Assembly (NCBI RefSeq): GCF_002288105.1
Contig: NZ_CP016774.1
Coordinates: forward strand, 248,001 to 312,000
Source: Candidatus Planktophila versatilis
GTDB taxonomy: Bacteria; Actinomycetota; Actinomycetes; Nanopelagicales; Nanopelagicaceae
Direction of reading: 5' to 3'
Length of the DNA stretch: 64,000 bases
Translations under genes and position numbers: made by a program
Notes under the pieces: generated by a model
Told to the model about the DNA's origin: nothing
The model's input: only the letters and a program-made list of their open reading frames with translations
The model's database searches: none
Shown: positions 1-64,000 of the stretch, piece by piece
How positions within the stretch are numbered: the stretch's first letter is position 1
How the letters are laid out: every line of letters starts with the position of its first letter

Positions 1-105
1 CATGACGTAGGTCTGGAATTTGCAGCAAAGGCCTATATTGCTGATGTTTTGCCCTTTCGCCGCGATTCTGGCGTCACGGTACGAGTTGATGGCATGATTC
101 AGTAA
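1..105 (+). CDS. C-terminal end of an unidentified protein (partial)
   Basis: An open frame enters from the left edge and ends at a TAA at 103-105, giving the last 34 residues of a protein that ends VRVDGMIQ. The stop shares its last base with the ATG of the next gene, so the two are probably translationally coupled. I do not recognise the family from this tail. Confidence 0.6.
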   Translation, partial: HDVGLEFAAKAYIADVLPFRRDSGVTVRVDGMIQ

Positions 106-965
106 TGAGCTTGCCACCTAATTTTTCTCAGGCAGTAGATTTAAGTTCACTGGGTAAACCAGCGCCAGATACTTCTATTGCGATGCCAGGAATAGTTGTC
201 ACTACTGAGAATCTGCAGTCAGAGATACTTCCACTATCAAATACGAAACCAGTAGTAATCATCTGTTGGTCAAATCGTTCTGCCGAATCTGTCACCGTGC
301 TTCGATCACTGGCAAATCTGGAAGCGGCAGATAACGGAAAGTGGGCGCTAGCAACAGTTGATATCGACACCCAGGCACCTGTTGCCCAAGCCCTGCAAGC
401 GCGCACGATTCCCTATGGCGTTGTCTTTATCGCAGGCCAAGCAATCCCTTTTCTTGAGCAAGTACTGACTGAAACCCAACTTCGGGAAGTGATGAACAAA
501 ATTCTCACCATTGCCGCAAAGCAAGGAATCGGTGAAGAGCCAGCAGAAAGTTCGGAGCCAGAAGAAGATGAAGCGCTGGCAGCCCTTGATAAGGGAGATT
601 ATGAAAGTGCCGAAGCTGCTTATAAGAAGTTGCTTGCTCGTAAACCGAACGATAATTTTGCAAAGCTCGGACTTGCGCAAGTGCAACTACTTCTTCGCAC
701 CGAAGGCATTGATGCTCATCAAGTCATGGAGTCGGCGGTGAAGAACCCAGGTGATATTTCTATTCAGATGCAGTGTGCTGATGTGGAAGTGATGAGTGGA
801 TATCTTGAGCCAGGCTTTGAACGCCTACTTCGTTTAGTTCAGATTCTGGAAGCAGATGAGCAGAAGATGGTCAAAGATCGCCTCCTTGAACTATTTGCTT
901 TAGTTGATCCTGCTGATCCACGAGTCATTAAAGCTCGAGCGCAATTAGCAAACGCGCTCTTCTGA
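105..965 (+). CDS. Thioredoxin-fold / TPR co-chaperone (YbbN-like)
   Basis: A 286-residue cytoplasmic protein. Residues about 30-135 form a thioredoxin fold with the conserved cis-proline loop (TIPY near 101-104). Residues about 150-260 are acidic and then TPR-like, with an alternating small/aromatic helix pattern (GDYESAEAAYKKLL). This layout is that of the YbbN/CnoX co-chaperone family. The catalytic WCxxC is replaced by W55-SNRS, so no redox cysteines remain and a purely chaperone role is inferred. The start overlaps the upstream stop by 1 nt, and the stop overlaps the downstream start by 1 nt. Confidence 0.85.
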   Translation: MSLPPNFSQAVDLSSLGKPAPDTSIAMPGIVVTTENLQSEILPLSNTKPVVIICWSNRSAESVTVLRSLANLEAADNGKWALATVDIDTQAPVAQALQARTIPYGVVFIAGQAIPFLEQVLTETQLREVMNKILTIAAKQGIGEEPAESSEPEEDEALAALDKGDYESAEAAYKKLLARKPNDNFAKLGLAQVQLLLRTEGIDAHQVMESAVKNPGDISIQMQCADVEVMSGYLEPGFERLLRLVQILEADEQKMVKDRLLELFALVDPADPRVIKARAQLANALF

Positions 966-2170
966 TGTCATCAGTAATTGACCACAGCAAAGAGAAGAAA
1001 CTCCTTCACACACTCTTTGCTTGTTTTGGTTTTGGCATCATGGCCTGGCTCCCGCGCTTTCCAGAGGTAAAGGCCAATCTGCAATTAGATAATGGGGCTT
1101 TCGGTTCGATTGTGAGCACAGGTGGAATTGGTGCATTTCTTGGACTTCTCACCGTTGGGCATATCATCCACAAATTCGGAGCCTTTCGGGTCACGATTAC
1201 TTCAATTCTTTTACTGTTTTCATCTCTAGCTTTATTGGTACAGGTGAACTCATCTCTGCTTTTTCTATTCTTTAATGTTTCATTTGGTTTCGGAATTACT
1301 GCGGTTCATGTCTGCCTGAATTCACATGGCTTTCACCTCCTTGAACGGGGAAAACTCAATGTAATCACCAGTGGAGCCGGTTACTGGAGTGCGGGATCAC
1401 TTGTCACATCAATCCTCTCCGGGCTATTAGTAGGCCGGGTGGCGCTTACGACCCACATCACCATCCTTTCTGTTCTTCTTACTGTGATCATGCTTTCAAT
1501 AGTGATTCGACTTAAAGCGGTGCTGCTTGAACCTAATACAAGCACTGATCATGACTACACAATTAAAGACATTTTTACCTCTTTTGAAATTGATTGGCCA
1601 GTCAGCCTTGGTATGGCGTGTGTGATTTATTTAGAATTCGCACTCGGTGACTGGGGGACAATCTTTCCTAAGGAGCGGCTAGATATCTCGGCGGGCCTGA
1701 GTACGGCGCCATTTATTGTTTTCACAGCCGCCATGATTGTGGGCAGACTCCTCATTGCTCGGTTGCTTAATTTTGCACCGATTCAGATTTGGGCCAAACG
1801 TGGAGTTATCTTTGCCGGAATCGGTTTTGGTGGCTGCATTATTGTGGCAACGCATTTGCCGGCAAATCTGACGTGGTGGTCCTACTCATTGTTCATCCTT
1901 GGCTATGCAATGGCAGGCCTTGGCTCATCATTTGTGGCACCGTCTTTTTTTGCTGCAGCAAATCGTCGTTCTAAGTTACCGAGTGCTGTGGTGGTGGGTC
2001 AGTTTGGTGTGACAAATACTGTTCTTACCTTTGCCGTGAAATGGATTGTTGCCTGGACCATTCAGTTCACAGGATCAATCGCACTTGCCATGATGATTCC
2101 AACAGCAATGATGCTGGCAACTATCTTCTTTACAAGCGCTCTCAAACAAGAGAGCGCCAGAGAGAGCTAG
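965..2170 (+). CDS. MFS transporter (YbjJ-like)
   Basis: A 401-residue membrane protein with about 12 hydrophobic segments. The first helix is followed by an RFPEVKANL motif, resembling the R-x-P-x-x-x-x-x-L signature of YbjJ/FucP-like major facilitator proteins. The substrate cannot be read from the sequence. The start overlaps the upstream stop by one base, so it is cotranscribed with the thioredoxin/TPR gene. It converges on aceE with a 1-nt gap. Confidence 0.8.
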   Translation: MSSVIDHSKEKKLLHTLFACFGFGIMAWLPRFPEVKANLQLDNGAFGSIVSTGGIGAFLGLLTVGHIIHKFGAFRVTITSILLLFSSLALLVQVNSSLLFLFFNVSFGFGITAVHVCLNSHGFHLLERGKLNVITSGAGYWSAGSLVTSILSGLLVGRVALTTHITILSVLLTVIMLSIVIRLKAVLLEPNTSTDHDYTIKDIFTSFEIDWPVSLGMACVIYLEFALGDWGTIFPKERLDISAGLSTAPFIVFTAAMIVGRLLIARLLNFAPIQIWAKRGVIFAGIGFGGCIIVATHLPANLTWWSYSLFILGYAMAGLGSSFVAPSFFAAANRRSKLPSAVVVGQFGVTNTVLTFAVKWIVAWTIQFTGSIALAMMIPTAMMLATIFFTSALKQESARES

Positions 2171-2171
2171 C

Positions 2172-4892
2172 TCAGCCAGAACCTTCGGTGTTGCCGGCAT
2201 CTGCAGCGTGCACATCAAAGATTCGGTATTTATCGATAGCTTCTTGCACAACAGATTCTTTTACTTCCCCTGCCTTAGCAAGCTCGGCAAGTGTTGCCAC
2301 CGCAATTGATTCGGCATCGACCTTAAAGTGGCGACGAAGTGCACCGCGTGTATCGGAAAGACCAAAGCCATCGGTACCAAGTGAGTGGAATTGATTTGGT
2401 ACCCATGGTGAAATCTGGTCCTGCACTGCGCGCATGAAGTCAGAGACGGCAATAACCGGCCCTGGTGTTCCAGCAAGCTTGTCATGGATATAGGCACTCT
2501 TCTTATCACTTGGATTGAGCATGTTATGGCGATCTACTTCTAGCCCATCACGACGAAGTTCATTCCAGGAAGTCACAGACCAGACCGAGGCTGCAACGCC
2601 CCAATCTTCGGCGAGTAACTTCTGTGCCTTAATGGCCCAGTTCACTCCCACACCAGATGCCAGAATTTGAGCATTCTTCTTGCGCTGCTTTGAGGCAGGT
2701 GCATAGAGATAAATTCCCTTGAGCAAACCTTCAAGATCAAGGTTTGCCGGCTCTTCTGGTTGCAGGTATGGCTCGTTATAGACAGTCATGTAGTAATAAA
2801 TATTTTCACTGTTCTCGCCATACATCCGGCGCAGACCATCTTTAAAGATATGGCCTACTTCGTAAGCAAAGGCAGGATCGTATGCAACCACTGCTGGGTT
2901 AGTTGCAGCCAGTAGATGCGAATGTCCATCTTCATGCTGCAGGCCTTCACCGTTCAGGGTTGTGCGCCCAGCTGTTGCACCCATGACGAATCCACGCACT
3001 AATTGGTCAGAGGCGGCCCAGAAGGCATCTCCAGTGCGCTGGAATCCAAACATGGAGTAGAAGATGTAGATCGGAATCATTGGTTCATCATGTGTGGAGT
3101 AGGAAGAGCCGACTGCGGTAAAGGATGCAACTGATCCGGCTTCGTTAATTCCTTCGTGCAAAATCACGCCAGTTGTTGATTCCTTATAAGAGAGCATGAG
3201 TTCGCGGTCCACCGCCATGTATTGCTGACCATGAGGGGAGTAGATCTTGAGCGTTGGGAACAATGAATCAAGACCAAATGTGCGAGCCTCATCAGGGATG
3301 ATCGGGACGATGCGGCTGCCAAGTCCTGGATCTTTGACCAAGTCTTTGAGCATACGAACAAATGCCATCGTTGTGGCAATCTCTTGCTGACCTGAACCAC
3401 GGCGCACAGATTCATAGACTTCATCTGCTGGCTGAGGCAAAGGCTTTGAAACTTTGCGACGACGTGGAATTGATCCACCTAATTCGCGGCGACGCTCTTC
3501 CAGATATTTCATCTCAGGTGAATCAGCTGGTGGGCGGTAGTAAGAAGGTGTGTATTTATCTAACTTGTCGTCAGTCAGCGGAATATTCAAGCGATCGCGG
3601 AACTCGATGATGTCTTCCAGCGTCATCTTCTTCATTTGGTGAGTGGAGTTACGTCCTTCGAAGTGCGAACCAAGGGTCCAGCCCTTAATGGTCTTGGCCA
3701 GGATGACTGTTGGCTTTCCATTTTTCTGCACCGCAGCGGTGTATGCGGCAAAGAGTTTGCGATAGTCGTGGCCACCGCGTTTGAGTCCCCAGACTTGATC
3801 ATCAGACCAACCTGCGATCATTGCGGCAGTGCGTGGATCGCGACCGAAGAAGTGTTCGCGAACAAATGCGCCACTTTCGGCTTTAAATGTTTGGAAATCT
3901 CCATCGAGGGTGGTGTTCATCAAATTAACGAGAGCGCCTTCACGATCTTGTGCCAGTAGTGGATCCCATTCGCGGCCCCAGACAACTTTGACCACATTCC
4001 ATCCGGCGCCACCGAACATTGATTCCAGCTCTTGAATAATCTTGCCATTACCGCGCACCGGACCATCGAGGCGCTGCAAGTTACAGTTCACAACAAAAGT
4101 AAGGTTATCGAGCTTCTCGCGAGAGGCCAGACCGATTGCGCCAATGGTGTCGACCTCATCCATTTCACCATCGCCAAGAAATGCCCAGACATTTTGATCA
4201 CTTGTATCTTTAAAGCCACGGTTATGTAAGTAGCGGTTATAGCGTGCTTGATAAATTGCATTGATCGGACCAATACCCATAGATACCGTTGGGAATTGCC
4301 AAAACTCTGGCATTAAACGTGGGTGTGGGTAGGAAGAAAGTCCGCCGCCTTGATGTGAGAGTTCTTGGCGAAATCCATCGAGTTGATTTTCAGTAAAGCG
4401 ACCTTCTAGAAATGCTCGTGCATACATTCCAGGACTGGCGTGACCTTGGAAGAAGATTTGATCTCCGCCACCAGGGTGATCTTGTCCGCGGAAGAAGTGG
4501 TTAAAACCAACTTCATAGAGGGAAGCAGAGGAAGCGTAGGTAGAGATGTGTCCGCCGACGCCAACGCCTGGACGCTGCGCGCGGTGCACCACCATCGCTG
4601 CATTCCAGCGATTAAATCTGCGAATACGACGTTCCATTACTTCATCGCCAGGAAATTCTGGCTCGTGTTCTGGGGAGATTGTGTTGATGTAATCAGTGGT
4701 GCGAAGTTGGGAAATTCCGATGTTCTTCTCTTGTGCTCGGCGAAGAAGGGAGAGCATTAGATAACGAGCTCGGACTGGTCCGGCTGCTGTGAGGGCGGCG
4801 TCGAAGGAGGCCTGCCATTCTGCCGTTTCACCTGGATCCGTATCTACAAGTTGATCGATTATCTGATCTGGGAATCCATCGAATTCAGTCAT
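2172..4892 (-). CDS. aceE: Pyruvate dehydrogenase E1 component, homodimeric type
   Basis: The thiamine-dependent E1 subunit that decarboxylates pyruvate and passes the acetyl group to E2. The 906-residue protein has the single-chain AceE length. The ThDP/Mg binding segment is visible as FLGDGEMDE followed by [10 protein letters not shown] start it at the ATG at 4892 ([10 protein letters not shown]), because the open frame upstream of this codon has no family similarity and overlaps the divergent promoter. E2 and E3 are not in the window. DUF3052 and ahpE lie divergently beside it, as in Mycobacterium. Confidence 0.95.
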
Positions 4893-4997
4893 GGCCGTAT
4901 TCTCGCCCAAAATGGGTGCAAGCACAAAAAAAGAAGGGTAAGTACAGGTGAAACCCTTGTAAATATTCGTCACATTCGGTGGACTTATCCCGTGGCA

Positions 4998-5384
4998 ATG
5001 CGCATGGGGTTTGCTCAAGGAGAGCTCGTCCTCGAGGTGGGATATGGGGCAGATTGTGATGCCGCTCTCCGCAGCGAGATCATGAAAATTACTGGAACCA
5101 AATTTCTTGAAGGTTCCACCAATGAAGTCATTGATGCCGTTCTCTTATGGTTTCGTGAAGATGATGGCGATCTCGTAGATGAATTAATGGATGCCATGGC
5201 ATATCTATCTGAAACCGGTTCTATCTGGGTGCTCACTCCAAAGGTTGGTCGCACTGGCCATGTGGAGCCAAGTGATATTCAAGATGCAGCGCCCACATGT
5301 GGACTCAGCCAAACTTCATCCTTAGCAGTGGCTGCTGATTGGACCGCAACTCGTCTAGTGGCACGAAAAGCGGGCAAGCGATAG
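4998..5384 (+). CDS. DUF3052 family protein
   Basis: A small cytoplasmic protein of about 128 residues. It matches the actinobacterial DUF3052 family through [19 protein letters not shown], the [15 protein letters not shown] segment and the [11 protein letters not shown] tail. The ATG at 4998 is chosen because family similarity begins there; a GTG at 4992 and an ATG at 5004 are alternatives. The biochemical function is unknown. Its place between aceE and ahpE is conserved in actinobacteria. Confidence 0.88.
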
Positions 5385-5393
5385 ATTCGCGCA

Positions 5394-5852
5394 ATGACAA
5401 TTGCAATCGGAGATGTAGCCCCAGATTTTGAGCTAAAAGATCAGAGCGGCAGCAAGGTTTCCCTCTCATCATTTAAGGGTAAGAAGAATGTAGTTCTTGT
5501 CTTTATTCCATTCTCATTTACCGGCACTTGCACCGGTGAACTCTGCGCCATCCGCGATGACATTTCAGCATTTGAAAACGATAACGTGCAAGTCCTTGCC
5601 GTCTCGTGCGATTCCATGCACACTCAGAAGATCTTTGCGGCACAAGAGGGTTACACATTCCCAGTTTTGGCTGACTTTTGGCCACATGGCGCAGTTGCCC
5701 AGGCTTACGGAATCTTCAATGCAGATATTGGATGCGCACTGCGTGGAACATTTATCATTGATAAAGCAGGCATTGTGCGCTGGTCAGTAGTTCAAGGCCT
5801 AGGCGATGCTCGCAACAATGGCGATTACAAAACTGCTATTGCAGCTCTCTAA
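5394..5852 (+). CDS. ahpE: Peroxiredoxin, AhpE type
   Basis: A 152-residue thiol peroxidase that reduces organic or hydrogen peroxide. The active-site loop PFSFTGTC puts the peroxidatic cysteine at Cys46. The DFWPHGAVAQAYG and RGTFIIDKAG segments are hallmarks of actinobacterial AhpE. Unlike the 1-Cys mycobacterial enzyme as I recall it, a second cysteine sits at Cys51, five residues on, as in BCP-type 2-Cys enzymes. It follows DUF3052 by 9 nt and is probably in the same operon. Confidence 0.92.
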   Translation: MTIAIGDVAPDFELKDQSGSKVSLSSFKGKKNVVLVFIPFSFTGTCTGELCAIRDDISAFENDNVQVLAVSCDSMHTQKIFAAQEGYTFPVLADFWPHGAVAQAYGIFNADIGCALRGTFIIDKAGIVRWSVVQGLGDARNNGDYKTAIAAL

Positions 5853-5922
5853 TCTCGCACTTCTTACGCACGATTTTCCTACTTTCGTATATTTAAAGTA
5901 GTATTCGCAAGCAGTATTAGCC

Positions 5923-5994
5923 GGGTGGCTAGCTCAGTGGTAGAGCGCCTCGTTTACACCGAGGATGTCGGGGGTTCGAAACCCTCGCCGCCCA
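5923..5994 (+). tRNA. tRNA-Val (anticodon UAC)
   Basis: A full cloverleaf. The 7-bp acceptor stem pairs GGGTGGC with GCCGCCC, the D-arm stem is GCTC/GAGC, the anticodon stem is CCTCG/CGAGG with loop TTTACAC (anticodon TAC), and the T-loop is TTCGAAA. The discriminator A at 5994 is followed by CA, so a complete CCA is not encoded. Confidence 0.95.
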
Positions 5995-6060
5995 CAATTG
6001 ATAGTTTTCAAATAATGCATAGCCAGCATATGGATAACGAGCTGTATCCCAACAACTCAC

Positions 6061-6546
6061 TCAATTTCTAGTTAAGTAACCCCAGGCCAAGCTGGCCGCG
6101 ATTGCAACCCAAATTTGGTAAGGAATGAGTAAAAGTCCCATTATCAGCGATGCCCGAAATGTTAGGTATAAAACTGGAATAGTTAAAACAGTTGTTAACA
6201 CCAAGGCAATTGTGGCTAGCGTGAAGTTGTGCGGGACATAAAACTGATAAGCCCAAGTAAGTGCTGCGATGATACTTAAGCCAAAGAAAACCAACCAGGA
6301 GATATTCTCTATTCGCGTTAAAGATTTAGAGACTTGGTATGAAGCAAAGCCAAGAACTATAAAGTTATAGGGCCAAATAATTCCGATAAAAGAGCTAGGT
6401 GGCTGCCAGGGTGGCCGCTCAAGTGTTGAATACCAACCAGGAGAGGAGGAAACCCAAATTCCCGATCCAAAGGCGTAAATGAAAACTAGCAAAATTCCAA
6501 TTCCCGCTGTAATCAATTTAAAGTCCACAAGAAGAGGATAATCCAT
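6061..6546 (-). CDS. TspO/MBR family membrane protein
   Basis: A protein of about 161 residues with five hydrophobic segments. It matches the TspO (translocator protein / mitochondrial benzodiazepine receptor) family through WYSTLERPPWQPP, then the W-x3-F aromatic pattern and a C-terminal VAIAASLAWGY. The family binds tetrapyrroles. The start is uncertain: ATG 6546 gives MDYPLL, and ATG 6570 adds eight residues and overlaps the divergent copC start. No clear Shine-Dalgarno precedes either, so it may be leaderless. Confidence 0.8.
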   Translation of the reverse strand: MDYPLLVDFKLITAGIGILLVFIYAFGSGIWVSSSPGWYSTLERPPWQPPSSFIGIIWPYNFIVLGFASYQVSKSLTRIENISWLVFFGLSIIAALTWAYQFYVPHNFTLATIALVLTTVLTIPVLYLTFRASLIMGLLLIPYQIWVAIAASLAWGYLTRN

Positions 6547-6568
6547 GGTTGAGAGGTTAGGGTTACTC

Positions 6569-6937
6569 ATGAAAAAGTTTTTGGTCGCAGGATTGATTTT
6601 GACCCATGGAGTATTTTTCGGCTCAGGTGCATTCGCCCATGCCGAGATAGCACGGACAAACCCAGTGAAAAGTGCCATTCTGACGCAGTCACCTAAATCT
6701 GTGTGGATTGAATTTGGCGAAACTTTGTTAAGGCTAGATAAAGAGAAAATCAATGCTTTAAAAGTTACTGATTCACGGGGAAAGCGCGTTGATAAGTCAC
6801 CAACGATTGTCAGTGGTGTGCGAGCAACGACGAAGATCGTGGGCACCCTGAAGAAGGGCACGTACTTGGTTACCTACCGTGTGGTCTCAGAAGATGGTCA
6901 TCCAGTCAAAGGCAGCTACTCCTTCAGCGTTAAGTAG
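6569..6937 (+). CDS. CopC-domain copper resistance protein
   Basis: An exported protein of about 122 residues with a signal peptide (MKKFLVAG then a hydrophobic core). It is cleaved near AFA-HAE, leaving the N-terminal histidine that CopC uses to bind copper(II). The C-terminal EDGHPVKGSYSFSV is the other diagnostic segment. There is no CopD domain. The ATG at 6569 is preferred over 6545 because AGGG sits 6 nt upstream and the signal peptide begins there. It is divergent from the tspO-like gene. Confidence 0.85.
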   Translation: MKKFLVAGLILTHGVFFGSGAFAHAEIARTNPVKSAILTQSPKSVWIEFGETLLRLDKEKINALKVTDSRGKRVDKSPTIVSGVRATTKIVGTLKKGTYLVTYRVVSEDGHPVKGSYSFSVK

Positions 6938-7013
6938 CCGCTGGCGCACTGGGTAAAGTAAGGTTCGGCTAAGAATTACATATTGCACCGCCACTTTTCT
7001 AGAGGAGAACGCC

Positions 7014-7742
7014 GTGAAAGCTAGCGCTAGCGACCAGCGTTGCATCCTCGATATTCAAAATTTTGACCTTCACAGCGCCACCTTAAAGAACAAGGCAGCG
7101 ACCCTGCCTGAACTGGCGGAGATAACTTCGAGCACCATCAAGGCGAATAATGTGCGCGACTTACGTATTGCCGCCGAAACCGAACTCAGCGATGTCAAGC
7201 GCGAGCTACTACGTGCTGAAGGTGATGTTGAGCAGATCGTTACTCGCATTACTCGTGATGAGACCCGACTCGCATCCGGCACCGGAACCCCAAAAGAACT
7301 TGAGCAGACTCAACATGAGCTAGTCACCTTAGGCGCTCGCAGATCTGAGTTAGAAGAAGTTGAGCTTGAAATCATGTTGCGAGTAGATGGACTCAAAGAG
7401 CGCATTGCGGCTTTAACGGCAGAGGAAGCAGAGCTCGCGGCAATCATTGCTGATTTAAATATCCGTAAAGAAAATGCCATGGCTGCAATTAACACTGAAC
7501 TTGAAGGAATTGCCACAGATCGTGCGGCAACCACACAATCAGTCAGCGCTGAATTCCTGGCGCTCTATGAAAAAATCCGTGGAGCAGATGGTGGCATAGG
7601 TGCGGCAGCACTTGCTGGCAATCAATGCAAGGGATGCCACTTAACCCTTAATGCACATGAGCTGCAAAGAATCACCGGATTGGCTGATGATGAAGTTATT
7701 AGATGTGAAGAATGTCGGTGCATATTGGTGCGTGATCACTAA
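7014..7742 (+). CDS. C4-type zinc-ribbon / coiled-coil protein
   Basis: A 242-residue cytoplasmic protein. Residues about 30-185 are charged heptads typical of a long antiparallel coiled coil. The C-terminus has two CxxC knuckles (CKGC and CEEC) forming a zinc ribbon. This is the DUF164/zf-RING_7 family, the Rv2229c type. The start is GTG at 7014, with AGAGGAG about 7 nt upstream. The stop overlaps the RNase H start by one base, a pairing conserved in actinobacteria. Its function is unclear; a nucleic-acid or scaffolding role is inferred. Confidence 0.85.
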   Translation: MKASASDQRCILDIQNFDLHSATLKNKAATLPELAEITSSTIKANNVRDLRIAAETELSDVKRELLRAEGDVEQIVTRITRDETRLASGTGTPKELEQTQHELVTLGARRSELEEVELEIMLRVDGLKERIAALTAEEAELAAIIADLNIRKENAMAAINTELEGIATDRAATTQSVSAEFLALYEKIRGADGGIGAAALAGNQCKGCHLTLNAHELQRITGLADDEVIRCEECRCILVRDH

Positions 7743-8824
7743 TGGCACGTCACTTTAAGTTAACCGCCGATGGCGGCTCTCGGGGAAACCCAGGTCCTGC
7801 TGGCTATGGCGCAGTTGTTACTGAAAACGGCAAGATCGTCGCCGAACTCTTTGATGTTATAGGGGTGGCAACTAATAACGTTGCCGAATACAACGGCCTG
7901 CTCGCTGGGCTTGCTCATATCCATCAATTGGATAAAGAGGCAACGGTGGAAGTTGCGATGGACTCTAAGTTAGTTGTTGAGCAGATGTCTGGCCGTTGGC
8001 AGATTAAGCATGCTGATATGCGTGATTTAGCTAAACAGTGCCGCGATGCTCACACGCCATCACTTGTTACCTACTCCTGGATTCCTCGCGATGATAATTC
8101 ACATGCCGATCGCCTTGCTAACAAGGCACTCGATGGTGGCAGTGCCCATAAACCGGCCGCCGTCATTCAACAGAATTACCTGACTGATCGCTTGCGCAGC
8201 GCTGAGATTCCGACATTTATCTATTTTGTGCGCCACGGTGAAACAGTTCTCACGCCAACCCGTAAATTCTCCGGAACTGGAGTACTTGATCCAGAGCTGA
8301 TGCAAGATGGACTTGATCAAGCAGAGCTTGTTGCAGAAGAGGCTGTGAAGTTGGGTGCCGAAGTTCTTATCGCATCCCCGCTAAATCGCACGCGACAAAC
8401 AGCTGAAGCAATTGCGCGCACCACCGGACTTGAAATAATCTTTGATGAAGCCTGGTTCGAACTCTCATTTGGATCATGGGATGGAAAATCAATTGAAGAG
8501 GTAAAGGAGGAAGAGCCCGATGCATATCAGGCATGGCTTAACTCAACTGCTTATGCACCCGGTGGGGGAGAGTCATGGGACCAAGCAACAGTGCGCATTG
8601 AAGAAGCGCTAGAGAAGTTGGTGGCCGAGTACCCAGGTAAGAAGATAATTGTTGTGACACATAACGGAGTCATCAAGACTGCGGTGAGATTGGCCATAGG
8701 CGCACCTAGCGAGGCGGTCTTCCACGTCGATGCCGCGCCATGTTCGATATCCTCTATCTCTATCTGGCCATCTGATGGTCTACGCGCTGTGCGATCCGTC
8801 AATGAAAGAGGGCACCTACGTTGA
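7742..8824 (+). CDS. Bifunctional RNase HI / acid phosphatase (phosphoglycerate-mutase fold)
   Basis: A 360-residue fusion as in Rv2228c of M. tuberculosis. Residues 1-130 are RNase HI, which cuts RNA in RNA-DNA hybrids: Asp10 in TADGGSRGNPG, Glu in NNVAEYNG, Asp in AMDSKLV and Asp in SHADRLAN. Residues about 155-360 are a histidine phosphatase with the catalytic RHGE and a second histidine in VVTHNGV. In the family this domain acts as an acid phosphatase or alpha-ribazole phosphatase. Translation is coupled to the upstream gene, and the terC start overlaps its end. Confidence 0.93.
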   Translation: MARHFKLTADGGSRGNPGPAGYGAVVTENGKIVAELFDVIGVATNNVAEYNGLLAGLAHIHQLDKEATVEVAMDSKLVVEQMSGRWQIKHADMRDLAKQCRDAHTPSLVTYSWIPRDDNSHADRLANKALDGGSAHKPAAVIQQNYLTDRLRSAEIPTFIYFVRHGETVLTPTRKFSGTGVLDPELMQDGLDQAELVAEEAVKLGAEVLIASPLNRTRQTAEAIARTTGLEIIFDEAWFELSFGSWDGKSIEEVKEEEPDAYQAWLNSTAYAPGGGESWDQATVRIEEALEKLVAEYPGKKIIVVTHNGVIKTAVRLAIGAPSEAVFHVDAAPCSISSISIWPSDGLRAVRSVNERGHLR

Positions 8825-9711
8825 TTTCATCTACAGAATGGCTAGTAACTGTTGCGGTACTTGGCGCAGTCATAGTTGCCGATTTAATCCTGGCAATCGT
8901 GCGCAGAAATAAAGAGACAACTCCGCGCGAAGCCTTAAGTTGGACCCTCTTTTACGTTGTTGCCGCCATTGCATTTGGTTACTTCTTGCCGCAGTGGGCT
9001 CCGGCTGAATATCGCAAAGAGTTCATCGCTGGTTGGCTCACCGAATACTCACTCTCGGTGGATAACCTCTTTGTCTTTATCATCCTGCTCGCCACACTTA
9101 AGATCAAGAAAGAGTCGCAACAGCTCGTCCTGCTTTACGGAATTCTGATTGCAATTGTTTTGCGCGTCATCCTTATCTTCCTTGGCGTAGCACTTGTCTC
9201 CAGGTTCACCTGGGTCTTCTTCTTCTTTGGCGCATTCCTGATCTTCACCGCCTATAAGTTGGTAAATGAGAAAGAGAATGTGGAAGAAGAAGAGTCAAAG
9301 CTTGTCGTATTTATGCGCAAACGAGGTTTCAGTAACTTTGCCATCGCACTTGTGGCCCTTGGCATCACAGATTTAATCTTCGCCCTCGATTCCATTCCGG
9401 CCATTCTTGGTCTGACAACCAGCAGCTACGTAGTCATCACCGCAAACATCTTCGCGCTGATGGGCTTGCGCCAGCTTTACTTCTTACTCCAAGGACTCAT
9501 GGATCGCCTGATTCACTTATCTCGTGGACTCGCATTTATCTTGGCCTTTATCGGAGTCAAGATGGTCCTCCACGCCCTACACAGCATCGGGGTTCACGTG
9601 CCTGAGATTTCACTCGAACTCAGTCTGGCAGTCATCATCACAACGCTTACGGTCACCGCGATAACTAGCCTCTATGCCACACGTGGCGGTTCAGGAAAAG
9701 AGAAGATTTAA
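8821..9711 (+). CDS. TerC family integral membrane protein
   Basis: A 296-residue membrane protein with about nine hydrophobic segments. It carries the family motifs SLSVDNLFVF and FALDSIPAILGLT, whose acidic residues within helices are thought to bind metal ions. The TerC family is linked to tellurium resistance and manganese export; the substrate here is not determined. The start is a TTG overlapping the RNase H stop (TTGA), so it belongs to the same operon. Confidence 0.88.
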   Translation: MISSTEWLVTVAVLGAVIVADLILAIVRRNKETTPREALSWTLFYVVAAIAFGYFLPQWAPAEYRKEFIAGWLTEYSLSVDNLFVFIILLATLKIKKESQQLVLLYGILIAIVLRVILIFLGVALVSRFTWVFFFFGAFLIFTAYKLVNEKENVEEEESKLVVFMRKRGFSNFAIALVALGITDLIFALDSIPAILGLTTSSYVVITANIFALMGLRQLYFLLQGLMDRLIHLSRGLAFILAFIGVKMVLHALHSIGVHVPEISLELSLAVIITTLTVTAITSLYATRGGSGKEKI

Positions 9712-9781
9712 GCAACCCGCCCTATTGCTTCTTTCTGGCAAGAGAGCAGTATGGAGCCACTCAAGAGTTAAGGAGTGGCCT

Positions 9782-10213
9782 ATGAAGATTGGCAGCATAA
9801 TCTCAGGAAAGCGCGTTGAAACTATTTCAGCTAGTGCGAGTATTCATGATTTGGTGAGCTCTTTAAACTCACACCATGTCGGGGCCCTAGTTGTCTCTAG
9901 CGATGGCAAGAAAATCGATGGCATTGTCTCGGAGCGAGATGTTGTCCGCGCAATGCCGGGCAAGCTCGACCAACTAATTGGGATGCATGTTCGCGACATC
10001 ATGACCGTCGATGTCCACACCTGCACCGCGGATTCCACCGTTGCAGAACTGATGACGATGATGACTGAGCTTCGGATACGTCACGTTCCAGTTGTTGCTG
10101 CCGATGGAGCCCTAATCTCGATAGTTTCGATTGGTGATGTGGTTAAAAACCATGTGAATGAACTCGATTCCGAGCGCCAGGCCCTGAAAGATTACGTGGC
10201 AAGCGGTAATTAA
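9782..10213 (+). CDS. Two-CBS-domain protein
   Basis: A 143-residue cytoplasmic protein made only of a tandem CBS pair. The first repeat has VGALVVSSDGKKIDGIVSERD, and the second has RHVPVVAADG and SIGDVVK. Such pairs bind adenosine nucleotides or NAD and act as sensors. The ATG at 9782 follows AAGGAG at a normal distance, so the longer open frame from 9674 is rejected. It lies just upstream of rnpB. Confidence 0.88.
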   Translation: MKIGSIISGKRVETISASASIHDLVSSLNSHHVGALVVSSDGKKIDGIVSERDVVRAMPGKLDQLIGMHVRDIMTVDVHTCTADSTVAELMTMMTELRIRHVPVVAADGALISIVSIGDVVKNHVNELDSERQALKDYVASGN

Positions 10214-10234
10214 ACTCCCGTACCATTAGCCAAC

Positions 10235-10600
10235 GAAGAGTCGCCCGGATCACCGCGTTGCAGCTCTAGATTAATTTCTAGACTGGACCGAGGAAAGTCC
10301 GGACTTCACAGAGCAAGGTGGTGGGTAACGCCCACCCGGAGCAATCCGCGGGAAAGTGCAACAGAAAGTAGACCGCCAATAGCAATATTGGTAAGGGTGA
10401 AACGGCGGTGTAAGAGACCACCAGTGCATGTAGTGATACATGTAGCTATGTAAACCCCACCTGAAGCAAGACCAAGAAGATAGTGCGTTGCTCGCGCAAG
10501 CTATCGGGTAGGTTGCTTGAATCTGCAAGCAATTGCAGATCTAGATGGATGGTGATCGGTTCGAAAGAACTACAGGATCCGGCTTATAGGGCGACTCTTC
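10235..10600 (+). ncRNA. rnpB: RNase P RNA (bacterial class A)
   Basis: The catalytic RNA of RNase P, which matures tRNA 5' ends. The 12-nt P1 helix is perfect: GAAGAGTCGCCC at 10235-10246 pairs with GGGCGACTCTTC at 10589-10600. The universal CR-I motif GAGGAAAGTCCG is at 10290-10301. An AGAAAGTAGACCGCC segment, GGTGAAACGG, and the 3' pseudoknot strand ending CCGGCTTATAGG are also in order. Its 3' end recurs five more times downstream (see the att repeats). Confidence 0.97.
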
Positions 10601-10650
10601 TTCCAATTAGGTGGGCGCAGGTTAAAACTGCGCTCACCTTTCTGCATTTT
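10592..10650 (+). repeat. Left copy of the rnpB 3'-end/terminator direct repeat
   Basis: This segment, from CGACTCTTCT through the terminator hairpin, is repeated with a handful of differences at 10801-10859. Duplicating the target gene's 3' end plus its terminator is the footprint expected when an integrating element replaces the end of rnpB and displaces the original. Confidence 0.75.
10611..10645 (+). terminator. Intrinsic terminator of rnpB
   Basis: GTGGGCGCAG at 10611-10620 pairs with CTGCGCTCAC at 10628-10637 (10 bp, one G-T pair) around loop GTTAAAA. It is followed by CTTTCTGCATTTT. Confidence 0.8.
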
Positions 10651-10696
10651 CCTTGTACAAGTTGTTACATAACCTGTCGCAGATTTGAATGTTTTT

Positions 10697-10736
10697 ATGG
10701 GGAATCGATGGGCAAATATGGGCAGTTTCATGGGCA
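10697..10736 (+). repeat. ATGGGCA iterons (candidate integrase arm sites)
   Basis: Three exact copies of ATGGGCA at 10708, 10718 and 10730, plus a near copy ATGGGGA at 10697, are spaced 10-12 bp apart, about one helical turn. They lie about 65-100 bp left of the rnpB-derived core at 10801. The same heptamer occurs once at 16038-16044 and once at 18212-18218, each about 30 bp before another core copy. An integrase or excisionase binding role is inferred. Confidence 0.5.
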
Positions 10737-10800
10737 GATTTCAACTACAAACAACATCCCAAAGTTGTTCCTACTCGGTCAATTTCCGAAACTCTTAGAA

Positions 10801-10859
10801 CGACTCTTCTTTAAATTAGGTGGGCGCAGGTTAAAACTGCGCTCACTTTTCTGTACTTT
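10801..10859 (+). mobile_element. Displaced rnpB 3' end plus terminator (attachment site copy 2)
   Basis: CGACTCTTCT is followed by the same terminator hairpin as rnpB (10820-10829 with 10837-10846). The bases before 10801 no longer match rnpB, which puts the presumed crossover in the CGACTCTTCT core. It most likely represents the original chromosomal end pushed aside by an insertion. Confidence 0.7.
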
Positions 10860-10928
10860 CCATCACAATTCGTAAGCGAGCCGTCTCCAAATAGACCTAA
10901 AAAAGTTCTCATCTGGTAATTTATTGTC

Positions 10929-11324
10929 ATGGCTATGGTAATCAAGAGCAATAAGCGAATGAGCTTGCTCCTTGCCATTTTATTGGCTGTATTTTCAACT
11001 GGCATCGTGATTGCACATCAATGTCACTCAATGCAAAGCGATCAAGTAGCCATTCAAGCAAACCATTCAGGAGATCACGTCGCTCCTACAACTTCAGTTA
11101 AGCCGCTCAGCTTTGCTTCTAGCTCAAATGCATTAATGGATGTTGGGTGTGCAGTACTTTTCATTGTTGTACTTTTGCTCGGACGAAAGCTCCATTATTT
11201 AAGAGCGCCAAGCTCTCAATTAAAAGAATATCTAACAAATGGTAGACGTTTAATTAGCGCGCAACGAAACCAATTTATACAACTTTCACTATCCCGCGCA
11301 CAATTGGGAGTTATCCGCATCTAA
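10929..11324 (+). CDS. Small membrane protein with His-rich exported loop
   Basis: A 131-residue protein of unknown function. An N-terminal hydrophobic segment (MSLLLAILLAVFSTGIVIA) is followed by a short region with several His, Cys and Met residues (HQCHSM, NHSGDH). A second helix (CAVLFIVVLLLG) and a basic tail follow. The layout resembles DUF6153-type proteins that travel with copper genes, but I hold that loosely. The ATG at 10935 could be the true start. It is the first gene in the cassette and is followed by DUF305. Confidence 0.55.
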   Translation: MAMVIKSNKRMSLLLAILLAVFSTGIVIAHQCHSMQSDQVAIQANHSGDHVAPTTSVKPLSFASSSNALMDVGCAVLFIVVLLLGRKLHYLRAPSSQLKEYLTNGRRLISAQRNQFIQLSLSRAQLGVIRI

Positions 11325-11394
11325 TCCGTCTTCGATAGAAGTTACTGTTTTATTGACTAAATAAACCAATTAATCACATCGAAAAGGATTCCAA

Positions 11395-11937
11395 ATGTTT
11401 AAGAAAATCGTATTTCTGCTTACCGTAATTTCCCTTCCATTCTTTATCCAACCCGCATCAGCAAGTTCTCATGCCAAGAGCTTGAAGAACTTAGGCATGA
11501 ACGAAATTATGTTCGCGCAGCGCATGGCTCCTCATCACCAACAGGCAATAGAAATGTCCAAGATGGCACTCAAAAATAGTGCTAGCCCAGAGGTTAAGAA
11601 TTTGGCAAAGGCGATCATCTCTGCACAGAGTAAAGAAATGGCCCAATTGAAATATTGGCTGACTGCCACTAAGTCATCGATGACGATGGACCACGACATG
11701 GGGATGAGTGGCATGCTTCCTGAGAGCTCAATGACTACCTTGAAAAAACTCAAAGGTGGCAAATTCGACACGGCGTTTCTTCAATCGATGATTGCTCACC
11801 ATGAAGGCGCTTTAGAGATGGTTTCTATGCTCGACGGTACAAAGAATAGTGAAGCCAAGAAGATTGCGGTTGGTATCCGGTCTGGACAATCAGCTGAAAT
11901 CACTCTCATGAAGAAATTATTGGCTAAGAGTAAGTAA
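11395..11937 (+). CDS. DUF305 family exported protein (first copy)
   Basis: A 180-residue secreted protein with a clear signal peptide (FKKIVFLLTVISLPFF, cut after SASS). It contains the paired DUF305 motifs FAQRMAPHHQQAIEM and SMIAHHEGALEM, which give it a four-helix ferritin-like fold with His-rich turns. A DMGMSGM linker is Met-rich. DUF305 proteins are often found with copper resistance genes, and metal binding is likely. A paralogue lies at 15364-15978 in the same cassette. Confidence 0.88.
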   Translation: MFKKIVFLLTVISLPFFIQPASASSHAKSLKNLGMNEIMFAQRMAPHHQQAIEMSKMALKNSASPEVKNLAKAIISAQSKEMAQLKYWLTATKSSMTMDHDMGMSGMLPESSMTTLKKLKGGKFDTAFLQSMIAHHEGALEMVSMLDGTKNSEAKKIAVGIRSGQSAEITLMKKLLAKSK

Positions 11938-11953
11938 GGTTCTAGGTCAATTC

Positions 11954-12952
11954 ATGAAAAGAATCCTTGCCTTACTGCTCGTTGCAGTTTTCATGGCGCA
12001 GTCGATACAGGCACAGGCTGCGCCAACGGTGGCATCTGTGCAGCGCGAGATTGACCGACTGCGGACTCTGGCTGCAGAAAAATATGAAGCCGCGAATGAA
12101 GCAACCTTGAAAATTAAAGCACTTCAAAAAGAGAAAGGGGTGCTGCAACAGCGCGAGGAAGTAATTAAAAAAGAGCTGAGTACAGTCAGTAAAGTTTTAG
12201 CAAAAATTGCGATTTCTGAATATCAAGGAAGTGGTTTTGGTAAATCCTTTGAATTGCTTTTTTCCTCCGATCCAACGAAATATCTGATGGATGTATCTGT
12301 ACTAGATAGTGTCAGTCGAGGATATTCGAAGCAGTTACGTGAGTACGTAGCTACCAAACAAAGAGTTCAAGCCACACAGTTAGTTTTGGGCGATCGTACT
12401 GCGCTACTACTTGTGGAACAAAAACGACTCAATCAACAAGTAACCCAAGCGAAGAGTGCCTTAGCAAAGGCAGAAAAACTTCTTAATTCACTTGCAAAGG
12501 CCGATAGAGAGCGTCTTCTTCGAGAAGAAACAGATCGAGAGAATAAGATTCTGATTGCTTCGAAAGGATATGCCGCTTCTTACAAAGGTGACAACACACG
12601 TGGGTCAATTGCCCTCAAGTTCGCCCTCCAACAAATAGGTGATATTTATGTTTGGGCCGCAGCGGGCCCAACTCGTTGGGACTGCTCAGGTCTGACGATG
12701 CGGGCATTTCAGGCGGCAGGAGTTTCGCTGCCACATTCATCACGCATTCAAATTAAATATGGGAAGCCCATTTCTTACTCATCATTAAAGCCTGGGGATT
12801 TACTTTTCTTTGGTAAACCAATTAGCCATGTTTCGATCTATATGGGTGGTGGAAAAATGGTTCAAGCACCGCGGCCTGGGAAGAAGGTTGAAGTAGTTCC
12901 ACTGACAAAGATGTTTGGAAGAAAACCATTCGTGGGGGCTACTAGGTTATGA
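11954..12952 (+). CDS. Secreted NlpC/P60 peptidoglycan hydrolase with coiled coil (first)
   Basis: A 332-residue secreted enzyme with a signal peptide ending near AQAA. Residues about 25-205 are a long coiled coil like the N-terminus of RipA/PcsB proteins. An NlpC/P60 cysteine peptidase follows, with Cys244 in WDCSG and His292 in ISHVSIYMG. The family cleaves D-Glu-meso-DAP bonds in wall peptides. The stop overlaps the next NlpC/P60 start by 4 nt (ATGA), so the two are translated together. Confidence 0.9.
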   Translation: MKRILALLLVAVFMAQSIQAQAAPTVASVQREIDRLRTLAAEKYEAANEATLKIKALQKEKGVLQQREEVIKKELSTVSKVLAKIAISEYQGSGFGKSFELLFSSDPTKYLMDVSVLDSVSRGYSKQLREYVATKQRVQATQLVLGDRTALLLVEQKRLNQQVTQAKSALAKAEKLLNSLAKADRERLLREETDRENKILIASKGYAASYKGDNTRGSIALKFALQQIGDIYVWAAAGPTRWDCSGLTMRAFQAAGVSLPHSSRIQIKYGKPISYSSLKPGDLLFFGKPISHVSIYMGGGKMVQAPRPGKKVEVVPLTKMFGRKPFVGATRL

Positions 12953-14163
12953 AGCTATTGCGTGTGAAGAAGTTACATTCAGTCCTCCTATCAATTAGTA
13001 TCCTAACTACAATCTCGCCTGATGCATTTGGCGCTAATCACAAACCAACGCTTGCACAGATAGAAGCAGCCAAAAAACTTGAACTGCAGAAAAAACAAAA
13101 TGCTGCTAATGCTGCTAAAAAACTTGTAGCTGCACAAGGAAGCCTTAGAAAACTTGCAGCGCTTGCTGCGGCGGTAAACAAAAGGTACCTGTCTGCCAAG
13201 AATGAATTAGCAGTAGCTGTGAAAGAATTAAATTCAGCGACGAAAGCTGTTCAAGCTGCCGAGGCTGAGGTCTCAGCAACTCACCGAAATATTGGAAAGT
13301 TAGCTGTCGCTGCATATATGACGGGAGGAAATATGGGAAATATTGAAACATTTCTTAGTGCAAACGGTCCACAAGATGTAATCGACACTATTTCCATTCT
13401 CGAAAATTTGGGCTCTAAGAACAAAGTTGCTCTCGAACAATTCAAGGCTGCAGAGATCATCGCGAAAGAGGCTAGAAAAGTTGCTGAAGCCGCTAAAGAG
13501 CTCCAATTGCGAGCAACTGAGAAGGTTGCGATAGCAAAGCAAGAAGCAGATTCTGTCCGTGATGCTCAACAAAAGGAAGTGGACAAGCTTCAGGCCGTAC
13601 AGGACAAGCTACAAAAGGAGTTAGCCTCGGCTAAAAAAGTAAGGCTAACACTCGAACAAAAACGCCAACTCGCCATCCTTGAAGAAACAAGATCTAATGA
13701 AGCTACCAAAGCTCCAAACCAGGCTAAAGTTTGGAAGGGCGGTGGCCCAAACGGTGCGTCATCTTCGAGAACAACTGTTGAGCAACGTCTGAAGGCGGTT
13801 GAATTTGCGAAGCGACAAGTTTTGGCAAAGAAACCATATGTGTGGGGTAGCGAAGGTCCTAATTCTTTTGATTGCTCAGGTTTAGTTTATGCAGCCTACA
13901 AGTACGCAGGGCTTGGCTGGCCTAATTGGGATCGACTTAACTCAGGACTCTATTACACCTATACAAAACAAGTTCCAATCGCTGAAATGCAACCGGGCGA
14001 CTTAATTTTTTACTCTTATAAAGGCACCCAGAGCACAATTCATCATATGAGCATCTATGCTGGAAATGGGATGATGTGGGAAGCAAGGTCTACTGCAACA
14101 GGCCTGAAGTATTCCAATATTTATAGTGTTCAAGGAATGATGCCATTTGCTGGCCGAGTTTAG
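12949..14163 (+). CDS. Secreted NlpC/P60 peptidoglycan hydrolase with coiled coil (second)
   Basis: A 404-residue protein of the same plan as its neighbour. A signal peptide is followed by an Ala/Lys-rich coiled coil at about 35-245, a short linker and an NlpC/P60 domain with Cys309 in FDCSG and His366 in HHMSIYAG. Overlap with the upstream gene suggests a functional pair in septal or envelope remodelling. The coding sequence is visibly Lys- and AT-rich compared with the core genes around the island. Confidence 0.9.
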   Translation: MKLLRVKKLHSVLLSISILTTISPDAFGANHKPTLAQIEAAKKLELQKKQNAANAAKKLVAAQGSLRKLAALAAAVNKRYLSAKNELAVAVKELNSATKAVQAAEAEVSATHRNIGKLAVAAYMTGGNMGNIETFLSANGPQDVIDTISILENLGSKNKVALEQFKAAEIIAKEARKVAEAAKELQLRATEKVAIAKQEADSVRDAQQKEVDKLQAVQDKLQKELASAKKVRLTLEQKRQLAILEETRSNEATKAPNQAKVWKGGGPNGASSSRTTVEQRLKAVEFAKRQVLAKKPYVWGSEGPNSFDCSGLVYAAYKYAGLGWPNWDRLNSGLYYTYTKQVPIAEMQPGDLIFYSYKGTQSTIHHMSIYAGNGMMWEARSTATGLKYSNIYSVQGMMPFAGRV

Positions 14164-14194
14164 AAGAAAATCATCAAACAGAGAATGGATTAAT

Positions 14195-15016
14195 ATGAAA
14201 ACGCAAAATATTAAAAGTTTTAGGTTCAGATTTTCTTGCTTTGCAATTGTTGCACTGATGACAGTAAACAACGGCGCTATCGCTCAGACACTTGATTCCG
14301 TCTCACATATTCATCATGTAAAAGTTGTGGGCAATAAAGTTCTGGTAATGACTCACGAAGGTCTCTATGAGCTCGTTGGCAAAAATAATATGAAGTTAGT
14401 TGGGCAAGATAAAATTGATGTGATGGGGTTTACAACTTCAGGTAAGGATATATTTGCAAGCGGGCACCCTGCTCAAGGGTCAAAAGCGTTAAATCCTATC
14501 GGCCTCGTGAAGTCAACCGATGGCGGATTAAGTTGGAAATCTGTTTCGCTAGTCGGGAAAGTAGATTTCCACTTTCTAGAAGGTGCTGGGACTGATCTTT
14601 ATGGTGCTGATTCGCAGAGTGGAAACTTGATGTATTCAGCAGATTCTGGAAAGAGTTGGAGCTCGCTAGGAGCAAACAGCTTTACAGATATTGCGGTTTC
14701 GCCAGATATGTCAGGTATTGCTGTGGCGATAAAGGGCTCTAAACTGCTCCTCACTAGGAATGCCCTTAAATCCACAAAAGAATTGAAAAGTACTCTCAAA
14801 TTTACACAGGTCGAATGGCGCGATTCTGGCCTTTACGCTTTAAGTGGCACTTCTCTTTACATGTCATCGGACCTTGGAAACAGCTGGAATAAGCTCAATA
14901 TATTTAAAGGAGCTACTGGAATTCTTAGCGCCAGTGACCAGTTGATCTTGGTGACCGTGGGCTCAGATATCTATACATCAAAAAATATGGGTAAGATTTT
15001 TAGGAAAATTTCCTAA
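14195..15016 (+). CDS. Secreted BNR/sialidase-like repeat protein (F510_1955-like)
   Basis: About 273 residues: a signal peptide, then a beta-propeller-like region. It opens with SHIHHVKV and THEGLYEL, then carries four Asp-box-like turns (STDGGLSW, SADSGKSW, SSDLGNSW, SKNMGKIF). This matches the exported F510_1955-type glycosyl-hydrolase-like proteins that accompany DUF305 and copper genes. Catalysis is unproven. The ATG at 14195 begins the signal peptide; an upstream in-frame ATG at 14147 overlaps the preceding gene and is rejected. Confidence 0.75.
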   Translation: MKTQNIKSFRFRFSCFAIVALMTVNNGAIAQTLDSVSHIHHVKVVGNKVLVMTHEGLYELVGKNNMKLVGQDKIDVMGFTTSGKDIFASGHPAQGSKALNPIGLVKSTDGGLSWKSVSLVGKVDFHFLEGAGTDLYGADSQSGNLMYSADSGKSWSSLGANSFTDIAVSPDMSGIAVAIKGSKLLLTRNALKSTKELKSTLKFTQVEWRDSGLYALSGTSLYMSSDLGNSWNKLNIFKGATGILSASDQLILVTVGSDIYTSKNMGKIFRKIS

Positions 15017-15098
15017 AATAAGCAATTTCCTTTTTCTGTTTCGTGCATTCAATAGCAGATGGCGATCAGACTAGGTTTTGTAATCAAAGGAGAAATAC

Positions 15099-15305
15099 AT
15101 GGCAGAAAAGACTGTTGGAATAAAAGGAATGACATGTGGCCACTGTGAAGGCCGTGTAAGCAAGGAGATTATGGCAATTCCGGGTGTAATCAAAGTCGTT
15201 GCCAGCGCCGAAAATGGGAATGCCATTATCAGCGCTGACTCAGAAATACCACAGGACTCAATCGAGCGAGCAGTGCAAGCGGCAGGATATTCCATAGTTC
15301 CTTAA
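15099..15305 (+). CDS. Heavy-metal-associated domain metallochaperone (CopZ-like)
   Basis: A 68-residue single HMA domain with the metal-binding loop GMTCGHC and the ferredoxin-like continuation GVIKVVASAENGNAIIS. It probably carries Cu(I). No copper ATPase lies next to it, so its partner must be elsewhere or be the DUF305/NlpC cargo. AAAGGAG is placed well before the ATG. Confidence 0.9.
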   Translation: MAEKTVGIKGMTCGHCEGRVSKEIMAIPGVIKVVASAENGNAIISADSEIPQDSIERAVQAAGYSIVP

Positions 15306-15363
15306 GTCTGACAGAAAACTCTCAGAAACTGCGAGTATGCTTGCAATATCAAAGGGGTTAGAG

Positions 15364-15978
15364 ATGCAAATAAATATTGATAAGAAGACTGGTTCGCTCG
15401 TTGCAATCATCGTTGTTCTGCTTGGAATAATTCTAGGATTTTCAATAAGCAGGAATAGCGACGAAGGATTCTTTGGGATGCGTGGAAACAATTCCATGGG
15501 TATGCGTCACAACTCAGGAACTGCCACATATACAGGTGCCGATGTGATGTTCTTGCAGATGATGATTCCTCATCACCAGCAAGCGATTGATATTTCAAAC
15601 ATTGCTCTTAAAACATCAAAAGATTCAGAACTCCTTGCACTTGCAAACACAATTATCAAAGCCCAAACAGCAGAGATAGTGCAAATGCAGTCTTGGCTGA
15701 ATGATGCGAATGTAAACCCAGGTATGGGCCACTCAATGGACGGAATGGGTGGGATGCTCGATGATGCCGAACTATCAGCACTTTCGGAAGCTTCGGGAAA
15801 GAACTTTGATTTGCTTTGGCTTAAAGGGATGATCGGACATCACGATGGTGCAATCCATATGACCACAATGATTCGAGACGCTAGTAACGCTGATATCAAG
15901 ACTTTCGGTGAGAATGTTGTAAAGGATCAATCTGCCCAAATTATTCAGATGAAGGCGATGCTCAAACGAATCGGATAA
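15364..15978 (+). CDS. DUF305 family membrane-anchored protein (second copy)
   Basis: About 204 residues with an N-terminal membrane anchor (SLVAIIVVLLGIILGFS). A Met/Gly-rich stretch follows (FFGMRGNNSMGMRH), then the two DUF305 motifs MIPHHQQAIDI and GMIGHHDGAIHM, separated by a Met-rich linker (MGHSMDGMGGM). The Met and His clusters suggest copper binding at the cell surface. The ATG at 15364 has AAAGGGG upstream, so the longer frame from 15337 is not preferred. Confidence 0.88.
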   Translation: MQINIDKKTGSLVAIIVVLLGIILGFSISRNSDEGFFGMRGNNSMGMRHNSGTATYTGADVMFLQMMIPHHQQAIDISNIALKTSKDSELLALANTIIKAQTAEIVQMQSWLNDANVNPGMGHSMDGMGGMLDDAELSALSEASGKNFDLLWLKGMIGHHDGAIHMTTMIRDASNADIKTFGENVVKDQSAQIIQMKAMLKRIG

Positions 15979-16037
15979 GGCCGGTTTATTGATAGGCGTT
16001 CATCTCGAGTGTTATGCAACTTTATTTGAGAAAAAAT

Positions 16038-16100
16038 ATGGGCAATCCGCCAAATTAGGCCAGAAGTGAATTCTTCCGGCTTATAGGGCGACTCTTCTTT
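16038..16100 (+). mobile_element. rnpB-derived attachment repeat, copy 3
   Basis: ATGGGCA at 16038-16044 is followed by the repeat CTTCCGGCTTATAGGGCGAC continuing TCTTCTTT (16073-16100), identical to the 3' end of rnpB over about 23 bases. No rnpB terminator follows. It closes the DUF305/NlpC cassette and opens the MFS/XRE cassette. Confidence 0.8.
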
Positions 16101-16115
16101 AATCTTTAAATTGAA

Positions 16116-17354
16116 TTAAAAGTCTGAACGCAGTGACTTCGTTAGAAGTGCCAGGAATGCGGTCACTGAGAGAATCGCAGCCAAAATTATGTATGTAGTG
16201 CTGACTCCAAAACTTTCAACAGATAATCCAGCTAAAACCATTCCAAGTGGTGGGGCCGCATAAAAAACCGCGGTCTGCACACCAAATACTCTGCCTTGTT
16301 GATCAGCCGGAACTCTTTGTTGAATAAGTGTGCTCACCATGGGAGTGAAAGGTCCCCAAAATAAACCTAGAAAAAAACCAGCCACGGCAAGGATTGGTAA
16401 TGGTGGTAGAAATGCCATCGGAACAATACTCATAGCGACTCCGATAAAAGTTGTGCGTACAAGATTTTTACGCTTTAGACGAGCACTTACCCACCCATAA
16501 CCAAAGGATCCAACTGCATATCCTGCAGCCAGGGCTGCGATAACAATTCCAAGACTTGCAGGCTGACCTAAATCTTCAAAGTAGGTCGATAGGACGACTG
16601 TCTCAGTCGGCAGATAAACAGCTGCGATGATGAGAATAGAAAGAGTTAAAGTACGAAGCAGTTTGTCATTCCAAAGAACCTGGAAACCCACGCGAATACT
16701 TCGATTTGTTTTTTCTCCCATTTCTTCAGCCAAATTACGTGCGTCTTTGCCGAGATTGCCAACCCTTAAGAAAACGATAGCCAGTGCGGCAAAAACGAAG
16801 AGGCCGCCAGCAACCCAGAATGAATTCACGGCACCCACGGTTGAAATAAGACCCGCTCCAACAGCAGGACCAAAAACCCACGCAACTCCCATAAAGCCTT
16901 CGTGGATTCCATTGAGTCGATCAAGAGTTATATCTGATGCCTTTGCAACATCAGCCAACAGCGTTTTACGTGCTGTGTAACCTGCGGGATCAAAGATTGC
17001 ACCGATTACGGCGATAACTAATATTGTCGAGCTAGAAAGTCCTGATGTTAAAGCAACGATTGGAAATGCAACTACTGCAACAGCTGAGAGTAAGTCAGCC
17101 CCGATGCTCACCGAGCGACGACCAATATGGTCTACGAGCCAACCCCCAATTGGTGAGATCAACAAACCAGGCAGTGCAGAAATCGCTGCGACTAATCCGG
17201 CAAAGGCTGGGGAACCGGTCTCTTCAAGAATCAACCATGGAATCGTGATCATGACAATTGAATTGCCTAATCCCGAAGAGAAATTAGAAAGTTGATGGAG
17301 AACTACCGGAATCTTCTTTTTCATCAATCTTGGTTTCTCCTTTGCTTGTTGCAT
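16116..17354 (-). CDS. MFS drug exporter-like permease
   Basis: A protein of about 412 residues with 12 transmembrane segments. It has the MFS loop motif GGWLVDHIGRRSVSIGAD between helices 2 and 3 and a second IQQRVPADQQGRVFG motif as in macrolide/multidrug efflux permeases. The start may be ATG 17354 or ATG 17324 (MKKKIPVV). The substrate is unknown. It is divergent from an XRE regulator across a perfect palindrome, which suggests local control. Confidence 0.85.
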   Translation of the reverse strand: MQQAKEKPRLMKKKIPVVLHQLSNFSSGLGNSIVMITIPWLILEETGSPAFAGLVAAISALPGLLISPIGGWLVDHIGRRSVSIGADLLSAVAVVAFPIVALTSGLSSSTILVIAVIGAIFDPAGYTARKTLLADVAKASDITLDRLNGIHEGFMGVAWVFGPAVGAGLISTVGAVNSFWVAGGLFVFAALAIVFLRVGNLGKDARNLAEEMGEKTNRSIRVGFQVLWNDKLLRTLTLSILIIAAVYLPTETVVLSTYFEDLGQPASLGIVIAALAAGYAVGSFGYGWVSARLKRKNLVRTTFIGVAMSIVPMAFLPPLPILAVAGFFLGLFWGPFTPMVSTLIQQRVPADQQGRVFGVQTAVFYAAPPLGMVLAGLSVESFGVSTTYIILAAILSVTAFLALLTKSLRSDF

Positions 17355-17357
17355 TAA

Positions 17358-17380
17358 TGCTACATAGCATATATGCTACA
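17358..17380. promoter_or_regulatory. Palindromic operator between MFS and XRE genes
   Basis: TAGCATATATGCTA at 17365-17378 is a perfect 14-bp palindrome, with a partly overlapping direct repeat TGCTACA at 17358 and 17374. It sits between the divergent starts (17354 minus, 17385 plus), so a dimeric XRE repressor bound here could cover both promoters. This is inference from position and symmetry. Confidence 0.65.
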
Positions 17381-17384
17381 AAGT

Positions 17385-17618
17385 ATGAGTCGCAACCCTG
17401 AAGAGCCTGTCTATAACCGCATAGAAGAAGCACGTGTTGCCTTAGGGCTATCTAGGCAGGATCTTGCCGATAGGGCTGGCGTGCACTACCAAACCATTGG
17501 TTACCTAGAACGTGAGGAATATAGCCCTTCACTCGTTCTAGCTTTGCGCATAGCGAAGTCACTCAATCAAGAGGTATCAGATCTTTTTTCACTTAATCCA
17601 TTCAAGAAAGGAAAGTAA
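17385..17618 (+). CDS. XRE-family helix-turn-helix regulator
   Basis: A 77-residue compact repressor of the minimal XRE type. The helix-turn-helix lies at about 16-37 (SRQDLADRAGVHYQTIGYLE), followed by YSPSLVLALRIAKSL and an SDLF tail. The ATG at 17385 is preferred to 17373, because the latter lies inside the palindromic operator. It is followed after 2 nt by a membrane protein with a DELLDERQ segment, a common XRE partner architecture. Confidence 0.85.
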   Translation: MSRNPEEPVYNRIEEARVALGLSRQDLADRAGVHYQTIGYLEREEYSPSLVLALRIAKSLNQEVSDLFSLNPFKKGK

Positions 17619-17620
17619 GG

Positions 17621-18166
17621 ATGTCGAAGAAGAACAAGATTTATTGGTTTGAGGGCGTTACCGAAAAGGGTGTTAAGGCACTCTTAAATGATGAAAATTC
17701 CAAGTACAGATGGCTCAGACCACAACGGAACCGCAGAGTCCTTGTTGCCCTGATGCTCGTGGGCCTTATTGCAGTGGCAATGGGGAGTTACTGGCCAACC
17801 TTGAAAACGAATATGAACTTATCTGACGGAACTTCGGTAGTTGTCTATTCCGTGACAGCGATGCTTGTAATCTTTATTGTTCTTGGTGGCTACTCGCTCT
17901 TGCGTATCAGCGTGAGGTCTATTGCGGATGCACCAGATGAACTACTAGATGAGCGCCAAATCAAGGTTCGCAATACTTCAATTCGATATGCCTACTATGC
18001 AATGGGCTATGTAGTCCTAGGACTCTTATCGTTGATTTTTTTTGGGCCTGAATTAAAGATGTTTCAATCAGAGGGCAACGATGGAAGTTATCTCGTGATT
18101 GCTACCTTATTTGCTTATGCCTCAATGCCATCGATGGTTATGGCTTGGCGTGAGCGAGATATTTAG
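17621..18166 (+). CDS. Four-helix membrane protein partnered with XRE regulator
   Basis: A 181-residue protein with about four transmembrane segments in two hairpins. The cytoplasmic loop between them contains DAPDELLDERQIKVRN, reminiscent of the DERD/DERQ loop of DUF2178/DUF3796-type proteins encoded after small XRE regulators. No function is known. The start lies 2 nt after the XRE stop, so the two are cotranscribed. Confidence 0.65.
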   Translation: MSKKNKIYWFEGVTEKGVKALLNDENSKYRWLRPQRNRRVLVALMLVGLIAVAMGSYWPTLKTNMNLSDGTSVVVYSVTAMLVIFIVLGGYSLLRISVRSIADAPDELLDERQIKVRNTSIRYAYYAMGYVVLGLLSLIFFGPELKMFQSEGNDGSYLVIATLFAYASMPSMVMAWRERDI

Positions 18167-18211
18167 ATTCCAAGATCAAGTATTTCTTTGTAGTTTCTTG
18201 TGGGAAAAAGT

Positions 18212-18273
18212 ATGGGCAAACGCCAGAAATGAGCCTGATTTGAAATCTTCCGGCTTATAGGGCGACTCTTCTT
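18212..18273 (+). mobile_element. rnpB-derived attachment repeat, copy 4
   Basis: ATGGGCA at 18212-18218 is followed by the repeat CTTCCGGCTTATAGGGCGAC continuing TCTTCTT (18247-18273). It is identical to copy 3 over at least 27 bases, and the sequences between heptamer and core are also alike. It separates the XRE cassette from an RNA-only cassette. Confidence 0.8.
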
Positions 18274-18281
18274 TACACTTA

Positions 18282-18372
18282 GTTACTGCGAGTAACTGAG
18301 AAGTTATGCAATAATTCGAATCCGCTTGTTTGGTAGTAATTGGGACTTGGTTAATCGCCGAGTCCCTTTTGC
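18282..18372 (+). ncRNA. Candidate small RNA unit R1 with intrinsic terminator
   Basis: An inverted repeat GTTACT-gcg-AGTAAC (18282-18296) is followed by TATGCA (18305-18310, a possible -10). A short segment TCCGCTTGTTTGGTA (18321-18335) comes next, and then a terminator: GGGACTTGG pairs with CCGAGTCCC (18342-18366) before TTTTGCTTT. Two related units lie at 19891-19979 and 19993-20072. The transcript would be about 55 nt. Bases 18321-18335 are perfectly complementary to 18487-18501 in the tRNA-like element downstream. Confidence 0.5.
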
Positions 18373-18454
18373 TTTCTTAACTCAGCTTTTATCCACAGAT
18401 TCGTTCATTATCGATTTTCAATAGATGGTAAAGCCTTAACTTCGCCCTCGTGAT

Positions 18455-18529
18455 GGGGGCGTGTTGTAATCGGCAGCCTGTTCGTTTACCAAACAAGCGG
18501 AGCGGGTTCGAACCCCGTCGCCTCCACCA
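18455..18529 (+). tRNA. tRNA-like element with encoded CCA, anticodon unclear
   Basis: The acceptor stem GGGGGCG/CGCCTCC has 7 bp with one G-T pair. The T-arm GCGGG-TTCGAAC-CCCGT is canonical. The discriminator A and CCA are encoded at 18526-18529. A GG-containing D-loop fits only a weak 3-bp stem. The anticodon arm is odd: it folds best as a long hairpin (18478-18500, one mismatch) closing on triloop ACC, and a forced 7-nt loop gives anticodon TTA or ACC. It may be a decayed or specialised tRNA carried by a mobile cassette. Confidence 0.5.
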
Positions 18530-18596
18530 CAGTCTTAACTGTTGCAGCTCGATCTATTGGTAATGGTCAAAAGAGCTGAAACAGATTTGCATGGGA

Positions 18597-18622
18597 GGGC
18601 CTCGAGAGATCGAGGCCCTTTC
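18597..18622 (+). terminator. Intrinsic terminator after the tRNA-like element
   Basis: GGGCCTCGA (18597-18605) pairs perfectly with TCGAGGCCC (18610-18618) around a GAGA tetraloop, followed by TTTCC. It would end the transcript carrying the tRNA-like element. Confidence 0.75.
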
Positions 18623-18629
18623 CAAATTT

Positions 18630-18652
18630 CCCGTTTAGTAGGGCGACTCTTC
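18630..18652 (+). mobile_element. rnpB-derived attachment repeat, copy 5 (diverged)
   Basis: CCCGTTTAGTAGGGCGACTC continuing TTC keeps the core GGGCGACTCTTC but differs from rnpB in the CGGCTTA part. It bounds the 0.38-kb RNA-only cassette on the right. Confidence 0.65.
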
Positions 18653-18724
18653 ATTATCTAGATTCACAGGGTATTCACACCACTGGTTATCGATTTGAAG
18701 AATTCGAGCAGATAAGTTCCTCGA

Positions 18725-19393
18725 ATGAAGATTAAGACTATTGCAATTTCAACATCCGTATTTGTTATGTTGGGTGGTGTAATAGGAGTTCAACAATACA
18801 TTTCATCGCAGATCACTTCAAAGGTTGCGCGAGAGATGCCCAATGCTTCAGGTATTAGCGCCTCTGTTCCATGGGCAGATGTACCAAGCAATCTGACTTC
18901 TGATTCAATTAAATCTGCAGACATAAATATCAAGAGTTTTGCTCTTAAAGAGAGCGGCACAAAGACTTCGCTAGACATATCTGCAACAAGTATCAGTAAA
19001 GCAAAACCAACCCTAGTTGGCTCTTTAGAAGTAACGGCCACTATTCCTGCATCGACAATTACAAAACAATCCGAGTTTAACAATGCACAAATTGTGGGAA
19101 ACACTTTACAAGTGTCTGCGGGAGCAGGTGGAATGGGTACAGCGCTCCTAATTCCAAAGTACTCAAATAGCCAGCTTTATTTTGAGCTTCAGAGTGTTTC
19201 AATCTTTGGCAATCAAATTCCTGCTTCATCATTGCCGGCCGATCTTCAAAATCAAATTAAAAGTAGGAGCCAAAGAAGTTTGACGCCACCTAAGGGGCTT
19301 AAAGTTAAATCCGTCTCACTCAGCAGTAAAGGACTTTCTGTCAGAATGTCCGGAAACAACATTCAACTGGGCAATCTTGGATCTGGTTTATAG
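18725..19393 (+). CDS. LmeA/DUF2993-like exported protein
   Basis: A 222-residue protein with an N-terminal signal or anchor segment (TIAISTSVFVMLGGVIGVQQ). It is followed by a beta-rich domain like DUF2993/LmeA: an N-terminal VAREMPNASG segment, a central domain, then TPPKGLKVKSVSLSSKGLSV and a final GNNIQLGNL. Family members bind phospholipid in the periplasm of mycobacteria. It lies 8 nt before a small membrane protein in the same cassette. Confidence 0.7.
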   Translation: MKIKTIAISTSVFVMLGGVIGVQQYISSQITSKVAREMPNASGISASVPWADVPSNLTSDSIKSADINIKSFALKESGTKTSLDISATSISKAKPTLVGSLEVTATIPASTITKQSEFNNAQIVGNTLQVSAGAGGMGTALLIPKYSNSQLYFELQSVSIFGNQIPASSLPADLQNQIKSRSQRSLTPPKGLKVKSVSLSSKGLSVRMSGNNIQLGNLGSGL

Positions 19394-19401
19394 TTGGAAC
19401 T

Positions 19402-19851
19402 ATGAAGTTTGATATCAAAAAGGTATTTCCCAAAAATCCTTCAAGCTATGAGGGATTTCGCATAATTCGTTTAATTGCTGCTCTCTTTCTGTCCGTGATG
19501 GTTGCTCGCAGTTGCATTCACCTCTTCGCAGCTGATGGTGGCGCTCAGAGCATCGCTGGTATTGATACATCGGTTGAAGGCGGAAACAACATTATTGCGA
19601 TTTTTCACCAATGGGGTGCAATACAACTCATTCTTGCCATTCTTCTGCTTGTATTGTTTTTCCGTTATCCAGGATTAACCCCTTTGGTTTTGCTAACTCT
19701 TATCCTTGATCCAATCTTACGTTTTGTTGCCGGACAGCAAATGAGTTTAACGACCACAGGAACACCACCCGGTGAAGCGCTAAATGGGGTGGCTCTTTAT
19801 CTCCTTTTAGTTCTAATCCTAGGTTCACTTTGGAACAAAAAGCCAAACTAG
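19402..19851 (+). CDS. Small four-helix membrane protein, unknown
   Basis: A 149-residue protein with four hydrophobic segments (around residues 25-40, 68-86, 90-108 and 128-144). There is an exported loop between helices 1 and 2, and the C-terminus is basic. No motif is recognised. It follows the LmeA-like gene by 8 nt, so the two probably form one transcript. The next attachment repeat begins about 9 nt after its stop. Confidence 0.6.
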   Translation: MKFDIKKVFPKNPSSYEGFRIIRLIAALFLSVMVARSCIHLFAADGGAQSIAGIDTSVEGGNNIIAIFHQWGAIQLILAILLLVLFFRYPGLTPLVLLTLILDPILRFVAGQQMSLTTTGTPPGEALNGVALYLLLVLILGSLWNKKPN

Positions 19852-19857
19852 ATCTTT

Positions 19858-19881
19858 CTGGGTTATAGGGCGACTCCTCTT
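19858..19881 (+). mobile_element. rnpB-derived attachment repeat, copy 6 (diverged)
   Basis: CTGGGTTATAGGGCGACTCC continuing TCTT resembles the rnpB 3' end, with an extra or changed base in the CTCTTC core. It is the rightmost copy seen and marks the right side of the accessory region. Confidence 0.7.
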
Positions 19882-19890
19882 CACACAATA

Positions 19891-19983
19891 GTTACCGCGA
19901 GTAACCGTGCATCTATGCAATACTTTTATCACGATGGATTGGTAGTAATCGGGACTTGGTTAATCACCAGGTCCCTTTTGCTT
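19891..19983 (+). ncRNA. Candidate small RNA unit R2
   Basis: It repeats the R1 plan right after an attachment copy. The inverted repeat is GTTACC-gcg-AGTAAC (19891-19905), then TATGCA, then TTGGTAGTAATC. The terminator GGGACTTGG pairs with CCAGGTCCC (19951-19975) before TTTTGCTTT. The segment matching the tRNA-like element in R1 has diverged here. Confidence 0.45.
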
Positions 19984-19992
19984 TCCATTGCA

Positions 19993-20075
19993 GCTCTCAA
20001 GTTGTGTGCAATACTCCTACTACGCATGTTTGGTAGTAATTAGGACTTGGTTAATTCCAAGTCCTTTTTGCTTTT
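19993..20075 (+). ncRNA. Candidate small RNA unit R3
   Basis: A third related unit. TGTTTGGTAGTAATTAGG leads into a terminator hairpin, with AGGACTTGG paired to CCAAGTCCT (20042-20065) before TTTTTGCTTTT. It lacks the upstream inverted repeat of R1 and R2. About 45 bp further on, GATGGTGGGTAACG..CTAACTTCACGCTC (20129-20162) resembles the sequence just before the R1 tRNA-like element, but no tRNA-like fold follows. The rest of 20076-20243 shows nothing I can name. Confidence 0.45.
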
Positions 20076-20243
20076 CCACAGTCATATTTCATCCTCAAGC
20101 CCCTTCATCACACAGTTTCGATGGTGGGTAACGTCCTAACTTCACGCTCGCGATGAGGGCTCTTTCTATTTTCAACACTCTTGATTATTGCTCTTTTCAT
20201 TCATCTAGTTCACATGATCTGGGGAATAAAGCACAAATAATTG

Positions 20244-20272
20244 TTGACATTTGAATAATTCCCACCTAGGTT
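20244..20272 (+). promoter_or_regulatory. Sigma-70-type promoter of the mutarotase gene
   Basis: A consensus -35 TTGACA (20244-20249) and a -10 TAGGTT (20267-20272) are separated by 17 bp. They lie about 30 bp before the gene, which has AGGAG before its ATG. Confidence 0.6.
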
Positions 20273-20302
20273 TTCATTACTATCTCGTTTAGGAGTCGAA
20301 TA

Positions 20303-20617
20303 ATGGCAAGAATGTGTTTTATGTTTGAAATATTCGAAGGTCAAGAGGCCGAGTACAAGAAGCGTCATGATGAAATCTGGCCAGAATTGGTAACAGCGAT
20401 TAAGGATGCCGGCTTTAAAAATTACAGTCTTTTTCGTCGCGGAGTTCACGTCATTGGGTATTTTGAGGTTGAGCCTGATGTGAAGACAGCTTTCGAAAAG
20501 CTTGGCAAGAGTGAGGCAAATGCTCGCTGGGCAGAATGGTTTAAAGATGTCATCGTTAATTTGACCGATAACCAGGGAAACTTACTTGAGTTTAAAGAAG
20601 TCTGGCACCTAGACTAA
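20303..20617 (+). CDS. L-rhamnose mutarotase family protein
   Basis: A 104-residue cytoplasmic protein of the RhaM/RhaU (DUF718) family, which interconverts alpha and beta anomers of L-rhamnose or L-fucose. Diagnostic segments are YKKRHDEIWPEL (active-site His), NYSLFRRG and the ARWAEWFKD region. It is the first gene right of the rnpB island. SDR and lactonase-like genes nearby fit a non-phosphorylating deoxy-sugar pathway (inference). Confidence 0.88.
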   Translation: MARMCFMFEIFEGQEAEYKKRHDEIWPELVTAIKDAGFKNYSLFRRGVHVIGYFEVEPDVKTAFEKLGKSEANARWAEWFKDVIVNLTDNQGNLLEFKEVWHLD

Positions 20618-20653
20618 AAAAAGCCGGGGATTCGGTGTTGTCACAAATTGAGT

Positions 20654-21109
20654 TTATGCGTCGGCGGGACGCATAAACAATTCGATTGGGTATCCATCTG
20701 GATCTAGCAGATATAGAGAGCGTCCGCCAGCATTTGGTCCTTCAGTGATGTCGACGCAACTTTCGCTACGTGCGATGTATCCCATTTTGAACATCTTTTC
20801 TGCAATTTCATCAATTTTTGAAACGTAGAAGCTAATGTGCCCGCCACCAAAATCGCAGGGACGCGATGCCGCTGACAGTTTTTCAATACCTTGATAATCC
20901 AGTAGCTCGATAAATCCGCCACCAGGAACTTCAAGAAAGGCAACGTTTATCGCATCAAATTTTAGATCCAGGACCGTTCTTAAGTAAGGACCATTGAGGA
21001 GCTTTTCAAACTTCACCTTAAGCCCAAGTCCGTCGTGATAAAACTTCAGGGATTTTTGCAAATCCTTAACAGTAATTCCGCCGTGAAAAAATCCCAATAT
21101 TTCGCCCAT
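20654..21109 (-). CDS. VOC superfamily (glyoxalase/bleomycin-resistance fold) protein
   Basis: A 151-residue metalloenzyme-like protein with the two-module VOC fold. The N-terminal module starts FFHGGITVKDLQKSLKFYHDGLG, and the C-terminal module has GGHISFYV and ends LLDPDGYPIELFM. A metal-binding set (His9, Glu, His, Glu) appears to be present. A lyase, isomerase or dioxygenase activity is possible; the substrate is not known. It lies 38 nt after the SDR stop and is probably in the same operon. Confidence 0.8.
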   Translation of the reverse strand: MGEILGFFHGGITVKDLQKSLKFYHDGLGLKVKFEKLLNGPYLRTVLDLKFDAINVAFLEVPGGGFIELLDYQGIEKLSAASRPCDFGGGHISFYVSKIDEIAEKMFKMGYIARSESCVDITEGPNAGGRSLYLLDPDGYPIELFMRPADA

Positions 21110-21147
21110 CTCTCATTCCTTTCGGTTGGTTGTTTGTTGCGGGAAAA

Positions 21148-21882
21148 CTACATAACGATTCCACCATCTTGGCTGAGAGCTTGTCCTGTGAAGTAGGAGC
21201 CCTCATCCGAGATGAGAAAGAAGATAAAGCCAGCTGTTTCATATGGCTCTGATGCCCGACCTAGAGGCACTGAAGTTAAACGCTTTGACGTGATGTCTTC
21301 AACGGTGATTCCACGAATTTCGGCAAGTCTTTCTAAAACTTTGTCTTGCATCGGAGTATCAACAATGCCCGGGCAAATCGCATTGACACGCACGCCTTTT
21401 GATCCAAATGCATAGGCGAATGAGCGAGTAATCGAAAGCACCGCCGTCTTAGATGAGGCATAAACAGCAGTTTCCGGAGTTGTCGCCAGCTTGGCAGAGA
21501 CTGAACTTAAGTTAACAATGCTTGCACCTGTTGTCATCGTGCGCCCGATGCGGCTTGTCAGGTCCCAGACAGCCTCTACGTTAACTGCGTAGATATCGCG
21601 GATATCTTGAACGGTGAATTCAAGAATTGGTTTCAAGCGAATAAGCCCAGCGGCATTAACTAGGGCATGTGCACCTTGTGCGGCTGCTACTAACTTATCG
21701 CGGTCCTCGCTCTTGGAGAGATCGGCAACAAGGTGCTCAACGCCCGTGACCTTCTCCAACGCATCCTTATTCATATCCACGGCAATGACTCGCATGCCTT
21801 CATCACGCAACCTGATGGCAGTTGCTTGACCAATTCCAGAAGCTGCGCCGGTAACTACCGCGAGTTTTCCTTTATGAGACAT
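21148..21882 (-). CDS. SDR-family dehydrogenase, sugar dehydrogenase-like
   Basis: A 244-residue short-chain dehydrogenase. It has the Rossmann glycine motif TGAASGIG at the N-terminus, NAAG, the catalytic Ser in NLSSVS, YASSK (Tyr/Lys) and the PG motif CPGIVDTPM. Asp37 in VIAVDMN suggests NAD rather than NADP. Context with a mutarotase and a lactonase-like hydrolase suggests oxidation of a 6-deoxyhexose or a related sugar acid, which is inference. Confidence 0.82.
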   Translation of the reverse strand: MSHKGKLAVVTGAASGIGQATAIRLRDEGMRVIAVDMNKDALEKVTGVEHLVADLSKSEDRDKLVAAAQGAHALVNAAGLIRLKPILEFTVQDIRDIYAVNVEAVWDLTSRIGRTMTTGASIVNLSSVSAKLATTPETAVYASSKTAVLSITRSFAYAFGSKGVRVNAICPGIVDTPMQDKVLERLAEIRGITVEDITSKRLTSVPLGRASEPYETAGFIFFLISDEGSYFTGQALSQDGGIVM

Positions 21883-21987
21883 CTTTTCCCCTTAATTGAA
21901 AGTCGAACTTCGGTAGAACTGCAGAATCAAAACAGTATTGGAAGGTGTGGGCTGGCGGCAATAGATTTCCTAGAGTGAAAGTTGACA

Positions 21988-22818
21988 TTAGGAGGTCAGG
22001 GCTAAGGCATAGATTCCGATGGCAATCGCAATGGCGCTAAAGACCACTGGGCGTGAAGGACGAGTTCGATAAACGATTACCTCAATCAGAATTACCCACA
22101 GTGGAATAGTCGCCATCACCGACTGAGCAACTACGGGCGAGCCTTCGCGGATCGCATAAATAGAGGCAAGCCATCCCATGCTCATAAAAAATGATCGCCT
22201 TACTAGTTGCAGGAAATCTCGCCAATGCAGCCCTATAGGCGGGAAGATTGCCATGAAAATAAAACCAGCGAGCAATTGGCGAACAATAAAAGTTTCAGTT
22301 GTGCCCACTCCGGCCCTATCTAGAAGGACAACAGCCACAGTCACAAGGCCACTTAATACGCCAATGACAATCATGAGAAAAATTGCTGTAAATGAACTAA
22401 CTCCAGCCAGACTCTTGCGTAGTGGAAATATTGTCGCAAACACCAATACAACTACCAGCAGAACCTGTATCGGAATAATGCTGGCTCCCAGTGCAATTGG
22501 TCCAGCAAGCAGTACCACCGCCGGCGTGAGAGCTTGCCCGACAGACATCACAGATGCCGAACTCCGAGAGACCATTCTGAAGATAATTCCAGCCACCACG
22601 CCACTGCCTATAGCTCCCACAATATGTAGATAAGGAACTGATCCAGACCAAAGAATCCATCGTGGCCCAAATGGGATTAATGGAAATACGAAAAGAGCGT
22701 TGAGAACAAATAGCGGACCTATCGCTTTATAAATCGAGATGTTTAGCGCAACGCCCTTAGTTAGAAAGATTCCAACTGCAAAGGCGAGTGCTGCTGCAAT
22801 GGCGAGAAGCAAGCTCAC
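21988..22818 (-). CDS. EamA/DMT-superfamily transporter
   Basis: A 276-residue membrane protein with about ten helices in two EamA repeats, ending in a TRPSRPVVFSAIAIAIGIYAL segment. Members export or import small metabolites; the substrate here is unknown. It is probably cotranscribed after the divergent P450 start region or independent. A 105-bp gap separates it from the SDR gene. Confidence 0.8.
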   Translation of the reverse strand: MSLLLAIAAALAFAVGIFLTKGVALNISIYKAIGPLFVLNALFVFPLIPFGPRWILWSGSVPYLHIVGAIGSGVVAGIIFRMVSRSSASVMSVGQALTPAVVLLAGPIALGASIIPIQVLLVVVLVFATIFPLRKSLAGVSSFTAIFLMIVIGVLSGLVTVAVVLLDRAGVGTTETFIVRQLLAGFIFMAIFPPIGLHWRDFLQLVRRSFFMSMGWLASIYAIREGSPVVAQSVMATIPLWVILIEVIVYRTRPSRPVVFSAIAIAIGIYALALTS

Positions 22819-22899
22819 ACATTGACTATACCCTTCCTATCTTACGAATATAGAGATAAGGTATCTCCATTCGCATATAAATTGCTGCTTTAAGTTGGC

Positions 22900-24144
22900 A
22901 TGATGGGGAGGTTGCTGGTGCAGACAATTCACAGCCGTGCAGATGAGAAGTTTTTATCGACTGAGTATTTTCAAAATCCATATCCCATATATCGAGAAAT
23001 CCTAGAGTCCAGCCCAATTTTTTGGAGTGAAAAAGCACGCGCCTGGATTGTGAGTCCTTTTCAAGAAGTAGAAGATGGGCTTCATTTAGATGTTTTCACT
23101 CAGAAACAGCGCATGCTCAAAGCGAGTTCTCATTTCACCGCAGATGAATTAGCAAAAATGCCACACATACTTACTAACTTGAGCAATTGGGTGGTGTTTC
23201 AAGATCCACCAGAACACACTCGTTTACGCCGCTTGATCAGTAAATCTTTTACACCTCGTAGCATCAACGCACTTGAGCCTAAAATTGAGGCTATTGTCTC
23301 CAAATTACTCGATGAGGCGATGAAAAAAGAGACTTTTAACTTAGTTGATGAGTTCTCATTCCAACTGCCAGCTATGGTGATTTGCGAACTTCTTGGAATC
23401 CCACTTGAAAAACAATGGGATCTCAAGCGTTGGTCTGACGGTGTTGCCGGATTTACCGCCTCTGCTCGAATTACTCATGAACAAGCAGCACATGCTGAGG
23501 AAGTAGCACGAGAAGCCGAGGAATATCTCATGGGCTTCTTCGAACAGGTACGTAAAGAACCGAACGATGGACTGTTGAGCAGAATTGTTAATTTACAAGG
23601 CGCCGAGGATGGATTAACAGATAAAGAAATTGTTGGCCTGACAATCCAACTATTTTTTGCTGGTTTTGAAACAACTGAAGGTTTGATTGGCAATATGGTG
23701 ATGACACTGGTTAATCACCCAGAGCAGATGGCGTTATTGCGCAGTAAGCCTGAGCTAATGGATGCAGCGGTGGAGGAAACTTTGCGCTATGAATCCTCAA
23801 TTTTGAAGCAATCTCGAGTTGCGAGTGAAGATGTCAAAATTCTAGGTGAAACTATTAAGGCTGGCGATTATGTTCATTTCATGATTGGCGCTGCAAATCA
23901 CGATCCGGCAAGATTTGCCAACCCTGAAGTTTTCGATATCACGCGATCTGATGCCGGTAACATCAGTTTTGGCCATGGCATTCATTTCTGTATTGGAGCC
24001 CCTCTATCTCGGCTTGAGGCGCGAATTGCCATACGTCAATTGCTGGAGCGGATGCCCAAGATTTCAATCCTTGATCCACAACCAGCTTTCCCTGAACTAC
24101 TTGCTGTCCGCAAACCAACTCAGTTATGGATAACTAACAAGTAA
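22900..24144 (+). CDS. Cytochrome P450 (first of a tandem pair)
   Basis: A 414-residue soluble haem monooxygenase. It has the I-helix FFAGFETTEG (oxygen activation), the ExxR salt bridge in EETLRYES and the haem loop FGHGIHFCIG with Cys364 as ligand. It is clearly paralogous to the next gene along its whole length. No ferredoxin or reductase is adjacent, so electron partners are encoded elsewhere. The start ATGATG is ambiguous by one codon. Confidence 0.92.
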   Translation: MMGRLLVQTIHSRADEKFLSTEYFQNPYPIYREILESSPIFWSEKARAWIVSPFQEVEDGLHLDVFTQKQRMLKASSHFTADELAKMPHILTNLSNWVVFQDPPEHTRLRRLISKSFTPRSINALEPKIEAIVSKLLDEAMKKETFNLVDEFSFQLPAMVICELLGIPLEKQWDLKRWSDGVAGFTASARITHEQAAHAEEVAREAEEYLMGFFEQVRKEPNDGLLSRIVNLQGAEDGLTDKEIVGLTIQLFFAGFETTEGLIGNMVMTLVNHPEQMALLRSKPELMDAAVEETLRYESSILKQSRVASEDVKILGETIKAGDYVHFMIGAANHDPARFANPEVFDITRSDAGNISFGHGIHFCIGAPLSRLEARIAIRQLLERMPKISILDPQPAFPELLAVRKPTQLWITNK

Positions 24145-24165
24145 CGTATAAATCGAAAGGGAGTT

Positions 24166-25401
24166 ATGTCGCCATCTCAGGATTGGGAGGAAAATAACTT
24201 CTTAACGCCAGCCTATTTTAATAATCCATACTCTGCTTACAAATACATGCATGAATCTGCGCCGGTATTTTGGAGTAAGAAAGTTAACGCCTGGATTGTT
24301 AGCCCATTTCTAGAAGTTGAAGAGGGCCTGCATGGCGAGCAACTTATTGCGAAGGGCAGAATTGCCGCCGCCGCCTCACATTTCACGCCAGAAGAGCGAG
24401 AGCAGTATCCAGTTTCACAATGGACACTTAATCGTTACATGAATTTTCAGGATCCACCTGACCACACCCGCTTTCGTCGCTTGATTAGCAAATCATTTAC
24501 TCCGCGCAGCATCAGCGCAATGGAGCCCAAAATCGAAGCTCTTGTCTCCAGGTTATTAGATGAAGTAACAAAGAAAGAGAGCTTTAATCTGGTAGATGAT
24601 TTTTCATTCCAATTGCCATCGCTAGTTATCTGTGAGTTATTGGGCATGCCGATAGAGAAGCAGGAAGATCTCAAGCGTTGGGCAGATGGCTTGGCTGGCT
24701 TTATTGCATCGGCACAAGTAACGACTGAGAAAGCGAAATTTGCGGAGAGTGTTGCACTTGAAGCCCAAGAGTATTTAAAGCAATTATTCCAAGAGATTCG
24801 TAAAAATCCGGGAGAGAATTTACTGAGCAGAGTACTCACTGCTCCACCAGAGGATGACAAACTCACTGATCAAGAGTTAGCCGCTCTTACGGTTAATCTC
24901 TTTTTTGCTGGCTTTGAAACCACTGAAGGTTTGATTAGTAATATGGTTAGAGCGCTATCAGATAATCCAGATCAGTTGGAGTTGTTGCGTAATAATCCAG
25001 AGCTCATCGAACCAGCCGTTGAAGAAGCGCTTCGTTTCGACTCATCGATTCAAAAGCAGTCTCGGATAGCAGGTGAAGATATTGAGATTCATGGCCAGAA
25101 GATTAAAAAAGGTGATTACGTTCATTTCATGATTGGCGCGGCAAACCGTGACCCATTGCGATTTAGTAACCCAGAACGCTTTGATATCACTCGCAAAGAT
25201 GCCGGAAATGTCAGCTTTGGCCACGGAATCCATTTCTGCATTGGCGCACCGTTAGCACGCCTTGAGGCTCGCATTGCGATTCGTCAGTTGATTGAGCGGA
25301 TGCCTCGAATCAAAGTGATTGCGCCGCTGCCACGGTATGCCGAACTTTTTGCCGTGCGAAAGCCACTGGAACTATGGGTAACTAACGCGCAAGTGAAGTG
25401 A
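24166..25401 (+). CDS. Cytochrome P450 (second of a tandem pair)
   Basis: A 411-residue P450 with FFAGFETTEG, EEALRFDS and FGHGIHFCIG (Cys358). It shares long identical stretches with the upstream P450 (LISKSFTPRSI, FNLVD, FHFMIGAAN-like regions), so it is a local duplication. AAAGGGAG precedes the ATG. The gap of 21 nt suggests one transcript. It ends 2 nt before the convergent amidohydrolase stop. Confidence 0.92.
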   Translation: MSPSQDWEENNFLTPAYFNNPYSAYKYMHESAPVFWSKKVNAWIVSPFLEVEEGLHGEQLIAKGRIAAAASHFTPEEREQYPVSQWTLNRYMNFQDPPDHTRFRRLISKSFTPRSISAMEPKIEALVSRLLDEVTKKESFNLVDDFSFQLPSLVICELLGMPIEKQEDLKRWADGLAGFIASAQVTTEKAKFAESVALEAQEYLKQLFQEIRKNPGENLLSRVLTAPPEDDKLTDQELAALTVNLFFAGFETTEGLISNMVRALSDNPDQLELLRNNPELIEPAVEEALRFDSSIQKQSRIAGEDIEIHGQKIKKGDYVHFMIGAANRDPLRFSNPERFDITRKDAGNVSFGHGIHFCIGAPLARLEARIAIRQLIERMPRIKVIAPLPRYAELFAVRKPLELWVTNAQVK

Positions 25402-25402
25402 A

Positions 25403-26287
25403 TTAGAAGTTATATAGGCGCTTTGCATTAGTGCGGCAGATTGCTTCTTGCTCTGATGCGCTAAATGTTGAGATGTAATCGCGCGTAAAGCCCATAATGA
25501 TGTCGTATGAGCTGTAGAGACGATCCACTGGCCAGTTAGAGCCAAGCACGCAACGACTTGGACCAAATGCTTCCAAACAGACTTCAGCCCATTTACGCAG
25601 TGATTCCTTGCTAAAACGTGGGTCCGTCATCGGCATACCAGAAATCTTCATGGTCACATTGGGAGCTTTTGCTAATTCGCGTACTGCCTTTGACCAGTTG
25701 GCAAAGTATTCATCATCACGTGAACGTGGGAATCCAATATGTTCAAGCACAATCTTCAAATCTGGATGGCGCTTGGCCAGCTCTACTGCTGCGCCCATAT
25801 TCGGCCAGCCGCAGTCAAGATCAAAGACAACATTTTGCTTTGTGAGTTTCTTCAGTGATGCCTCATATGCGGCATTGATTTCACCACTTGCCAACATGGG
25901 CTCTGCATTGAAATCTCGGATACCGGCATAGAGCGGAGATTGGGCATGTTCATCTAGTTGCTGGGCAGCCTCTGGTGCTCCAAGTGGGCAGTCGGCGACG
26001 ATTCGCATCGGCACTGGACCAGTTTTTGCCATTTCAGTCAGCCATCGAGTTTCAGTGACTGGGTTTGGCGAACCAATTGCTGCTTGTACGTGAACGAAAG
26101 CTTCGATACCTGCAAAGCGCGCCTCTGACCAAAGATCGTTGAGTACGAATGCTTCGGACTTAATGGCATCGATATTTCCAATAATCGGATGAATAAAGTC
26201 CGGACTAAGCCAAACCCACTTGAGCTCTGGATGTTTAAAATCCCAAAGGTGAATATGAGTATCAATAATTGGAATAGGTGTGCTCAT
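25403..26287 (-). CDS. Amidohydrolase-2 family, sugar lactonase-like
   Basis: A 294-residue TIM-barrel hydrolase. It has DTHIHLWD at the N-terminus, a central VFDLDCGWPNM, LEHIGFPR and the C-terminal GSNWPVDRLYSSY. This is the L-fuconolactonase / L-rhamnonolactonase subgroup of the amidohydrolases. Hydrolysis of a sugar lactone made by the nearby SDR is a plausible role. It converges with the second P450. Confidence 0.82.
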   Translation of the reverse strand: MSTPIPIIDTHIHLWDFKHPELKWVWLSPDFIHPIIGNIDAIKSEAFVLNDLWSEARFAGIEAFVHVQAAIGSPNPVTETRWLTEMAKTGPVPMRIVADCPLGAPEAAQQLDEHAQSPLYAGIRDFNAEPMLASGEINAAYEASLKKLTKQNVVFDLDCGWPNMGAAVELAKRHPDLKIVLEHIGFPRSRDDEYFANWSKAVRELAKAPNVTMKISGMPMTDPRFSKESLRKWAEVCLEAFGPSRCVLGSNWPVDRLYSSYDIIMGFTRDYISTFSASEQEAICRTNAKRLYNF

Positions 26288-26375
26288 GTGGGGCCTCTCA
26301 GTAATGGTTTTTCACTAGAACCTGCTGGCTCTAAGTTACCGCGTGGGCGCCCAAAATTAAAGACCTCGGAGCCCT

Positions 26376-27398
26376 TTATTTAAACCGGGTACCTATCTGT
26401 GAACCAATAGTGAGTGCGGTCTTGATATTGGCAACTGACTCTCGGTGCGTATAGAGCGGTGCCTCTAACAGCCCCTGTTCCACATATTGAGCAAAGGCAT
26501 TTACTTGATGGACGAGGGCAATATGTTCAACCATGCCTGATTCATCGCTCCAGGTGGCAAGTGGTTCATGTAGGCCATTGCCATGTAGCGTTACCGATGT
26601 TGATGTAAACCACGGTGGGCCAAATGAGATGCTGCCCTTAGGGCCAGAGATAGCAGCGTTAATGGGAGCTGAGACACGAGCTGATAGTACGAAGTTAGAG
26701 CGTGCCTGATTTTTAAATCTCATAAAGGTATGTGTTTCTTCATCAATGTCATTGGGGTGAAGCTTTCCAAAGCTATGAATTTCATCAGGATCACCTAAGA
26801 ATTGTTGCGAGAAGGCAATGGGATAGATACCCATATCGATGATTGGGTTACCGCCACCGAGTGTGTAAAGCCGGGCAACTCCCAAGTTTGCTTGGCAGAA
26901 ACTAGAAACAACTAATTCAACATCACCAATGGCGCCATCTGCCACCAGCTGTCGTGCGATATCCATATGTGGCAAGAAGCGAGTCCACATAGCCTCCACT
27001 GCCAAGACCTTCTTCGCTTTAGCAGCAGCATAAATCTGCTCTGCTTCACTAACGTCCATCGTAATTGGTTTTTCAATTAATACGTGTTTACCTGCATTAA
27101 TTGCAATGAGCGCAACTTCAAGTCGGTTAGAGGGAAGAGTGCCAATATAAATTACATCAATATCTGGGCGGGCGGCTAGCTCTTCGTAGGAGGTATGAAA
27201 ATCAGCGATGCCAAATGTCTTTGCAAAAGTCTCTGCCTTACCTGGTGTTCTAGAGGCAACTGCAACAAAATTCTGCCGTGAATTCTTCTTCGCAGTCTTA
27301 ATCATCTGCTCCGCGATCCAGCCAGCGCCGAAGATTCCCCACCGTAGCGGTTTGGATTCCTCTGATCTAAAGAGATGCGGCTTGGGAAGTGATGTCAT
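26376..27398 (-). CDS. Gfo/Idh/MocA family oxidoreductase
   Basis: A 340-residue NAD(P)-dependent dehydrogenase. The N-terminal Rossmann segment is WGIFGAGWIAEQM, and HVLIEKPITMDVSEAE contains the family EKP signature. The C-terminal domain includes GGGNPIIDMGIYPI. Substrates in the family are sugars, inositols or related polyols. It may belong with the adjacent lactonase and SDR, though an 88-bp gap separates it. Confidence 0.85.
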   Translation of the reverse strand: MTSLPKPHLFRSEESKPLRWGIFGAGWIAEQMIKTAKKNSRQNFVAVASRTPGKAETFAKTFGIADFHTSYEELAARPDIDVIYIGTLPSNRLEVALIAINAGKHVLIEKPITMDVSEAEQIYAAAKAKKVLAVEAMWTRFLPHMDIARQLVADGAIGDVELVVSSFCQANLGVARLYTLGGGNPIIDMGIYPIAFSQQFLGDPDEIHSFGKLHPNDIDEETHTFMRFKNQARSNFVLSARVSAPINAAISGPKGSISFGPPWFTSTSVTLHGNGLHEPLATWSDESGMVEHIALVHQVNAFAQYVEQGLLEAPLYTHRESVANIKTALTIGSQIGTRFK

Positions 27399-27496
27399 TG
27401 AGGCAACTTATCTCTACTTATCTGGATTGGGAACCGCGACAGGGAGCCGTCAGGAGTTTTTACTTTAAGTCCATCTTGGGCGGGTAATATCGGGGC

Positions 27497-27778
27497 ATGA
27501 GCCGGAAGAGTAAATTTCTCGCCACCTGGAGAACACTTCCTGCCGGGATGCGAAAAATAATTGTCTCAGTCATTGGCTTTACCTTAATAGTTTTAGGCTT
27601 ACTGCTGATTGTGCTTCCTGGGCCTTTTACTATCCCCTTCTTAGTCCTGGGACTTGCCATACTGGCGCTGGAATTTGCCTGGGCTGATCGAATGCTTGAT
27701 CAAGTAAAAGCGCAGGGGAAGAAAGTTGATCCAAGAAAGTTGCTCAAGCGAAAACCGAAAAATCCAGAGCCTAATTAA
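27497..27778 (+). CDS. PGPGW-type small transmembrane protein
   Basis: A 93-residue protein of the actinobacterial TIGR02611/PGPGW family. It has two hydrophobic segments around the signature VLPGPFTIPFLVLGLAIL and a basic tail. The function is unknown. Its 3' end overlaps the convergent GNAT gene by 8 nt. Confidence 0.8.
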   Translation: MSRKSKFLATWRTLPAGMRKIIVSVIGFTLIVLGLLLIVLPGPFTIPFLVLGLAILALEFAWADRMLDQVKAQGKKVDPRKLLKRKPKNPEPN

Positions 27779-28247
27779 GGGCAATTCGGTACTGACGTTT
27801 TCCAGATTCTAAGGTGTAGGTGTCATAGAGCTTTCTAGCTGTTGCATTATCTTCATCAGTATTCCAATAAAGACGCGAGCAGTTATTTTCTATCGCATAG
27901 CTCTTCACATACTCAATCAGAGCGCGCCCCACACCTTTTCCGCGCACAGCTGGATCCACAAAGAGATCTTCAAGATAGCAATGCCCGTTTTCAGACCAGG
28001 TTGAGTTCTGCAGGCTATATGTCGTAAAGCCAACGATGAGGCCATCATCAATGGCAACAGCGCACTTCATATTAAATTCTGGATCAAGAATTCGCTGCCA
28101 GGTGAGTGAACTTTGTTCGACAGAGAGCTCAGTCTGATAGAAGTCGAGATAACCCTGCCAGAGAATGAACCAACGTTGCTTATCTGTAGGTAGTGCAGCT
28201 CTAATTTCAAGTGGTGGCCGCATGGACTTCTCTACCTTTTCACTCAT
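27771..28247 (-). CDS. GNAT N-acetyltransferase
   Basis: A 158-residue protein with the acetyl-CoA binding signature VRGKGVGRALIEYV and the preceding LEDLFVDP strand typical of diamine/aminoglycoside-like GNATs. The C-terminal YWNTDEDNATARKLYD matches spermidine acetyltransferase-like members. The acceptor is not determined. Confidence 0.85.
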   Translation of the reverse strand: MSEKVEKSMRPPLEIRAALPTDKQRWFILWQGYLDFYQTELSVEQSSLTWQRILDPEFNMKCAVAIDDGLIVGFTTYSLQNSTWSENGHCYLEDLFVDPAVRGKGVGRALIEYVKSYAIENNCSRLYWNTDEDNATARKLYDTYTLESGKRQYRIALN

Positions 28248-28281
28248 GCGAAGATTCTAACTGCGAGGTACTCTCTACCCC

Positions 28282-29037
28282 ATGAGCACACGTGAATATG
28301 CAGTCATTACTGGAGCAAGTAGTGGAATAGGCGCGGCAACAGCGCGATTACTGGCAAGCAATGGTTATCACGTGATTGCCGCCGCGAGGCGTGCAGATCG
28401 ATTAGCTGCCCTTGCGGCAGAAGATCAGAACATCGAAGCTTTCACGCTCGATGTCACTAAGCAAGAGTCAATCGATTCACTCACTGCGCATTTGCAAGGA
28501 AAGCCAGTCTCCATTCTTATCAACTGCGCTGGTGGCGCCTTTGATGCAGATCCAATCAATGACTCCGATCCGGAAATTTGGAAGAAGACATTTGATATCA
28601 ATGTTGTGGGTTCTGTGCGGATGATCAAAGCAATGACCCCACTGATGCAGGCATTTGGTCGTGGGCATATCGTGATGATTTCATCAACTGCCGGACATCG
28701 CGTCTATGAAAATGGTGGAAGTTATGTGGCGGCAAAGTTTGCGGAAACTTCCCTCGTTGAAACCCTTCGCCTAGAACTTAATGGTCAACCGATTCGCGTG
28801 ACAGAGATTGCTCCTGGAATGGTTAAGACAGATGAGTTTTCAACGGTGCGTTTTAAAGGTGATGCTGAGAAGGCGGCGAAGGTTTATGAAGGTGTCACCA
28901 GGCCGTTGGTGGCTGAAGATGTGGCAGAGGCAATCAGATGGTCAGTGATGTTACCAAGTCATTTCAATGTCGATTGTTTAATGATTAGACCGGTGGCACA
29001 AGCTCAAGTGCATAAGGTGTATCGACAACCGCTTTAA
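28282..29037 (+). CDS. SDR-family NADP-dependent 3-hydroxy acid dehydrogenase (YdfG-like)
   Basis: A 251-residue short-chain dehydrogenase. It has TGASSGIG, Arg in AAARRADR (NADP preference), NCAGG, the catalytic Ser in ISSTAG, Tyr/Lys in YVAAK and an APGMVKTDEFSTVRFKGD segment close to YdfG. YdfG acts on L-allo-threonine, serine and 3-hydroxy acids. Its 3' end overlaps the convergent decarboxylase by 4 nt. Confidence 0.85.
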   Translation: MSTREYAVITGASSGIGAATARLLASNGYHVIAAARRADRLAALAAEDQNIEAFTLDVTKQESIDSLTAHLQGKPVSILINCAGGAFDADPINDSDPEIWKKTFDINVVGSVRMIKAMTPLMQAFGRGHIVMISSTAGHRVYENGGSYVAAKFAETSLVETLRLELNGQPIRVTEIAPGMVKTDEFSTVRFKGDAEKAAKVYEGVTRPLVAEDVAEAIRWSVMLPSHFNVDCLMIRPVAQAQVHKVYRQPL

Positions 29038-30470
29038 CTTCTCTTCACGACTCGATACTTGGCAAGTGTGGGATCAGTTGCATAGGCGATGCGAACGCCA
29101 GCAGCGCGGGAGGCCCCTAAGCCCTCAACAATCTGTTGGGTAAGAATTTCACCGGGTGCAACAACTGCAACTCCTGGTGGATATGGCGCAATCAAATCTG
29201 CTGAAATACACCCGATGGCATCATGGGCGCTGACCAACTCGGTCTCTGCAAAATAAGCATCACGCATAGAAATTGCGCGCTGTGGCACAACAGACCAACT
29301 CAGCGCCGTTGCGCTCTCTCGCCGTTGTTCTTGGCTGCGCTTTAGAATCGGAATTAACACATCTGCCAATCGATCAAAGTCAGCTCTGGTATCGGCAATA
29401 GTGCCAAGAAAGACAATCGTGTCTCGATCGGCCATCTCCACCCGAATTCCTTCAGCTTGTAGATCTTGCTCAATCTCAACTCCGGAAGCGCCCAGCTGCT
29501 GCACGCGCAGAACTATCTTGGAAGCATCAAAGCGGCCAGCTGGAAAATCTTGCGGATAGAGAAAGATAGGCAGGGCGAATTCTGCTTGCACCAACTCTTT
29601 AAAGTGGTGAACATTTTTAAGCAGGGCGCCGATTAACTCTTCCCCGCGAGTTTGCAGCAGTGCGCGCACGCCATCGATGGAAGCTAGTGGGGCTCCAGCT
29701 GGTGAAGTTGTGTGGGTTGTTTCAAAGCTTTGTTCCAAACGTTCTGCGCTAAGCAACGTGGTGCGGGCAAGTAAGAGTGCGGAGGCGCTATAACCAGGCA
29801 GGGCTTTATGTGTACTAGTGATCAGGGCATCAGCACCTAATTGAAATGCATGTTGTGGCAGGTGTGGGTGAAAACCAAAGTGTCCGCCCCATGCGGCATC
29901 TAAAATAACTGGGACCTTTACTTTGTGTGAAAGTTCAATCAGCGCCGGCAGATCTGAGATTGTTCCTAAATAACCTGGCTCGGTAAGCAGCACCGCAATT
30001 GGTTTCTCACTCAAAGCTTTTGCAAGTTCGCCAGCTGTAATTCCGGTGGGAACACCTGTTGCACCATCAATCTCGGGTGACATCCAGATTGGCTCAAGGC
30101 CAGCAAGAACAAGTGCGCTTAAGACTGAGCGGTGGGCGGTTCTAGATACAGCGACCTTATCGCCGGGCTTTCCTAGTGCGAAGATGATGGCCTGGTTTGC
30201 ATGAGTGGAACCACCTGTTGAAAAGCGTGCGTAATCTGCGCCCCACAAGGTAGCCGCCAGTGATTCAGCCATCTTCAATGTCTGATTCGTTAACTTAATT
30301 TCATCCAAGCCGCCATATAAAGGTGTATCTGCATCCACCACAGCACCTAAGTCGGCATCTAGCGCGCTCGCCTTCTGCTTATGTCCAGGAATGGTGAAGG
30401 GAGTTCTGGTGCGCTCGAAGTAGGCGAGGTAGGCATCAAGTAGCGGTGCGCTATCTCTGAGGCTGCTCAT
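29034..30470 (-). CDS. Orn/Lys/Arg decarboxylase family (PLP)
   Basis: A 478-residue fold-type I PLP enzyme of the SpeA/Cad/YaaO type. An N-terminal TPFTIPGHKQ motif is followed by STGGSTHANQA, DAAWGGHFGFH and the PLP lysine in TSTHKALPGYSASALL. The C-terminal PYPPGVAVVAPGE motif is typical. It lacks the large N-terminal wing domain, as in Bacillus YaaO. It decarboxylates a basic amino acid to a polyamine precursor; which one is unclear. Confidence 0.88.
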   Translation of the reverse strand: MSSLRDSAPLLDAYLAYFERTRTPFTIPGHKQKASALDADLGAVVDADTPLYGGLDEIKLTNQTLKMAESLAATLWGADYARFSTGGSTHANQAIIFALGKPGDKVAVSRTAHRSVLSALVLAGLEPIWMSPEIDGATGVPTGITAGELAKALSEKPIAVLLTEPGYLGTISDLPALIELSHKVKVPVILDAAWGGHFGFHPHLPQHAFQLGADALITSTHKALPGYSASALLLARTTLLSAERLEQSFETTHTTSPAGAPLASIDGVRALLQTRGEELIGALLKNVHHFKELVQAEFALPIFLYPQDFPAGRFDASKIVLRVQQLGASGVEIEQDLQAEGIRVEMADRDTIVFLGTIADTRADFDRLADVLIPILKRSQEQRRESATALSWSVVPQRAISMRDAYFAETELVSAHDAIGCISADLIAPYPPGVAVVAPGEILTQQIVEGLGASRAAGVRIAYATDPTLAKYRVVKRS

Positions 30471-30541
30471 GTGGCAAGCCTAACTCTTAGTCAGAGCTGG
30501 TGAGGTCTGCGGGTAGCAAATGCGGGGCTTAGAATTAGGCC

Positions 30542-31882
30542 ATGACATCACAGGATCGACTCCCACAAACTCGTCATCTGGTCACAGAAATTCCTGGGCC
30601 AAAATCGACTGCCGCGATGGCGCGACGCAAAGAGGCTGTTTCTGGAGGACTAGGAACTGCGATGCCGGTCATTGTTTCGCGCGCACACGATGCGATTATT
30701 GAAGATATCGATGGCAACCGAATTATCGATCTCGGCGCGGGTATTGGTGTTGTCACCGTAGGAAACGCCGCACCTCGCGTTGTAAAAGCTGTGCAAGAAG
30801 CAGTGGAGAAATTCACTCACACCAACTTCACCACTGCTCCATATCTGGGCTATATCGAAGTCTGCGAAGCCCTCAATCGTTTAACTCCTGGAAAATTTGC
30901 GAAGAAGTCAATCTTGCAAAACTCAGGAGCAGAAGCGGTAGAAAATGCAATCAAAATTGCCCGTCACTACACAAAGCGCCCAGCAGTTGTTGTCTTTGAA
31001 CACGCTTACCACGGCCGCACAAACCTAACCATGGCCCTTACGGCAAAGAACTTGCCATATAAAGATGGATTCGGTCCTTTTGCCAATGAGATCTACCGAA
31101 TGCCAATGCCATATTCCTATCGCTGGCTTGGAAATCCCGACACCATTGCGCAAGACGCACTCGATATGGTGATCCATAAAATTGAGAAAGAAGTGGGAGC
31201 ACATAACGTTGCCGCCATTTTGATTGAGCCAGTTCTTGGCGAGGGTGGATTTATTGTGCCACCAGTTGGATTTATGCCAGGGCTGCAGAAGTTTGCAACC
31301 GAGAACAAGATTGTATTTATTGCCGATGAAGTGCAATCAGGTTTTGCTCGCACGGGCAAAATGTTTGCCGTTGAACATGAAGGCATGGAGCCGGACATGA
31401 TCGTTTCGGCTAAGGGAATTGCTGGTGGACTGCCACTAGCTGCAGTGACTGCTCGCGCTGAAATCATGGATTCATCACATGTGGGTGGCCTCGGTGGCAC
31501 CTATGGTGGAAATCCGATTGCCTGCGCCGCAGCACTTGCCGTGATTGAAATGATTGAAGAAGAGAAGTTAGTCAAACGCGCAGCCCACATCGGTGACATT
31601 CTCTTTGCTGCGCTGAACGCACTCAAGGCGCAATATCCAATCATTGGCGAAGTCCGCGGACGAGGCGCAATGGTTGCAATTGAATTAGTTCATGCTGGAA
31701 CAAAGGATCCCAACCCGGAGGCGATGGCAAAGGTGATTAAGTATTGCCAGAGCAAGGGCGTGCTGATCCTAACCGCCGGCACCTACGGCAACGTGATTCG
31801 CTTCTTGCCGCCAGTTGTCATTACAGATGAGCTATTAAAGGATGCACTTGGGGTATTAGCCGAAGGCTTTGCCTCGCTCTAG
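30542..31882 (+). CDS. gabT: 4-aminobutyrate aminotransferase, class III
   Basis: A 446-residue PLP transaminase that moves the amino group of GABA to 2-oxoglutarate, giving succinate semialdehyde. It has FIADEVQSGFARTG (cofactor Asp), the PLP lysine in SAKGIAGGLP, and the N-terminal substrate loop DLGAGIGVVTVGN. The partner succinate-semialdehyde dehydrogenase is not in the window. It is divergent from the decarboxylase and ends at a strong terminator. Confidence 0.88.
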   Translation: MTSQDRLPQTRHLVTEIPGPKSTAAMARRKEAVSGGLGTAMPVIVSRAHDAIIEDIDGNRIIDLGAGIGVVTVGNAAPRVVKAVQEAVEKFTHTNFTTAPYLGYIEVCEALNRLTPGKFAKKSILQNSGAEAVENAIKIARHYTKRPAVVVFEHAYHGRTNLTMALTAKNLPYKDGFGPFANEIYRMPMPYSYRWLGNPDTIAQDALDMVIHKIEKEVGAHNVAAILIEPVLGEGGFIVPPVGFMPGLQKFATENKIVFIADEVQSGFARTGKMFAVEHEGMEPDMIVSAKGIAGGLPLAAVTARAEIMDSSHVGGLGGTYGGNPIACAAALAVIEMIEEEKLVKRAAHIGDILFAALNALKAQYPIIGEVRGRGAMVAIELVHAGTKDPNPEAMAKVIKYCQSKGVLILTAGTYGNVIRFLPPVVITDELLKDALGVLAEGFASL

Positions 31883-31911
31883 CTTCTTTGTGGATTAATC
31901 ACCGCAGAACC

Positions 31912-31938
31912 TCACCCCAGAAGGGGTGATTTCTTCTT
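31912..31938 (+). terminator. Intrinsic terminator after gabT
   Basis: TCACCCC (31912-31918) pairs with GGGGTGA (31923-31929) around AGAA, followed by TTTCTTCTT. Confidence 0.75.
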
Positions 31939-31971
31939 CACAATCGCCTCCGCGTGCACCACCCTTTACTC

Positions 31972-34581
31972 ATGGCGAAGGTGAAAGGTGAGGCTCTCAC
32001 CCAATTCGAGGTGACTTCCGGGGTGACCCGCTCTCGCACAGTCATTCCCACCCTTCCCCCTAATTACCTTTCTCGCAAACACCTATTCAATTTGTTACAA
32101 CATCCTGCACCTCAAACAACTGTGGTGTTGGCCCCTGCCGGATATGGAAAAACTTCCCTGGTTGCAGAGTGGGCCAATACGCAGCGAGATCGCGTTATCT
32201 GGGTAACTCTTACCGAAAGTGATTCACTGGAGGAGATGTCCCAGATTTTCATTCAAGCAACTCGCAATGTGATTCCAGGTTTTGCAAGCTGGTTTGATGA
32301 CGAGCCTGGAATTCGCCCGGTAGAAAATGTGCGCCGTTGGGGTAATGAGTTGATTGCAACAGATAAGGATTACATTTTAGTAATCGATAATCTACGTCAG
32401 CACACGGCTAGGGATGTTGATATTGCCGTAAAGTTAATTGAACAATTCCCACCAAATTTGCAATTTATTACGATTAGACGAGATTCGATTGAAACCGTTT
32501 ATGCAACATTTGCTTCTCGCGGACCGCTGGCAATCGTGGGCAAGAGTGAATTGGCATTTTCAGAGAGCGAGATTCAAGCGCTCACAAGTCAATATTCAAT
32601 TGATATGAATAATCCCAGAGTTAAATCTTCGCTGAATGCAGCCAAAGGGTGGCCAGCAGCTGTTTCGATGATTGCCCATCAGATTTCTGGCAGTGGTTCG
32701 GAAATTGATTTTGAAAAAGTCCTGGCCTCGCAATCAAACCCATTGCGAGTCCTAGCTTTGTCAGTTCTTGATAGGCTCCCAGCCTCTCTGCGGACAAAGT
32801 TGCAATCCTTGAGCATTGTTGGCGAATTTAGCCATGAATTAGCGCAGATTATTCTTGAAGATGAATATTCATATGACGAGATCAACCAATTTGCCCTGGA
32901 TGGCAACATCTTCTCCCAGACCGGATCTCCAGAAGTTACATTTGAATTCAACTCAATTTTTCGCGAGATTCTGCTCTCCGAACTTCGGGCAGATAAATTT
33001 AGAAAAATGCGCAAACATGCAAAACTTCTGCAATTTCATGAGCATCGAAACGAACCGAATTTAGCGCTAGAACACGCATACCTAGCTGAGGATTATGAAA
33101 AAGTAGGCGAGATTTTTCCAGATGCTGCCCGCATCCTGCAGGCAACTGGCAAAGGGCGAGAGCTAATAAGGTGGTCGATTTTTGCTGGCGATGCATCTGA
33201 ACTTGGCTTGTTAAAACGAGCCACCGTTGAAATAGCGGGTCGGCTAGCTAACCTGGAATTTTCAGAGGTATCGAACATGGCAGATCAGATGAACCTCGAT
33301 GCCAAAGGAACAGATTTGGAAGGTTTCATTAGCCAACTCACCCACGGTGCTAAGGCTTATGTGAATATATCGCAGGCGAAATTTGAAGAATTTAGCCAAG
33401 ACTTTTCATTGGCGATGCAACCGGCCAATAGCCCACTGATGTTAGGTGCCGATGAGCAGCTGGCGCTCCACAGATTGGCTGCAACCCATGCCTTCATGCT
33501 CAGCCAGACATCAGAGCTAGAGCGGATTTTTGAGGAAGCAAAGGCGCTAGTCAACTCTTCAAAAATTTCGCAAAACAATCTCATGCTTATGTCAATTAGC
33601 GCAATGGTCCAACTAGAACTGGGTGACTACCGACGAGCGTTTGAAGTTGCCCAAAATTGCAGTATGCAATTTACCAAGCTGGGTTATGTCGGAATCTTTG
33701 GGCCACTGGAGTCACTCTTTGTCATCGCTAGATGTCAACGTGAATTCTTGCGACATCGCGAAGCAGATGAGCGGTTCGAGCAAATCAAAACCCTGGCCGA
33801 GGGATGGAAACAGTGGCATTGGTATTTCATGGCAGAGGGAAGTTTGGCTAAAACTATGGCGATGCAGGCAAATGCGCGCGGCGCCGTTGAAGCAATAAAT
33901 GGCATGCGCCGGAAAGCTTCAGAGCTGGCCTATTCGAAAGGAATTGAAACTCTCATTGATGTAGCCGAGTTCAGTGTGCGCTATGAGATAAAAGATTACG
34001 ATCGACTCTCAGCACTTTTGCAACGTGTGCCTGAACTCCCACAAGTTCAACTCATCAAACTGGCACTGACTCGCCACGGGAACAAGGGCAACTCAATTGA
34101 TATTGCTGGTTCCCTGCCCGATAAAACTCCGAGAGAGCAGATAGTCAAACATCTTGTCATGGCTGGAGGGGTAATAAACCAAGAGCGAGTGGCCCTGATT
34201 GAGATGAAGAAAGCCCTTGATATTGGCTCGCGCGTGGGGGCTAAGGAGATTTTCTTGCGCCAATCAGATGAGATGGGAAACTTAATTTTGAAAATCGCAA
34301 GTGAGAGTCCCACTGTGTATCTAGAAGATCTAGCTGCCAGCGTGGCCGAAAAGATTAAGAGTCGGCGTGCCGGGTCTTCCGAATTTTCAGCACCACTGAC
34401 TAAGCGAGAATTGGAAGTATTGCGTCATCTATCAACAGATCGCCCAATTAGTTCTATTGCAATCACACTTCACATCTCACACAACACGATGAAGACACAT
34501 TTAAAGAATCTCTATCGAAAGATGGGCGTTGATGGCCGGGTAACGGCCGTGGAAAAAGCGCGAGCAAACTACATTCTCTAA
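31972..34581 (+). CDS. MalT-like LuxR-family ATP-dependent regulator
   Basis: A large regulator of about 869 residues. The N-terminal NTPase has a Walker A APAGYGKTS and a Walker B-like YILVIDN. A TPR-like helical middle follows, and the C-terminal LuxR helix-turn-helix is LTKRELEVLRHLS with HNTMKTHLKNLYRKMGV. This is the MalT/AcoK (STAND) architecture, in which an inducer triggers ATP-bound oligomerisation. The ATG at 31972 is preferred over the GTG at 31954. No adjacent target operon is evident. Confidence 0.88.
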   Translation: MAKVKGEALTQFEVTSGVTRSRTVIPTLPPNYLSRKHLFNLLQHPAPQTTVVLAPAGYGKTSLVAEWANTQRDRVIWVTLTESDSLEEMSQIFIQATRNVIPGFASWFDDEPGIRPVENVRRWGNELIATDKDYILVIDNLRQHTARDVDIAVKLIEQFPPNLQFITIRRDSIETVYATFASRGPLAIVGKSELAFSESEIQALTSQYSIDMNNPRVKSSLNAAKGWPAAVSMIAHQISGSGSEIDFEKVLASQSNPLRVLALSVLDRLPASLRTKLQSLSIVGEFSHELAQIILEDEYSYDEINQFALDGNIFSQTGSPEVTFEFNSIFREILLSELRADKFRKMRKHAKLLQFHEHRNEPNLALEHAYLAEDYEKVGEIFPDAARILQATGKGRELIRWSIFAGDASELGLLKRATVEIAGRLANLEFSEVSNMADQMNLDAKGTDLEGFISQLTHGAKAYVNISQAKFEEFSQDFSLAMQPANSPLMLGADEQLALHRLAATHAFMLSQTSELERIFEEAKALVNSSKISQNNLMLMSISAMVQLELGDYRRAFEVAQNCSMQFTKLGYVGIFGPLESLFVIARCQREFLRHREADERFEQIKTLAEGWKQWHWYFMAEGSLAKTMAMQANARGAVEAINGMRRKASELAYSKGIETLIDVAEFSVRYEIKDYDRLSALLQRVPELPQVQLIKLALTRHGNKGNSIDIAGSLPDKTPREQIVKHLVMAGGVINQERVALIEMKKALDIGSRVGAKEIFLRQSDEMGNLILKIASESPTVYLEDLAASVAEKIKSRRAGSSEFSAPLTKRELEVLRHLSTDRPISSIAITLHISHNTMKTHLKNLYRKMGVDGRVTAVEKARANYIL

Positions 34582-34587
34582 GTCCTA

Positions 34588-35838
34588 CTAGTCGCGCGAC
34601 TGCCCCGATTTATGCTGATAACGGCCCATAAATTCTTTTTTCATATCCTGAAAGTTTCCATCAAGTAGAGCCTGTCGCATCTGATCAACTAAGCGCACGA
34701 TAAATCGTTCATTATGAATTGTGGCCAGGGTGCCAGCAACCATCTCTTTGGCACGAAAGAGATGGCATAGGTAGGCGCGGGTGTAATGCGTGCAGGTATA
34801 GCAATCACATTCATCATCAATCGGATTAAAGTCACGGATAAATGGTTGATTAGAGACGTTAAAACGACCTTCCATCGTATAGACCGCACTGGTGCGGGCA
34901 ATGCGCGATGCCAGCACGCAGTCAAAGGTATCGATTCCGTTCTCCACTCCAACAAATAAGTCTTCCGGGGCGCCGATGCCAAGAAGATGTTTCGGTTTCT
35001 CCTGCGGCAGCGTTGAATTCACCCAGCTCACAATTGTGCCCAGTGAATCTTTATCTAGCGCCCCACCAATTCCAAAGCCATCGAATTCAATTCCAGATGA
35101 ACTCATGGTCCCCAGATCACCGGCCGCTTTCTTGCGCAAGTCTTCATACTGGGCCCCTTGAATGACGCCAAAGAGTGCTTGATATGGCTTTGCTGTGCGG
35201 GCATCGGTTAATTTCTTATGTTCATCCAGGCAGCGAATAGCCCAGTCATAGGTGCGAGACATGGCCAGCTCTTGATAGGGGCGAGTGTTATGCAAAGTGG
35301 TGCACTCATCGAATGCGAACATAACGTCGGCGCCCAACTTATGTTGAATCTGCATAGAGATTTCGGCGGTAAAGCGGTGCATCGAGCCATCGAGGTGGCT
35401 CTTAAAGGTAACGCCCTCATCATCAACATGGGCCAGTCGTTCTTTATTCTTTGCAATCACTTGATCAGAGCGGAAAGTCTGCGCATCCATCGCTAAGACC
35501 TTTTTAAATCCCACACCGAGTGAGAGCACTTGAAAGCCACCGCTATCGGTAAAAGTTGGCTTATCCCAATTCATAAATGAACCAAGGCCGCCGGCCTCAT
35601 CTAGAACATCAGGGCCCGGTTGTAGATAGAGGTGATAAGCATTTGCCAGCAGGGCTTGCGCCCCGAGGTTCTCCATCGCCTCTGGCAGAACTGTTTTCAC
35701 CGTTGCTTTGGTGCCAACCGGAATAAAGGCGGGGGTCTGAATCTGCCCATGCGGGGTGGTGATTGTTCCGACGCGCGCTAAACCAGAGTCGGCGGCGTGG
35801 TTGATCTCAAAAGCGAAACCGTTTGTGGGTTTATTCAT
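34588..35838 (-). CDS. tgt: tRNA-guanine transglycosylase
   Basis: A 416-residue enzyme that exchanges G34 for preQ1 in tRNAs with GUN anticodons. It has FTDSGGFQVLSLG, the LLGIGAPEDLF segment and the zinc site CDCYTCTHYTRAYLCHL with a following His. Asp in DCVLASRIARTS is the nucleophile region. Queuosine synthesis genes are not in this window. Confidence 0.95.
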   Translation of the reverse strand: MNKPTNGFAFEINHAADSGLARVGTITTPHGQIQTPAFIPVGTKATVKTVLPEAMENLGAQALLANAYHLYLQPGPDVLDEAGGLGSFMNWDKPTFTDSGGFQVLSLGVGFKKVLAMDAQTFRSDQVIAKNKERLAHVDDEGVTFKSHLDGSMHRFTAEISMQIQHKLGADVMFAFDECTTLHNTRPYQELAMSRTYDWAIRCLDEHKKLTDARTAKPYQALFGVIQGAQYEDLRKKAAGDLGTMSSSGIEFDGFGIGGALDKDSLGTIVSWVNSTLPQEKPKHLLGIGAPEDLFVGVENGIDTFDCVLASRIARTSAVYTMEGRFNVSNQPFIRDFNPIDDECDCYTCTHYTRAYLCHLFRAKEMVAGTLATIHNERFIVRLVDQMRQALLDGNFQDMKKEFMGRYQHKSGQSRD

Positions 35839-35869
35839 TGGGGGCCACCATTAGGTAAGTGTGGCAGAG

Positions 35870-37834
35870 CTACCAAATTCGCACACGCTCGTGCTCTGCC
35901 AGCCAGAGTTCATCGCTCTGACTGACACCGAATGCTTGATAGAACTCGGGCACATTGCGCACGATCTGATTACAACGAAATTCATCCGGGGAGTGTGGGT
36001 CAGTTGCAATCCGGCGACGGACTTCTTCCGGGCGGTTCTTATTGCGCCAGGAGTGGGCATATGACAAGAAGAATCGTTGTTCACCAGTGAGTCCGTCAAT
36101 GACTGGACTTTGCGCACCGCCCAGAGCTAATTTCCATGCCTTATATGCAATCGCCAGGCCACCGAGATCACCAATATTTTCACCTAAAGTAAAGGCGCCA
36201 TTGACGTGGATATCGGGGGTGCTTTCAGGGGATAAGGCATCGAATTGTTTGACGAGTGCGGCGGTGAGCTCTTCAAATTTGCTGCGATCTTCATCGCTCC
36301 ACCAATCGACCATATTTCCATCACCATCATATTTGGAGCCTTGATCATCAAAGCCATGGCCTATTTCGTGGCCAATAACTGCGCCAATGCCGCCGTAGTT
36401 AGCTGCGATGTCGGCTGCTAAATCAAAGAAGGGTGGCTGCAAGATTGCCGCCGGAAAGACAATCTCATTGGCAAGTGGGTTGTAATAAGCGTTCACAGTC
36501 TGCGGGGTCATATGCCATTCATCGCGATCAACCGGTGCGCCAATCTTGGCGATGGCGTAGGCATGATCGAACTCGGCGATTCGCCATAAGTTGCCAATCA
36601 GATCACTGGCAGAAATTTCTAAGGTGGAGTAGTCGCGCCACTTATCGGGATAACCAATCTTGGGGGTGAACTTAGTCAGCTTCTCCAGCGCCTTTTCCTT
36701 CGTTGCCGCTGACATCCAGGGCAGGTCAATAATGCTTAGCCGATAAGCCTCAAGCAGATAATCAACTAATACCTTCATCTCACTCTTTGCCTTTTCCGAG
36801 AAGTGCTGTTCGACATAGACCTTGCCGATGGCTTCACCGAGTGCGCCTTGAGTGACAGAGACGGCGCGCTTCCAACGATCGCGAATCTGTGGCGTGCCAG
36901 AAAGGGTCTTGGCATAGAACTCAAAGTTCTGCTGCACGATGTCATCGGTGAGAAATGCGGCGCTGGCCGATACCAGATTGAGTTTGAGCCAGGCCACCCA
37001 CGAATCGCGCTCGCCAGAAAAGTCACCAAGTAGGGCAGAGACGGATTCAAAGAAGGATGGTTCACAAACGACCAGGGATTCAAAAGCTTTCGCTGGCACT
37101 TTGGCGTGCTCGGCCCAGAGGTCGAATAAGAAGTGTGGGGCAAGGCTTTCTAGCTCGGCGCGGCTGTATTTGTTATAGGTCAGAGTTGCATCGCGATCTT
37201 TTACTTGATCCCAGTGATGACTAGCTATTTTTGTCTCCAGTGCCAGGATTTGTGCACCCACAGTGGCGCCATCTGCAATTCCCACAAGTGCGCACATCTT
37301 GGCCGCATGCTCCACAAAGGCGCTTCGAATCTCAGCAAATTGATCTTCCCGGTAATAAGACTCATCGGGTAGCGATAGCCCGCCCTGGCCGAGATAGAGA
37401 ATATTGGTATCAGAATCCATCGCATCGGGATAGATGGCTGCGCCAAAGATTCCGCCAATGCCACGCATTTCAAGTCTGGCCATGACTGAGATAAATTCGT
37501 GCAAGTTGGTGATGCCATCGATGGCGGCTAAATCTTCGACGATGGGCGCGATACCGCGGGCTTTAATGGCATCGGTATCCATAAAAGATTTGTAGAGGTC
37601 GCCAATTTTCTGCGCCTCACCTGTGCCAGTTGCGCTCTCGATGATCTGTCGAACCTGGGCCTCGGCGGCATCATGTAATTTGCGAAAGATGCCATCACTA
37701 GATCGGTCATCCGGCATCTGATACTCGGTAATCCACTTTCCGTTGTAGTGACGGAAGAGGTCATCTTGTGGACGCACCTGTGGGTCGAGGGCAGAAGTTT
37801 CGATTCCAGATTTCACCGGGCTCATGAGTTCCAT
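35870..37834 (-). CDS. M13-family zinc metallopeptidase (PepO/neprilysin-like)
   Basis: A protein of about 654 residues with an M13 N-terminal domain and a catalytic domain bearing IGHEIGHGFDDQGSKYD (zinc His pair) and GENIGDLGGL (third zinc ligand Glu). No signal peptide is evident, as in bacterial PepO forms acting in the cytoplasm. The start is set at ATG 37834; 37825 and 37909 are also in frame. It is divergent from marR across a shared inverted repeat. Confidence 0.9.
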   Translation of the reverse strand: MELMSPVKSGIETSALDPQVRPQDDLFRHYNGKWITEYQMPDDRSSDGIFRKLHDAAEAQVRQIIESATGTGEAQKIGDLYKSFMDTDAIKARGIAPIVEDLAAIDGITNLHEFISVMARLEMRGIGGIFGAAIYPDAMDSDTNILYLGQGGLSLPDESYYREDQFAEIRSAFVEHAAKMCALVGIADGATVGAQILALETKIASHHWDQVKDRDATLTYNKYSRAELESLAPHFLFDLWAEHAKVPAKAFESLVVCEPSFFESVSALLGDFSGERDSWVAWLKLNLVSASAAFLTDDIVQQNFEFYAKTLSGTPQIRDRWKRAVSVTQGALGEAIGKVYVEQHFSEKAKSEMKVLVDYLLEAYRLSIIDLPWMSAATKEKALEKLTKFTPKIGYPDKWRDYSTLEISASDLIGNLWRIAEFDHAYAIAKIGAPVDRDEWHMTPQTVNAYYNPLANEIVFPAAILQPPFFDLAADIAANYGGIGAVIGHEIGHGFDDQGSKYDGDGNMVDWWSDEDRSKFEELTAALVKQFDALSPESTPDIHVNGAFTLGENIGDLGGLAIAYKAWKLALGGAQSPVIDGLTGEQRFFLSYAHSWRNKNRPEEVRRRIATDPHSPDEFRCNQIVRNVPEFYQAFGVSQSDELWLAEHERVRIW

Positions 37835-37852
37835 TTCATCGTGTGTAAAAGT

Positions 37853-37868
37853 AGTTGAAAGTTCAACT
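37853..37868. promoter_or_regulatory. MarR-type operator
   Basis: The inverted repeat AGTTGAA-AG-TTCAACT is typical in size and sequence of MarR operators. It lies in the short space between the divergent M13 peptidase and marR starts and could control both. Confidence 0.65.
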
Positions 37869-37897
37869 TTGTCACTAAAGAGCGTACTATTGCCGCT

Positions 37898-38380
37898 ATG
37901 GCAGGGCAAAACGCTACAACACCGCGCTGGCTTAATGCTGCCGAAATGAAGGCTTGGCGCCGATACATCATCGCTAGCCGCCGGTTACTTGAAGCACTCG
38001 ATTTAGATCTTGCTAGCCATGAGTTATCGATGGCCGACTATGAAGTCTTGGCCCAACTCAGTGATGCCCCGGAGCGCAGGATGCGAATGAGTGAGCTGGC
38101 AGATGTTGCCATGCTCTCGCGCTCGCGCCTTTCCCACCGGATCAAGGTGATGGAAAAGGCCGGCTGGGTAAAGCGAGAGGCCTGCCCGGAAGATAAGCGC
38201 GGCTACTTCGCGGTCATGACCGCCAAGGGGTGGAAGGCAATTGTTTCTGCTGCCCCGGACCATGTGGAAAGTGTGCGCACTAGGTTTGTTGATCACTTAA
38301 CAAAAGAAGACCAGCGAGTGTTATCAGAAATATTTGAACGAGTAACGCATTCCCTGAAAGCCAATCCACCAGCAGAATGA
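37898..38380 (+). CDS. MarR-family transcriptional regulator
   Basis: A 160-residue winged-helix dimeric repressor. The recognition region is MRMSELADVAMLSRSRLSHRIKVMEKAGWV, and the wing is EDKRGYFAVMT with a C-terminal dimerisation helix. The upstream inverted repeat suggests autoregulation and control of the divergent M13 peptidase. The ligand is unknown. Confidence 0.88.
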   Translation: MAGQNATTPRWLNAAEMKAWRRYIIASRRLLEALDLDLASHELSMADYEVLAQLSDAPERRMRMSELADVAMLSRSRLSHRIKVMEKAGWVKREACPEDKRGYFAVMTAKGWKAIVSAAPDHVESVRTRFVDHLTKEDQRVLSEIFERVTHSLKANPPAE

Positions 38381-38412
38381 AAAACCCCGCCAGTTACCTG
38401 GCGGGGTTTTTT
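38381..38412. terminator. Bidirectional terminator between marR and histone-like gene
   Basis: AAAACCCCGCCAG pairs with CTGGCGGGGTTTT around TTAC. The stem is followed by a T run on both strands, so it can stop transcripts from both convergent genes. Confidence 0.88.
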
Positions 38413-38425
38413 ATAAGTAAATGAA

Positions 38426-38863
38426 TTACTTAGCTGCTGCCTTCTTACGACGACGGCGCTTTGGAGCAGCTGCTGGAGCTGCTGCCTTCTTCTTACGACG
38501 CTTTGGAGCAGCCTTCTTTGCTGCTGCCTTCTTACGACGCTTTGGAGCAGCCTTCTTTGCTGCTGCCTTCTTACGACGCTTTGGAGCAGCCTTCTTTGCT
38601 GCTGCCTTCTTACGACGCTTTGGAGCAGCCTTCTTTGCTGCTGCCTTCTTACGACGCTTTGGAGCAGCCTTCTTTGCTGCTGCCTTCTTACGACGCTTTG
38701 GAGCAGCCTTCTTTGCTGCTGCCTTCTTACGACGCTTTGGAGCAGCCTTCTTTGCTGCTGCCTTCTTACGACGCTTTGGTGCTGCTGCCTTTACGGCAGC
38801 CTTCTTACGACGCTTCTTAGGCGCTGCTGGTGCAGCTGCCTTCTTACGACGCTTTGCAGCCAT
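38426..38863 (-). CDS. Histone H1-like Lys/Ala repeat protein
   Basis: A 145-residue very basic protein. It starts MAAKRRKKAAAPAAPKKRR and continues as repeats of a 13-residue unit (PKRRKKAAAKKAA), ending RRRRKKAAAK. It resembles eukaryotic H1 tails and bacterial Hc1/AlgP-like or HU-tail proteins that bind and compact DNA. There is no folded domain such as HU. AGGAGAA precedes the ATG. The repeats are nearly identical at DNA level, so copy number may vary between strains. Confidence 0.82.
   Translation of the reverse strand: MAAKRRKKAAAPAAPKKRRKKAAVKAAAPKRRKKAAAKKAAPKRRKKAAAKKAAPKRRKKAAAKKAAPKRRKKAAAKKAAPKRRKKAAAKKAAPKRRKKAAAKKAAPKRRKKAAAKKAAPKRRKKKAAAPAAAPKRRRRKKAAAK
38490..38762 (-). repeat. 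Seven tandem 39-bp repeats in the histone-like gene
   Basis: The unit starts TTCTTACGACGCTTTGGAGC on the plus strand and recurs every 39 bp at 38490, 38529, 38568, 38607, 38646, 38685 and 38724. A degenerate eighth copy begins at 38763. Each unit encodes 13 residues, so the frame is kept. Confidence 0.93.
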
Positions 38864-39199
38864 CTGTTTTCTCCTAATCGGAAGGGTTCGGATCCGTCAC
38901 CCAAACCTGTTTCGTGGATAAGTGTGACGGAATTTTGAAAGAAATACCACTACATAGTGAGAAATATTTCAGTGCGTGTCGCAAATTATTTTTTAATAAT
39001 TTCTATGCATCTGCGCAAATTTGGCAGTGATTTTTTCTACGAATGTAAGAAATTTGATTGAAAATTTAAGAATTTTCCAGATTTTTGCGATTTTGGCGGC
39101 CCTTCGCCACGAATTTCTTGGATCCGAACTCGAATTTTCGCAATTTCGGGCAAAAAAACGACCTCATTGGCAGAAAAAGTGCCGGTGAGATGGCCTTGT
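38864..39199. other. AT-rich intergenic region without a gene
   Basis: This gap between the histone-like gene and panB holds the ribosome binding site and presumably the promoter of the histone-like gene at its left end. The remainder is AT-rich with many TTTT/AAAA tracts. A minus-strand open frame across 39037-39255 overlaps the panB end and has no coding features. I see no RNA or repeat. Confidence 0.5.
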
Positions 39200-40015
39200 C
39201 TAGTGAAAGCTCTGCGCCTCAGTGGGAAATGCTCCGGTGCGAACTTCGCTAGCAAACTCTTGGGTAGCAGCTAGTAATTCCTGGCGCAGATTGCGATATG
39301 CCTTGGCAAGTTTGGGTGGATTGGCGGTAAAGCCAGCCATATCTGTCCAGACTAAAACCTGGGCATCGCATTGCGCGCCGGCGCCGATTCCGATGGTGGG
39401 AATGGATAAAGCTGCCGTAATTCTGGCCGCCAATTCGGCCGGCACAAGTTCTAGCACGAGGGCAAAAGCACCTGCTTTTTCGAGGGCAAGTGCGGCCTCC
39501 AACATGGCATCGCCATCGGTGCGACCCTGCACTCGATAGCCGCCTAGTTGATGAAGTGATTGCGGAGTAAGGCCTAGGTGGGCCATGACCGGAATGCCAG
39601 ATGAAGTGAGTTTTTCAACGGTTGCAATATGTGCACCTTCTAACTTCACCGCCATCGCACCGGCCTCTTTGAAAAATCGGGTAGCAGTTGTCAGTGCTTG
39701 TTCGGGGGAAGCTTCATAAGAACCAAAGGGCAGATCTGCCACGACCATGGCGCGCGCGGATCCGCGTACTACTGCTCGGGTTAAGGGAATCAAATCATCA
39801 ACCGTGACCGGAATGGTGTTCTCTTCGCCGAGAAAATTATTGCCGGCGCTATCACCGACGAGTAGTACTGGAATTTGGGCCTCATCAAAGATCGATGCCG
39901 TGATCTGTTCATAGCTGGTGAGCATCGGCCACTTCTCACCGCGCACCTTGGCTGCGCGCAGATCAAGGATGGTCACGCGGCGATGGGAGGCGCCACCGTA
40001 AAGGGTTGTACTCAT
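39200..40015 (-). CDS. panB: 3-methyl-2-oxobutanoate hydroxymethyltransferase
   Basis: A 271-residue enzyme of pantothenate synthesis that adds a one-carbon unit from methylenetetrahydrofolate to 2-oxoisovalerate. It has the metal-binding LLVGDSAGNNFLG and VVADLPFGSYE, then KLEGA, MAHLGLTPQS, LVPAELA and IGIGAGAQCDAQVLV. The ATG at 40015 has AGGAGAAATA directly before it; the longer open frame to 40141 overlaps nadE and is rejected. No other pan gene is adjacent. Confidence 0.95.
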   Translation of the reverse strand: MSTTLYGGASHRRVTILDLRAAKVRGEKWPMLTSYEQITASIFDEAQIPVLLVGDSAGNNFLGEENTIPVTVDDLIPLTRAVVRGSARAMVVADLPFGSYEASPEQALTTATRFFKEAGAMAVKLEGAHIATVEKLTSSGIPVMAHLGLTPQSLHQLGGYRVQGRTDGDAMLEAALALEKAGAFALVLELVPAELAARITAALSIPTIGIGAGAQCDAQVLVWTDMAGFTANPPKLAKAYRNLRQELLAATQEFASEVRTGAFPTEAQSFH

Positions 40016-40104
40016 TATTTCTCCTGCCTCGAAGCCGCTTGGCGCGGTCCCCGGGTCAAAAACAATGGTACCCCTGACACGCAACTGGGCGATAATCTTG
40101 AACA

Positions 40105-41772
40105 ATGAAGTTGCGATTGGCCCTGGCGCAGGTGAACCCAACGGTCGGCGACCTCGCGGGTAATGCCGCGGTGGTTGTTAAATGTGCCCACCAGGCGCAG
40201 CTAGCTGGCGCCCACATTGCGATTTTTCCAGAGATGGTTCTGACCGGTTATCCGGTCGAAGATTTAGCGCTCCGGCCATCTTTTCAAGTAGCAAGTAAGA
40301 GCGCACTGGAATCACTAGCGCGCCAAATCAACCCGCAGATTGTCAGCATCGTTGGCTATCTCGATCACCTAGCTGGGCGACCACAAAATATGGTTGCAGT
40401 TATTGCTGGGGGTGAAGTAAAAGCCCGCTATGCCAAGTGCCACCTACCTAATTACGGCGTTTTTGATGAGTATCGCAATTTTGTTGCCGGAGATTCCACG
40501 CTGGTGGTGCGCATTCATGGCGTTGATGTGGGCATCGCAATTTGTGAAGATCTCTGGATCGATGGTGGCATCACCACTCAACTCGCAGCGCGCAAGCCTG
40601 GACTTGTCATCGTGCCCAATGGTTCACCCTTTGAGCGCGCTAAAGATGATGTGCGTTTAGAACTTGTTACCCGGCGCGCTGCCCAAATGAACGCACCACT
40701 TGCCTATCTCAATATGACCGGCGGCCAAGATGATTTAGTTTTCGATGGCGACAGTATTGTGGTCGACAAAGCTGGTGCACTGATTGCTCGTGCTCCACAA
40801 TTTGAAGATGGCGTGATGCTGGTAGATGTCGAAGTTTCCACGACAACATCGAAGCCCGATGTCATCATTTCGGAAAGCCCGGTAGAAATTGCTCAGCCAC
40901 TGATTCCCGGAATCGCACAGCGCCTTGGCGATGAAGAGCAGATGTGGAAGGCCATTGTTGCGGGGCTGCGCGATTATGTGACCAAGAACGGATTTACCTC
41001 CGTCCTACTTGGTTTATCTGGCGGCATCGATTCTGCCGTTGTGGCAGCCCTGGCTGTTGATGCCTTGGGCCCAGAGCATGTGCACGCGGTTGCCATGCCA
41101 AGTAAATATTCTTCCGAACATTCCATCGCTGATGCGCAAGCGATGGCCAGTGCCACCGGCCTTGGTTTTCGCGTTATTGAAATACAGAAGATGGTCGATG
41201 CCTTCACTGGCCAAGTCGAACTGAGCGGACTTGCCGAAGAGAATGTACAGGCGCGTGTGCGCGGCACCACTCTGATGGGACTCTCCAATCAGAATGGCCA
41301 CCTGGTGTTAGCAACCGGAAATAAATCAGAGCTGGCATGTGGGTACTCCACGCTCTATGGCGATGCCGTCGGTGGCTATGCCCCGATTAAAGATATTTAT
41401 AAGACCGATGTTTGGGCACTTGCTCGTTGGCGCAATCGCGTTGCAATCGAAGCCGGCGAAGTTGCTCCCATTCCGGAGAACTCCATTACGAAGGAGCCAT
41501 CGGCTGAACTTCGACCTGATCAGAAAGATTCTGATTCCCTACCTGAATATGAATTGCTAGATCGAGTCCTTAAGGCATATGTCGATGAAGACCTAGGACA
41601 CGATGCCCTGATTGCAGCAGGCTTTGATAAAGAGTTAGTAATTCGAGTAATTGGCATGGTCGATCGGGCCGAATACAAGCGCCGCCAATATCCGCCTGGC
41701 ACCAAGGTCTCCCAGCGTGCTTTTGGTAAAGACCGGCGCCTGCCAATGACAAGTAAGTGGCGCGAACTCTAG
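40105..41772 (+). CDS. nadE: Glutamine-dependent NAD+ synthase
   Basis: A 555-residue two-domain enzyme that makes NAD from deamido-NAD, ATP and glutamine. Residues 1-250 are the nitrilase-like glutaminase, with Glu in FPEMVLTGYP, Lys in KCHLPNYGVFDE and Cys in IAICEDLW. Residues about 285-555 are the NAD synthetase with the P-loop SGGIDSAVV. It is divergent from panB over 89 bp. Confidence 0.95.
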   Translation: MKLRLALAQVNPTVGDLAGNAAVVVKCAHQAQLAGAHIAIFPEMVLTGYPVEDLALRPSFQVASKSALESLARQINPQIVSIVGYLDHLAGRPQNMVAVIAGGEVKARYAKCHLPNYGVFDEYRNFVAGDSTLVVRIHGVDVGIAICEDLWIDGGITTQLAARKPGLVIVPNGSPFERAKDDVRLELVTRRAAQMNAPLAYLNMTGGQDDLVFDGDSIVVDKAGALIARAPQFEDGVMLVDVEVSTTTSKPDVIISESPVEIAQPLIPGIAQRLGDEEQMWKAIVAGLRDYVTKNGFTSVLLGLSGGIDSAVVAALAVDALGPEHVHAVAMPSKYSSEHSIADAQAMASATGLGFRVIEIQKMVDAFTGQVELSGLAEENVQARVRGTTLMGLSNQNGHLVLATGNKSELACGYSTLYGDAVGGYAPIKDIYKTDVWALARWRNRVAIEAGEVAPIPENSITKEPSAELRPDQKDSDSLPEYELLDRVLKAYVDEDLGHDALIAAGFDKELVIRVIGMVDRAEYKRRQYPPGTKVSQRAFGKDRRLPMTSKWREL

Positions 41773-41776
41773 TTTT

Positions 41777-41792
41777 GTAACATGGGCGTAAC
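41777..41792 (+). promoter_or_regulatory. Candidate GlnR-type box upstream of glnA
   Basis: Two GTAAC half-sites (41777-41781 and 41788-41792) are separated by 6 bp, the a/b spacing of actinobacterial GlnR sites. They lie 20-40 bp before the glnA start. No glnR gene is in the window, so the assignment rests on pattern and context. Confidence 0.45.
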
Positions 41793-41835
41793 GTGACTTT
41801 GGCACGATGTGACCATGTCCCCAGATAGTGAAAAC

Positions 41836-43128
41836 ATGAGCAAGCAGCAAGAGTTCGTCCTGCGCACGGTGGAAGAACGCGATATTCGTTTTATTCGCTT
41901 GTGGTTTACCGACATTCTTGGCACCTTGAAATCTGTTGCCATTGCACCGGCCGAACTTGAAAATGCATTTGAAGAGGGAATCGGTTTCGATGGTTCTGCC
42001 ATTCAAGGCTTTGCTCGCGAATTTGAATCAGATATGTTGGCAAAACCTGATCCGGCAACTTTTACAATCTTGCCCTGGCGGGCAGAGGCACAAGGCGCTG
42101 CTCGTATGTTCTGTGACATTACTTTGCCTAGTGGGCAAGCATCCCCGGCCGACCCGCGCAATGTTTTGCGCCGCACCTTAGCGAAAGCTGCCGAGATGGG
42201 TTACACCTGTTACACCCATCCAGAAATTGAATTCTTTCTCTTCACCTCACAACCGGAAAAAGGCGTTGCACCTGTTCCAGTTGATCAAGGCGGCTACTTC
42301 GATCACACACCAGCAGTTGTGGGCCACGACTTTCGCCGGCAAGCAATTACCTTGCTGGAAGCAATGGGTGTCTCAGTTGAATTTAGCCATCATGAAGGCG
42401 CTCCAGGACAACAAGAAATTGATCTTCGTTATGCAGATGCTTTAAGCACTGCCGATAACATCATGACCTTCCGTCACGTGATTAAAGAAGTGGCCCTTAA
42501 CCAAGGCTTCTTTGCCTCCTTTATGCCCAAGCCATTTACCGAACATCCTGGTTCTGGAATGCACACCCACGTCTCACTCTTTGCAGGTGAAAAGAACGCT
42601 TTCTATGATGACAAGGCTGAGCTCAATCTCTCTGCTGTGGGTCGCCAATTTATTGCCGGTATTTTAAAGCACGCTGCTGAAATCACAGCCGTCACAAATC
42701 AATGGGTCAACTCTTATAAGCGCTTACAAGGTGGGGGAGAAGCACCTTCCATTATTAACTGGGGCCACAATGATCGCGGAGCGCTGGTGCGCATCCCGAT
42801 GTATAAACCAAATAAAGAGAATTCCACCCGAATCGAATTCCGTTCACCAGATTCTGCATGTAATCCATACCTTGCCTATGCCGTGATGTTGGCAGCAGGG
42901 CTGCAAGGTATTGAGAAGAAGTATGTGCTGGAAGCTTCCACTGATACGCAGCTGCTTCCATCAAATCTGGAAGAAGCAATTACAGTGATGGAGAAGAGCG
43001 AACTCGTGCGCCAGACCCTAGGTGAGCATGTCTTTGATTACTTCCTGCGCAATAAGCGCTCTGAGTGGCAGGACTATCGCCGCCAGGTGAGCGCCTATGA
43101 GTTAGATCGTTATTTACCTGTTTTGTAA
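41836..43128 (+). CDS. glnA: Glutamine synthetase, GlnA2 type
   Basis: A type I glutamine synthetase of about 430 residues, closely resembling mycobacterial GlnA2: KQQEFVLRTVEERDIRFIRLW at the N-terminus, GFDGSAIQGFAR, HPEIEFFLF, HHEGAPGQQEIDLRYADAL and the VNSYKRL motif. The usual adenylylation segment with Tyr (NLYDLPPE) is absent near the C-terminus, so control by GlnE is unlikely. The ATG at 41836 matches the family start; 41809 (GTG) and 41815 are in frame. Heliorhodopsin is the next gene. Confidence 0.93.
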   Translation: MSKQQEFVLRTVEERDIRFIRLWFTDILGTLKSVAIAPAELENAFEEGIGFDGSAIQGFAREFESDMLAKPDPATFTILPWRAEAQGAARMFCDITLPSGQASPADPRNVLRRTLAKAAEMGYTCYTHPEIEFFLFTSQPEKGVAPVPVDQGGYFDHTPAVVGHDFRRQAITLLEAMGVSVEFSHHEGAPGQQEIDLRYADALSTADNIMTFRHVIKEVALNQGFFASFMPKPFTEHPGSGMHTHVSLFAGEKNAFYDDKAELNLSAVGRQFIAGILKHAAEITAVTNQWVNSYKRLQGGGEAPSIINWGHNDRGALVRIPMYKPNKENSTRIEFRSPDSACNPYLAYAVMLAAGLQGIEKKYVLEASTDTQLLPSNLEEAITVMEKSELVRQTLGEHVFDYFLRNKRSEWQDYRRQVSAYELDRYLPVL

Positions 43129-43182
43129 CTCTTAGTAATAGAAATCAGAATTTTGCTACAACCAGGAGATTCTTTTCCAAGG

Positions 43183-43212
43183 TTGACGCCAAGTTACCCA
43201 GTTACGTAGAAA
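43183..43212 (+). promoter_or_regulatory. Candidate promoter downstream of glnA
   Basis: A -35 TTGACG (43183-43188) and a -10-like TAGAAA (43207-43212) with 18 bp between. The spacer contains GTTAC twice (GTTACCCAGTTAC). It would start a short transcript near 43219. Confidence 0.4.
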
Positions 43213-43218
43213 GATTCT

Positions 43219-43320
43219 GCTAGAAATAGCCCATCCGGAGAGCATCTGCCCTCCGGATGAGTGTTCGGTTCAAGCACTTGGTGGAGGCTCGCCGTTTATG
43301 CGGCGGGCTTTCCTTTTTTC
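43219..43320 (+). ncRNA. Candidate ~100-nt small RNA with terminator
   Basis: The segment has two strong hairpins. CATCCGGAG/CTCCGGATG (9 bp, 43231-43260) comes first, then GCTCGCCG/CGGCGGGC around TTTATG, followed by TTTCCTTTTTT (intrinsic terminator, about 43293-43320). It could be a free sRNA or the 3' end of the glnA message. I recognise no known family. Confidence 0.45.
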
Positions 43321-43398
43321 AATAATTTCAAAAATAGATTTGAATATCTCAAAAAGGAATCTCAGTAATAAAATTACTGATTCCACTTCGTCCTCCTC

Positions 43399-43455
43399 CC
43401 TCGTTATGCACTCTTTGTGCAATCTCTGGCTAGTTGCCAGAGAGAGTTAGCGAGG
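43399..43455 (+). ncRNA. Three-way-junction RNA element before heliorhodopsin
   Basis: The closing helix CCTCGTTA/TAGCGAGG (43399-43406 with 43448-43455, one G-T pair) encloses two hairpins: TGCAC-TCTTT-GTGCA (43407-43421) and TCTCTGGC-TAGTT-GCCAGAGA (43423-43443). It lies about 120 bp before the heliorhodopsin start. A leader regulatory RNA is inferred; it does not match any riboswitch class I know. The rest of 43321-43576 shows no gene I can support. Confidence 0.45.
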
Positions 43456-43576
43456 AAGCAGCCGTTGGCTCACAAGAAGCCTTCGATGAGGGAGTTGAAG
43501 CGAACAGGCGGAGAATATTTCGATTAGCCATCGATATTGCCGAGAAAATGGCTGGCTGTGGATATAACCTGAGGTT

Positions 43577-44344
43577 ATGGCTAAAGAGATCAATACTCAG
43601 AAGATTCGTAATTACAACCTCATTGCAGGTTTCTTCCACCTCGTTCAAATGGTGGTAGTGCTTGTCCTATCGAGTGACTTCACCTTGCCTATTGTTGCCC
43701 GTTACGCAGCAGGACCTCCAGGAAGTGATTTTGCAGAACCTGTCACCCTGCTCGAGGCTCCAATCGGAATCACAGTTGCAATCTTCTTAGGTCTCTCAGC
43801 CTTCTTCCACTTTATTGTTGTAAGCCCACAATTCTTCCCGCGCTATGCCGCCGGCCTTGCGGCTCACCGCAACTACTTCCGTTGGGTTGAATACTCAATT
43901 AGCTCATCAGTAATGATTGTTCTCATTGCACTCATTACTGGCGTCTCTGATGTTGTTGCAATCATCGCCCTCTTTGGGGTCAATGCATCGATGATTCTCT
44001 TTGGTTGGCTGCAGGAGAAATATGAAGAGCCAGGAAATGGTGGATGGCTTGCATATATCTTTGGCTGCATTGCCGGTGCTATTCCTTGGCTTGCACTCGC
44101 GTTCTATGTTCTTGCAATCGGTGGCCCAGGAGACACAAAGGCGCCTGCATTTGTTTATGGCATCGTCTTCTCAATATTTCTTCTCTTTAATACCTTTGCC
44201 GTTGTTCAATACCTTCAATATAAGAAGGTTGGAAAATGGTCAGATTATTTGCGCGGTGAGAAGACTTATATAACGCTCTCACTTGTGGCTAAATCTGCAC
44301 TCGCATGGCAGATCTTCTCGGGGACCTTGATTCCACCTCAATAA
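43577..44344 (+). CDS. Heliorhodopsin
   Basis: A 255-residue seven-helix retinal protein very close to the founding actinobacterial heliorhodopsin 48C12. The Schiff-base lysine is Lys239 in SLVAKSALAWQIFSG, the counterion is Glu105 in FRWVEYSISSS, and the conserved histidines His21 and His78 are present. Heliorhodopsins have an inverted topology and do not pump ions. Its place right after glnA is notable. The ATG at 43577 follows CCTGAGGTT. Confidence 0.97.
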   Translation: MAKEINTQKIRNYNLIAGFFHLVQMVVVLVLSSDFTLPIVARYAAGPPGSDFAEPVTLLEAPIGITVAIFLGLSAFFHFIVVSPQFFPRYAAGLAAHRNYFRWVEYSISSSVMIVLIALITGVSDVVAIIALFGVNASMILFGWLQEKYEEPGNGGWLAYIFGCIAGAIPWLALAFYVLAIGGPGDTKAPAFVYGIVFSIFLLFNTFAVVQYLQYKKVGKWSDYLRGEKTYITLSLVAKSALAWQIFSGTLIPPQ

Positions 44345-44388
44345 GCCGCTTGATTGAATATGCATTCTCGCGTTATGCTCTACCCACT

Positions 44389-44433
44389 ATGAAGCTCCGC
44401 GGACTCCTCCTTATCCGCCGTAGCGAGGCCTAA
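44389..44433 (+). CDS. leuA leader peptide (attenuation)
   Basis: A 14-codon open frame reads MKLRGLLLIRRSEA and has three consecutive leucine codons after an earlier one (CTC, then CTC CTC CTT). It lies between a TATGCT-like -10 region and leuA. Ribosome stalling at the Leu run when leucyl-tRNA is scarce would alter the hairpins that follow. The ATG is only about 10 nt from the likely transcription start, so it may be leaderless. Confidence 0.8.
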   Translation: MKLRGLLLIRRSEA

Positions 44434-44485
44434 AGACCGGTCTCCTCGCTGCGGAGTTTGGTGTTGCCGGTAAACCTTTTTTTCC
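44418..44485 (+). promoter_or_regulatory. leuA attenuator hairpins
   Basis: CCGTAGCGAGG (44418-44428) overlaps the end of the leader peptide and pairs with CCTCGCTGCGG (44444-44454) over 11 bp. A second pairing, ACCGG with CCGGT, is mutually exclusive or nested and ends at a T run (44477-44483). The layout fits classical transcription attenuation. Confidence 0.65.
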
Positions 44486-44502
44486 GACTACCAAACACAT
44501 AG

Positions 44503-46230
<1,728 letters not shown>

Positions 46231-46244
46231 CTACCGTACGCAGT

Positions 46245-46991
46245 ATGTCTGCACCTCAATCCAAGCTCTATCGCGATGAGGCAATTATTTTGCGCACGCA
46301 AAAACTGGGTGAAGCAGATCGCATTATTACGTTGCTCACCAAAGAGCATGGGCGTATTCGTGGTGTGGCAAAAGGTGTTCGTCGCACCATGTCTAAATTC
46401 GGTGCGCGCCTAGAGCCTGGCAGCCATGTAGATATCCAGATGCATGCCGGCAAGACCTTTGACACCATCACTCAAGTTGAAGCGATTATGAATTACGGTG
46501 AAGCACTCACCAACGATTATCAACGCTGGACAATTGCTCACGCGATCCTGGAAACCGCTGAGCGCTTTACCCAGCAAGAGGAAGAGCCAGCCCCGCAAGA
46601 ATTTCACTTAGTAGTAGGTGGCATGAAAGCACTTGCTGATAATCGTTATGACTCATCGCTGATCCTCGATGCATTTCTATTGCGCTCACTTTCTATTGGT
46701 GGTTATGAACCATCGATGACAGCATGTTCTCGTTGTGAAAAGCCAGGGCCGCATCGTTATTTCTCATTAGTTGGCGGTGGATCTGTGTGCATGGATTGTC
46801 GGCCATCAGCATCGGCTACCGCATCAGCAGAAGCGCTCGAGCTGATGCAAGCGCTATTGCGTGGTGATTGGGATGTGGCGGAAAAAAGTGAAGCTCGCCA
46901 TCGTCGAGAGGCTAGTGGTTTGGTTACTGCCTACCTACAATGGCACCTGGAACGTGGACTGCGAAGTTTGCCGATGGTGGAAAGGGCTTAA
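46245..46991 (+). CDS. recO: DNA repair protein RecO
   Basis: A 248-residue protein of recombinational repair that loads RecA with RecR. The N-terminal OB fold is YRDEAIILRTQKLGEADRIITLLT. A C4 zinc site follows (CSRC and CMDC around residues 160-185) within a helical C-terminal domain. uppS follows by 10 nt, as in many actinobacteria. Confidence 0.92.
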   Translation: MSAPQSKLYRDEAIILRTQKLGEADRIITLLTKEHGRIRGVAKGVRRTMSKFGARLEPGSHVDIQMHAGKTFDTITQVEAIMNYGEALTNDYQRWTIAHAILETAERFTQQEEEPAPQEFHLVVGGMKALADNRYDSSLILDAFLLRSLSIGGYEPSMTACSRCEKPGPHRYFSLVGGGSVCMDCRPSASATASAEALELMQALLRGDWDVAEKSEARHRREASGLVTAYLQWHLERGLRSLPMVERA

Positions 46992-47001
46992 TTAGATAGA
47001 G

Positions 47002-47712
47002 ATGTCTAAAAAGATTGATATTCCCCAACACATCGCAATCGTGATGGATGGAAATGGGCGCTGGGCAAAAGAGCGCGGATTACCTCGCACTGCCGGGCAT
47101 CAAGCTGGTGAAAAAGTCCTATTTGATTTAGTAGAAGCTGCAATTGGTTTTGGTGTGAAAGAGATCAGTGCATATGCATTTTCAACCGAGAATTGGAAGC
47201 GCAGCCCAGAAGAAGTGAAGTTCTTGATGGGTTACAGCCGCGAGATGCTGCGCACTCGTCGTGATCGCCTCAACGAGATGGGCGTAAAGATCAATTGGTT
47301 AGGCCGCCCACAACGTCTCTGGAAGTCCGTCATTGCCGAGTTAGAAGAGGCAGAAGAGCTAACTAAGAAGAATAAGAAGCTCACCTTAAATATGTGCGTC
47401 AACTATGGCGGTCGAGCAGAGATTGTTGATGCAGCCACAGAGCTAGCTCGCGATGTAAAGCGCGGTAAAGTCAAAGCAGATTCCATTAATGAGAAGACTC
47501 TAGAAAAGTATCTCTATTCACCAAAGATGCGCGATGTCGATATGTTCCTGCGTTCATCCGGTGAACAGCGCACCAGCAACTTCTTGCCGTGGCAATCAAC
47601 GTATGCCGAGCTCGTCTTTATGGATGTCTTATGGCCAGATATGACCCCAAAGATGTTGTGGAAAGCGATTGAGATTTATTCGGCGAGAGAGCGACGTTTC
47701 GGAAGCGCTTAA
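47002..47712 (+). CDS. uppS: Isoprenyl transferase (undecaprenyl diphosphate synthase)
   Basis: A 236-residue cis-prenyltransferase that makes the lipid carrier for wall synthesis. It has [21 protein letters not shown] (catalytic Asp and Arg), AFSTENWKR and the C-terminal [19 protein letters not shown]. Whether the product is C50 or C55 cannot be told. Its end overlaps the convergent zinc-operon gene by 4 nt. Confidence 0.94.
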
Positions 47713-47894
47713 GCGGCCGGGTGATCTATAGGTGTTGGGGCTGTCAACAATGAGTGGCAAACGGCGCAACATGCATTGTCGAGTAGATACATTTCTAATT
47801 CATATGTATGGGGGCAGAAGGCAGCCGTAATTTGAATTAGGTGTGATCCACATGCCGGACATGCACATGTAGGGATTCCTCGAAAATTACCCAT
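47709..47894 (-). CDS. Small two-CxxC protein downstream of zur
   Basis: A 61-residue protein, [18 protein letters not shown] and onward, with a CxCPxC group, a second CCAVC knuckle and several His, so a zinc-ribbon-like protein. Its ATG lies 1 nt after the zur stop, indicating translational coupling in the ZIP-zur operon. The longer open frame to 48002 overlaps zur out of frame and is rejected. The function is unknown; a role in zinc handling is inferred. Confidence 0.6.
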
Positions 47895-47895
47895 T

Positions 47896-48261
47896 TCAAC
47901 ACTTGGTGCAGAGGCCGAAGATTTCCGCAGTGTGTCCCACTTCGCGAAAACCGTGTTCTTCAGCCATGACCTTGGCCCATTTTTCAATTGCTCCCCCTTC
48001 AATCTCGACTGTATCGCCGCAACCTTTACAGACTAAGTGATGATGGTGAGCCTCTCCGCAGAGACGGTAGATAGCTTCTCCATCTTCGCGGCGCAGTACA
48101 TCGACAATCTTGTCGTTGACCAAACTCTGCAGAGAGCGATAGACGGTAGTTAAACCAATACTTTCGCCTTCTCTTTGCATGAGTCTGTAAACCTCTTGCG
48201 CGCTGGCAAAACCGCCAGCGCGTTCGAGAGTACTTAAGACTCTAGGGTTGGAACGAGACAC
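47896..48261 (-). CDS. zur: Fur-family zinc uptake regulator
   Basis: A 121-residue metalloregulator. The winged helix is EVYRLMQREGESIGLTTVYRSLQSLV, and the metal-sensing region is AHHHHLVCKGCG with a second C-terminal pair CTKC for structural zinc. The pairing with a ZIP transporter and a Zur-type palindrome argues for Zur over Fur. The start is a GTG overlapping the ZIP stop (TAGTG). Confidence 0.88.
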   Translation of the reverse strand: MSRSNPRVLSTLERAGGFASAQEVYRLMQREGESIGLTTVYRSLQSLVNDKIVDVLRREDGEAIYRLCGEAHHHHLVCKGCGDTVEIEGGAIEKWAKVMAEEHGFREVGHTAEIFGLCTKC

Positions 48262-49139
48262 TACTTATGATCTTCCTCTTCATGGTCGCCATGCTCTTCA
48301 CCTTCATGCTCTTCACCTTCATGCTCTTCACCTTCATGCTCTTCACCTTCATGCTCTTCATGAATAGCAGTGGTCGAGCCATGAGTATGTGAATCACCTG
48401 AATGCAGATAACTGACAAGTCCCCACATAATGAGAACTCCACCGATCGTTGCCAAAATTGTGTAGCGAGACTTATGTCGTGAATGTGCCTCTGGCAAGAT
48501 ATGTGATGTTGCAAGGTAGATAACAATTCCAGAGAAAGCAGCGAGGTAGATAGCGATTACGTTATCTCCAAGAGCCAAGCTAGTTCCAAGTGCGGCGCCG
48601 CTGATGCGAGCAAGTGCATCGACTGCTAAAAGCCATATGCCCTTTTTGCTCCACTTTCCGCTCTTGATTAGAAATGAAACTGTATTGAGGCCATCACTGA
48701 ATGCGTGGACCAAGAGTGCAATAAAGACAGCGACACCCAAATCTGAGCTGACCTTAAATGCAACGCCCAGCGCTAGACCGTCGAGGAATACGTGACCGCC
48801 CATTGCAACTGCGCCCAGAACTCCAACAGAGCTCGCTGAGTGCGTGTGGTCATGACCGTAATCTGATTCAGCTGGTTCGTGCGAACCAAAAATCTGCTCG
48901 TAGAAGTGAAGCAGAAGGAATCCTGCAATGAGTGCTACTGATACGGCAGGTGCATGGAAAATCTCTTGAGTTCCAAGTTCAAAGACCTCAGGAAGAAGAT
49001 CAAATGCAACAAGACCTAGAAGTAGTCCTGCGGATAATCCAAGAACCAAGTGGAGTTTGTCCTTGGCGCGGATTGCTAGATAGCCACCCGCTGTAGTTGC
49101 TATAGCTGTTAAGGCTGCTAGGCCGATTGCGATATTCAT
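48261..49139 (-). CDS. ZIP-family metal transporter with Glu/His repeat tail
   Basis: A 292-residue membrane protein with eight helices. The metal-path motif HAFSDGLNT (helix 4) and HILPEAHS (helix 5) are visible, plus a His-rich loop (ESDYGHDHTHS). The C-terminus has four repeats of EEHEG followed by GDHEEEDH, a likely zinc buffer or sensor tail. It is first in an operon with zur and a CxxC protein and is preceded by a Zur box. Zinc uptake is inferred. Confidence 0.88.
   Translation of the reverse strand: MNIAIGLAALTAIATTAGGYLAIRAKDKLHLVLGLSAGLLLGLVAFDLLPEVFELGTQEIFHAPAVSVALIAGFLLLHFYEQIFGSHEPAESDYGHDHTHSASSVGVLGAVAMGGHVFLDGLALGVAFKVSSDLGVAVFIALLVHAFSDGLNTVSFLIKSGKWSKKGIWLLAVDALARISGAALGTSLALGDNVIAIYLAAFSGIVIYLATSHILPEAHSRHKSRYTILATIGGVLIMWGLVSYLHSGDSHTHGSTTAIHEEHEGEEHEGEEHEGEEHEGEEHGDHEEEDHK
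48292..48351 (-). repeat. 15-bp repeats encoding EEHEG tail
   Basis: Plus-strand CTCTTCACCTTCATG recurs four times in tandem (15-bp period) at the 3' end of the ZIP gene. Each copy adds one EEHEG unit without changing frame. Confidence 0.85.
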
Positions 49140-49157
49140 AGCCGGACCGTATCACAA

Positions 49158-49174
49158 ATGAAAATGATTTTCAT
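49158..49174. promoter_or_regulatory. Zur box
   Basis: ATGAAAATGATTTTCAT is palindromic except for the central base and matches the actinobacterial Zur consensus (TGAAAATNATTTTCA). It lies 19 bp upstream of the ZIP start, so zinc-bound Zur would block the operon. Confidence 0.85.
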
Positions 49175-49204
49175 TCCCGTTCCCCACCACTCTAGGCTCA
49201 GCCC

Positions 49205-49474
49205 ATGATTGCAATCTCCCGATTTGAGCTCCCCTTGGCTGAAGGAGAGAAATTCCGCGTAGAACTAGAGGCGGTGCGCGATGTTTTAGCGCAGGCAACC
49301 GGCTTTATTTCAGGTGTGGTTGGGCAGAATCTAGATGAGCCAACGCTCTGGGTGCTCACAACTGAGTGGCAGAACGTGGGTTCATATCGAAGGGCGCTTA
49401 GCTCTACCCGCGCAAAATTAGAAGCAATTCCGGTTCTTGCCAGAGCGATCGATGAGCCTGGAGCGTACGAGTAA
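49205..49474 (+). CDS. Antibiotic biosynthesis monooxygenase (ABM) fold protein
   Basis: An 89-residue dimeric ferredoxin-like fold: FELPLAEGEKFRVELEAVRDVL, then FISGVVGQNLDEPTLWVLTTEWQNVGSYRRAL. Such proteins include quinol monooxygenases and haem-degrading enzymes, but this subgroup in actinobacteria is uncharacterised. The start is the ATG at 49205. Confidence 0.75.
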   Translation: MIAISRFELPLAEGEKFRVELEAVRDVLAQATGFISGVVGQNLDEPTLWVLTTEWQNVGSYRRALSSTRAKLEAIPVLARAIDEPGAYE

Positions 49475-49537
49475 ACTAAGCACACGATTTCAACGACCGT
49501 TGTAATTCGCCGACAGCCAGCCGGATGGAGATTTGTA

Positions 49538-50917
49538 ATGGCCGTAGACCGTCTAGAAAATATTGTTTCACTATCTAAGCGACGTGGATTTGTATTCCCG
49601 TCTTCAGAAATTTATGGAGGACTTCGCGCCTCATGGGATTACGGTCCTCTGGGAGTAGAACTTAAGAACAATGTAAAGCGCCAGTGGTGGAAGTCCATGG
49701 TGATGGGTCGCGAAGATATTGTCGGCCTCGATTCTTCAGTTATTTTGGCACGCGAAGTTTGGGAAGCATCTGGTCACGTTGCAACATTTAGCGATCCGCT
49801 CACAGAGTGCACCGCCTGCCATAAGCGTTATCGCGCAGATCATTTAGAAGAGCAGTATGAAGCAAAGCATAAGAAGAAGCTTGATTCACTTGCTGATATG
49901 AACTGCCCGGCATGTGGCAACAAAGGACAATTTACAACACCTAAACAATTCTCTGGCTTGCTTAAGACTTTTCTTGGCCCAGTAGAAGATGAGACAGGGC
50001 TTGCCTATTTGCGACCTGAGACAGCCCAAGGAATCTTCATTAATTTTGATAACGTGATGACAACATCACGCAAAAAGCCACCTTTTGGTATTGGCCAGAT
50101 TGGTAAATCTTTCCGCAATGAAATTACCCCAGGCAACTTCATCTTCCGTACTCGTGAATTTGAGCAGATGGAGATGGAATTCTTTGTCGTTCCAGGAACT
50201 GATGAAGAGTGGCATAAGTATTGGATTGAGACTCGCCTTAATTGGTATAAAGATCTAGGAATTAACCCAGAACGGCTGCGCCTGTTTGAGCATCCAAAAG
50301 AGAAGCTCTCGCATTATTCAAAGGGCACAACAGATATTGAATACAAATTTGAATTCAACGGAACTGAGTGGGGTGAGCTAGAAGGTATTGCTAACCGCAC
50401 CGATTTCGATCTTAAGGCGCACTCAGCAGCATCTGGAAAAGATTTGTCCTACTTTGATCAAGAGAAGAATGAGCGCTGGACACCTTATGTGATTGAGCCA
50501 GCAGCCGGTGTGGACCGCTGCGCACTCACATTTATGATGGATGCATTTACTGAAGATGAAGCACCGAATGCAAAGGGCGAGATGGAAAAGCGTGCGGTGA
50601 TGAAATTTGATCACCGCATTGCACCCGTAAAGGCGGCAGTGCTACCGCTTTCTCGTAACGCTGATTTATCACCTAAAGCACGTGATTTGGCGACAGAGCT
50701 ACGCAAGAACTGGAATATCGATTTCGATGATTCTGGTGCTATCGGTCGCCGCTATCGTCGCCAAGATGAAATCGGTACTCCGTACTGCATCACCATTGAC
50801 TTCGAAACTTTGGAAGATCAAGCGGTCACAATTCGCGATCGCGACACAATGGGGCAAGAACGTATTGCACTTGATCAAGTTCAAGCATGGCTAGCTCCAC
50901 GTCTACTCGGCTGCTAG
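49538..50917 (+). CDS. glyS: Glycyl-tRNA synthetase (alpha2, class II)
   Basis: A 459-residue eukaryote/actinobacteria-type GlyRS that charges tRNA-Gly. It has [18 protein letters not shown], the motif 2 region [25 protein letters not shown], a CxxC-x-CxxC zinc insertion (CTACHKRY and CPACGNK) and the motif 3-like [15 protein letters not shown]. An anticodon-binding domain closes the protein. Its last 31 nt overlap the dus start. Confidence 0.95.
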
Positions 50918-52053
50918 CGCCGCTAGAACTCCCTCTTAAAGATGGAGTTCATTTAATCGATCCGCCAGTAGTTCTGGCACCGATGGCCGGAATTACCAAT
51001 GCACCATTTCGCATGCTCTGCCGCGAACAAGGCGCGGGTTTATTTGTCTCAGAAATGGTCACTGCGCGCGCATTACTAGAGCGCATCCCGGAAACACTGC
51101 GCATGATTGAACCAGGTGCGGGCGAGTGGCCACGTTCGGTGCAGCTCTATAGCGTTGATCCACACCATATGGCCGAAGCGGTCAAAATGATTGGGCGCGA
51201 GAATCTAGCTGACCATATCGATATGAACTTTGGTTGCCCGGTTCCGAAAGTTACGCGTAAAGGTGGGGGAGCAGCGCTTCCCTTTAAACGTAATCTTTTT
51301 CGTGAAATTGTGAAAGCTGCGGTAGAAAATGCCAAGCCTTATGGAATTCCGGTCACAGTCAAGATGCGTATTGGTATCGATTCAGATCACCACACTTACT
51401 TAGAGGCAGCAAAATCAGCCGCTGACTTAGGTGTTGCTTGGGTGGCTTTGCATGCGCGCACTGCCCAGCAAATGTATGAAGGAAAATCTGATTGGTCTGC
51501 CATCGCCCAACTTGTTGAACATTTAAAACCAACCGGTGTTCCGGTATTAGGCAATGGTGATATCTGGTCTGGGGCCGATGGCATCGAGATGGTTCGCCAA
51601 AGTGGATGTGCGGGAGTTGTTGTGGGCCGTGGTTGCCTAGGCCGCCCGTGGCTCTTTGCTGATTTAGTGGCGGCCTTTAACGGTGAAAGTAGCCGCACAT
51701 TGCCCACTCTGCATGAAGTTCGGGAAGTCATGTTTCGCCATGGCGAACTCATCGTTGAATACTTTGAATCTGAAGATCGTGGTTGCCGCGACTTACGTAA
51801 ACATATGGCCTGGTATCTCAAGGGCTTTAGTGTTCCATCCGAACTGCGCCGCCAATTCGGAATGGTCGCTTCCTTAAACGAACTACGTTCACTACTGAAT
51901 CAATTAGATGATCAGCCCTATCCGGTTGAAATTGGTGACAAACCTCGAGGTCGCACAAGTAGCGGGCGCCCGCCAACTTTGCCTGATGGCTGGCTTAATG
52001 ATCCCGATGAAATGATTCATCTTGATGCTGAAGATATGTTCTCGGGTGGTTAA
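50887..52053 (+). CDS. tRNA-dihydrouridine synthase, DusB-like
   Basis: A 388-residue FMN enzyme that reduces uridines in tRNA D-loops. The flavin barrel is [18 protein letters not shown], with the catalytic Cys in [36 protein letters not shown] and [11 protein letters not shown]. It overlaps glyS by 31 nt in another frame. The C-terminal region includes a proline-rich tail. Confidence 0.92.
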
Positions 52054-52712
52054 TGTTTAAATTAATCAGACGAGTTATTTCTTTGGCGCTGGCTGTGGTT
52101 GTGATTATTCCTACCTATGCACTCTTTGTTACCTGGAACTCGGCTAAGAATCCAACCTTTAGATCTACGGCAGAAGTCATTGTTGTGCCGGGGGCGGCGC
52201 AACTGAATGGCGTACCAGGTGAGGTATTACTTGCACGTCTGATTGAGGCAAAGCGAATCAAAGATGCTGGATATGCGCCACTTATTATCACTGTGGGAGC
52301 TGGTGCACCCGGAGATCGCACAACTGAAGCAGCCGCTGGAAAATATTGGTTGACCCAAAATGGAGTAGCGAAAAATAAAGTTATTTCAATTCCGGTAGGG
52401 CGAGATACTTTTTCCCAGACGCAGGCATATATCAAAGAGATGAAGAGTCGAAAGTTATATAACGTCATCATTGCAACTGATGCTTATCACTGCCAGCGCA
52501 CCATCACGATGGCAAAAGACTTAGGAGCAACTGCAACATGTTCACCTGCCAGCACTGGGCCAAATACCCTTGCAAAATCACGGTATCGATATTTGATTCG
52601 CGAAGCCGGTGCCTATCTGGCATACATCACGCTAGGCAGACGAGGCATTCATATCAGCGATCACCTGACTAACAGCAAACTTGTAAGGTATGTGTATGAC
52701 CCAGTTGCCTAA
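52053..52712 (+). CDS. YdcF/SanA-like DUF218 membrane-anchored protein
   Basis: A 219-residue protein with one N-terminal transmembrane segment, then a DUF218 domain: EVIVVPGAAQLNGVPGEVLLARLIEAKRI, VGAGAPGDRTTEA and VIIATDAYHCQRT. SanA/ElyC relatives act in envelope barrier and lipid-carrier metabolism, but the enzymatic activity is unsettled. It shares a base with the dus stop and overlaps dgt by about 17-23 nt. Confidence 0.82.
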   Translation: MFKLIRRVISLALAVVVIIPTYALFVTWNSAKNPTFRSTAEVIVVPGAAQLNGVPGEVLLARLIEAKRIKDAGYAPLIITVGAGAPGDRTTEAAAGKYWLTQNGVAKNKVISIPVGRDTFSQTQAYIKEMKSRKLYNVIIATDAYHCQRTITMAKDLGATATCSPASTGPNTLAKSRYRYLIREAGAYLAYITLGRRGIHISDHLTNSKLVRYVYDPVA

Positions 52713-53940
52713 GGCATATAGCGCTGCCGATCAAGAGAGATTTCTTGATGAACCGGCAAAGCGTGCTGGTCGCACTGAATTCATGCGCGATCGCGCCCGT
52801 GTTATTCACTCTGCCGCCCTTCGTCGGTTAGCTGCTAAAACTCAGGTAGCAGTTCCTTGGGAGAATGATTTTCAACGCACTCGTTTATCTCACTCACTGG
52901 AGTGCGCCCAGATTGGTCGCGAACTAGGAGAATCACTTGGCGCAGACCCAGATCTACTTGAGACTGCATGTTTGTCACACGATATGGGGCATCCACCATT
53001 TGGTCACAATGGGGAAGAAGCACTGGCCGATGCTGCGCAATCGTGTGGTGGCTTTGAAGGAAATGCTCAGAGTTTTAGGTTACTCACCCGCATTGAAGCC
53101 AAGACTGTTTCAGTAACGGGAAAAAGTCTTGGACTCAATCTGACTCGAGCATCACTTGATGCGGCGACGAAATATCCGTGGACCAGAGCAGAGAATCCAC
53201 GCAAGTTTGGTGTGTATAGCGATGATACGGAAATCTTCACTTGGGTGCGAGCAGGTGCACCCGATGAGCGCAAATGTATTGAAGCACAGATCATGGATTG
53301 GTCTGATGATTGTGCATACTCCGTACACGATTTAGAAGATGCCATCTTTGCTGGCCAAGTGCGGGTAAAGAATTTCGATAACGATTTCGAGACTTTATAT
53401 CAAGAGATGACCGCGAACTATGGCAGTGATGCCACCAAGAGCGAGGCCGCAGATGCACTCACGCGTTTGCAATCACTGACTTGCTGGCCAACTCACTTTG
53501 ATCGCACACATCGCGCCCTTGCTCGCTTAAAAGATACGACTTCACAACTGATTGGCCGTTTTGTGCTGGCTGCCGAACTTGAAACTCGCAAAGTTCACGG
53601 CGATGGTCCATTGACTCGCTATAGCGCCAATCTTGAAATTCCACGCGAAGCAAAAGTGGAGGTTGATTTCCTGAAGGCTGTTGCTGGGCATTACTTGATT
53701 AGCGCTGCGGCGTCGCAAGAGCGCTATGCAAAACAACAAGTAGTCATTCATGATTTGGTGCAGATGCTCTTCGATGCGGCCCCCAGCGAACTCGACCCAA
53801 TCTTTGAAGATGATTGGAAGCAGGCCACAAATGATTCAGAGCGGTTACGTATTGTCATTGACCAAATTGCTAGCCTGACCGACCCCGGCGCATATGCCTT
53901 ACACGCCCATCTCTCGCAAGCTCCCACAAAGCGTAGATAA
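52696..53940 (+). CDS. dgt: dGTP triphosphohydrolase-like protein
   Basis: A protein of about 414 residues with an HD domain that splits dNTPs to nucleoside and triphosphate. It has RLSHSLECAQIG, the metal HD in CLSHDMGHPPFGHNGEEAL and DWSDDCAYSVHDLED. The ATG at 52696 has AAGG at a suitable distance; ATG 52690 is only 1 nt from it. It sits directly before dnaG, an order conserved in actinobacteria. Confidence 0.9.
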   Translation: MTQLPKAYSAADQERFLDEPAKRAGRTEFMRDRARVIHSAALRRLAAKTQVAVPWENDFQRTRLSHSLECAQIGRELGESLGADPDLLETACLSHDMGHPPFGHNGEEALADAAQSCGGFEGNAQSFRLLTRIEAKTVSVTGKSLGLNLTRASLDAATKYPWTRAENPRKFGVYSDDTEIFTWVRAGAPDERKCIEAQIMDWSDDCAYSVHDLEDAIFAGQVRVKNFDNDFETLYQEMTANYGSDATKSEAADALTRLQSLTCWPTHFDRTHRALARLKDTTSQLIGRFVLAAELETRKVHGDGPLTRYSANLEIPREAKVEVDFLKAVAGHYLISAAASQERYAKQQVVIHDLVQMLFDAAPSELDPIFEDDWKQATNDSERLRIVIDQIASLTDPGAYALHAHLSQAPTKRR

Positions 53941-53949
53941 GGTAGGAAC

Positions 53950-55785
53950 ATGAGCGGGCGGATTAAGGCTGATGACATCGTCTATGTGCGCGAGCATGCA
54001 CATATCGACGAAGTTGTTTCAGCAGCAGGAGTTGCGCTAAAAAACGCGGGCGGTGGACAGAAGAAGGGGCTCTGTCCGTTTCATGATGAGAAATCTCCCT
54101 CCTTCCATGTGACACCTTCCAAGAATTACTATCACTGCTTTGGTTGCGGTGTTGGCGGGGATGTCATCGATTTTATGATGAAGACAGAGCATTTAAGTTT
54201 CACCGAAACAATTGAGCGACTTGCCTCTCAAATTGGTTACACCCTTCGTTATGAAGAAGGAGGACCAACTCAACCGACTTCCCAGCGTTCGCGTTTATAT
54301 GCAGCCCACCTAGCTGCAGCCAAGTTCTATCAAGATCTGATTAATACTTCCCCCGATGCCGCACATGCCCGTGATCTGCTTACTAAACGTGGATTTGATA
54401 AAGCGGCATGTGATTTATTTGGAGTGGGCTATGCCCCCAATAGTTGGGATGCATTAACCAAGCATCTGCGCGCCGCCGGATACACCATTGAAGAGTTAGA
54501 AGAAGCGGGACTTTCTAAGATGGGTGAGCGCGGGCCGATCGATAAGTTTAGAAACCGCATTATGTGGCCGATTAAAGATATTTCAGGAGATATCGTCGGA
54601 TTTGGTGCTCGTAAATTAGCTAGTGATGAAGAGGATCAAGGCCCTAAGTATTTAAATACCTCGGAAACTCCTATCTATAAGAAGTCACAAGTTCTTTATG
54701 GCCTTGATATGGCTAAGAAAGAAATTGCCAAGAGTCGTCAGGTAGTTGTGGTTGAAGGCTATACCGATGTGATGGCATGTCATTTGGCTGGAATAACAAC
54801 TGCAGTTGCAACCTGTGGCACAGCATTCGGTGATGATCACATCCGCATTATTCGCAGACTACTGATGGATGCCGATACCTTCCGCGGTGAAGTGATCTTC
54901 ACCTTCGATGGCGACGCCGCTGGACAAAAAGCTGCCATGAAAGCTTTCGGTGATGACCAGAAGTTTGTCACCCAAACTTTTGTTGCAGTTGAACCAGATG
55001 GCCTTGACCCATGCGACCTTCGCCAACATAAGGGCGATCTGGCACTACGTGATTTGATTGCAAAGAGAGTGCCACTCTTTGAATTTGCCATTCGCACCGA
55101 ACTTAAAAAACATGATCTGAATACCGCCGAAGGACGTGTTAATGCGCTCAACACCGCCGCCCCACTGGTTGCAGCCATTCGCGATAAGTCACTACGCCCG
55201 GAATACATCAAATCTTTATCAGGGTGGTTAGGAACAGAGACCGAAGTTGTCACCGCAGCAGTGAACACGGCCCTGAAAAAGGTGAGCACAACCCAAGTTC
55301 AGAGCGAGGCACCGGCTGCCGATGCGCAGTGGCGACCTAATCCGAACGAACCCACCTTGATGCTTGAGCGAGAAGTATTGAAAGCTAAGTTACAGATGTC
55401 AGGACTTGTCTTTGGCTGGAGCACTATTGAAGATGAAGCATTTACTCATCCGGCCTACCGAGAGCTACGCCGCATTATCGACTCATTTGGCACCGAACCG
55501 CTAGCCCTGGAAAAAGTTGACGATGATCGCATGAAGCAGCTATTTACAGAACTCTCGGTGGAACCAGTGCGCACAGATGGAGCAGTTTCAGAGAAGTATG
55601 TTTCAAGCATTGTCGCCAGATTACGTGAAGTACTTGTCAGTCGAAAGATTGCAGATCTGAAATCAAGTCTGCAGCGCCTTAATCCGGTTGAAAATCAGGA
55701 GCAGTACAACGCAGCATTTGCAGAGTTGGTTGCCCTGGAAACCCAGAAACGTGGGCTGCACGAACTCTCCATTAGTTCGCTCTAA
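53950..55785 (+). CDS. dnaG: DNA primase
   Basis: A 611-residue primase that makes RNA primers at the fork. The N-terminal CHC2 zinc finger is CPFHDEKSPSF with YHCFGCGVGG. The TOPRIM core carries VVVEGYTDVMACH and FTFDGDAAGQKAA. A C-terminal helicase-binding region follows. It lies 9 nt after dgt. Confidence 0.96.
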   Translation: MSGRIKADDIVYVREHAHIDEVVSAAGVALKNAGGGQKKGLCPFHDEKSPSFHVTPSKNYYHCFGCGVGGDVIDFMMKTEHLSFTETIERLASQIGYTLRYEEGGPTQPTSQRSRLYAAHLAAAKFYQDLINTSPDAAHARDLLTKRGFDKAACDLFGVGYAPNSWDALTKHLRAAGYTIEELEEAGLSKMGERGPIDKFRNRIMWPIKDISGDIVGFGARKLASDEEDQGPKYLNTSETPIYKKSQVLYGLDMAKKEIAKSRQVVVVEGYTDVMACHLAGITTAVATCGTAFGDDHIRIIRRLLMDADTFRGEVIFTFDGDAAGQKAAMKAFGDDQKFVTQTFVAVEPDGLDPCDLRQHKGDLALRDLIAKRVPLFEFAIRTELKKHDLNTAEGRVNALNTAAPLVAAIRDKSLRPEYIKSLSGWLGTETEVVTAAVNTALKKVSTTQVQSEAPAADAQWRPNPNEPTLMLEREVLKAKLQMSGLVFGWSTIEDEAFTHPAYRELRRIIDSFGTEPLALEKVDDDRMKQLFTELSVEPVRTDGAVSEKYVSSIVARLREVLVSRKIADLKSSLQRLNPVENQEQYNAAFAELVALETQKRGLHELSISSL

Positions 55786-55835
55786 CGTGGGCATTTTGGC
55801 GCAGGCTTACCCCCTGCGGTAGAGTTGCGCCTCAT

Positions 55836-55910
55836 TCCCTGATAGCTCAACGGCAGAGCAGTCGACTGTTAATCGACAGGTTCTTGGTTCGAATCCAAGT
55901 CAGGGAGCCA
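55836..55910 (+). tRNA. tRNA-Asn (anticodon GUU)
   Basis: The acceptor stem TCCCTGA pairs with TCAGGGA. The D-arm is GCTC/GAGC, the anticodon stem is GTCGA/TCGAC with loop CTGTTAA, the T-stem is CTTGG/CCAAG with loop TTCGAAT, and the discriminator is G. A genomic CCA follows (55908-55910), unlike tRNA-Val in this window. Confidence 0.96.
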
Positions 55911-55939
55911 CGCGCCACGGCTCGCGATATCCTAAAGTT

Positions 55940-56833
55940 ATGAACGCATTGCAGAGTATTTCCCGAGGTGCAATGAGTTCATGGGCCACGCAGAATCGAG
56001 CCCCTCGCCTGTTACGTGTATTTCTCGGTGCCACCTTTATCTATGCCGGATGGGATAAAGCATCTGATCCTGGATTTCTCACACAAGGTGAGCCCACATA
56101 TATCGGCACCCAGTTAGCTGCCTTTGCCGCAAATTCACCGATCGGATTCTTACTCAACCGCATTCTAGATCATGCAACCTATGTCGGAATCTTGGTCATG
56201 GTTGCAGAGTTTGCAGTTGGAATTGCAACGTTGCTCTGGGTTGCACCAGCAACAGCTGCCTTTGGCGGATTTTTACTTTCAGTAACGCTCTGGCTTTCTA
56301 GCTCTTTCTATACAACTCCATATTTCTTGGCAGGTGATAGCGCATACGCAGTGATGTGGCTTGCTTACTTACTACTACTGATTGGAAATCGACGAATGCC
56401 TGCTACAAATTTTCAACGCCGAAGTGTCTTGCGCACAGCGATTGTGGGTGCCCTAGCGGTAGCTGCAACCTTTGCCGGCAAGGCCTTGCCAAAGGGTTCG
56501 GCTTCAGTGAAATCTTCAACTAAAGGTAAGGGAGCGCAGATAATTAAAGTTGCCGAACTACCTGTGGGAAAGACAATTAATTTTGTGCATTCGGCACAAG
56601 GGGTCCCAGCAATCCTCTTTCGCACCAAAGCCGGAGTCTTTGCATACTCCGCAATCTGCACCCACGAAGGTTGCTCAGTTACATATAAATCTTCATCGAA
56701 GAAACTCATCTGCCCTTGCCACGCAGCGCAGTTTGATCCATTTGCTGGCGCTAAAGTCGTTTCCGGGCCGGCTGAAAGACCGCTGGATAAAGTAAAAGTA
56801 AAGATTAGCGGTGCGTGGGTGGTTGAAGCCTAA
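55940..56833 (+). CDS. DoxX-Rieske fusion protein
   Basis: 297 residues in two parts. Residues about 25-150 are a DoxX/quinol-oxidase-like four-helix membrane domain (LRVFLGATFIYAGWDKASDP). A second export-type segment with twin arginines (Arg160-Arg161, QRRSVLRTAIVGALAVAATFAG) leads to a Rieske [2Fe-2S] domain at about 195-297, with ligands Cys240, His242, Cys258 and His261 (CTHEGC, CPCH). Electron transfer between quinone and an extracytoplasmic partner is inferred. Confidence 0.85.
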   Translation: MNALQSISRGAMSSWATQNRAPRLLRVFLGATFIYAGWDKASDPGFLTQGEPTYIGTQLAAFAANSPIGFLLNRILDHATYVGILVMVAEFAVGIATLLWVAPATAAFGGFLLSVTLWLSSSFYTTPYFLAGDSAYAVMWLAYLLLLIGNRRMPATNFQRRSVLRTAIVGALAVAATFAGKALPKGSASVKSSTKGKGAQIIKVAELPVGKTINFVHSAQGVPAILFRTKAGVFAYSAICTHEGCSVTYKSSSKKLICPCHAAQFDPFAGAKVVSGPAERPLDKVKVKISGAWVVEA

Positions 56834-56891
56834 ACTCTCTCAACGCTCTCACTGCTCTAACAGGAAAATCACAGAAGAATAGGGAAGCATC

Positions 56892-57998
56892 ATGGTTATG
56901 AAGAACGCCAAAGTTATCGCAGCCTTTATTGCAGGAGCTGCCATTGCGGGCTCAGTTGCAACTGCCTCAACAAATTCAACCAGTGTTGTGAAGGCATGTG
57001 CTGATAAGCGCACCAATGCGCTCTATCTCTCGCCTACCGGCACCTGCTCTTCGTCGAGAACACTTGTTGAACTCGGTGGCAGTGAAATGAATGCAAAAAC
57101 CATTGCTTCGCTAGTAACTCCATCGGTCGTCTCGATTAGCGTTACCGCTCCTTCGGGTTCTGGCACCGGTTCCGGATCGGTCTATCAGAGCACATCTGCA
57201 TTTAGTTACATCATCACCAATAACCACGTGATTTCTACGGCTGTGACATCAGGAACAATTAAGATAGAACTGACCAATGGCAATCAGTATTCAGCAACGA
57301 TTGTGGGACGAGATCCCGGATATGACCTAGCAGTACTCAAGGTGCAAATGGGAAATCTTCCAGCCATTACCTTGGGAGACTCTTCTAAACTCAGTGTTGG
57401 AGATCCTGTTCTAGCGATCGGTTCTCCACTCGGCTTGGCTAGTACAGTCACAACCGGAATCGTCTCTGCACTTAATCGCCCGGTATCAACTGGCACAGAA
57501 GATGCACAGTCTTATGTCAATGCAATCCAAACAGATGCCGCCATTAACCCTGGAAACTCAGGCGGAGCACTCGTCGATGCCGCAGGAAGGCTCGTTGGAG
57601 TGAACTCTGCAATTGCCACAATATCTTCAGGTGCGGCAAGTGGAAATATCGGACTTGGATTTTCAATTCCGATCAATGAAGCAAAGCGTGTGATTGATGA
57701 AATCATTGCAACTGGAAAATCAAAGCGTCCAGTACTTGGCGTCTACTTTGATCCTGCCTACACAGGAGTTGGTGCCAAAATTACTCAGCTCAGCCCCGGT
57801 GAAGGAGCAGAGAAAGCTGGCATCCCAGTGAACTCAGTTCTTCGTAGTATCGATGGCGTGAAGGTTGCTAACTCGGAAGCGGCAATTGTGCGCATTCGCT
57901 CTTATGCACCAGGTAGCACGGTAACTGTGGTGGTGGATCTACCAACGGGTGCCAGCAAGAGCTTTAAGGTAACTTTAGGTTCAGCACCGTCGCTCTAA
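56892..57998 (+). CDS. Secreted HtrA/DegP-like trypsin-fold serine protease
   Basis: A 368-residue protein: signal peptide or anchor, a short cysteine-bearing N-domain, a protease domain and a C-terminal PDZ. The triad is visible as His112 in TNNHVI, Asp in GYDLAVLK and Ser223 in NPGNSGGAL. The PDZ spans about 275-368 (GVYFDPAYTGVGA, GIPVNSVLRSIDGV). Such proteases handle misfolded envelope proteins. It is in line with the DoxX-Rieske gene 58 nt upstream. Confidence 0.9.
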   Translation: MVMKNAKVIAAFIAGAAIAGSVATASTNSTSVVKACADKRTNALYLSPTGTCSSSRTLVELGGSEMNAKTIASLVTPSVVSISVTAPSGSGTGSGSVYQSTSAFSYIITNNHVISTAVTSGTIKIELTNGNQYSATIVGRDPGYDLAVLKVQMGNLPAITLGDSSKLSVGDPVLAIGSPLGLASTVTTGIVSALNRPVSTGTEDAQSYVNAIQTDAAINPGNSGGALVDAAGRLVGVNSAIATISSGAASGNIGLGFSIPINEAKRVIDEIIATGKSKRPVLGVYFDPAYTGVGAKITQLSPGEGAEKAGIPVNSVLRSIDGVKVANSEAAIVRIRSYAPGSTVTVVVDLPTGASKSFKVTLGSAPSL

Positions 57999-58007
57999 GG
58001 CAGTTGA

Positions 58008-59144
58008 CTAAGAAAGTAACTGCGCGCTAGCGCCTTGGCTAGGTAGCGATGTAAAAAAGCGAGGCTTTTTGAAGCCCTTGCTGATAAATGCATCGGTAAT
58101 CGCCGTGCGAGTTTTCTTAAGATCACTCGCTTGAATGAGTGCGATGGCACTGCCTCCGAAACCTCCGCCAACCATGCGCGCACCAAGGGCCCCAGCAGCT
58201 AGTGATGTGTGCACCGCCAGATCTAATTCGGGACATGAGACTGTGTAATCATCACGCAATGAGTTATGCGAGCCATTGAGTAGTAAACCTAGCTCTGCAA
58301 AATCTGATGCTTTAAGTGCTACTACTGCATTGTGCACACGTGCGATTTCAGTGACTGCATGCCGAGCGCGCATAAACTCAACCGGAGTCAATTTATCTTG
58401 CGCAGCATCTAGTGCATCCAGGGTGAGCTCGCGCATAGAGCGCACACCGAGTTTGGCCACTGCCGATTCACACGATGCCCGACGTTCGGCATATCCGCCA
58501 TCGATGAGAGCATGGTGAGCTTGGGTATCAATAATGAGAAGTTCTAAACCGTGATTAACTACATTAAATGGAATTGATTGCGTCGACAAATCGCGGCAAT
58601 CAAGAAGCAGGGCGGCACCTGCCTGAGCCATGAGCGAGACGGATTGATCCATGATTCCGCATGGCATTCCGACATACTCATTTTCAGCACGTTGAGTTGC
58701 GCGGGCAAGATCTGCTAATGAAATATTGAGCTCAAACAATAAATTAAGGGCCACTGCAACTGAACATTCCAGCGCTGCCGATGATGAGAGTCCAGCACCT
58801 GTGGGCACCGTGCCATCAATGAGAATATCTAGTCCAGAATCGATTTTCAGTGCCCAGATAACGCCGAGCACATACTTCTCCCACTCACCTGCGCTTCCAG
58901 GTTTCACATCGGCAGCATCAATTGTGAAGAGTTCATTTTTGCGTTGATTCGATGCGATGCGCACTAAGCCATCGCTGCGTTTTGCGAGAGCGGCATGGGT
59001 GCGATCTGCAATGGCAAATGGAAGAACAAAGCCATCGCTGTAATCGATATGTTCACCGATGAGATTAACTCGACCCGGAGCTTCAGAAATTACCTGAGGC
59101 TTATGACCATAAAGTGATTCAAAATTGGTGGAAAGCGCGCCCAT
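58008..59144 (-). CDS. galK: Galactokinase
   Basis: A 378-residue GHMP kinase that phosphorylates galactose at C1. It has EAPGRVNLIGEHIDYSDGFVLP (substrate motif), PTGAGLSSSAALE (ATP loop), CGIMDQ and GARMVGGGFGGSAIAL. It lies 4 nt after galT in the same operon. galE is not in the window. Confidence 0.95.
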   Translation of the reverse strand: MGALSTNFESLYGHKPQVISEAPGRVNLIGEHIDYSDGFVLPFAIADRTHAALAKRSDGLVRIASNQRKNELFTIDAADVKPGSAGEWEKYVLGVIWALKIDSGLDILIDGTVPTGAGLSSSAALECSVAVALNLLFELNISLADLARATQRAENEYVGMPCGIMDQSVSLMAQAGAALLLDCRDLSTQSIPFNVVNHGLELLIIDTQAHHALIDGGYAERRASCESAVAKLGVRSMRELTLDALDAAQDKLTPVEFMRARHAVTEIARVHNAVVALKASDFAELGLLLNGSHNSLRDDYTVSCPELDLAVHTSLAAGALGARMVGGGFGGSAIALIQASDLKKTRTAITDAFISKGFKKPRFFTSLPSQGASAQLLS

Positions 59145-59148
59145 CTTC

Positions 59149-60261
59149 CTAGAGCTTCACATCTTTAAGCTGTTGGGCAGATTGTTCTGGTTTCATATCC
59201 ATAATGAAGGCGCCCATGGCAGATTCAGAACCAGCTAAATATTTAAGTTTGCCTGGTGCTCTGCGCACACTGGCAATCTGCCAATGCAACCTCAGCAGAT
59301 CGCGCCCCTGGCGCACAGGTGCTTGATGCCAGGCAGCGATATATGCCATATCAATCCCAAATACTCCATCGAGGCGCTTCATTACTTCGATGGCAATCGA
59401 TGGGAAAGAATCACAGGCAGCAGGTGCTAACTCTGCTAAATCTGCAACTGGTTGTAGCGGGGCAACGTGAATTTCAAATGGATAGCGTGAGGCATATGGA
59501 GTGTATGCAACCCAATGTTCGTTCTTGGCAACAATGCGAAGGCCATCGCGTAGCTCGCGAGCAACGACATCGTCAAAGAGCACGCGCCCGGTCTTGGCAT
59601 GGTGCGCCCTTGCAACTTCAAGCATTTTTACAACACGTGGTGGTAGATATGAATAAGCATAAATCTGCCCATGCGGATGAGCCAAGGTAACGCCAATTTC
59701 TTCACCGCGATTTTCAAAAGGCGCGATATGTTCAATGAAAGGTTCTTGCGAGAGTTCGCGCGTGCGATCACGCCAAGCTTCTAGCAGTGTGCGCACTCTT
59801 TGGGCAGATAAAGTTTTAAAGGAGCCACCGTGATCTGCCGTAAAGCAAATTACTTCACACTTTCCGGCAGCTACACCATCATCAGTATCTGAGCCGACCA
59901 GATCGGGCAAGGCAAAATCACCTTCTGGTGGACGCATTGAAGGTGAGCGATTATCAAAGACAACTACTTCAAAATCATTTTCTGGAATCTCAGTCAGCAG
60001 CTCACCGGTGGTGGGACAGAGTGGACATAGTTCTTTTGGCGGTAAGAAGATGCGACCTTGACGATGGGCTGCCATCACAACCCATTCGTTGACTAATGGA
60101 TCAAGACGTAGCTCGCCAATACCTGGTTGCGCTTCAGCAGGTCGTTGATCTGCAACGGTGCGATTTTGAGCCGCGGTATCGTAATAACGAATTGTTCGGC
60201 CATCGCTCATGGTGCGACTTGTGCGCACAACACCGGCAGATAGCTCGAGGATTTCATCCAT
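59149..60261 (-). CDS. galT: Galactose-1-phosphate uridylyltransferase
   Basis: A 370-residue Leloir enzyme that exchanges UMP between UDP-glucose and galactose-1-phosphate. It has zinc-type CPLCP near residue 80, FDNRSPSM, and the catalytic histidine segment ENRGEEIGVTLAHPHGQIYAY. The C-terminal half carries RYPFEIHVAP. It is first gene of the galTK operon. Confidence 0.94.
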   Translation of the reverse strand: MDEILELSAGVVRTSRTMSDGRTIRYYDTAAQNRTVADQRPAEAQPGIGELRLDPLVNEWVVMAAHRQGRIFLPPKELCPLCPTTGELLTEIPENDFEVVVFDNRSPSMRPPEGDFALPDLVGSDTDDGVAAGKCEVICFTADHGGSFKTLSAQRVRTLLEAWRDRTRELSQEPFIEHIAPFENRGEEIGVTLAHPHGQIYAYSYLPPRVVKMLEVARAHHAKTGRVLFDDVVARELRDGLRIVAKNEHWVAYTPYASRYPFEIHVAPLQPVADLAELAPAACDSFPSIAIEVMKRLDGVFGIDMAYIAAWHQAPVRQGRDLLRLHWQIASVRRAPGKLKYLAGSESAMGAFIMDMKPEQSAQQLKDVKL

Positions 60262-60288
60262 AGTGCGCCTACCTTATCGTGGGATAAG

Positions 60289-61584
60289 TTAATTCTTAAT
60301 CTGATTGCGACAGCCATCAGTGGCTGGCTTGCTCGGAGCCTTCTTAGTTGGTTTAGGCACAGGTGCTTCACCCTGAGTAATCGTCAGATCAACTAGCGCC
60401 TTGGCATCGGCGTGAGTTCCAGAAGGATCTTTATATGCAACGCTGCCAAACCAGGTTCCAGCAGGAAGACCAGAAATAGAAAGCGTCCATGAACCGCTGG
60501 TTTCACGTTCAACTTTCTGAACAACCGTTGGCTTCGTTGCATTTGCAGATGTGAAATATAGCTTGACCGAACCGGTGACAACAGGTGAGCTATCTGGACG
60601 TGTGACTTCAATGGCAATCACCGCACTCTTATTTGTCGTCGTTGCCTTTACCGATGAAATTGTGATGGTTGAGCTTTCACCAACTGGCATTAGATCTGCT
60701 GGATCTGGTAACCAAGTGCCGGTGAGCAATGATTCAAATTTCTCTGGTGTTCCACCAAAGACATTGAGATCTAACCGATTACCTGGCACACCATACTTGG
60801 GCGCGATTCCACACGAGGAGTATTGCCACATCGTCCAATTAGCTGAGCATTGCGCCGTGGTCCACGAGTGCACATAACAACCACCTGGTTTCACATTGGG
60901 CCTCGCCTCGGGCTTAGCTGGGTCAATTGTGTATTGGGCGATCCATAACGGATATTGTGAAAGTTCTTTGTCCCGGTTCAAGGCATTTTCCAGAAAATGT
61001 GGCGAAGAATAAATCAAGGGCGTACGACCAGTCTTATCTTTGAGTGTGGCAAGGAAAGTCTTACTCCAGAGAGTTGCTTGGGCGCGAGTTGCACTCTTAC
61101 TACACGAGCCAGATGAACTGACTTTGACGCAGTTATTTTCAAGATCAAGTGCATATGGCAAATCTAAATCATTAAAGCCACCCAGCGCCTCAACTCTCCA
61201 GATAACTTTCTGAGCTTGCGCCCGAGCGTCTCGCTCTACTGCGGCGTTAGTTGTTACATTGGGTAAGAGTGCATAGTGATAAAAACCAGTGTGAATTCCA
61301 GCTTCTTGTGCTCCAACGCGATCAGCCTTCACATACTTCAGGGCTAGGCGATCAGAATATTCTCTGGTATCTGATGCTTTAATCATCACGAAATCAATTC
61401 CAGCAGCACGCATTTTCTTGAAGTTAATTGGCTTATCGTTTGGATGTTGCCATCTACTGATATCTGCGCCATGAATTTTTCCGGCTGGACCAGCTACTAC
61501 TAATTCTGCAGCGCGTGCCGGGCTAGCATGAAAGGCAAAGGAGAGAAATGAGAGGGAGAGCAGGATGGTAAGAGATTTTCTCAT
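60289..61584 (-). CDS. Secreted GH25 lysozyme
   Basis: 431 residues: a signal peptide (SFLSFAFHASPARA), then a GH25 muramidase barrel at about 38-250 with HGADISRWQH (catalytic Asp) and YALDLENNC (Asp-x-Glu). About 100 residues of an Ig-like beta domain follow, then a Lys/Pro-rich tail. It hydrolyses MurNAc-GlcNAc bonds, possibly for wall remodelling. Its start overlaps the next gene's stop by 4 nt (ATGA). Confidence 0.88.
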   Translation of the reverse strand: MRKSLTILLSLSFLSFAFHASPARAAELVVAGPAGKIHGADISRWQHPNDKPINFKKMRAAGIDFVMIKASDTREYSDRLALKYVKADRVGAQEAGIHTGFYHYALLPNVTTNAAVERDARAQAQKVIWRVEALGGFNDLDLPYALDLENNCVKVSSSGSCSKSATRAQATLWSKTFLATLKDKTGRTPLIYSSPHFLENALNRDKELSQYPLWIAQYTIDPAKPEARPNVKPGGCYVHSWTTAQCSANWTMWQYSSCGIAPKYGVPGNRLDLNVFGGTPEKFESLLTGTWLPDPADLMPVGESSTITISSVKATTTNKSAVIAIEVTRPDSSPVVTGSVKLYFTSANATKPTVVQKVERETSGSWTLSISGLPAGTWFGSVAYKDPSGTHADAKALVDLTITQGEAPVPKPTKKAPSKPATDGCRNQIKN

Positions 61585-61850
61585 TTTTCTACGATCACAA
61601 CCGATTCACCGAAAACATCAAGAAAAGCACTTTGCAATACTGAGCGATGACGCAAACGCGCCTCTTGATAGTCATGGCCAGTTGCCAACTTATTACTATC
61701 ACTGAAATCTAAGGTCAGGCGCCCGTTATCAAATGATTCAAGGCGAGCATCAAAGTAGGCAATCCAAATAACTCGGTCTTGGCTTTCAACTAGGTCAAGG
61801 ACTTCATTCCAGCGCACCCGAATTTTTGCCAGGGTAAGGGCGGAAGACAT
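61581..61850 (-). CDS. Stand-alone DnaX C-terminal-like domain protein
   Basis: An 89-residue protein, IRVRWNEVLDLVESQDRVIWIAYFDARLESFDNGRLTLDF and onward. The pattern (R-x-x-W-x-x-V-L near the start, then a G-x-L-x-L-x-F strand and a closing helix) resembles the C-terminal domain of actinobacterial DNA polymerase III gamma/tau subunits. No DnaX core is attached. A role with polymerase III is inferred, not shown. It is translationally coupled to the lysozyme gene. Confidence 0.5.
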   Translation of the reverse strand: MSSALTLAKIRVRWNEVLDLVESQDRVIWIAYFDARLESFDNGRLTLDFSDSNKLATGHDYQEARLRHRSVLQSAFLDVFGESVVIVEK

Positions 61851-61874
61851 GCGCAGAGATTACCGCAAGGCGCC

Positions 61875-62561
61875 TTAATGTCTTGGCGCACCGAGCCACT
61901 TGAAGTATTCACCAGCTAAGACAACGCGCAGATTCCGGCGACGATCTGGGGTGATAGATAGGTGTTGTGCGATGCGCGCCACAATCTGCTCAACTGACTT
62001 TTCTGAGACAAAGCGCACCTTAGCAATTTCAGAGTTGCTTAGCCCCTGTGCCACAAGGCGCAGCGTCTCGATCTGAATATCGGTGAGCTCATTGAGAACT
62101 GTGATGAAATCTTCCTTATGAATTGAGGTATGCATATTGATCCAATTCATCTTTGAGCCATCTGTTGCAGATATCACGCTCTGTGCAAGGGCTCCGGTGA
62201 TGACCGACAAATCTGAGATGCTGCGCTTAAGAATTATCTTAGAACCCGGTGGAATATTTTTTTCCATGAGGCCAAAGAGGCGCAGATCAGGACAGGATGT
62301 TGTAATAACTATTCCCAGTGCTGGGTTTACATTACGCAGCTTCTGCAATAAGACAATTGCCGCTTCACCTGAGAATTGCAGGTCAATTAAGACAGCTTCA
62401 GGCTCAAGTGAACGAAACAAATTTTCAGCCATGAACTTATCTGGCGCTTCTCCCACAACATTGACGCTATGAAGGCGAAGTGAGGCGGCCATCGTGGCAA
62501 GCTCAAAGGAATCATCGTTAACGAGCAAGACTCGAACTGTTGATCCCTGTCGTGTGAGCAC
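61875..62561 (-). CDS. NarL/LuxR-type response regulator
   Basis: A 228-residue regulator. The receiver domain at about 8-125 has an NDD acidic pair, the phospho-acceptor in VLIDLQ and Lys in IILKRS. A LuxR helix-turn-helix at about 165-228 reads DIQIETLRLVAQGLSNSEIAKVRFVSEKSVEQIVARI. It has no adjacent own kinase. An alternative start at 62647 would give another frame and is rejected. Target genes are unknown. Confidence 0.8.
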   Translation of the reverse strand: MLTRQGSTVRVLLVNDDSFELATMAASLRLHSVNVVGEAPDKFMAENLFRSLEPEAVLIDLQFSGEAAIVLLQKLRNVNPALGIVITTSCPDLRLFGLMEKNIPPGSKIILKRSISDLSVITGALAQSVISATDGSKMNWINMHTSIHKEDFITVLNELTDIQIETLRLVAQGLSNSEIAKVRFVSEKSVEQIVARIAQHLSITPDRRRNLRVVLAGEYFKWLGAPRH

Positions 62562-62624
62562 ATGTAATGATAGGACGCATCGCGCCCTTTGTATCCTGGG
62601 GGTATCCCTATCGAAGCACCAAGC

Positions 62625-63314
62625 TTAAGCCTCGAACTTATATCCAAGCCCGCGGATAGTTTGGATCAGCAGTGGGTTAGCCGGATCATCTTCAATCTTT
62701 GAACGCAGACGCTTGATGTGAACATCCAGGGTCTTGGTATCCCCGTAATAATCTCCGCCCCAGACGCGGTCAATGAGTTGGCCACGAGTGAGCACCCGGC
62801 CAGCATTGCGCATGAGAAATTCAAGAAGTTCAAATTCTTTCAGAGGTAAGTTGATCAGAATCTCATTAACAGTCACTTGGTGACGGTCGATATCCATCCG
62901 GATGCGACCAGCTGCTTGAATGGAAGAACTAGCAGCTGATCCTGATTCATCGGGTACGCCACGGCGCATCACAGCTTTAATGCGAGCAACTAATTCACGC
63001 GATGAATAAGGCTTTGTGACATAGTCATCGGCGCCAAGTTCAAGACCAACAACTTTATCGACCTCAGAATCTTTAGCGGTAAGCATGATGATGGGAACTG
63101 GAGATGTTGTGCGAATTGCACGGCAGACATCTATTCCCGAAACTTCCGGAATCATGAGGTCAAGCAAGATGAGGTCGTAGTGGTTTTTCTTAAAGAGTTC
63201 GAGGGCAACACGTCCGTTTTCCGCAATTTCACTCTCAAAGCCTTCTTTTCCAAGAAGAAAGGAGATTGCCTCTGAAAATGATGTCTCATCTTCAACGATA
63301 AGTATTTTGGTCAT
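62625..63314 (-). CDS. regX3: OmpR-family response regulator, RegX3-like
   Basis: A 229-residue regulator. The receiver has VEDE at the N-terminus, phospho-Asp in LILLDLMIP, Thr in MLTAKD and Lys in YVTKPYS. The C-terminal winged helix ends LLIQTIRGLGYKFEA. Next to a SenX3-like kinase with a 4-nt overlap (ATGA), this fits the phosphate-responsive SenX3-RegX3 pair of actinobacteria. Confidence 0.88.
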   Translation of the reverse strand: MTKILIVEDETSFSEAISFLLGKEGFESEIAENGRVALELFKKNHYDLILLDLMIPEVSGIDVCRAIRTTSPVPIIMLTAKDSEVDKVVGLELGADDYVTKPYSSRELVARIKAVMRRGVPDESGSAASSSIQAAGRIRMDIDRHQVTVNEILINLPLKEFELLEFLMRNAGRVLTRGQLIDRVWGGDYYGDTKTLDVHIKRLRSKIEDDPANPLLIQTIRGLGYKFEA

Positions 63315-64000
63315 TGGGTGATGCCTCCGTTAGGTGTGTAAATCGGCAACCGTAGCGCAAAAGAAGAGCCAACATTCGGCGAGCTCCATACTTTTACTTC
63401 TCCGCCATGATTTGAAGCTACGTGCTTAACAATTGAGAGCCCGAGTCCGGTGCCACCTGTTTCGCGGGAGCGCGCAGGATCCACACGATAAAAGCGCTCA
63501 AAAATACGATCTTGTGCTTCCTCTGGAATTCCAATTCCTTGATCAGCTACAACGATTTCCACAATGCCATCACTTACATTAGAAGAGACAGATACCTTTG
63601 TATTCTCCGGCGAATAGTTAATAGCATTTTCAAGGAGATTGTGAATTGCCATAATCAGTTGTTCGCTATCACCAAGTACAACTACCGCTGGGATATCTCC
63701 GGCAGCGACTGAGATTCCTTTAGCTTCAGAGGTTGTCTTGACCAAGTCAATCGCCTCATTAATCAGGTCAGCCACGTTATTTTCAGTCGCCACTTGAAGA
63801 GGATCTGAATCCTGGAGCCGAGAAAGATTGATGATCTCTTGCACAAGGTCAGTCAGGCGCTTGGCTTCAAGCTGCATCCGTGTAGCAAACTTAACGACAG
63901 ATGTAGGGTCATCGGCTGCTGAGAGAACTGCTTCACTTAAGAGTGAGAGGGCGCCGATTGGAGTCTTTAGTTCGTGTGAGATATTTGCAACAAAGTCTCG
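63311..64000 (-). CDS. senX3: Sensor histidine kinase, SenX3-like (5' end missing)
   Basis: The C-terminal 229 residues of a kinase that continues beyond the right edge. The window ends inside the dimerisation helix: DFVANISHELKTPIGALS holds the phospho-His. It is followed by the N box (HNLLENAINYSPE), G1 (VADQGIGIPEEAQDRIFERFYR) and G2 (ETGGTGLGLSIVKHV). The internal Met at 63877 is not the start, because the frame stays open to 64000 with kinase sequence. It is coupled to regX3. Confidence 0.92.
   Translation of the reverse strand, partial: RDFVANISHELKTPIGALSLLSEAVLSAADDPTSVVKFATRMQLEAKRLTDLVQEIINLSRLQDSDPLQVATENNVADLINEAIDLVKTTSEAKGISVAAGDIPAVVVLGDSEQLIMAIHNLLENAINYSPENTKVSVSSNVSDGIVEIVVADQGIGIPEEAQDRIFERFYRVDPARSRETGGTGLGLSIVKHVASNHGGEVKVWSSPNVGSSFALRLPIYTPNGGITQ

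Follow-up and report, generated by a model that had tools for sequence, protein, structure and literature searches.

A protein-free, att-bounded cassette of Candidatus Planktophila versatilis with a tRNA gene and a covarying antisense small RNA: a candidate RNA-only addiction system

In type I toxin-antitoxin systems, which are found on mobile elements, the antisense RNA targets the mRNA of a protein toxin. Toxin-antitoxin modules made only of RNA, such as CreTA, are classed as type VIII. Antisense RNAs also form incompatibility pairs: ColE1 RNA I/RNA II and similar pairs control plasmid replication and are transcribed from overlapping antisense genes. CreTA joins an RNA toxin to an RNA antitoxin in a module described as addictive; CreT sequesters a rare tRNA by means of a short ORF, and CreA needs the CRISPR Cascade at the promoter (PMC8501985). 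The Bacillus cereus pseudo-tRNA tRNA-Other is described as part of a larger regulatory RNA (PMC3399842). In the additive flexible islands and tycheposons of streamlined aquatic bacteria, recurring repeats of a gene 3’ end, that of a tRNA gene, divide the cargo (PMC10872708).

The window, defined here as the whole stretch of 64,000 nucleotides that was analyzed, comes from a 1.33 Mb genome in a single contig. The RNase P RNA gene, rnpB, lies on the plus strand at 10237–10602 (Rfam RF00010, 310.8 bits), and the att sequence derives from its 3’ end. The att core TAGGGCGACTC occurs at 10587 (the rnpB 3’ end), 16084, 18258, 18639, and 19866. These five matches (at most one mismatch) were reached by 0 of 100 shuffles. 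The copy at the rnpB 3’ end was delimited by the repeat finder at 10577–10607. Repeat family D2 also places plus-strand copies at 18248–18278 (the reference copy, core 18258), at 18629–18659 (core 18639), and at 19856–19886. The first two are the left and right att copies of the unit described here, and the third heads a second array.

The preliminary description of this DNA had proposed an att-bounded unit with RNA as its only cargo, and both parts of that proposal stand. The cores at 18258 and 18639 enclose the cassette. No listed ORF of at least 50 amino acids (ATG, GTG, or TTG start) occurs between 18261 and 18724, and the longest stop-to-stop frame within 18258–18650 is 54 codons on the minus strand. 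The unit at 18258–18650 has no credible ORF, and both candidate partners are RNA. It contains (left to right) an att copy, an inverted repeat, an extended -10 box, a small RNA, TTATCCACA, a TAACTT box, a tRNA, a trailer hairpin, a terminator, and an att copy. Beyond what had been described, it holds a 15-nucleotide complementarity between the small RNA and the tRNA and the trailer hairpin, and two further small-RNA copies lie at about 19930–20076.

The unit resembles CreTA, as presented in the available part of that report, in that both partners are small RNAs and the toxic one, as proposed here, acts on decoding via a tRNA. It differs in that a tRNA is cast as the toxin, direct base pairing joins the two partners, many alleles exist, and the pairs are carried in att cassettes. 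With type I systems it shares an antisense small RNA that would restrain its partner on a mobile element, but it has no protein toxin. As in ColE1 RNA I/RNA II, short complementary segments diverge together between alleles; unlike that pair, the cassette partners each have a gene of their own, and both genes are oriented alike. The likeness to tRNA-Other lies in an odd tRNA-like RNA that adjoins a genomic island, but the cassette has a matching antisense partner and alleles, neither of which is mentioned for tRNA-Other in the accessible part of the source (PMC3399842). The division of cargo by recurring gene-3’-end repeats in a streamlined aquatic bacterium recalls tycheposons and flexible islands. 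Here, however, the repeated end is that of rnpB, which is absent from the accessible part of that text, no tyrosine recombinase lies nearby, and some blocks are RNA only (PMC10872708). A search of one open literature library returned no description of such an RNA-only unit, which is not proof of absence. To our knowledge there is no known system with this anatomy, and, toxic or not, a mobile tRNA with an anticodon arm that evolves in step with a separate small RNA, base for base, is undescribed.

The antisense small RNA (18321–18376, plus strand) consists of a 5’ tail at 18321–18335 and a 10-base-pair terminator stem at 18342–18366. It is approximately 50 nucleotides long, with a putative start site placed from the position of the -10 box. 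This extended -10 box (TG-C-AATAAT, 18307–18315, plus strand) is conserved in the alignment of 35 units. A consensus sigma-70 scan gave 0 full promoters in the unit (shuffle mean 0.6), and the promoter claim thus rests on the -10 box conserved in relatives. The RNA at 18313–18372 folds with a predicted energy of −21.9 kcal/mol (z −4.1), and 0 of 200 shuffles folded as well. Upstream lies the inverted repeat AGTTACT-GCG-AGTAACT (18281–18297, no strand assigned), which may serve as an operator or a recombinase arm. A similar inverted repeat occurs upstream of 47 of the 54 leading units, among which L107, at least, is a chance match. The preliminary description had listed an inverted-repeat operator, a -10-like box, a small RNA ending in a terminator, a tRNA-like fold with CCA, and a second perfect terminator. 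Each of these elements was located, with the operator role of the repeat kept as a suggestion.

Small RNAs occur singly or as tandem pairs about 90 base pairs apart, and every copy has a -10 box and a terminator of its own. The tRNA of relatives sits about 120 nucleotides past the nearer small RNA. In the window, a second copy (19930–19981, plus strand, an 80% repeat of the first) and a third copy (20022–20076, plus strand, a 61% repeat of the first) have no tRNA of their own. The totals given below differ because the rules for detecting small RNAs differ between counts. Under the stricter rule, L155, L162, L165, and L169 are without a small RNA, and the looser rules find one in each. Identity with a known Rfam small RNA was rejected: matches to known Rfam RNAs were limited to tRNA and tmRNA, plus a chance match to sX12 (21.4 bits against a cut-off of 106). 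The letters GTAATYGG are common to the small RNA (18336–18343) and the D-arm of the tRNA (18466–18473).

The tRNA (18455–18529, plus strand) is supported by ARAGORN, Rfam, and conservation. ARAGORN reports a complete tRNA-Gly(acc) of 75 nucleotides, with the anticodon ACC at 18488–18490 and an encoded CCA. The Rfam RF00005 match scores 38.3 bits against a cut-off of 29 and is the weakest of the 38 tRNA matches in the genome. The plain minimum-energy fold is ordinary (z −1.5; 18 of 200 shuffles as good). The RNA belongs to the tRNA class, since it has a cloverleaf and CCA and the tRNA finders agree. A tmRNA assignment was rejected (34.3 bits against an Rfam cut-off of 47), and a tmRNA with a tag is encoded elsewhere in the host. 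The putative -10 box of the tRNA, TAACTT, is at 18437–18442 on the plus strand and is conserved in the alignment. Farther upstream, TTATCCACA (18389–18397, plus strand) is common at a fixed place in aligned relatives. This is a sequence which we take to be DnaA-box-like, and replication-linked control through it is possible.

Among relatives the body of the tRNA is nearly constant, and the hypervariable part is the 3’ side of the anticodon arm. The anticodon stem is weak, with 74.9% of its cells paired as against 98.8–100% in the other stems, and the anticodon-arm hairpin averages −2.1 kcal/mol. At the acceptor end, A73, G2-C71, G3:U70, and G4-C69 are each present in 45 of the 46 main-type tRNAs, a set that omits L137 and L169, whose 75-nucleotide frame does not end in CCA. 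Position 68 is free in the main type (C 22, U 23, A 1), and G20 is absent from the D-loop as aligned for the comparison with alanine identity. Bacterial alanine determinants match this acceptor end, and bacterial glycine identity consists of U73, C2-G71, and G3-C70, according to the accessible part of the source (PMC9976931). The glycine acceptor identity is therefore lacking in 45 of the 46 main-type tRNAs at each of these positions. The host tRNA-Ala genes have the main-type acceptor end and the host tRNA-Gly genes do not. Judged from its letters, the main-type tRNA joins an alanine-type acceptor end to a glycine-type anticodon. The cloverleaf, the CCA, and a conserved T-arm would also suit an additional tRNA that serves translation in the ordinary way, the antisense regulator being incidental. 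Against that explanation, which is improbable, are the non-glycine acceptor end, the tRNA-Gly genes with GCC and UCC already present in the host, and a partner RNA that mirrors the hypervariability of the arm.

Downstream of the tRNA, a trailer hairpin is predicted from folding at 18539–18584 (plus strand). Its loop carries UUGGUA (18557–18562), which is complementary to the anticodon loop. The UAUUGGUA motif is present in 45 of 46 trailers, the exception being L169 of a second subfamily described below. The transcript would end at a terminator at 18597–18621 (plus strand), identified from sequence and fold, with a perfect 9-base-pair stem (18597–18618) and a short T run. It was missed by the terminator scanner, which requires 5 T in 8.

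The 5’ end predicted for the small RNA (18321–18335) is a 15-nucleotide perfect complement of 18487–18501 on the plus strand, as identified by the repeat finder. This target comprises the anticodon loop and the 3’ strand of the stem. There are 26 alleles of the 13-nucleotide tRNA arm among 40 non-redundant arrays, and in 36 of the 40 a small RNA from within the array pairs with the arm over at least 12 contiguous pairs (G·U allowed). In 5000 permutations of the arrays, which count related genomes as independent, the mean at this threshold was 6.4 and the maximum 15. With Watson-Crick pairs only, 28 of the 40 arrays match (permuted mean 2.5, maximum 8). Six of 46 tRNAs with a visible small RNA fall below a 12-base-pair match: four have 11 pairs, one has a mutated loop, and one is at a contig end. 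L046, with a G in its loop, has 13 pairs.

Covariation was scored in 35 contiguous units, which were preselected as having 12 or more pairs to the nearer copy, so that their figure of 100% paired follows by construction. Both-sided changes occur at 7 of the 13 pairs (71 cells). The covariation score is 0.46, compared with 0.146 for shuffled units and 0.029–0.086 for slid pairings. Weaker measures separate less sharply: the both-sided pair count was reached by 7 of 500 shuffles, and the count of pair types by 73 of 500. In loci fetched later, 17 of 18 tRNAs are complementary to upstream sequence over 14–21 nucleotides, with five of the 18 sequences (L235, L239, L240, L241, and L242) repeating earlier records; the remaining tRNA is truncated. 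Shuffled upstream DNA of these 18 loci averages 8.4–9.8 nucleotides of complementarity, with one shuffle equalling the observed length in L215 (17) and in L236 (14). The preliminary description had staked its reading on covariation among homologues, and the small RNA and the tRNA covary strongly. From this covariation, a functional pairing of the two RNAs is nearly certain, and the pairing is kept by compensatory change despite the hypervariable arm.

An effect at the level of DNA, with inverted repeats used for recombination or as a cruciform and the RNAs incidental, would suit the att copies that directly adjoin the unit at 43 of 54 leading units. It is very hard to reconcile with arrays of two small-RNA copies, in which the matching copy is proximal in 14, distal in 5, and tied in 1. 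The -10 box and terminator on each copy, together with the conserved tRNA fold and G3:U70, likewise make this explanation extremely unlikely.

Predicted duplex energies average −24.7 kcal/mol for cognate and −16.3 kcal/mol for non-cognate pairs, a comparison in which related genomes again count as independent cases. For 33 of 43 tRNAs, a small RNA of another array is predicted to bind more strongly than the tRNA’s own, partly because alleles recur. Specificity would therefore be graded. The small RNA of the window has a predicted energy of −22.4 kcal/mol on the host tRNA-Gly(GCC) and −29.9 kcal/mol on its own target.

The two partners are lost unequally. One or more small RNAs accompany each of the 42 distinct tRNAs for which 330 nucleotides or more of upstream DNA are available; six further tRNAs are cut by contig ends, and two of these show none. 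A tRNA lies within 330 nucleotides of 75 of the 95 distinct small RNAs; 19 have none though the sequence continues, and one is cut by a contig end. The array of the window at 19.86–20.17 kb, L093 (the same species), and L122 lack the tRNA between its 5’ G run and the G run of the terminator, and their small RNAs are retained. The remnant in the window, taken from the list of orphan units, is a TAACTT box fused to the terminator end (20137–20172, plus strand). A truncated tRNA lies beside a kept small RNA in L134, L135, and L238, and the second tRNA of L052 has a mutated loop. This one-sided loss is consistent with a toxin that was lost and an antitoxin that was kept. Neutral deletion between the G runs is another possible route to loss of the tRNA.

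The opposite assignment of roles would make the small RNA a toxin that blocks a host tRNA, for example tRNA-Gly(GCC), and the cassette tRNA its decoy. The predicted affinity of the window’s small RNA for that host tRNA agrees with such an arrangement. The orphan counts run the other way, with small RNAs commonly left alone (19 of 95) and tRNAs never (0 of 42), and the match to the cassette tRNA is both stronger and covarying. Reversed roles are accordingly given little credence.

The addiction reading of the preliminary description is plausible; one-sided loss and the conflict between acceptor end and anticodon point that way. The chances are judged to be about even that the unit is a protein-free, mobile, allele-specific RNA cassette for addiction (toxin-antitoxin) and immunity. 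For toxin-antitoxin function taken alone, the evidence is likewise evenly poised, with toxicity itself presumed. The alanine-type end, the glycine anticodon, the weak stem, and the duplex energies lead to the proposal that the tRNA mistranslates and that an antisense RNA silences it. Under this proposal, free tRNA would be charged, with alanine in the main type, and the charged tRNA would read the glycine codons GGU/GGN and poison translation. The small RNA would open the weak anticodon arm and cover the anticodon, silencing the tRNA. If the cassette were lost, the short small RNA would vanish before the stable tRNA, the cell would suffer, and the cassette would thereby be retained. Given the variation in the arm, a foreign tRNA could escape neutralization by the resident small RNA, and second and orphan small RNAs would then confer immunity against other alleles. 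The trailer hairpin may keep the precursor tRNA silent, which is the weakest step. The substitution of alanine for glycine is put forward tentatively, at somewhat less than an even chance. A similar reserve applies to the account as a whole, in which a polymorphic, gene-free cassette would create host dependence through a chimeric mistranslating tRNA, allele-specific antisense RNA, and spare units that confer immunity.

If this account is true, a tRNA would be added to the known kinds of toxin. An addiction system would be workable without protein and would diversify as polymorphic protein toxins do; as a strict toxin-antitoxin, it would fall within the RNA-only kind. Populations of freshwater actinobacteria would carry dozens of pairs, along with spare antisense units as immunity, and the cassettes would suggest how cargo islands persist in freshwater bacteria that are very abundant.

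A second subfamily (L169, L186, L215–L218, and L222) has UGCC instead of UACC in the anticodon loop. In its small RNAs GGUA is replaced by GGCA, which is also present in the trailer hairpins of the six units with an intact tRNA. The small RNA, the anticodon loop, and the trailer therefore change together. The alanine acceptor identity of the main type, including G3:U70, is not kept in this subfamily, and mischarging with alanine thus cannot be the general mechanism there. L215 and L218 adjoin a tRNA-Val(GAC) gene rather than rnpB.

These matching motifs also bear on a tRNA-sensing riboregulator, in which the small RNA and the trailer would display the glycine codon GGU/GGC, pair with the cassette tRNA, and tune its dosage or termination, T-box-like in spirit and with no toxin. 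The GGUA in both elements, its replacement by GGCA where the tRNA loop is UGCC, and the terminators between small RNA and tRNA and past the trailer hairpin all accord with it. Such a device is nevertheless unlikely. The region has no Rfam T-box match at the gathering score or at E up to 1, downstream of a small RNA there is only another small RNA or the tRNA, and a pairing of 13 base pairs extends well beyond one codon. Feedback of this kind also needs neither hypervariable alleles nor orphan small RNAs.

The search for homologous units suggested in the preliminary description was productive. The small-RNA core is present in 26 of 135 genomes of the genus (0 of 135 for the backwards control), and the tRNA pattern, searched alone, in 37 of 135. 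The exact D-arm pattern is found in 58 of 296 genomes and in 9 of the 17 genera of the order. Class-wide, 13 of 394 genomes match, and 12 of these are inside the order; the tRNA searches used the conserved 5’ half, so that very divergent tRNAs are missed in these counts. Spread beyond the order was not accepted, as the single outside match comes from a possibly misbinned contig of 3.2 kb. Named records with the small-RNA core are mostly actinobacterial, several being labelled Nanopelagicaceae or Candidatus Planktophila, with some core matches due to chance (e.g., Enterococcus, Saccharibacteria). One genome labelled as the same species (G157) holds an orphan pair besides two tRNA units that carry other alleles.

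Neither the 50,697 phage records nor the 72,556 plasmid records gave a match, and the tRNA pattern was not found in viral contigs. Four viral contigs share one sequence with the core motif but without a terminator, and a phage or plasmid origin was rejected. A defense or sensing unit, with a shielded tRNA that reacts to interference by phage with translation or tRNAs, would share its polymorphism and immunity-like spare units with arms-race loci. The lack of matches in these phage, plasmid, and viral sequences argues against it, as does the absence of any need for a partner gene, with 19 of 46 units being RNA only; it is considered rather unlikely.

The addiction cassette proposed here appears to be mobile. 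An att copy lies 107–112 nucleotides past the tRNA in 19 of the 46 units with enough sequence, and protein-free cassettes therefore recur, in line with the RNA-only mobile cargo first suggested. Upstream, an att copy precedes 43 of the 54 leading units (a set including at least one chance match, L107), and several others share a different left context. Tyrosine-recombinase (PF00589) matches number 2 to 5 per genome in 11 genomes. No tyrosine integrase lies near the unit in these: the matches are more than 100 kb away in seven single-contig genomes and on other contigs in four drafts. Movement of the cassette in trans or by homologous recombination is likely.

Six loci (L012, L013, L029, L040, L054, and L118) have no rnpB att, and several of them have the left context TGCTAATTGGGATGG, which may mark a further insertion site. 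In the window, a decayed copy of the rnpB terminator region (89%) with the mutated att TAGAACGACTC is found at 10587–10861, 209 base pairs past the first. The rnpB island at 10600–20300 consists of cargo blocks between att copies, and by eye its cargo includes copper-type and NlpC/P60-like proteins, an MFS transporter, and an HTH regulator.
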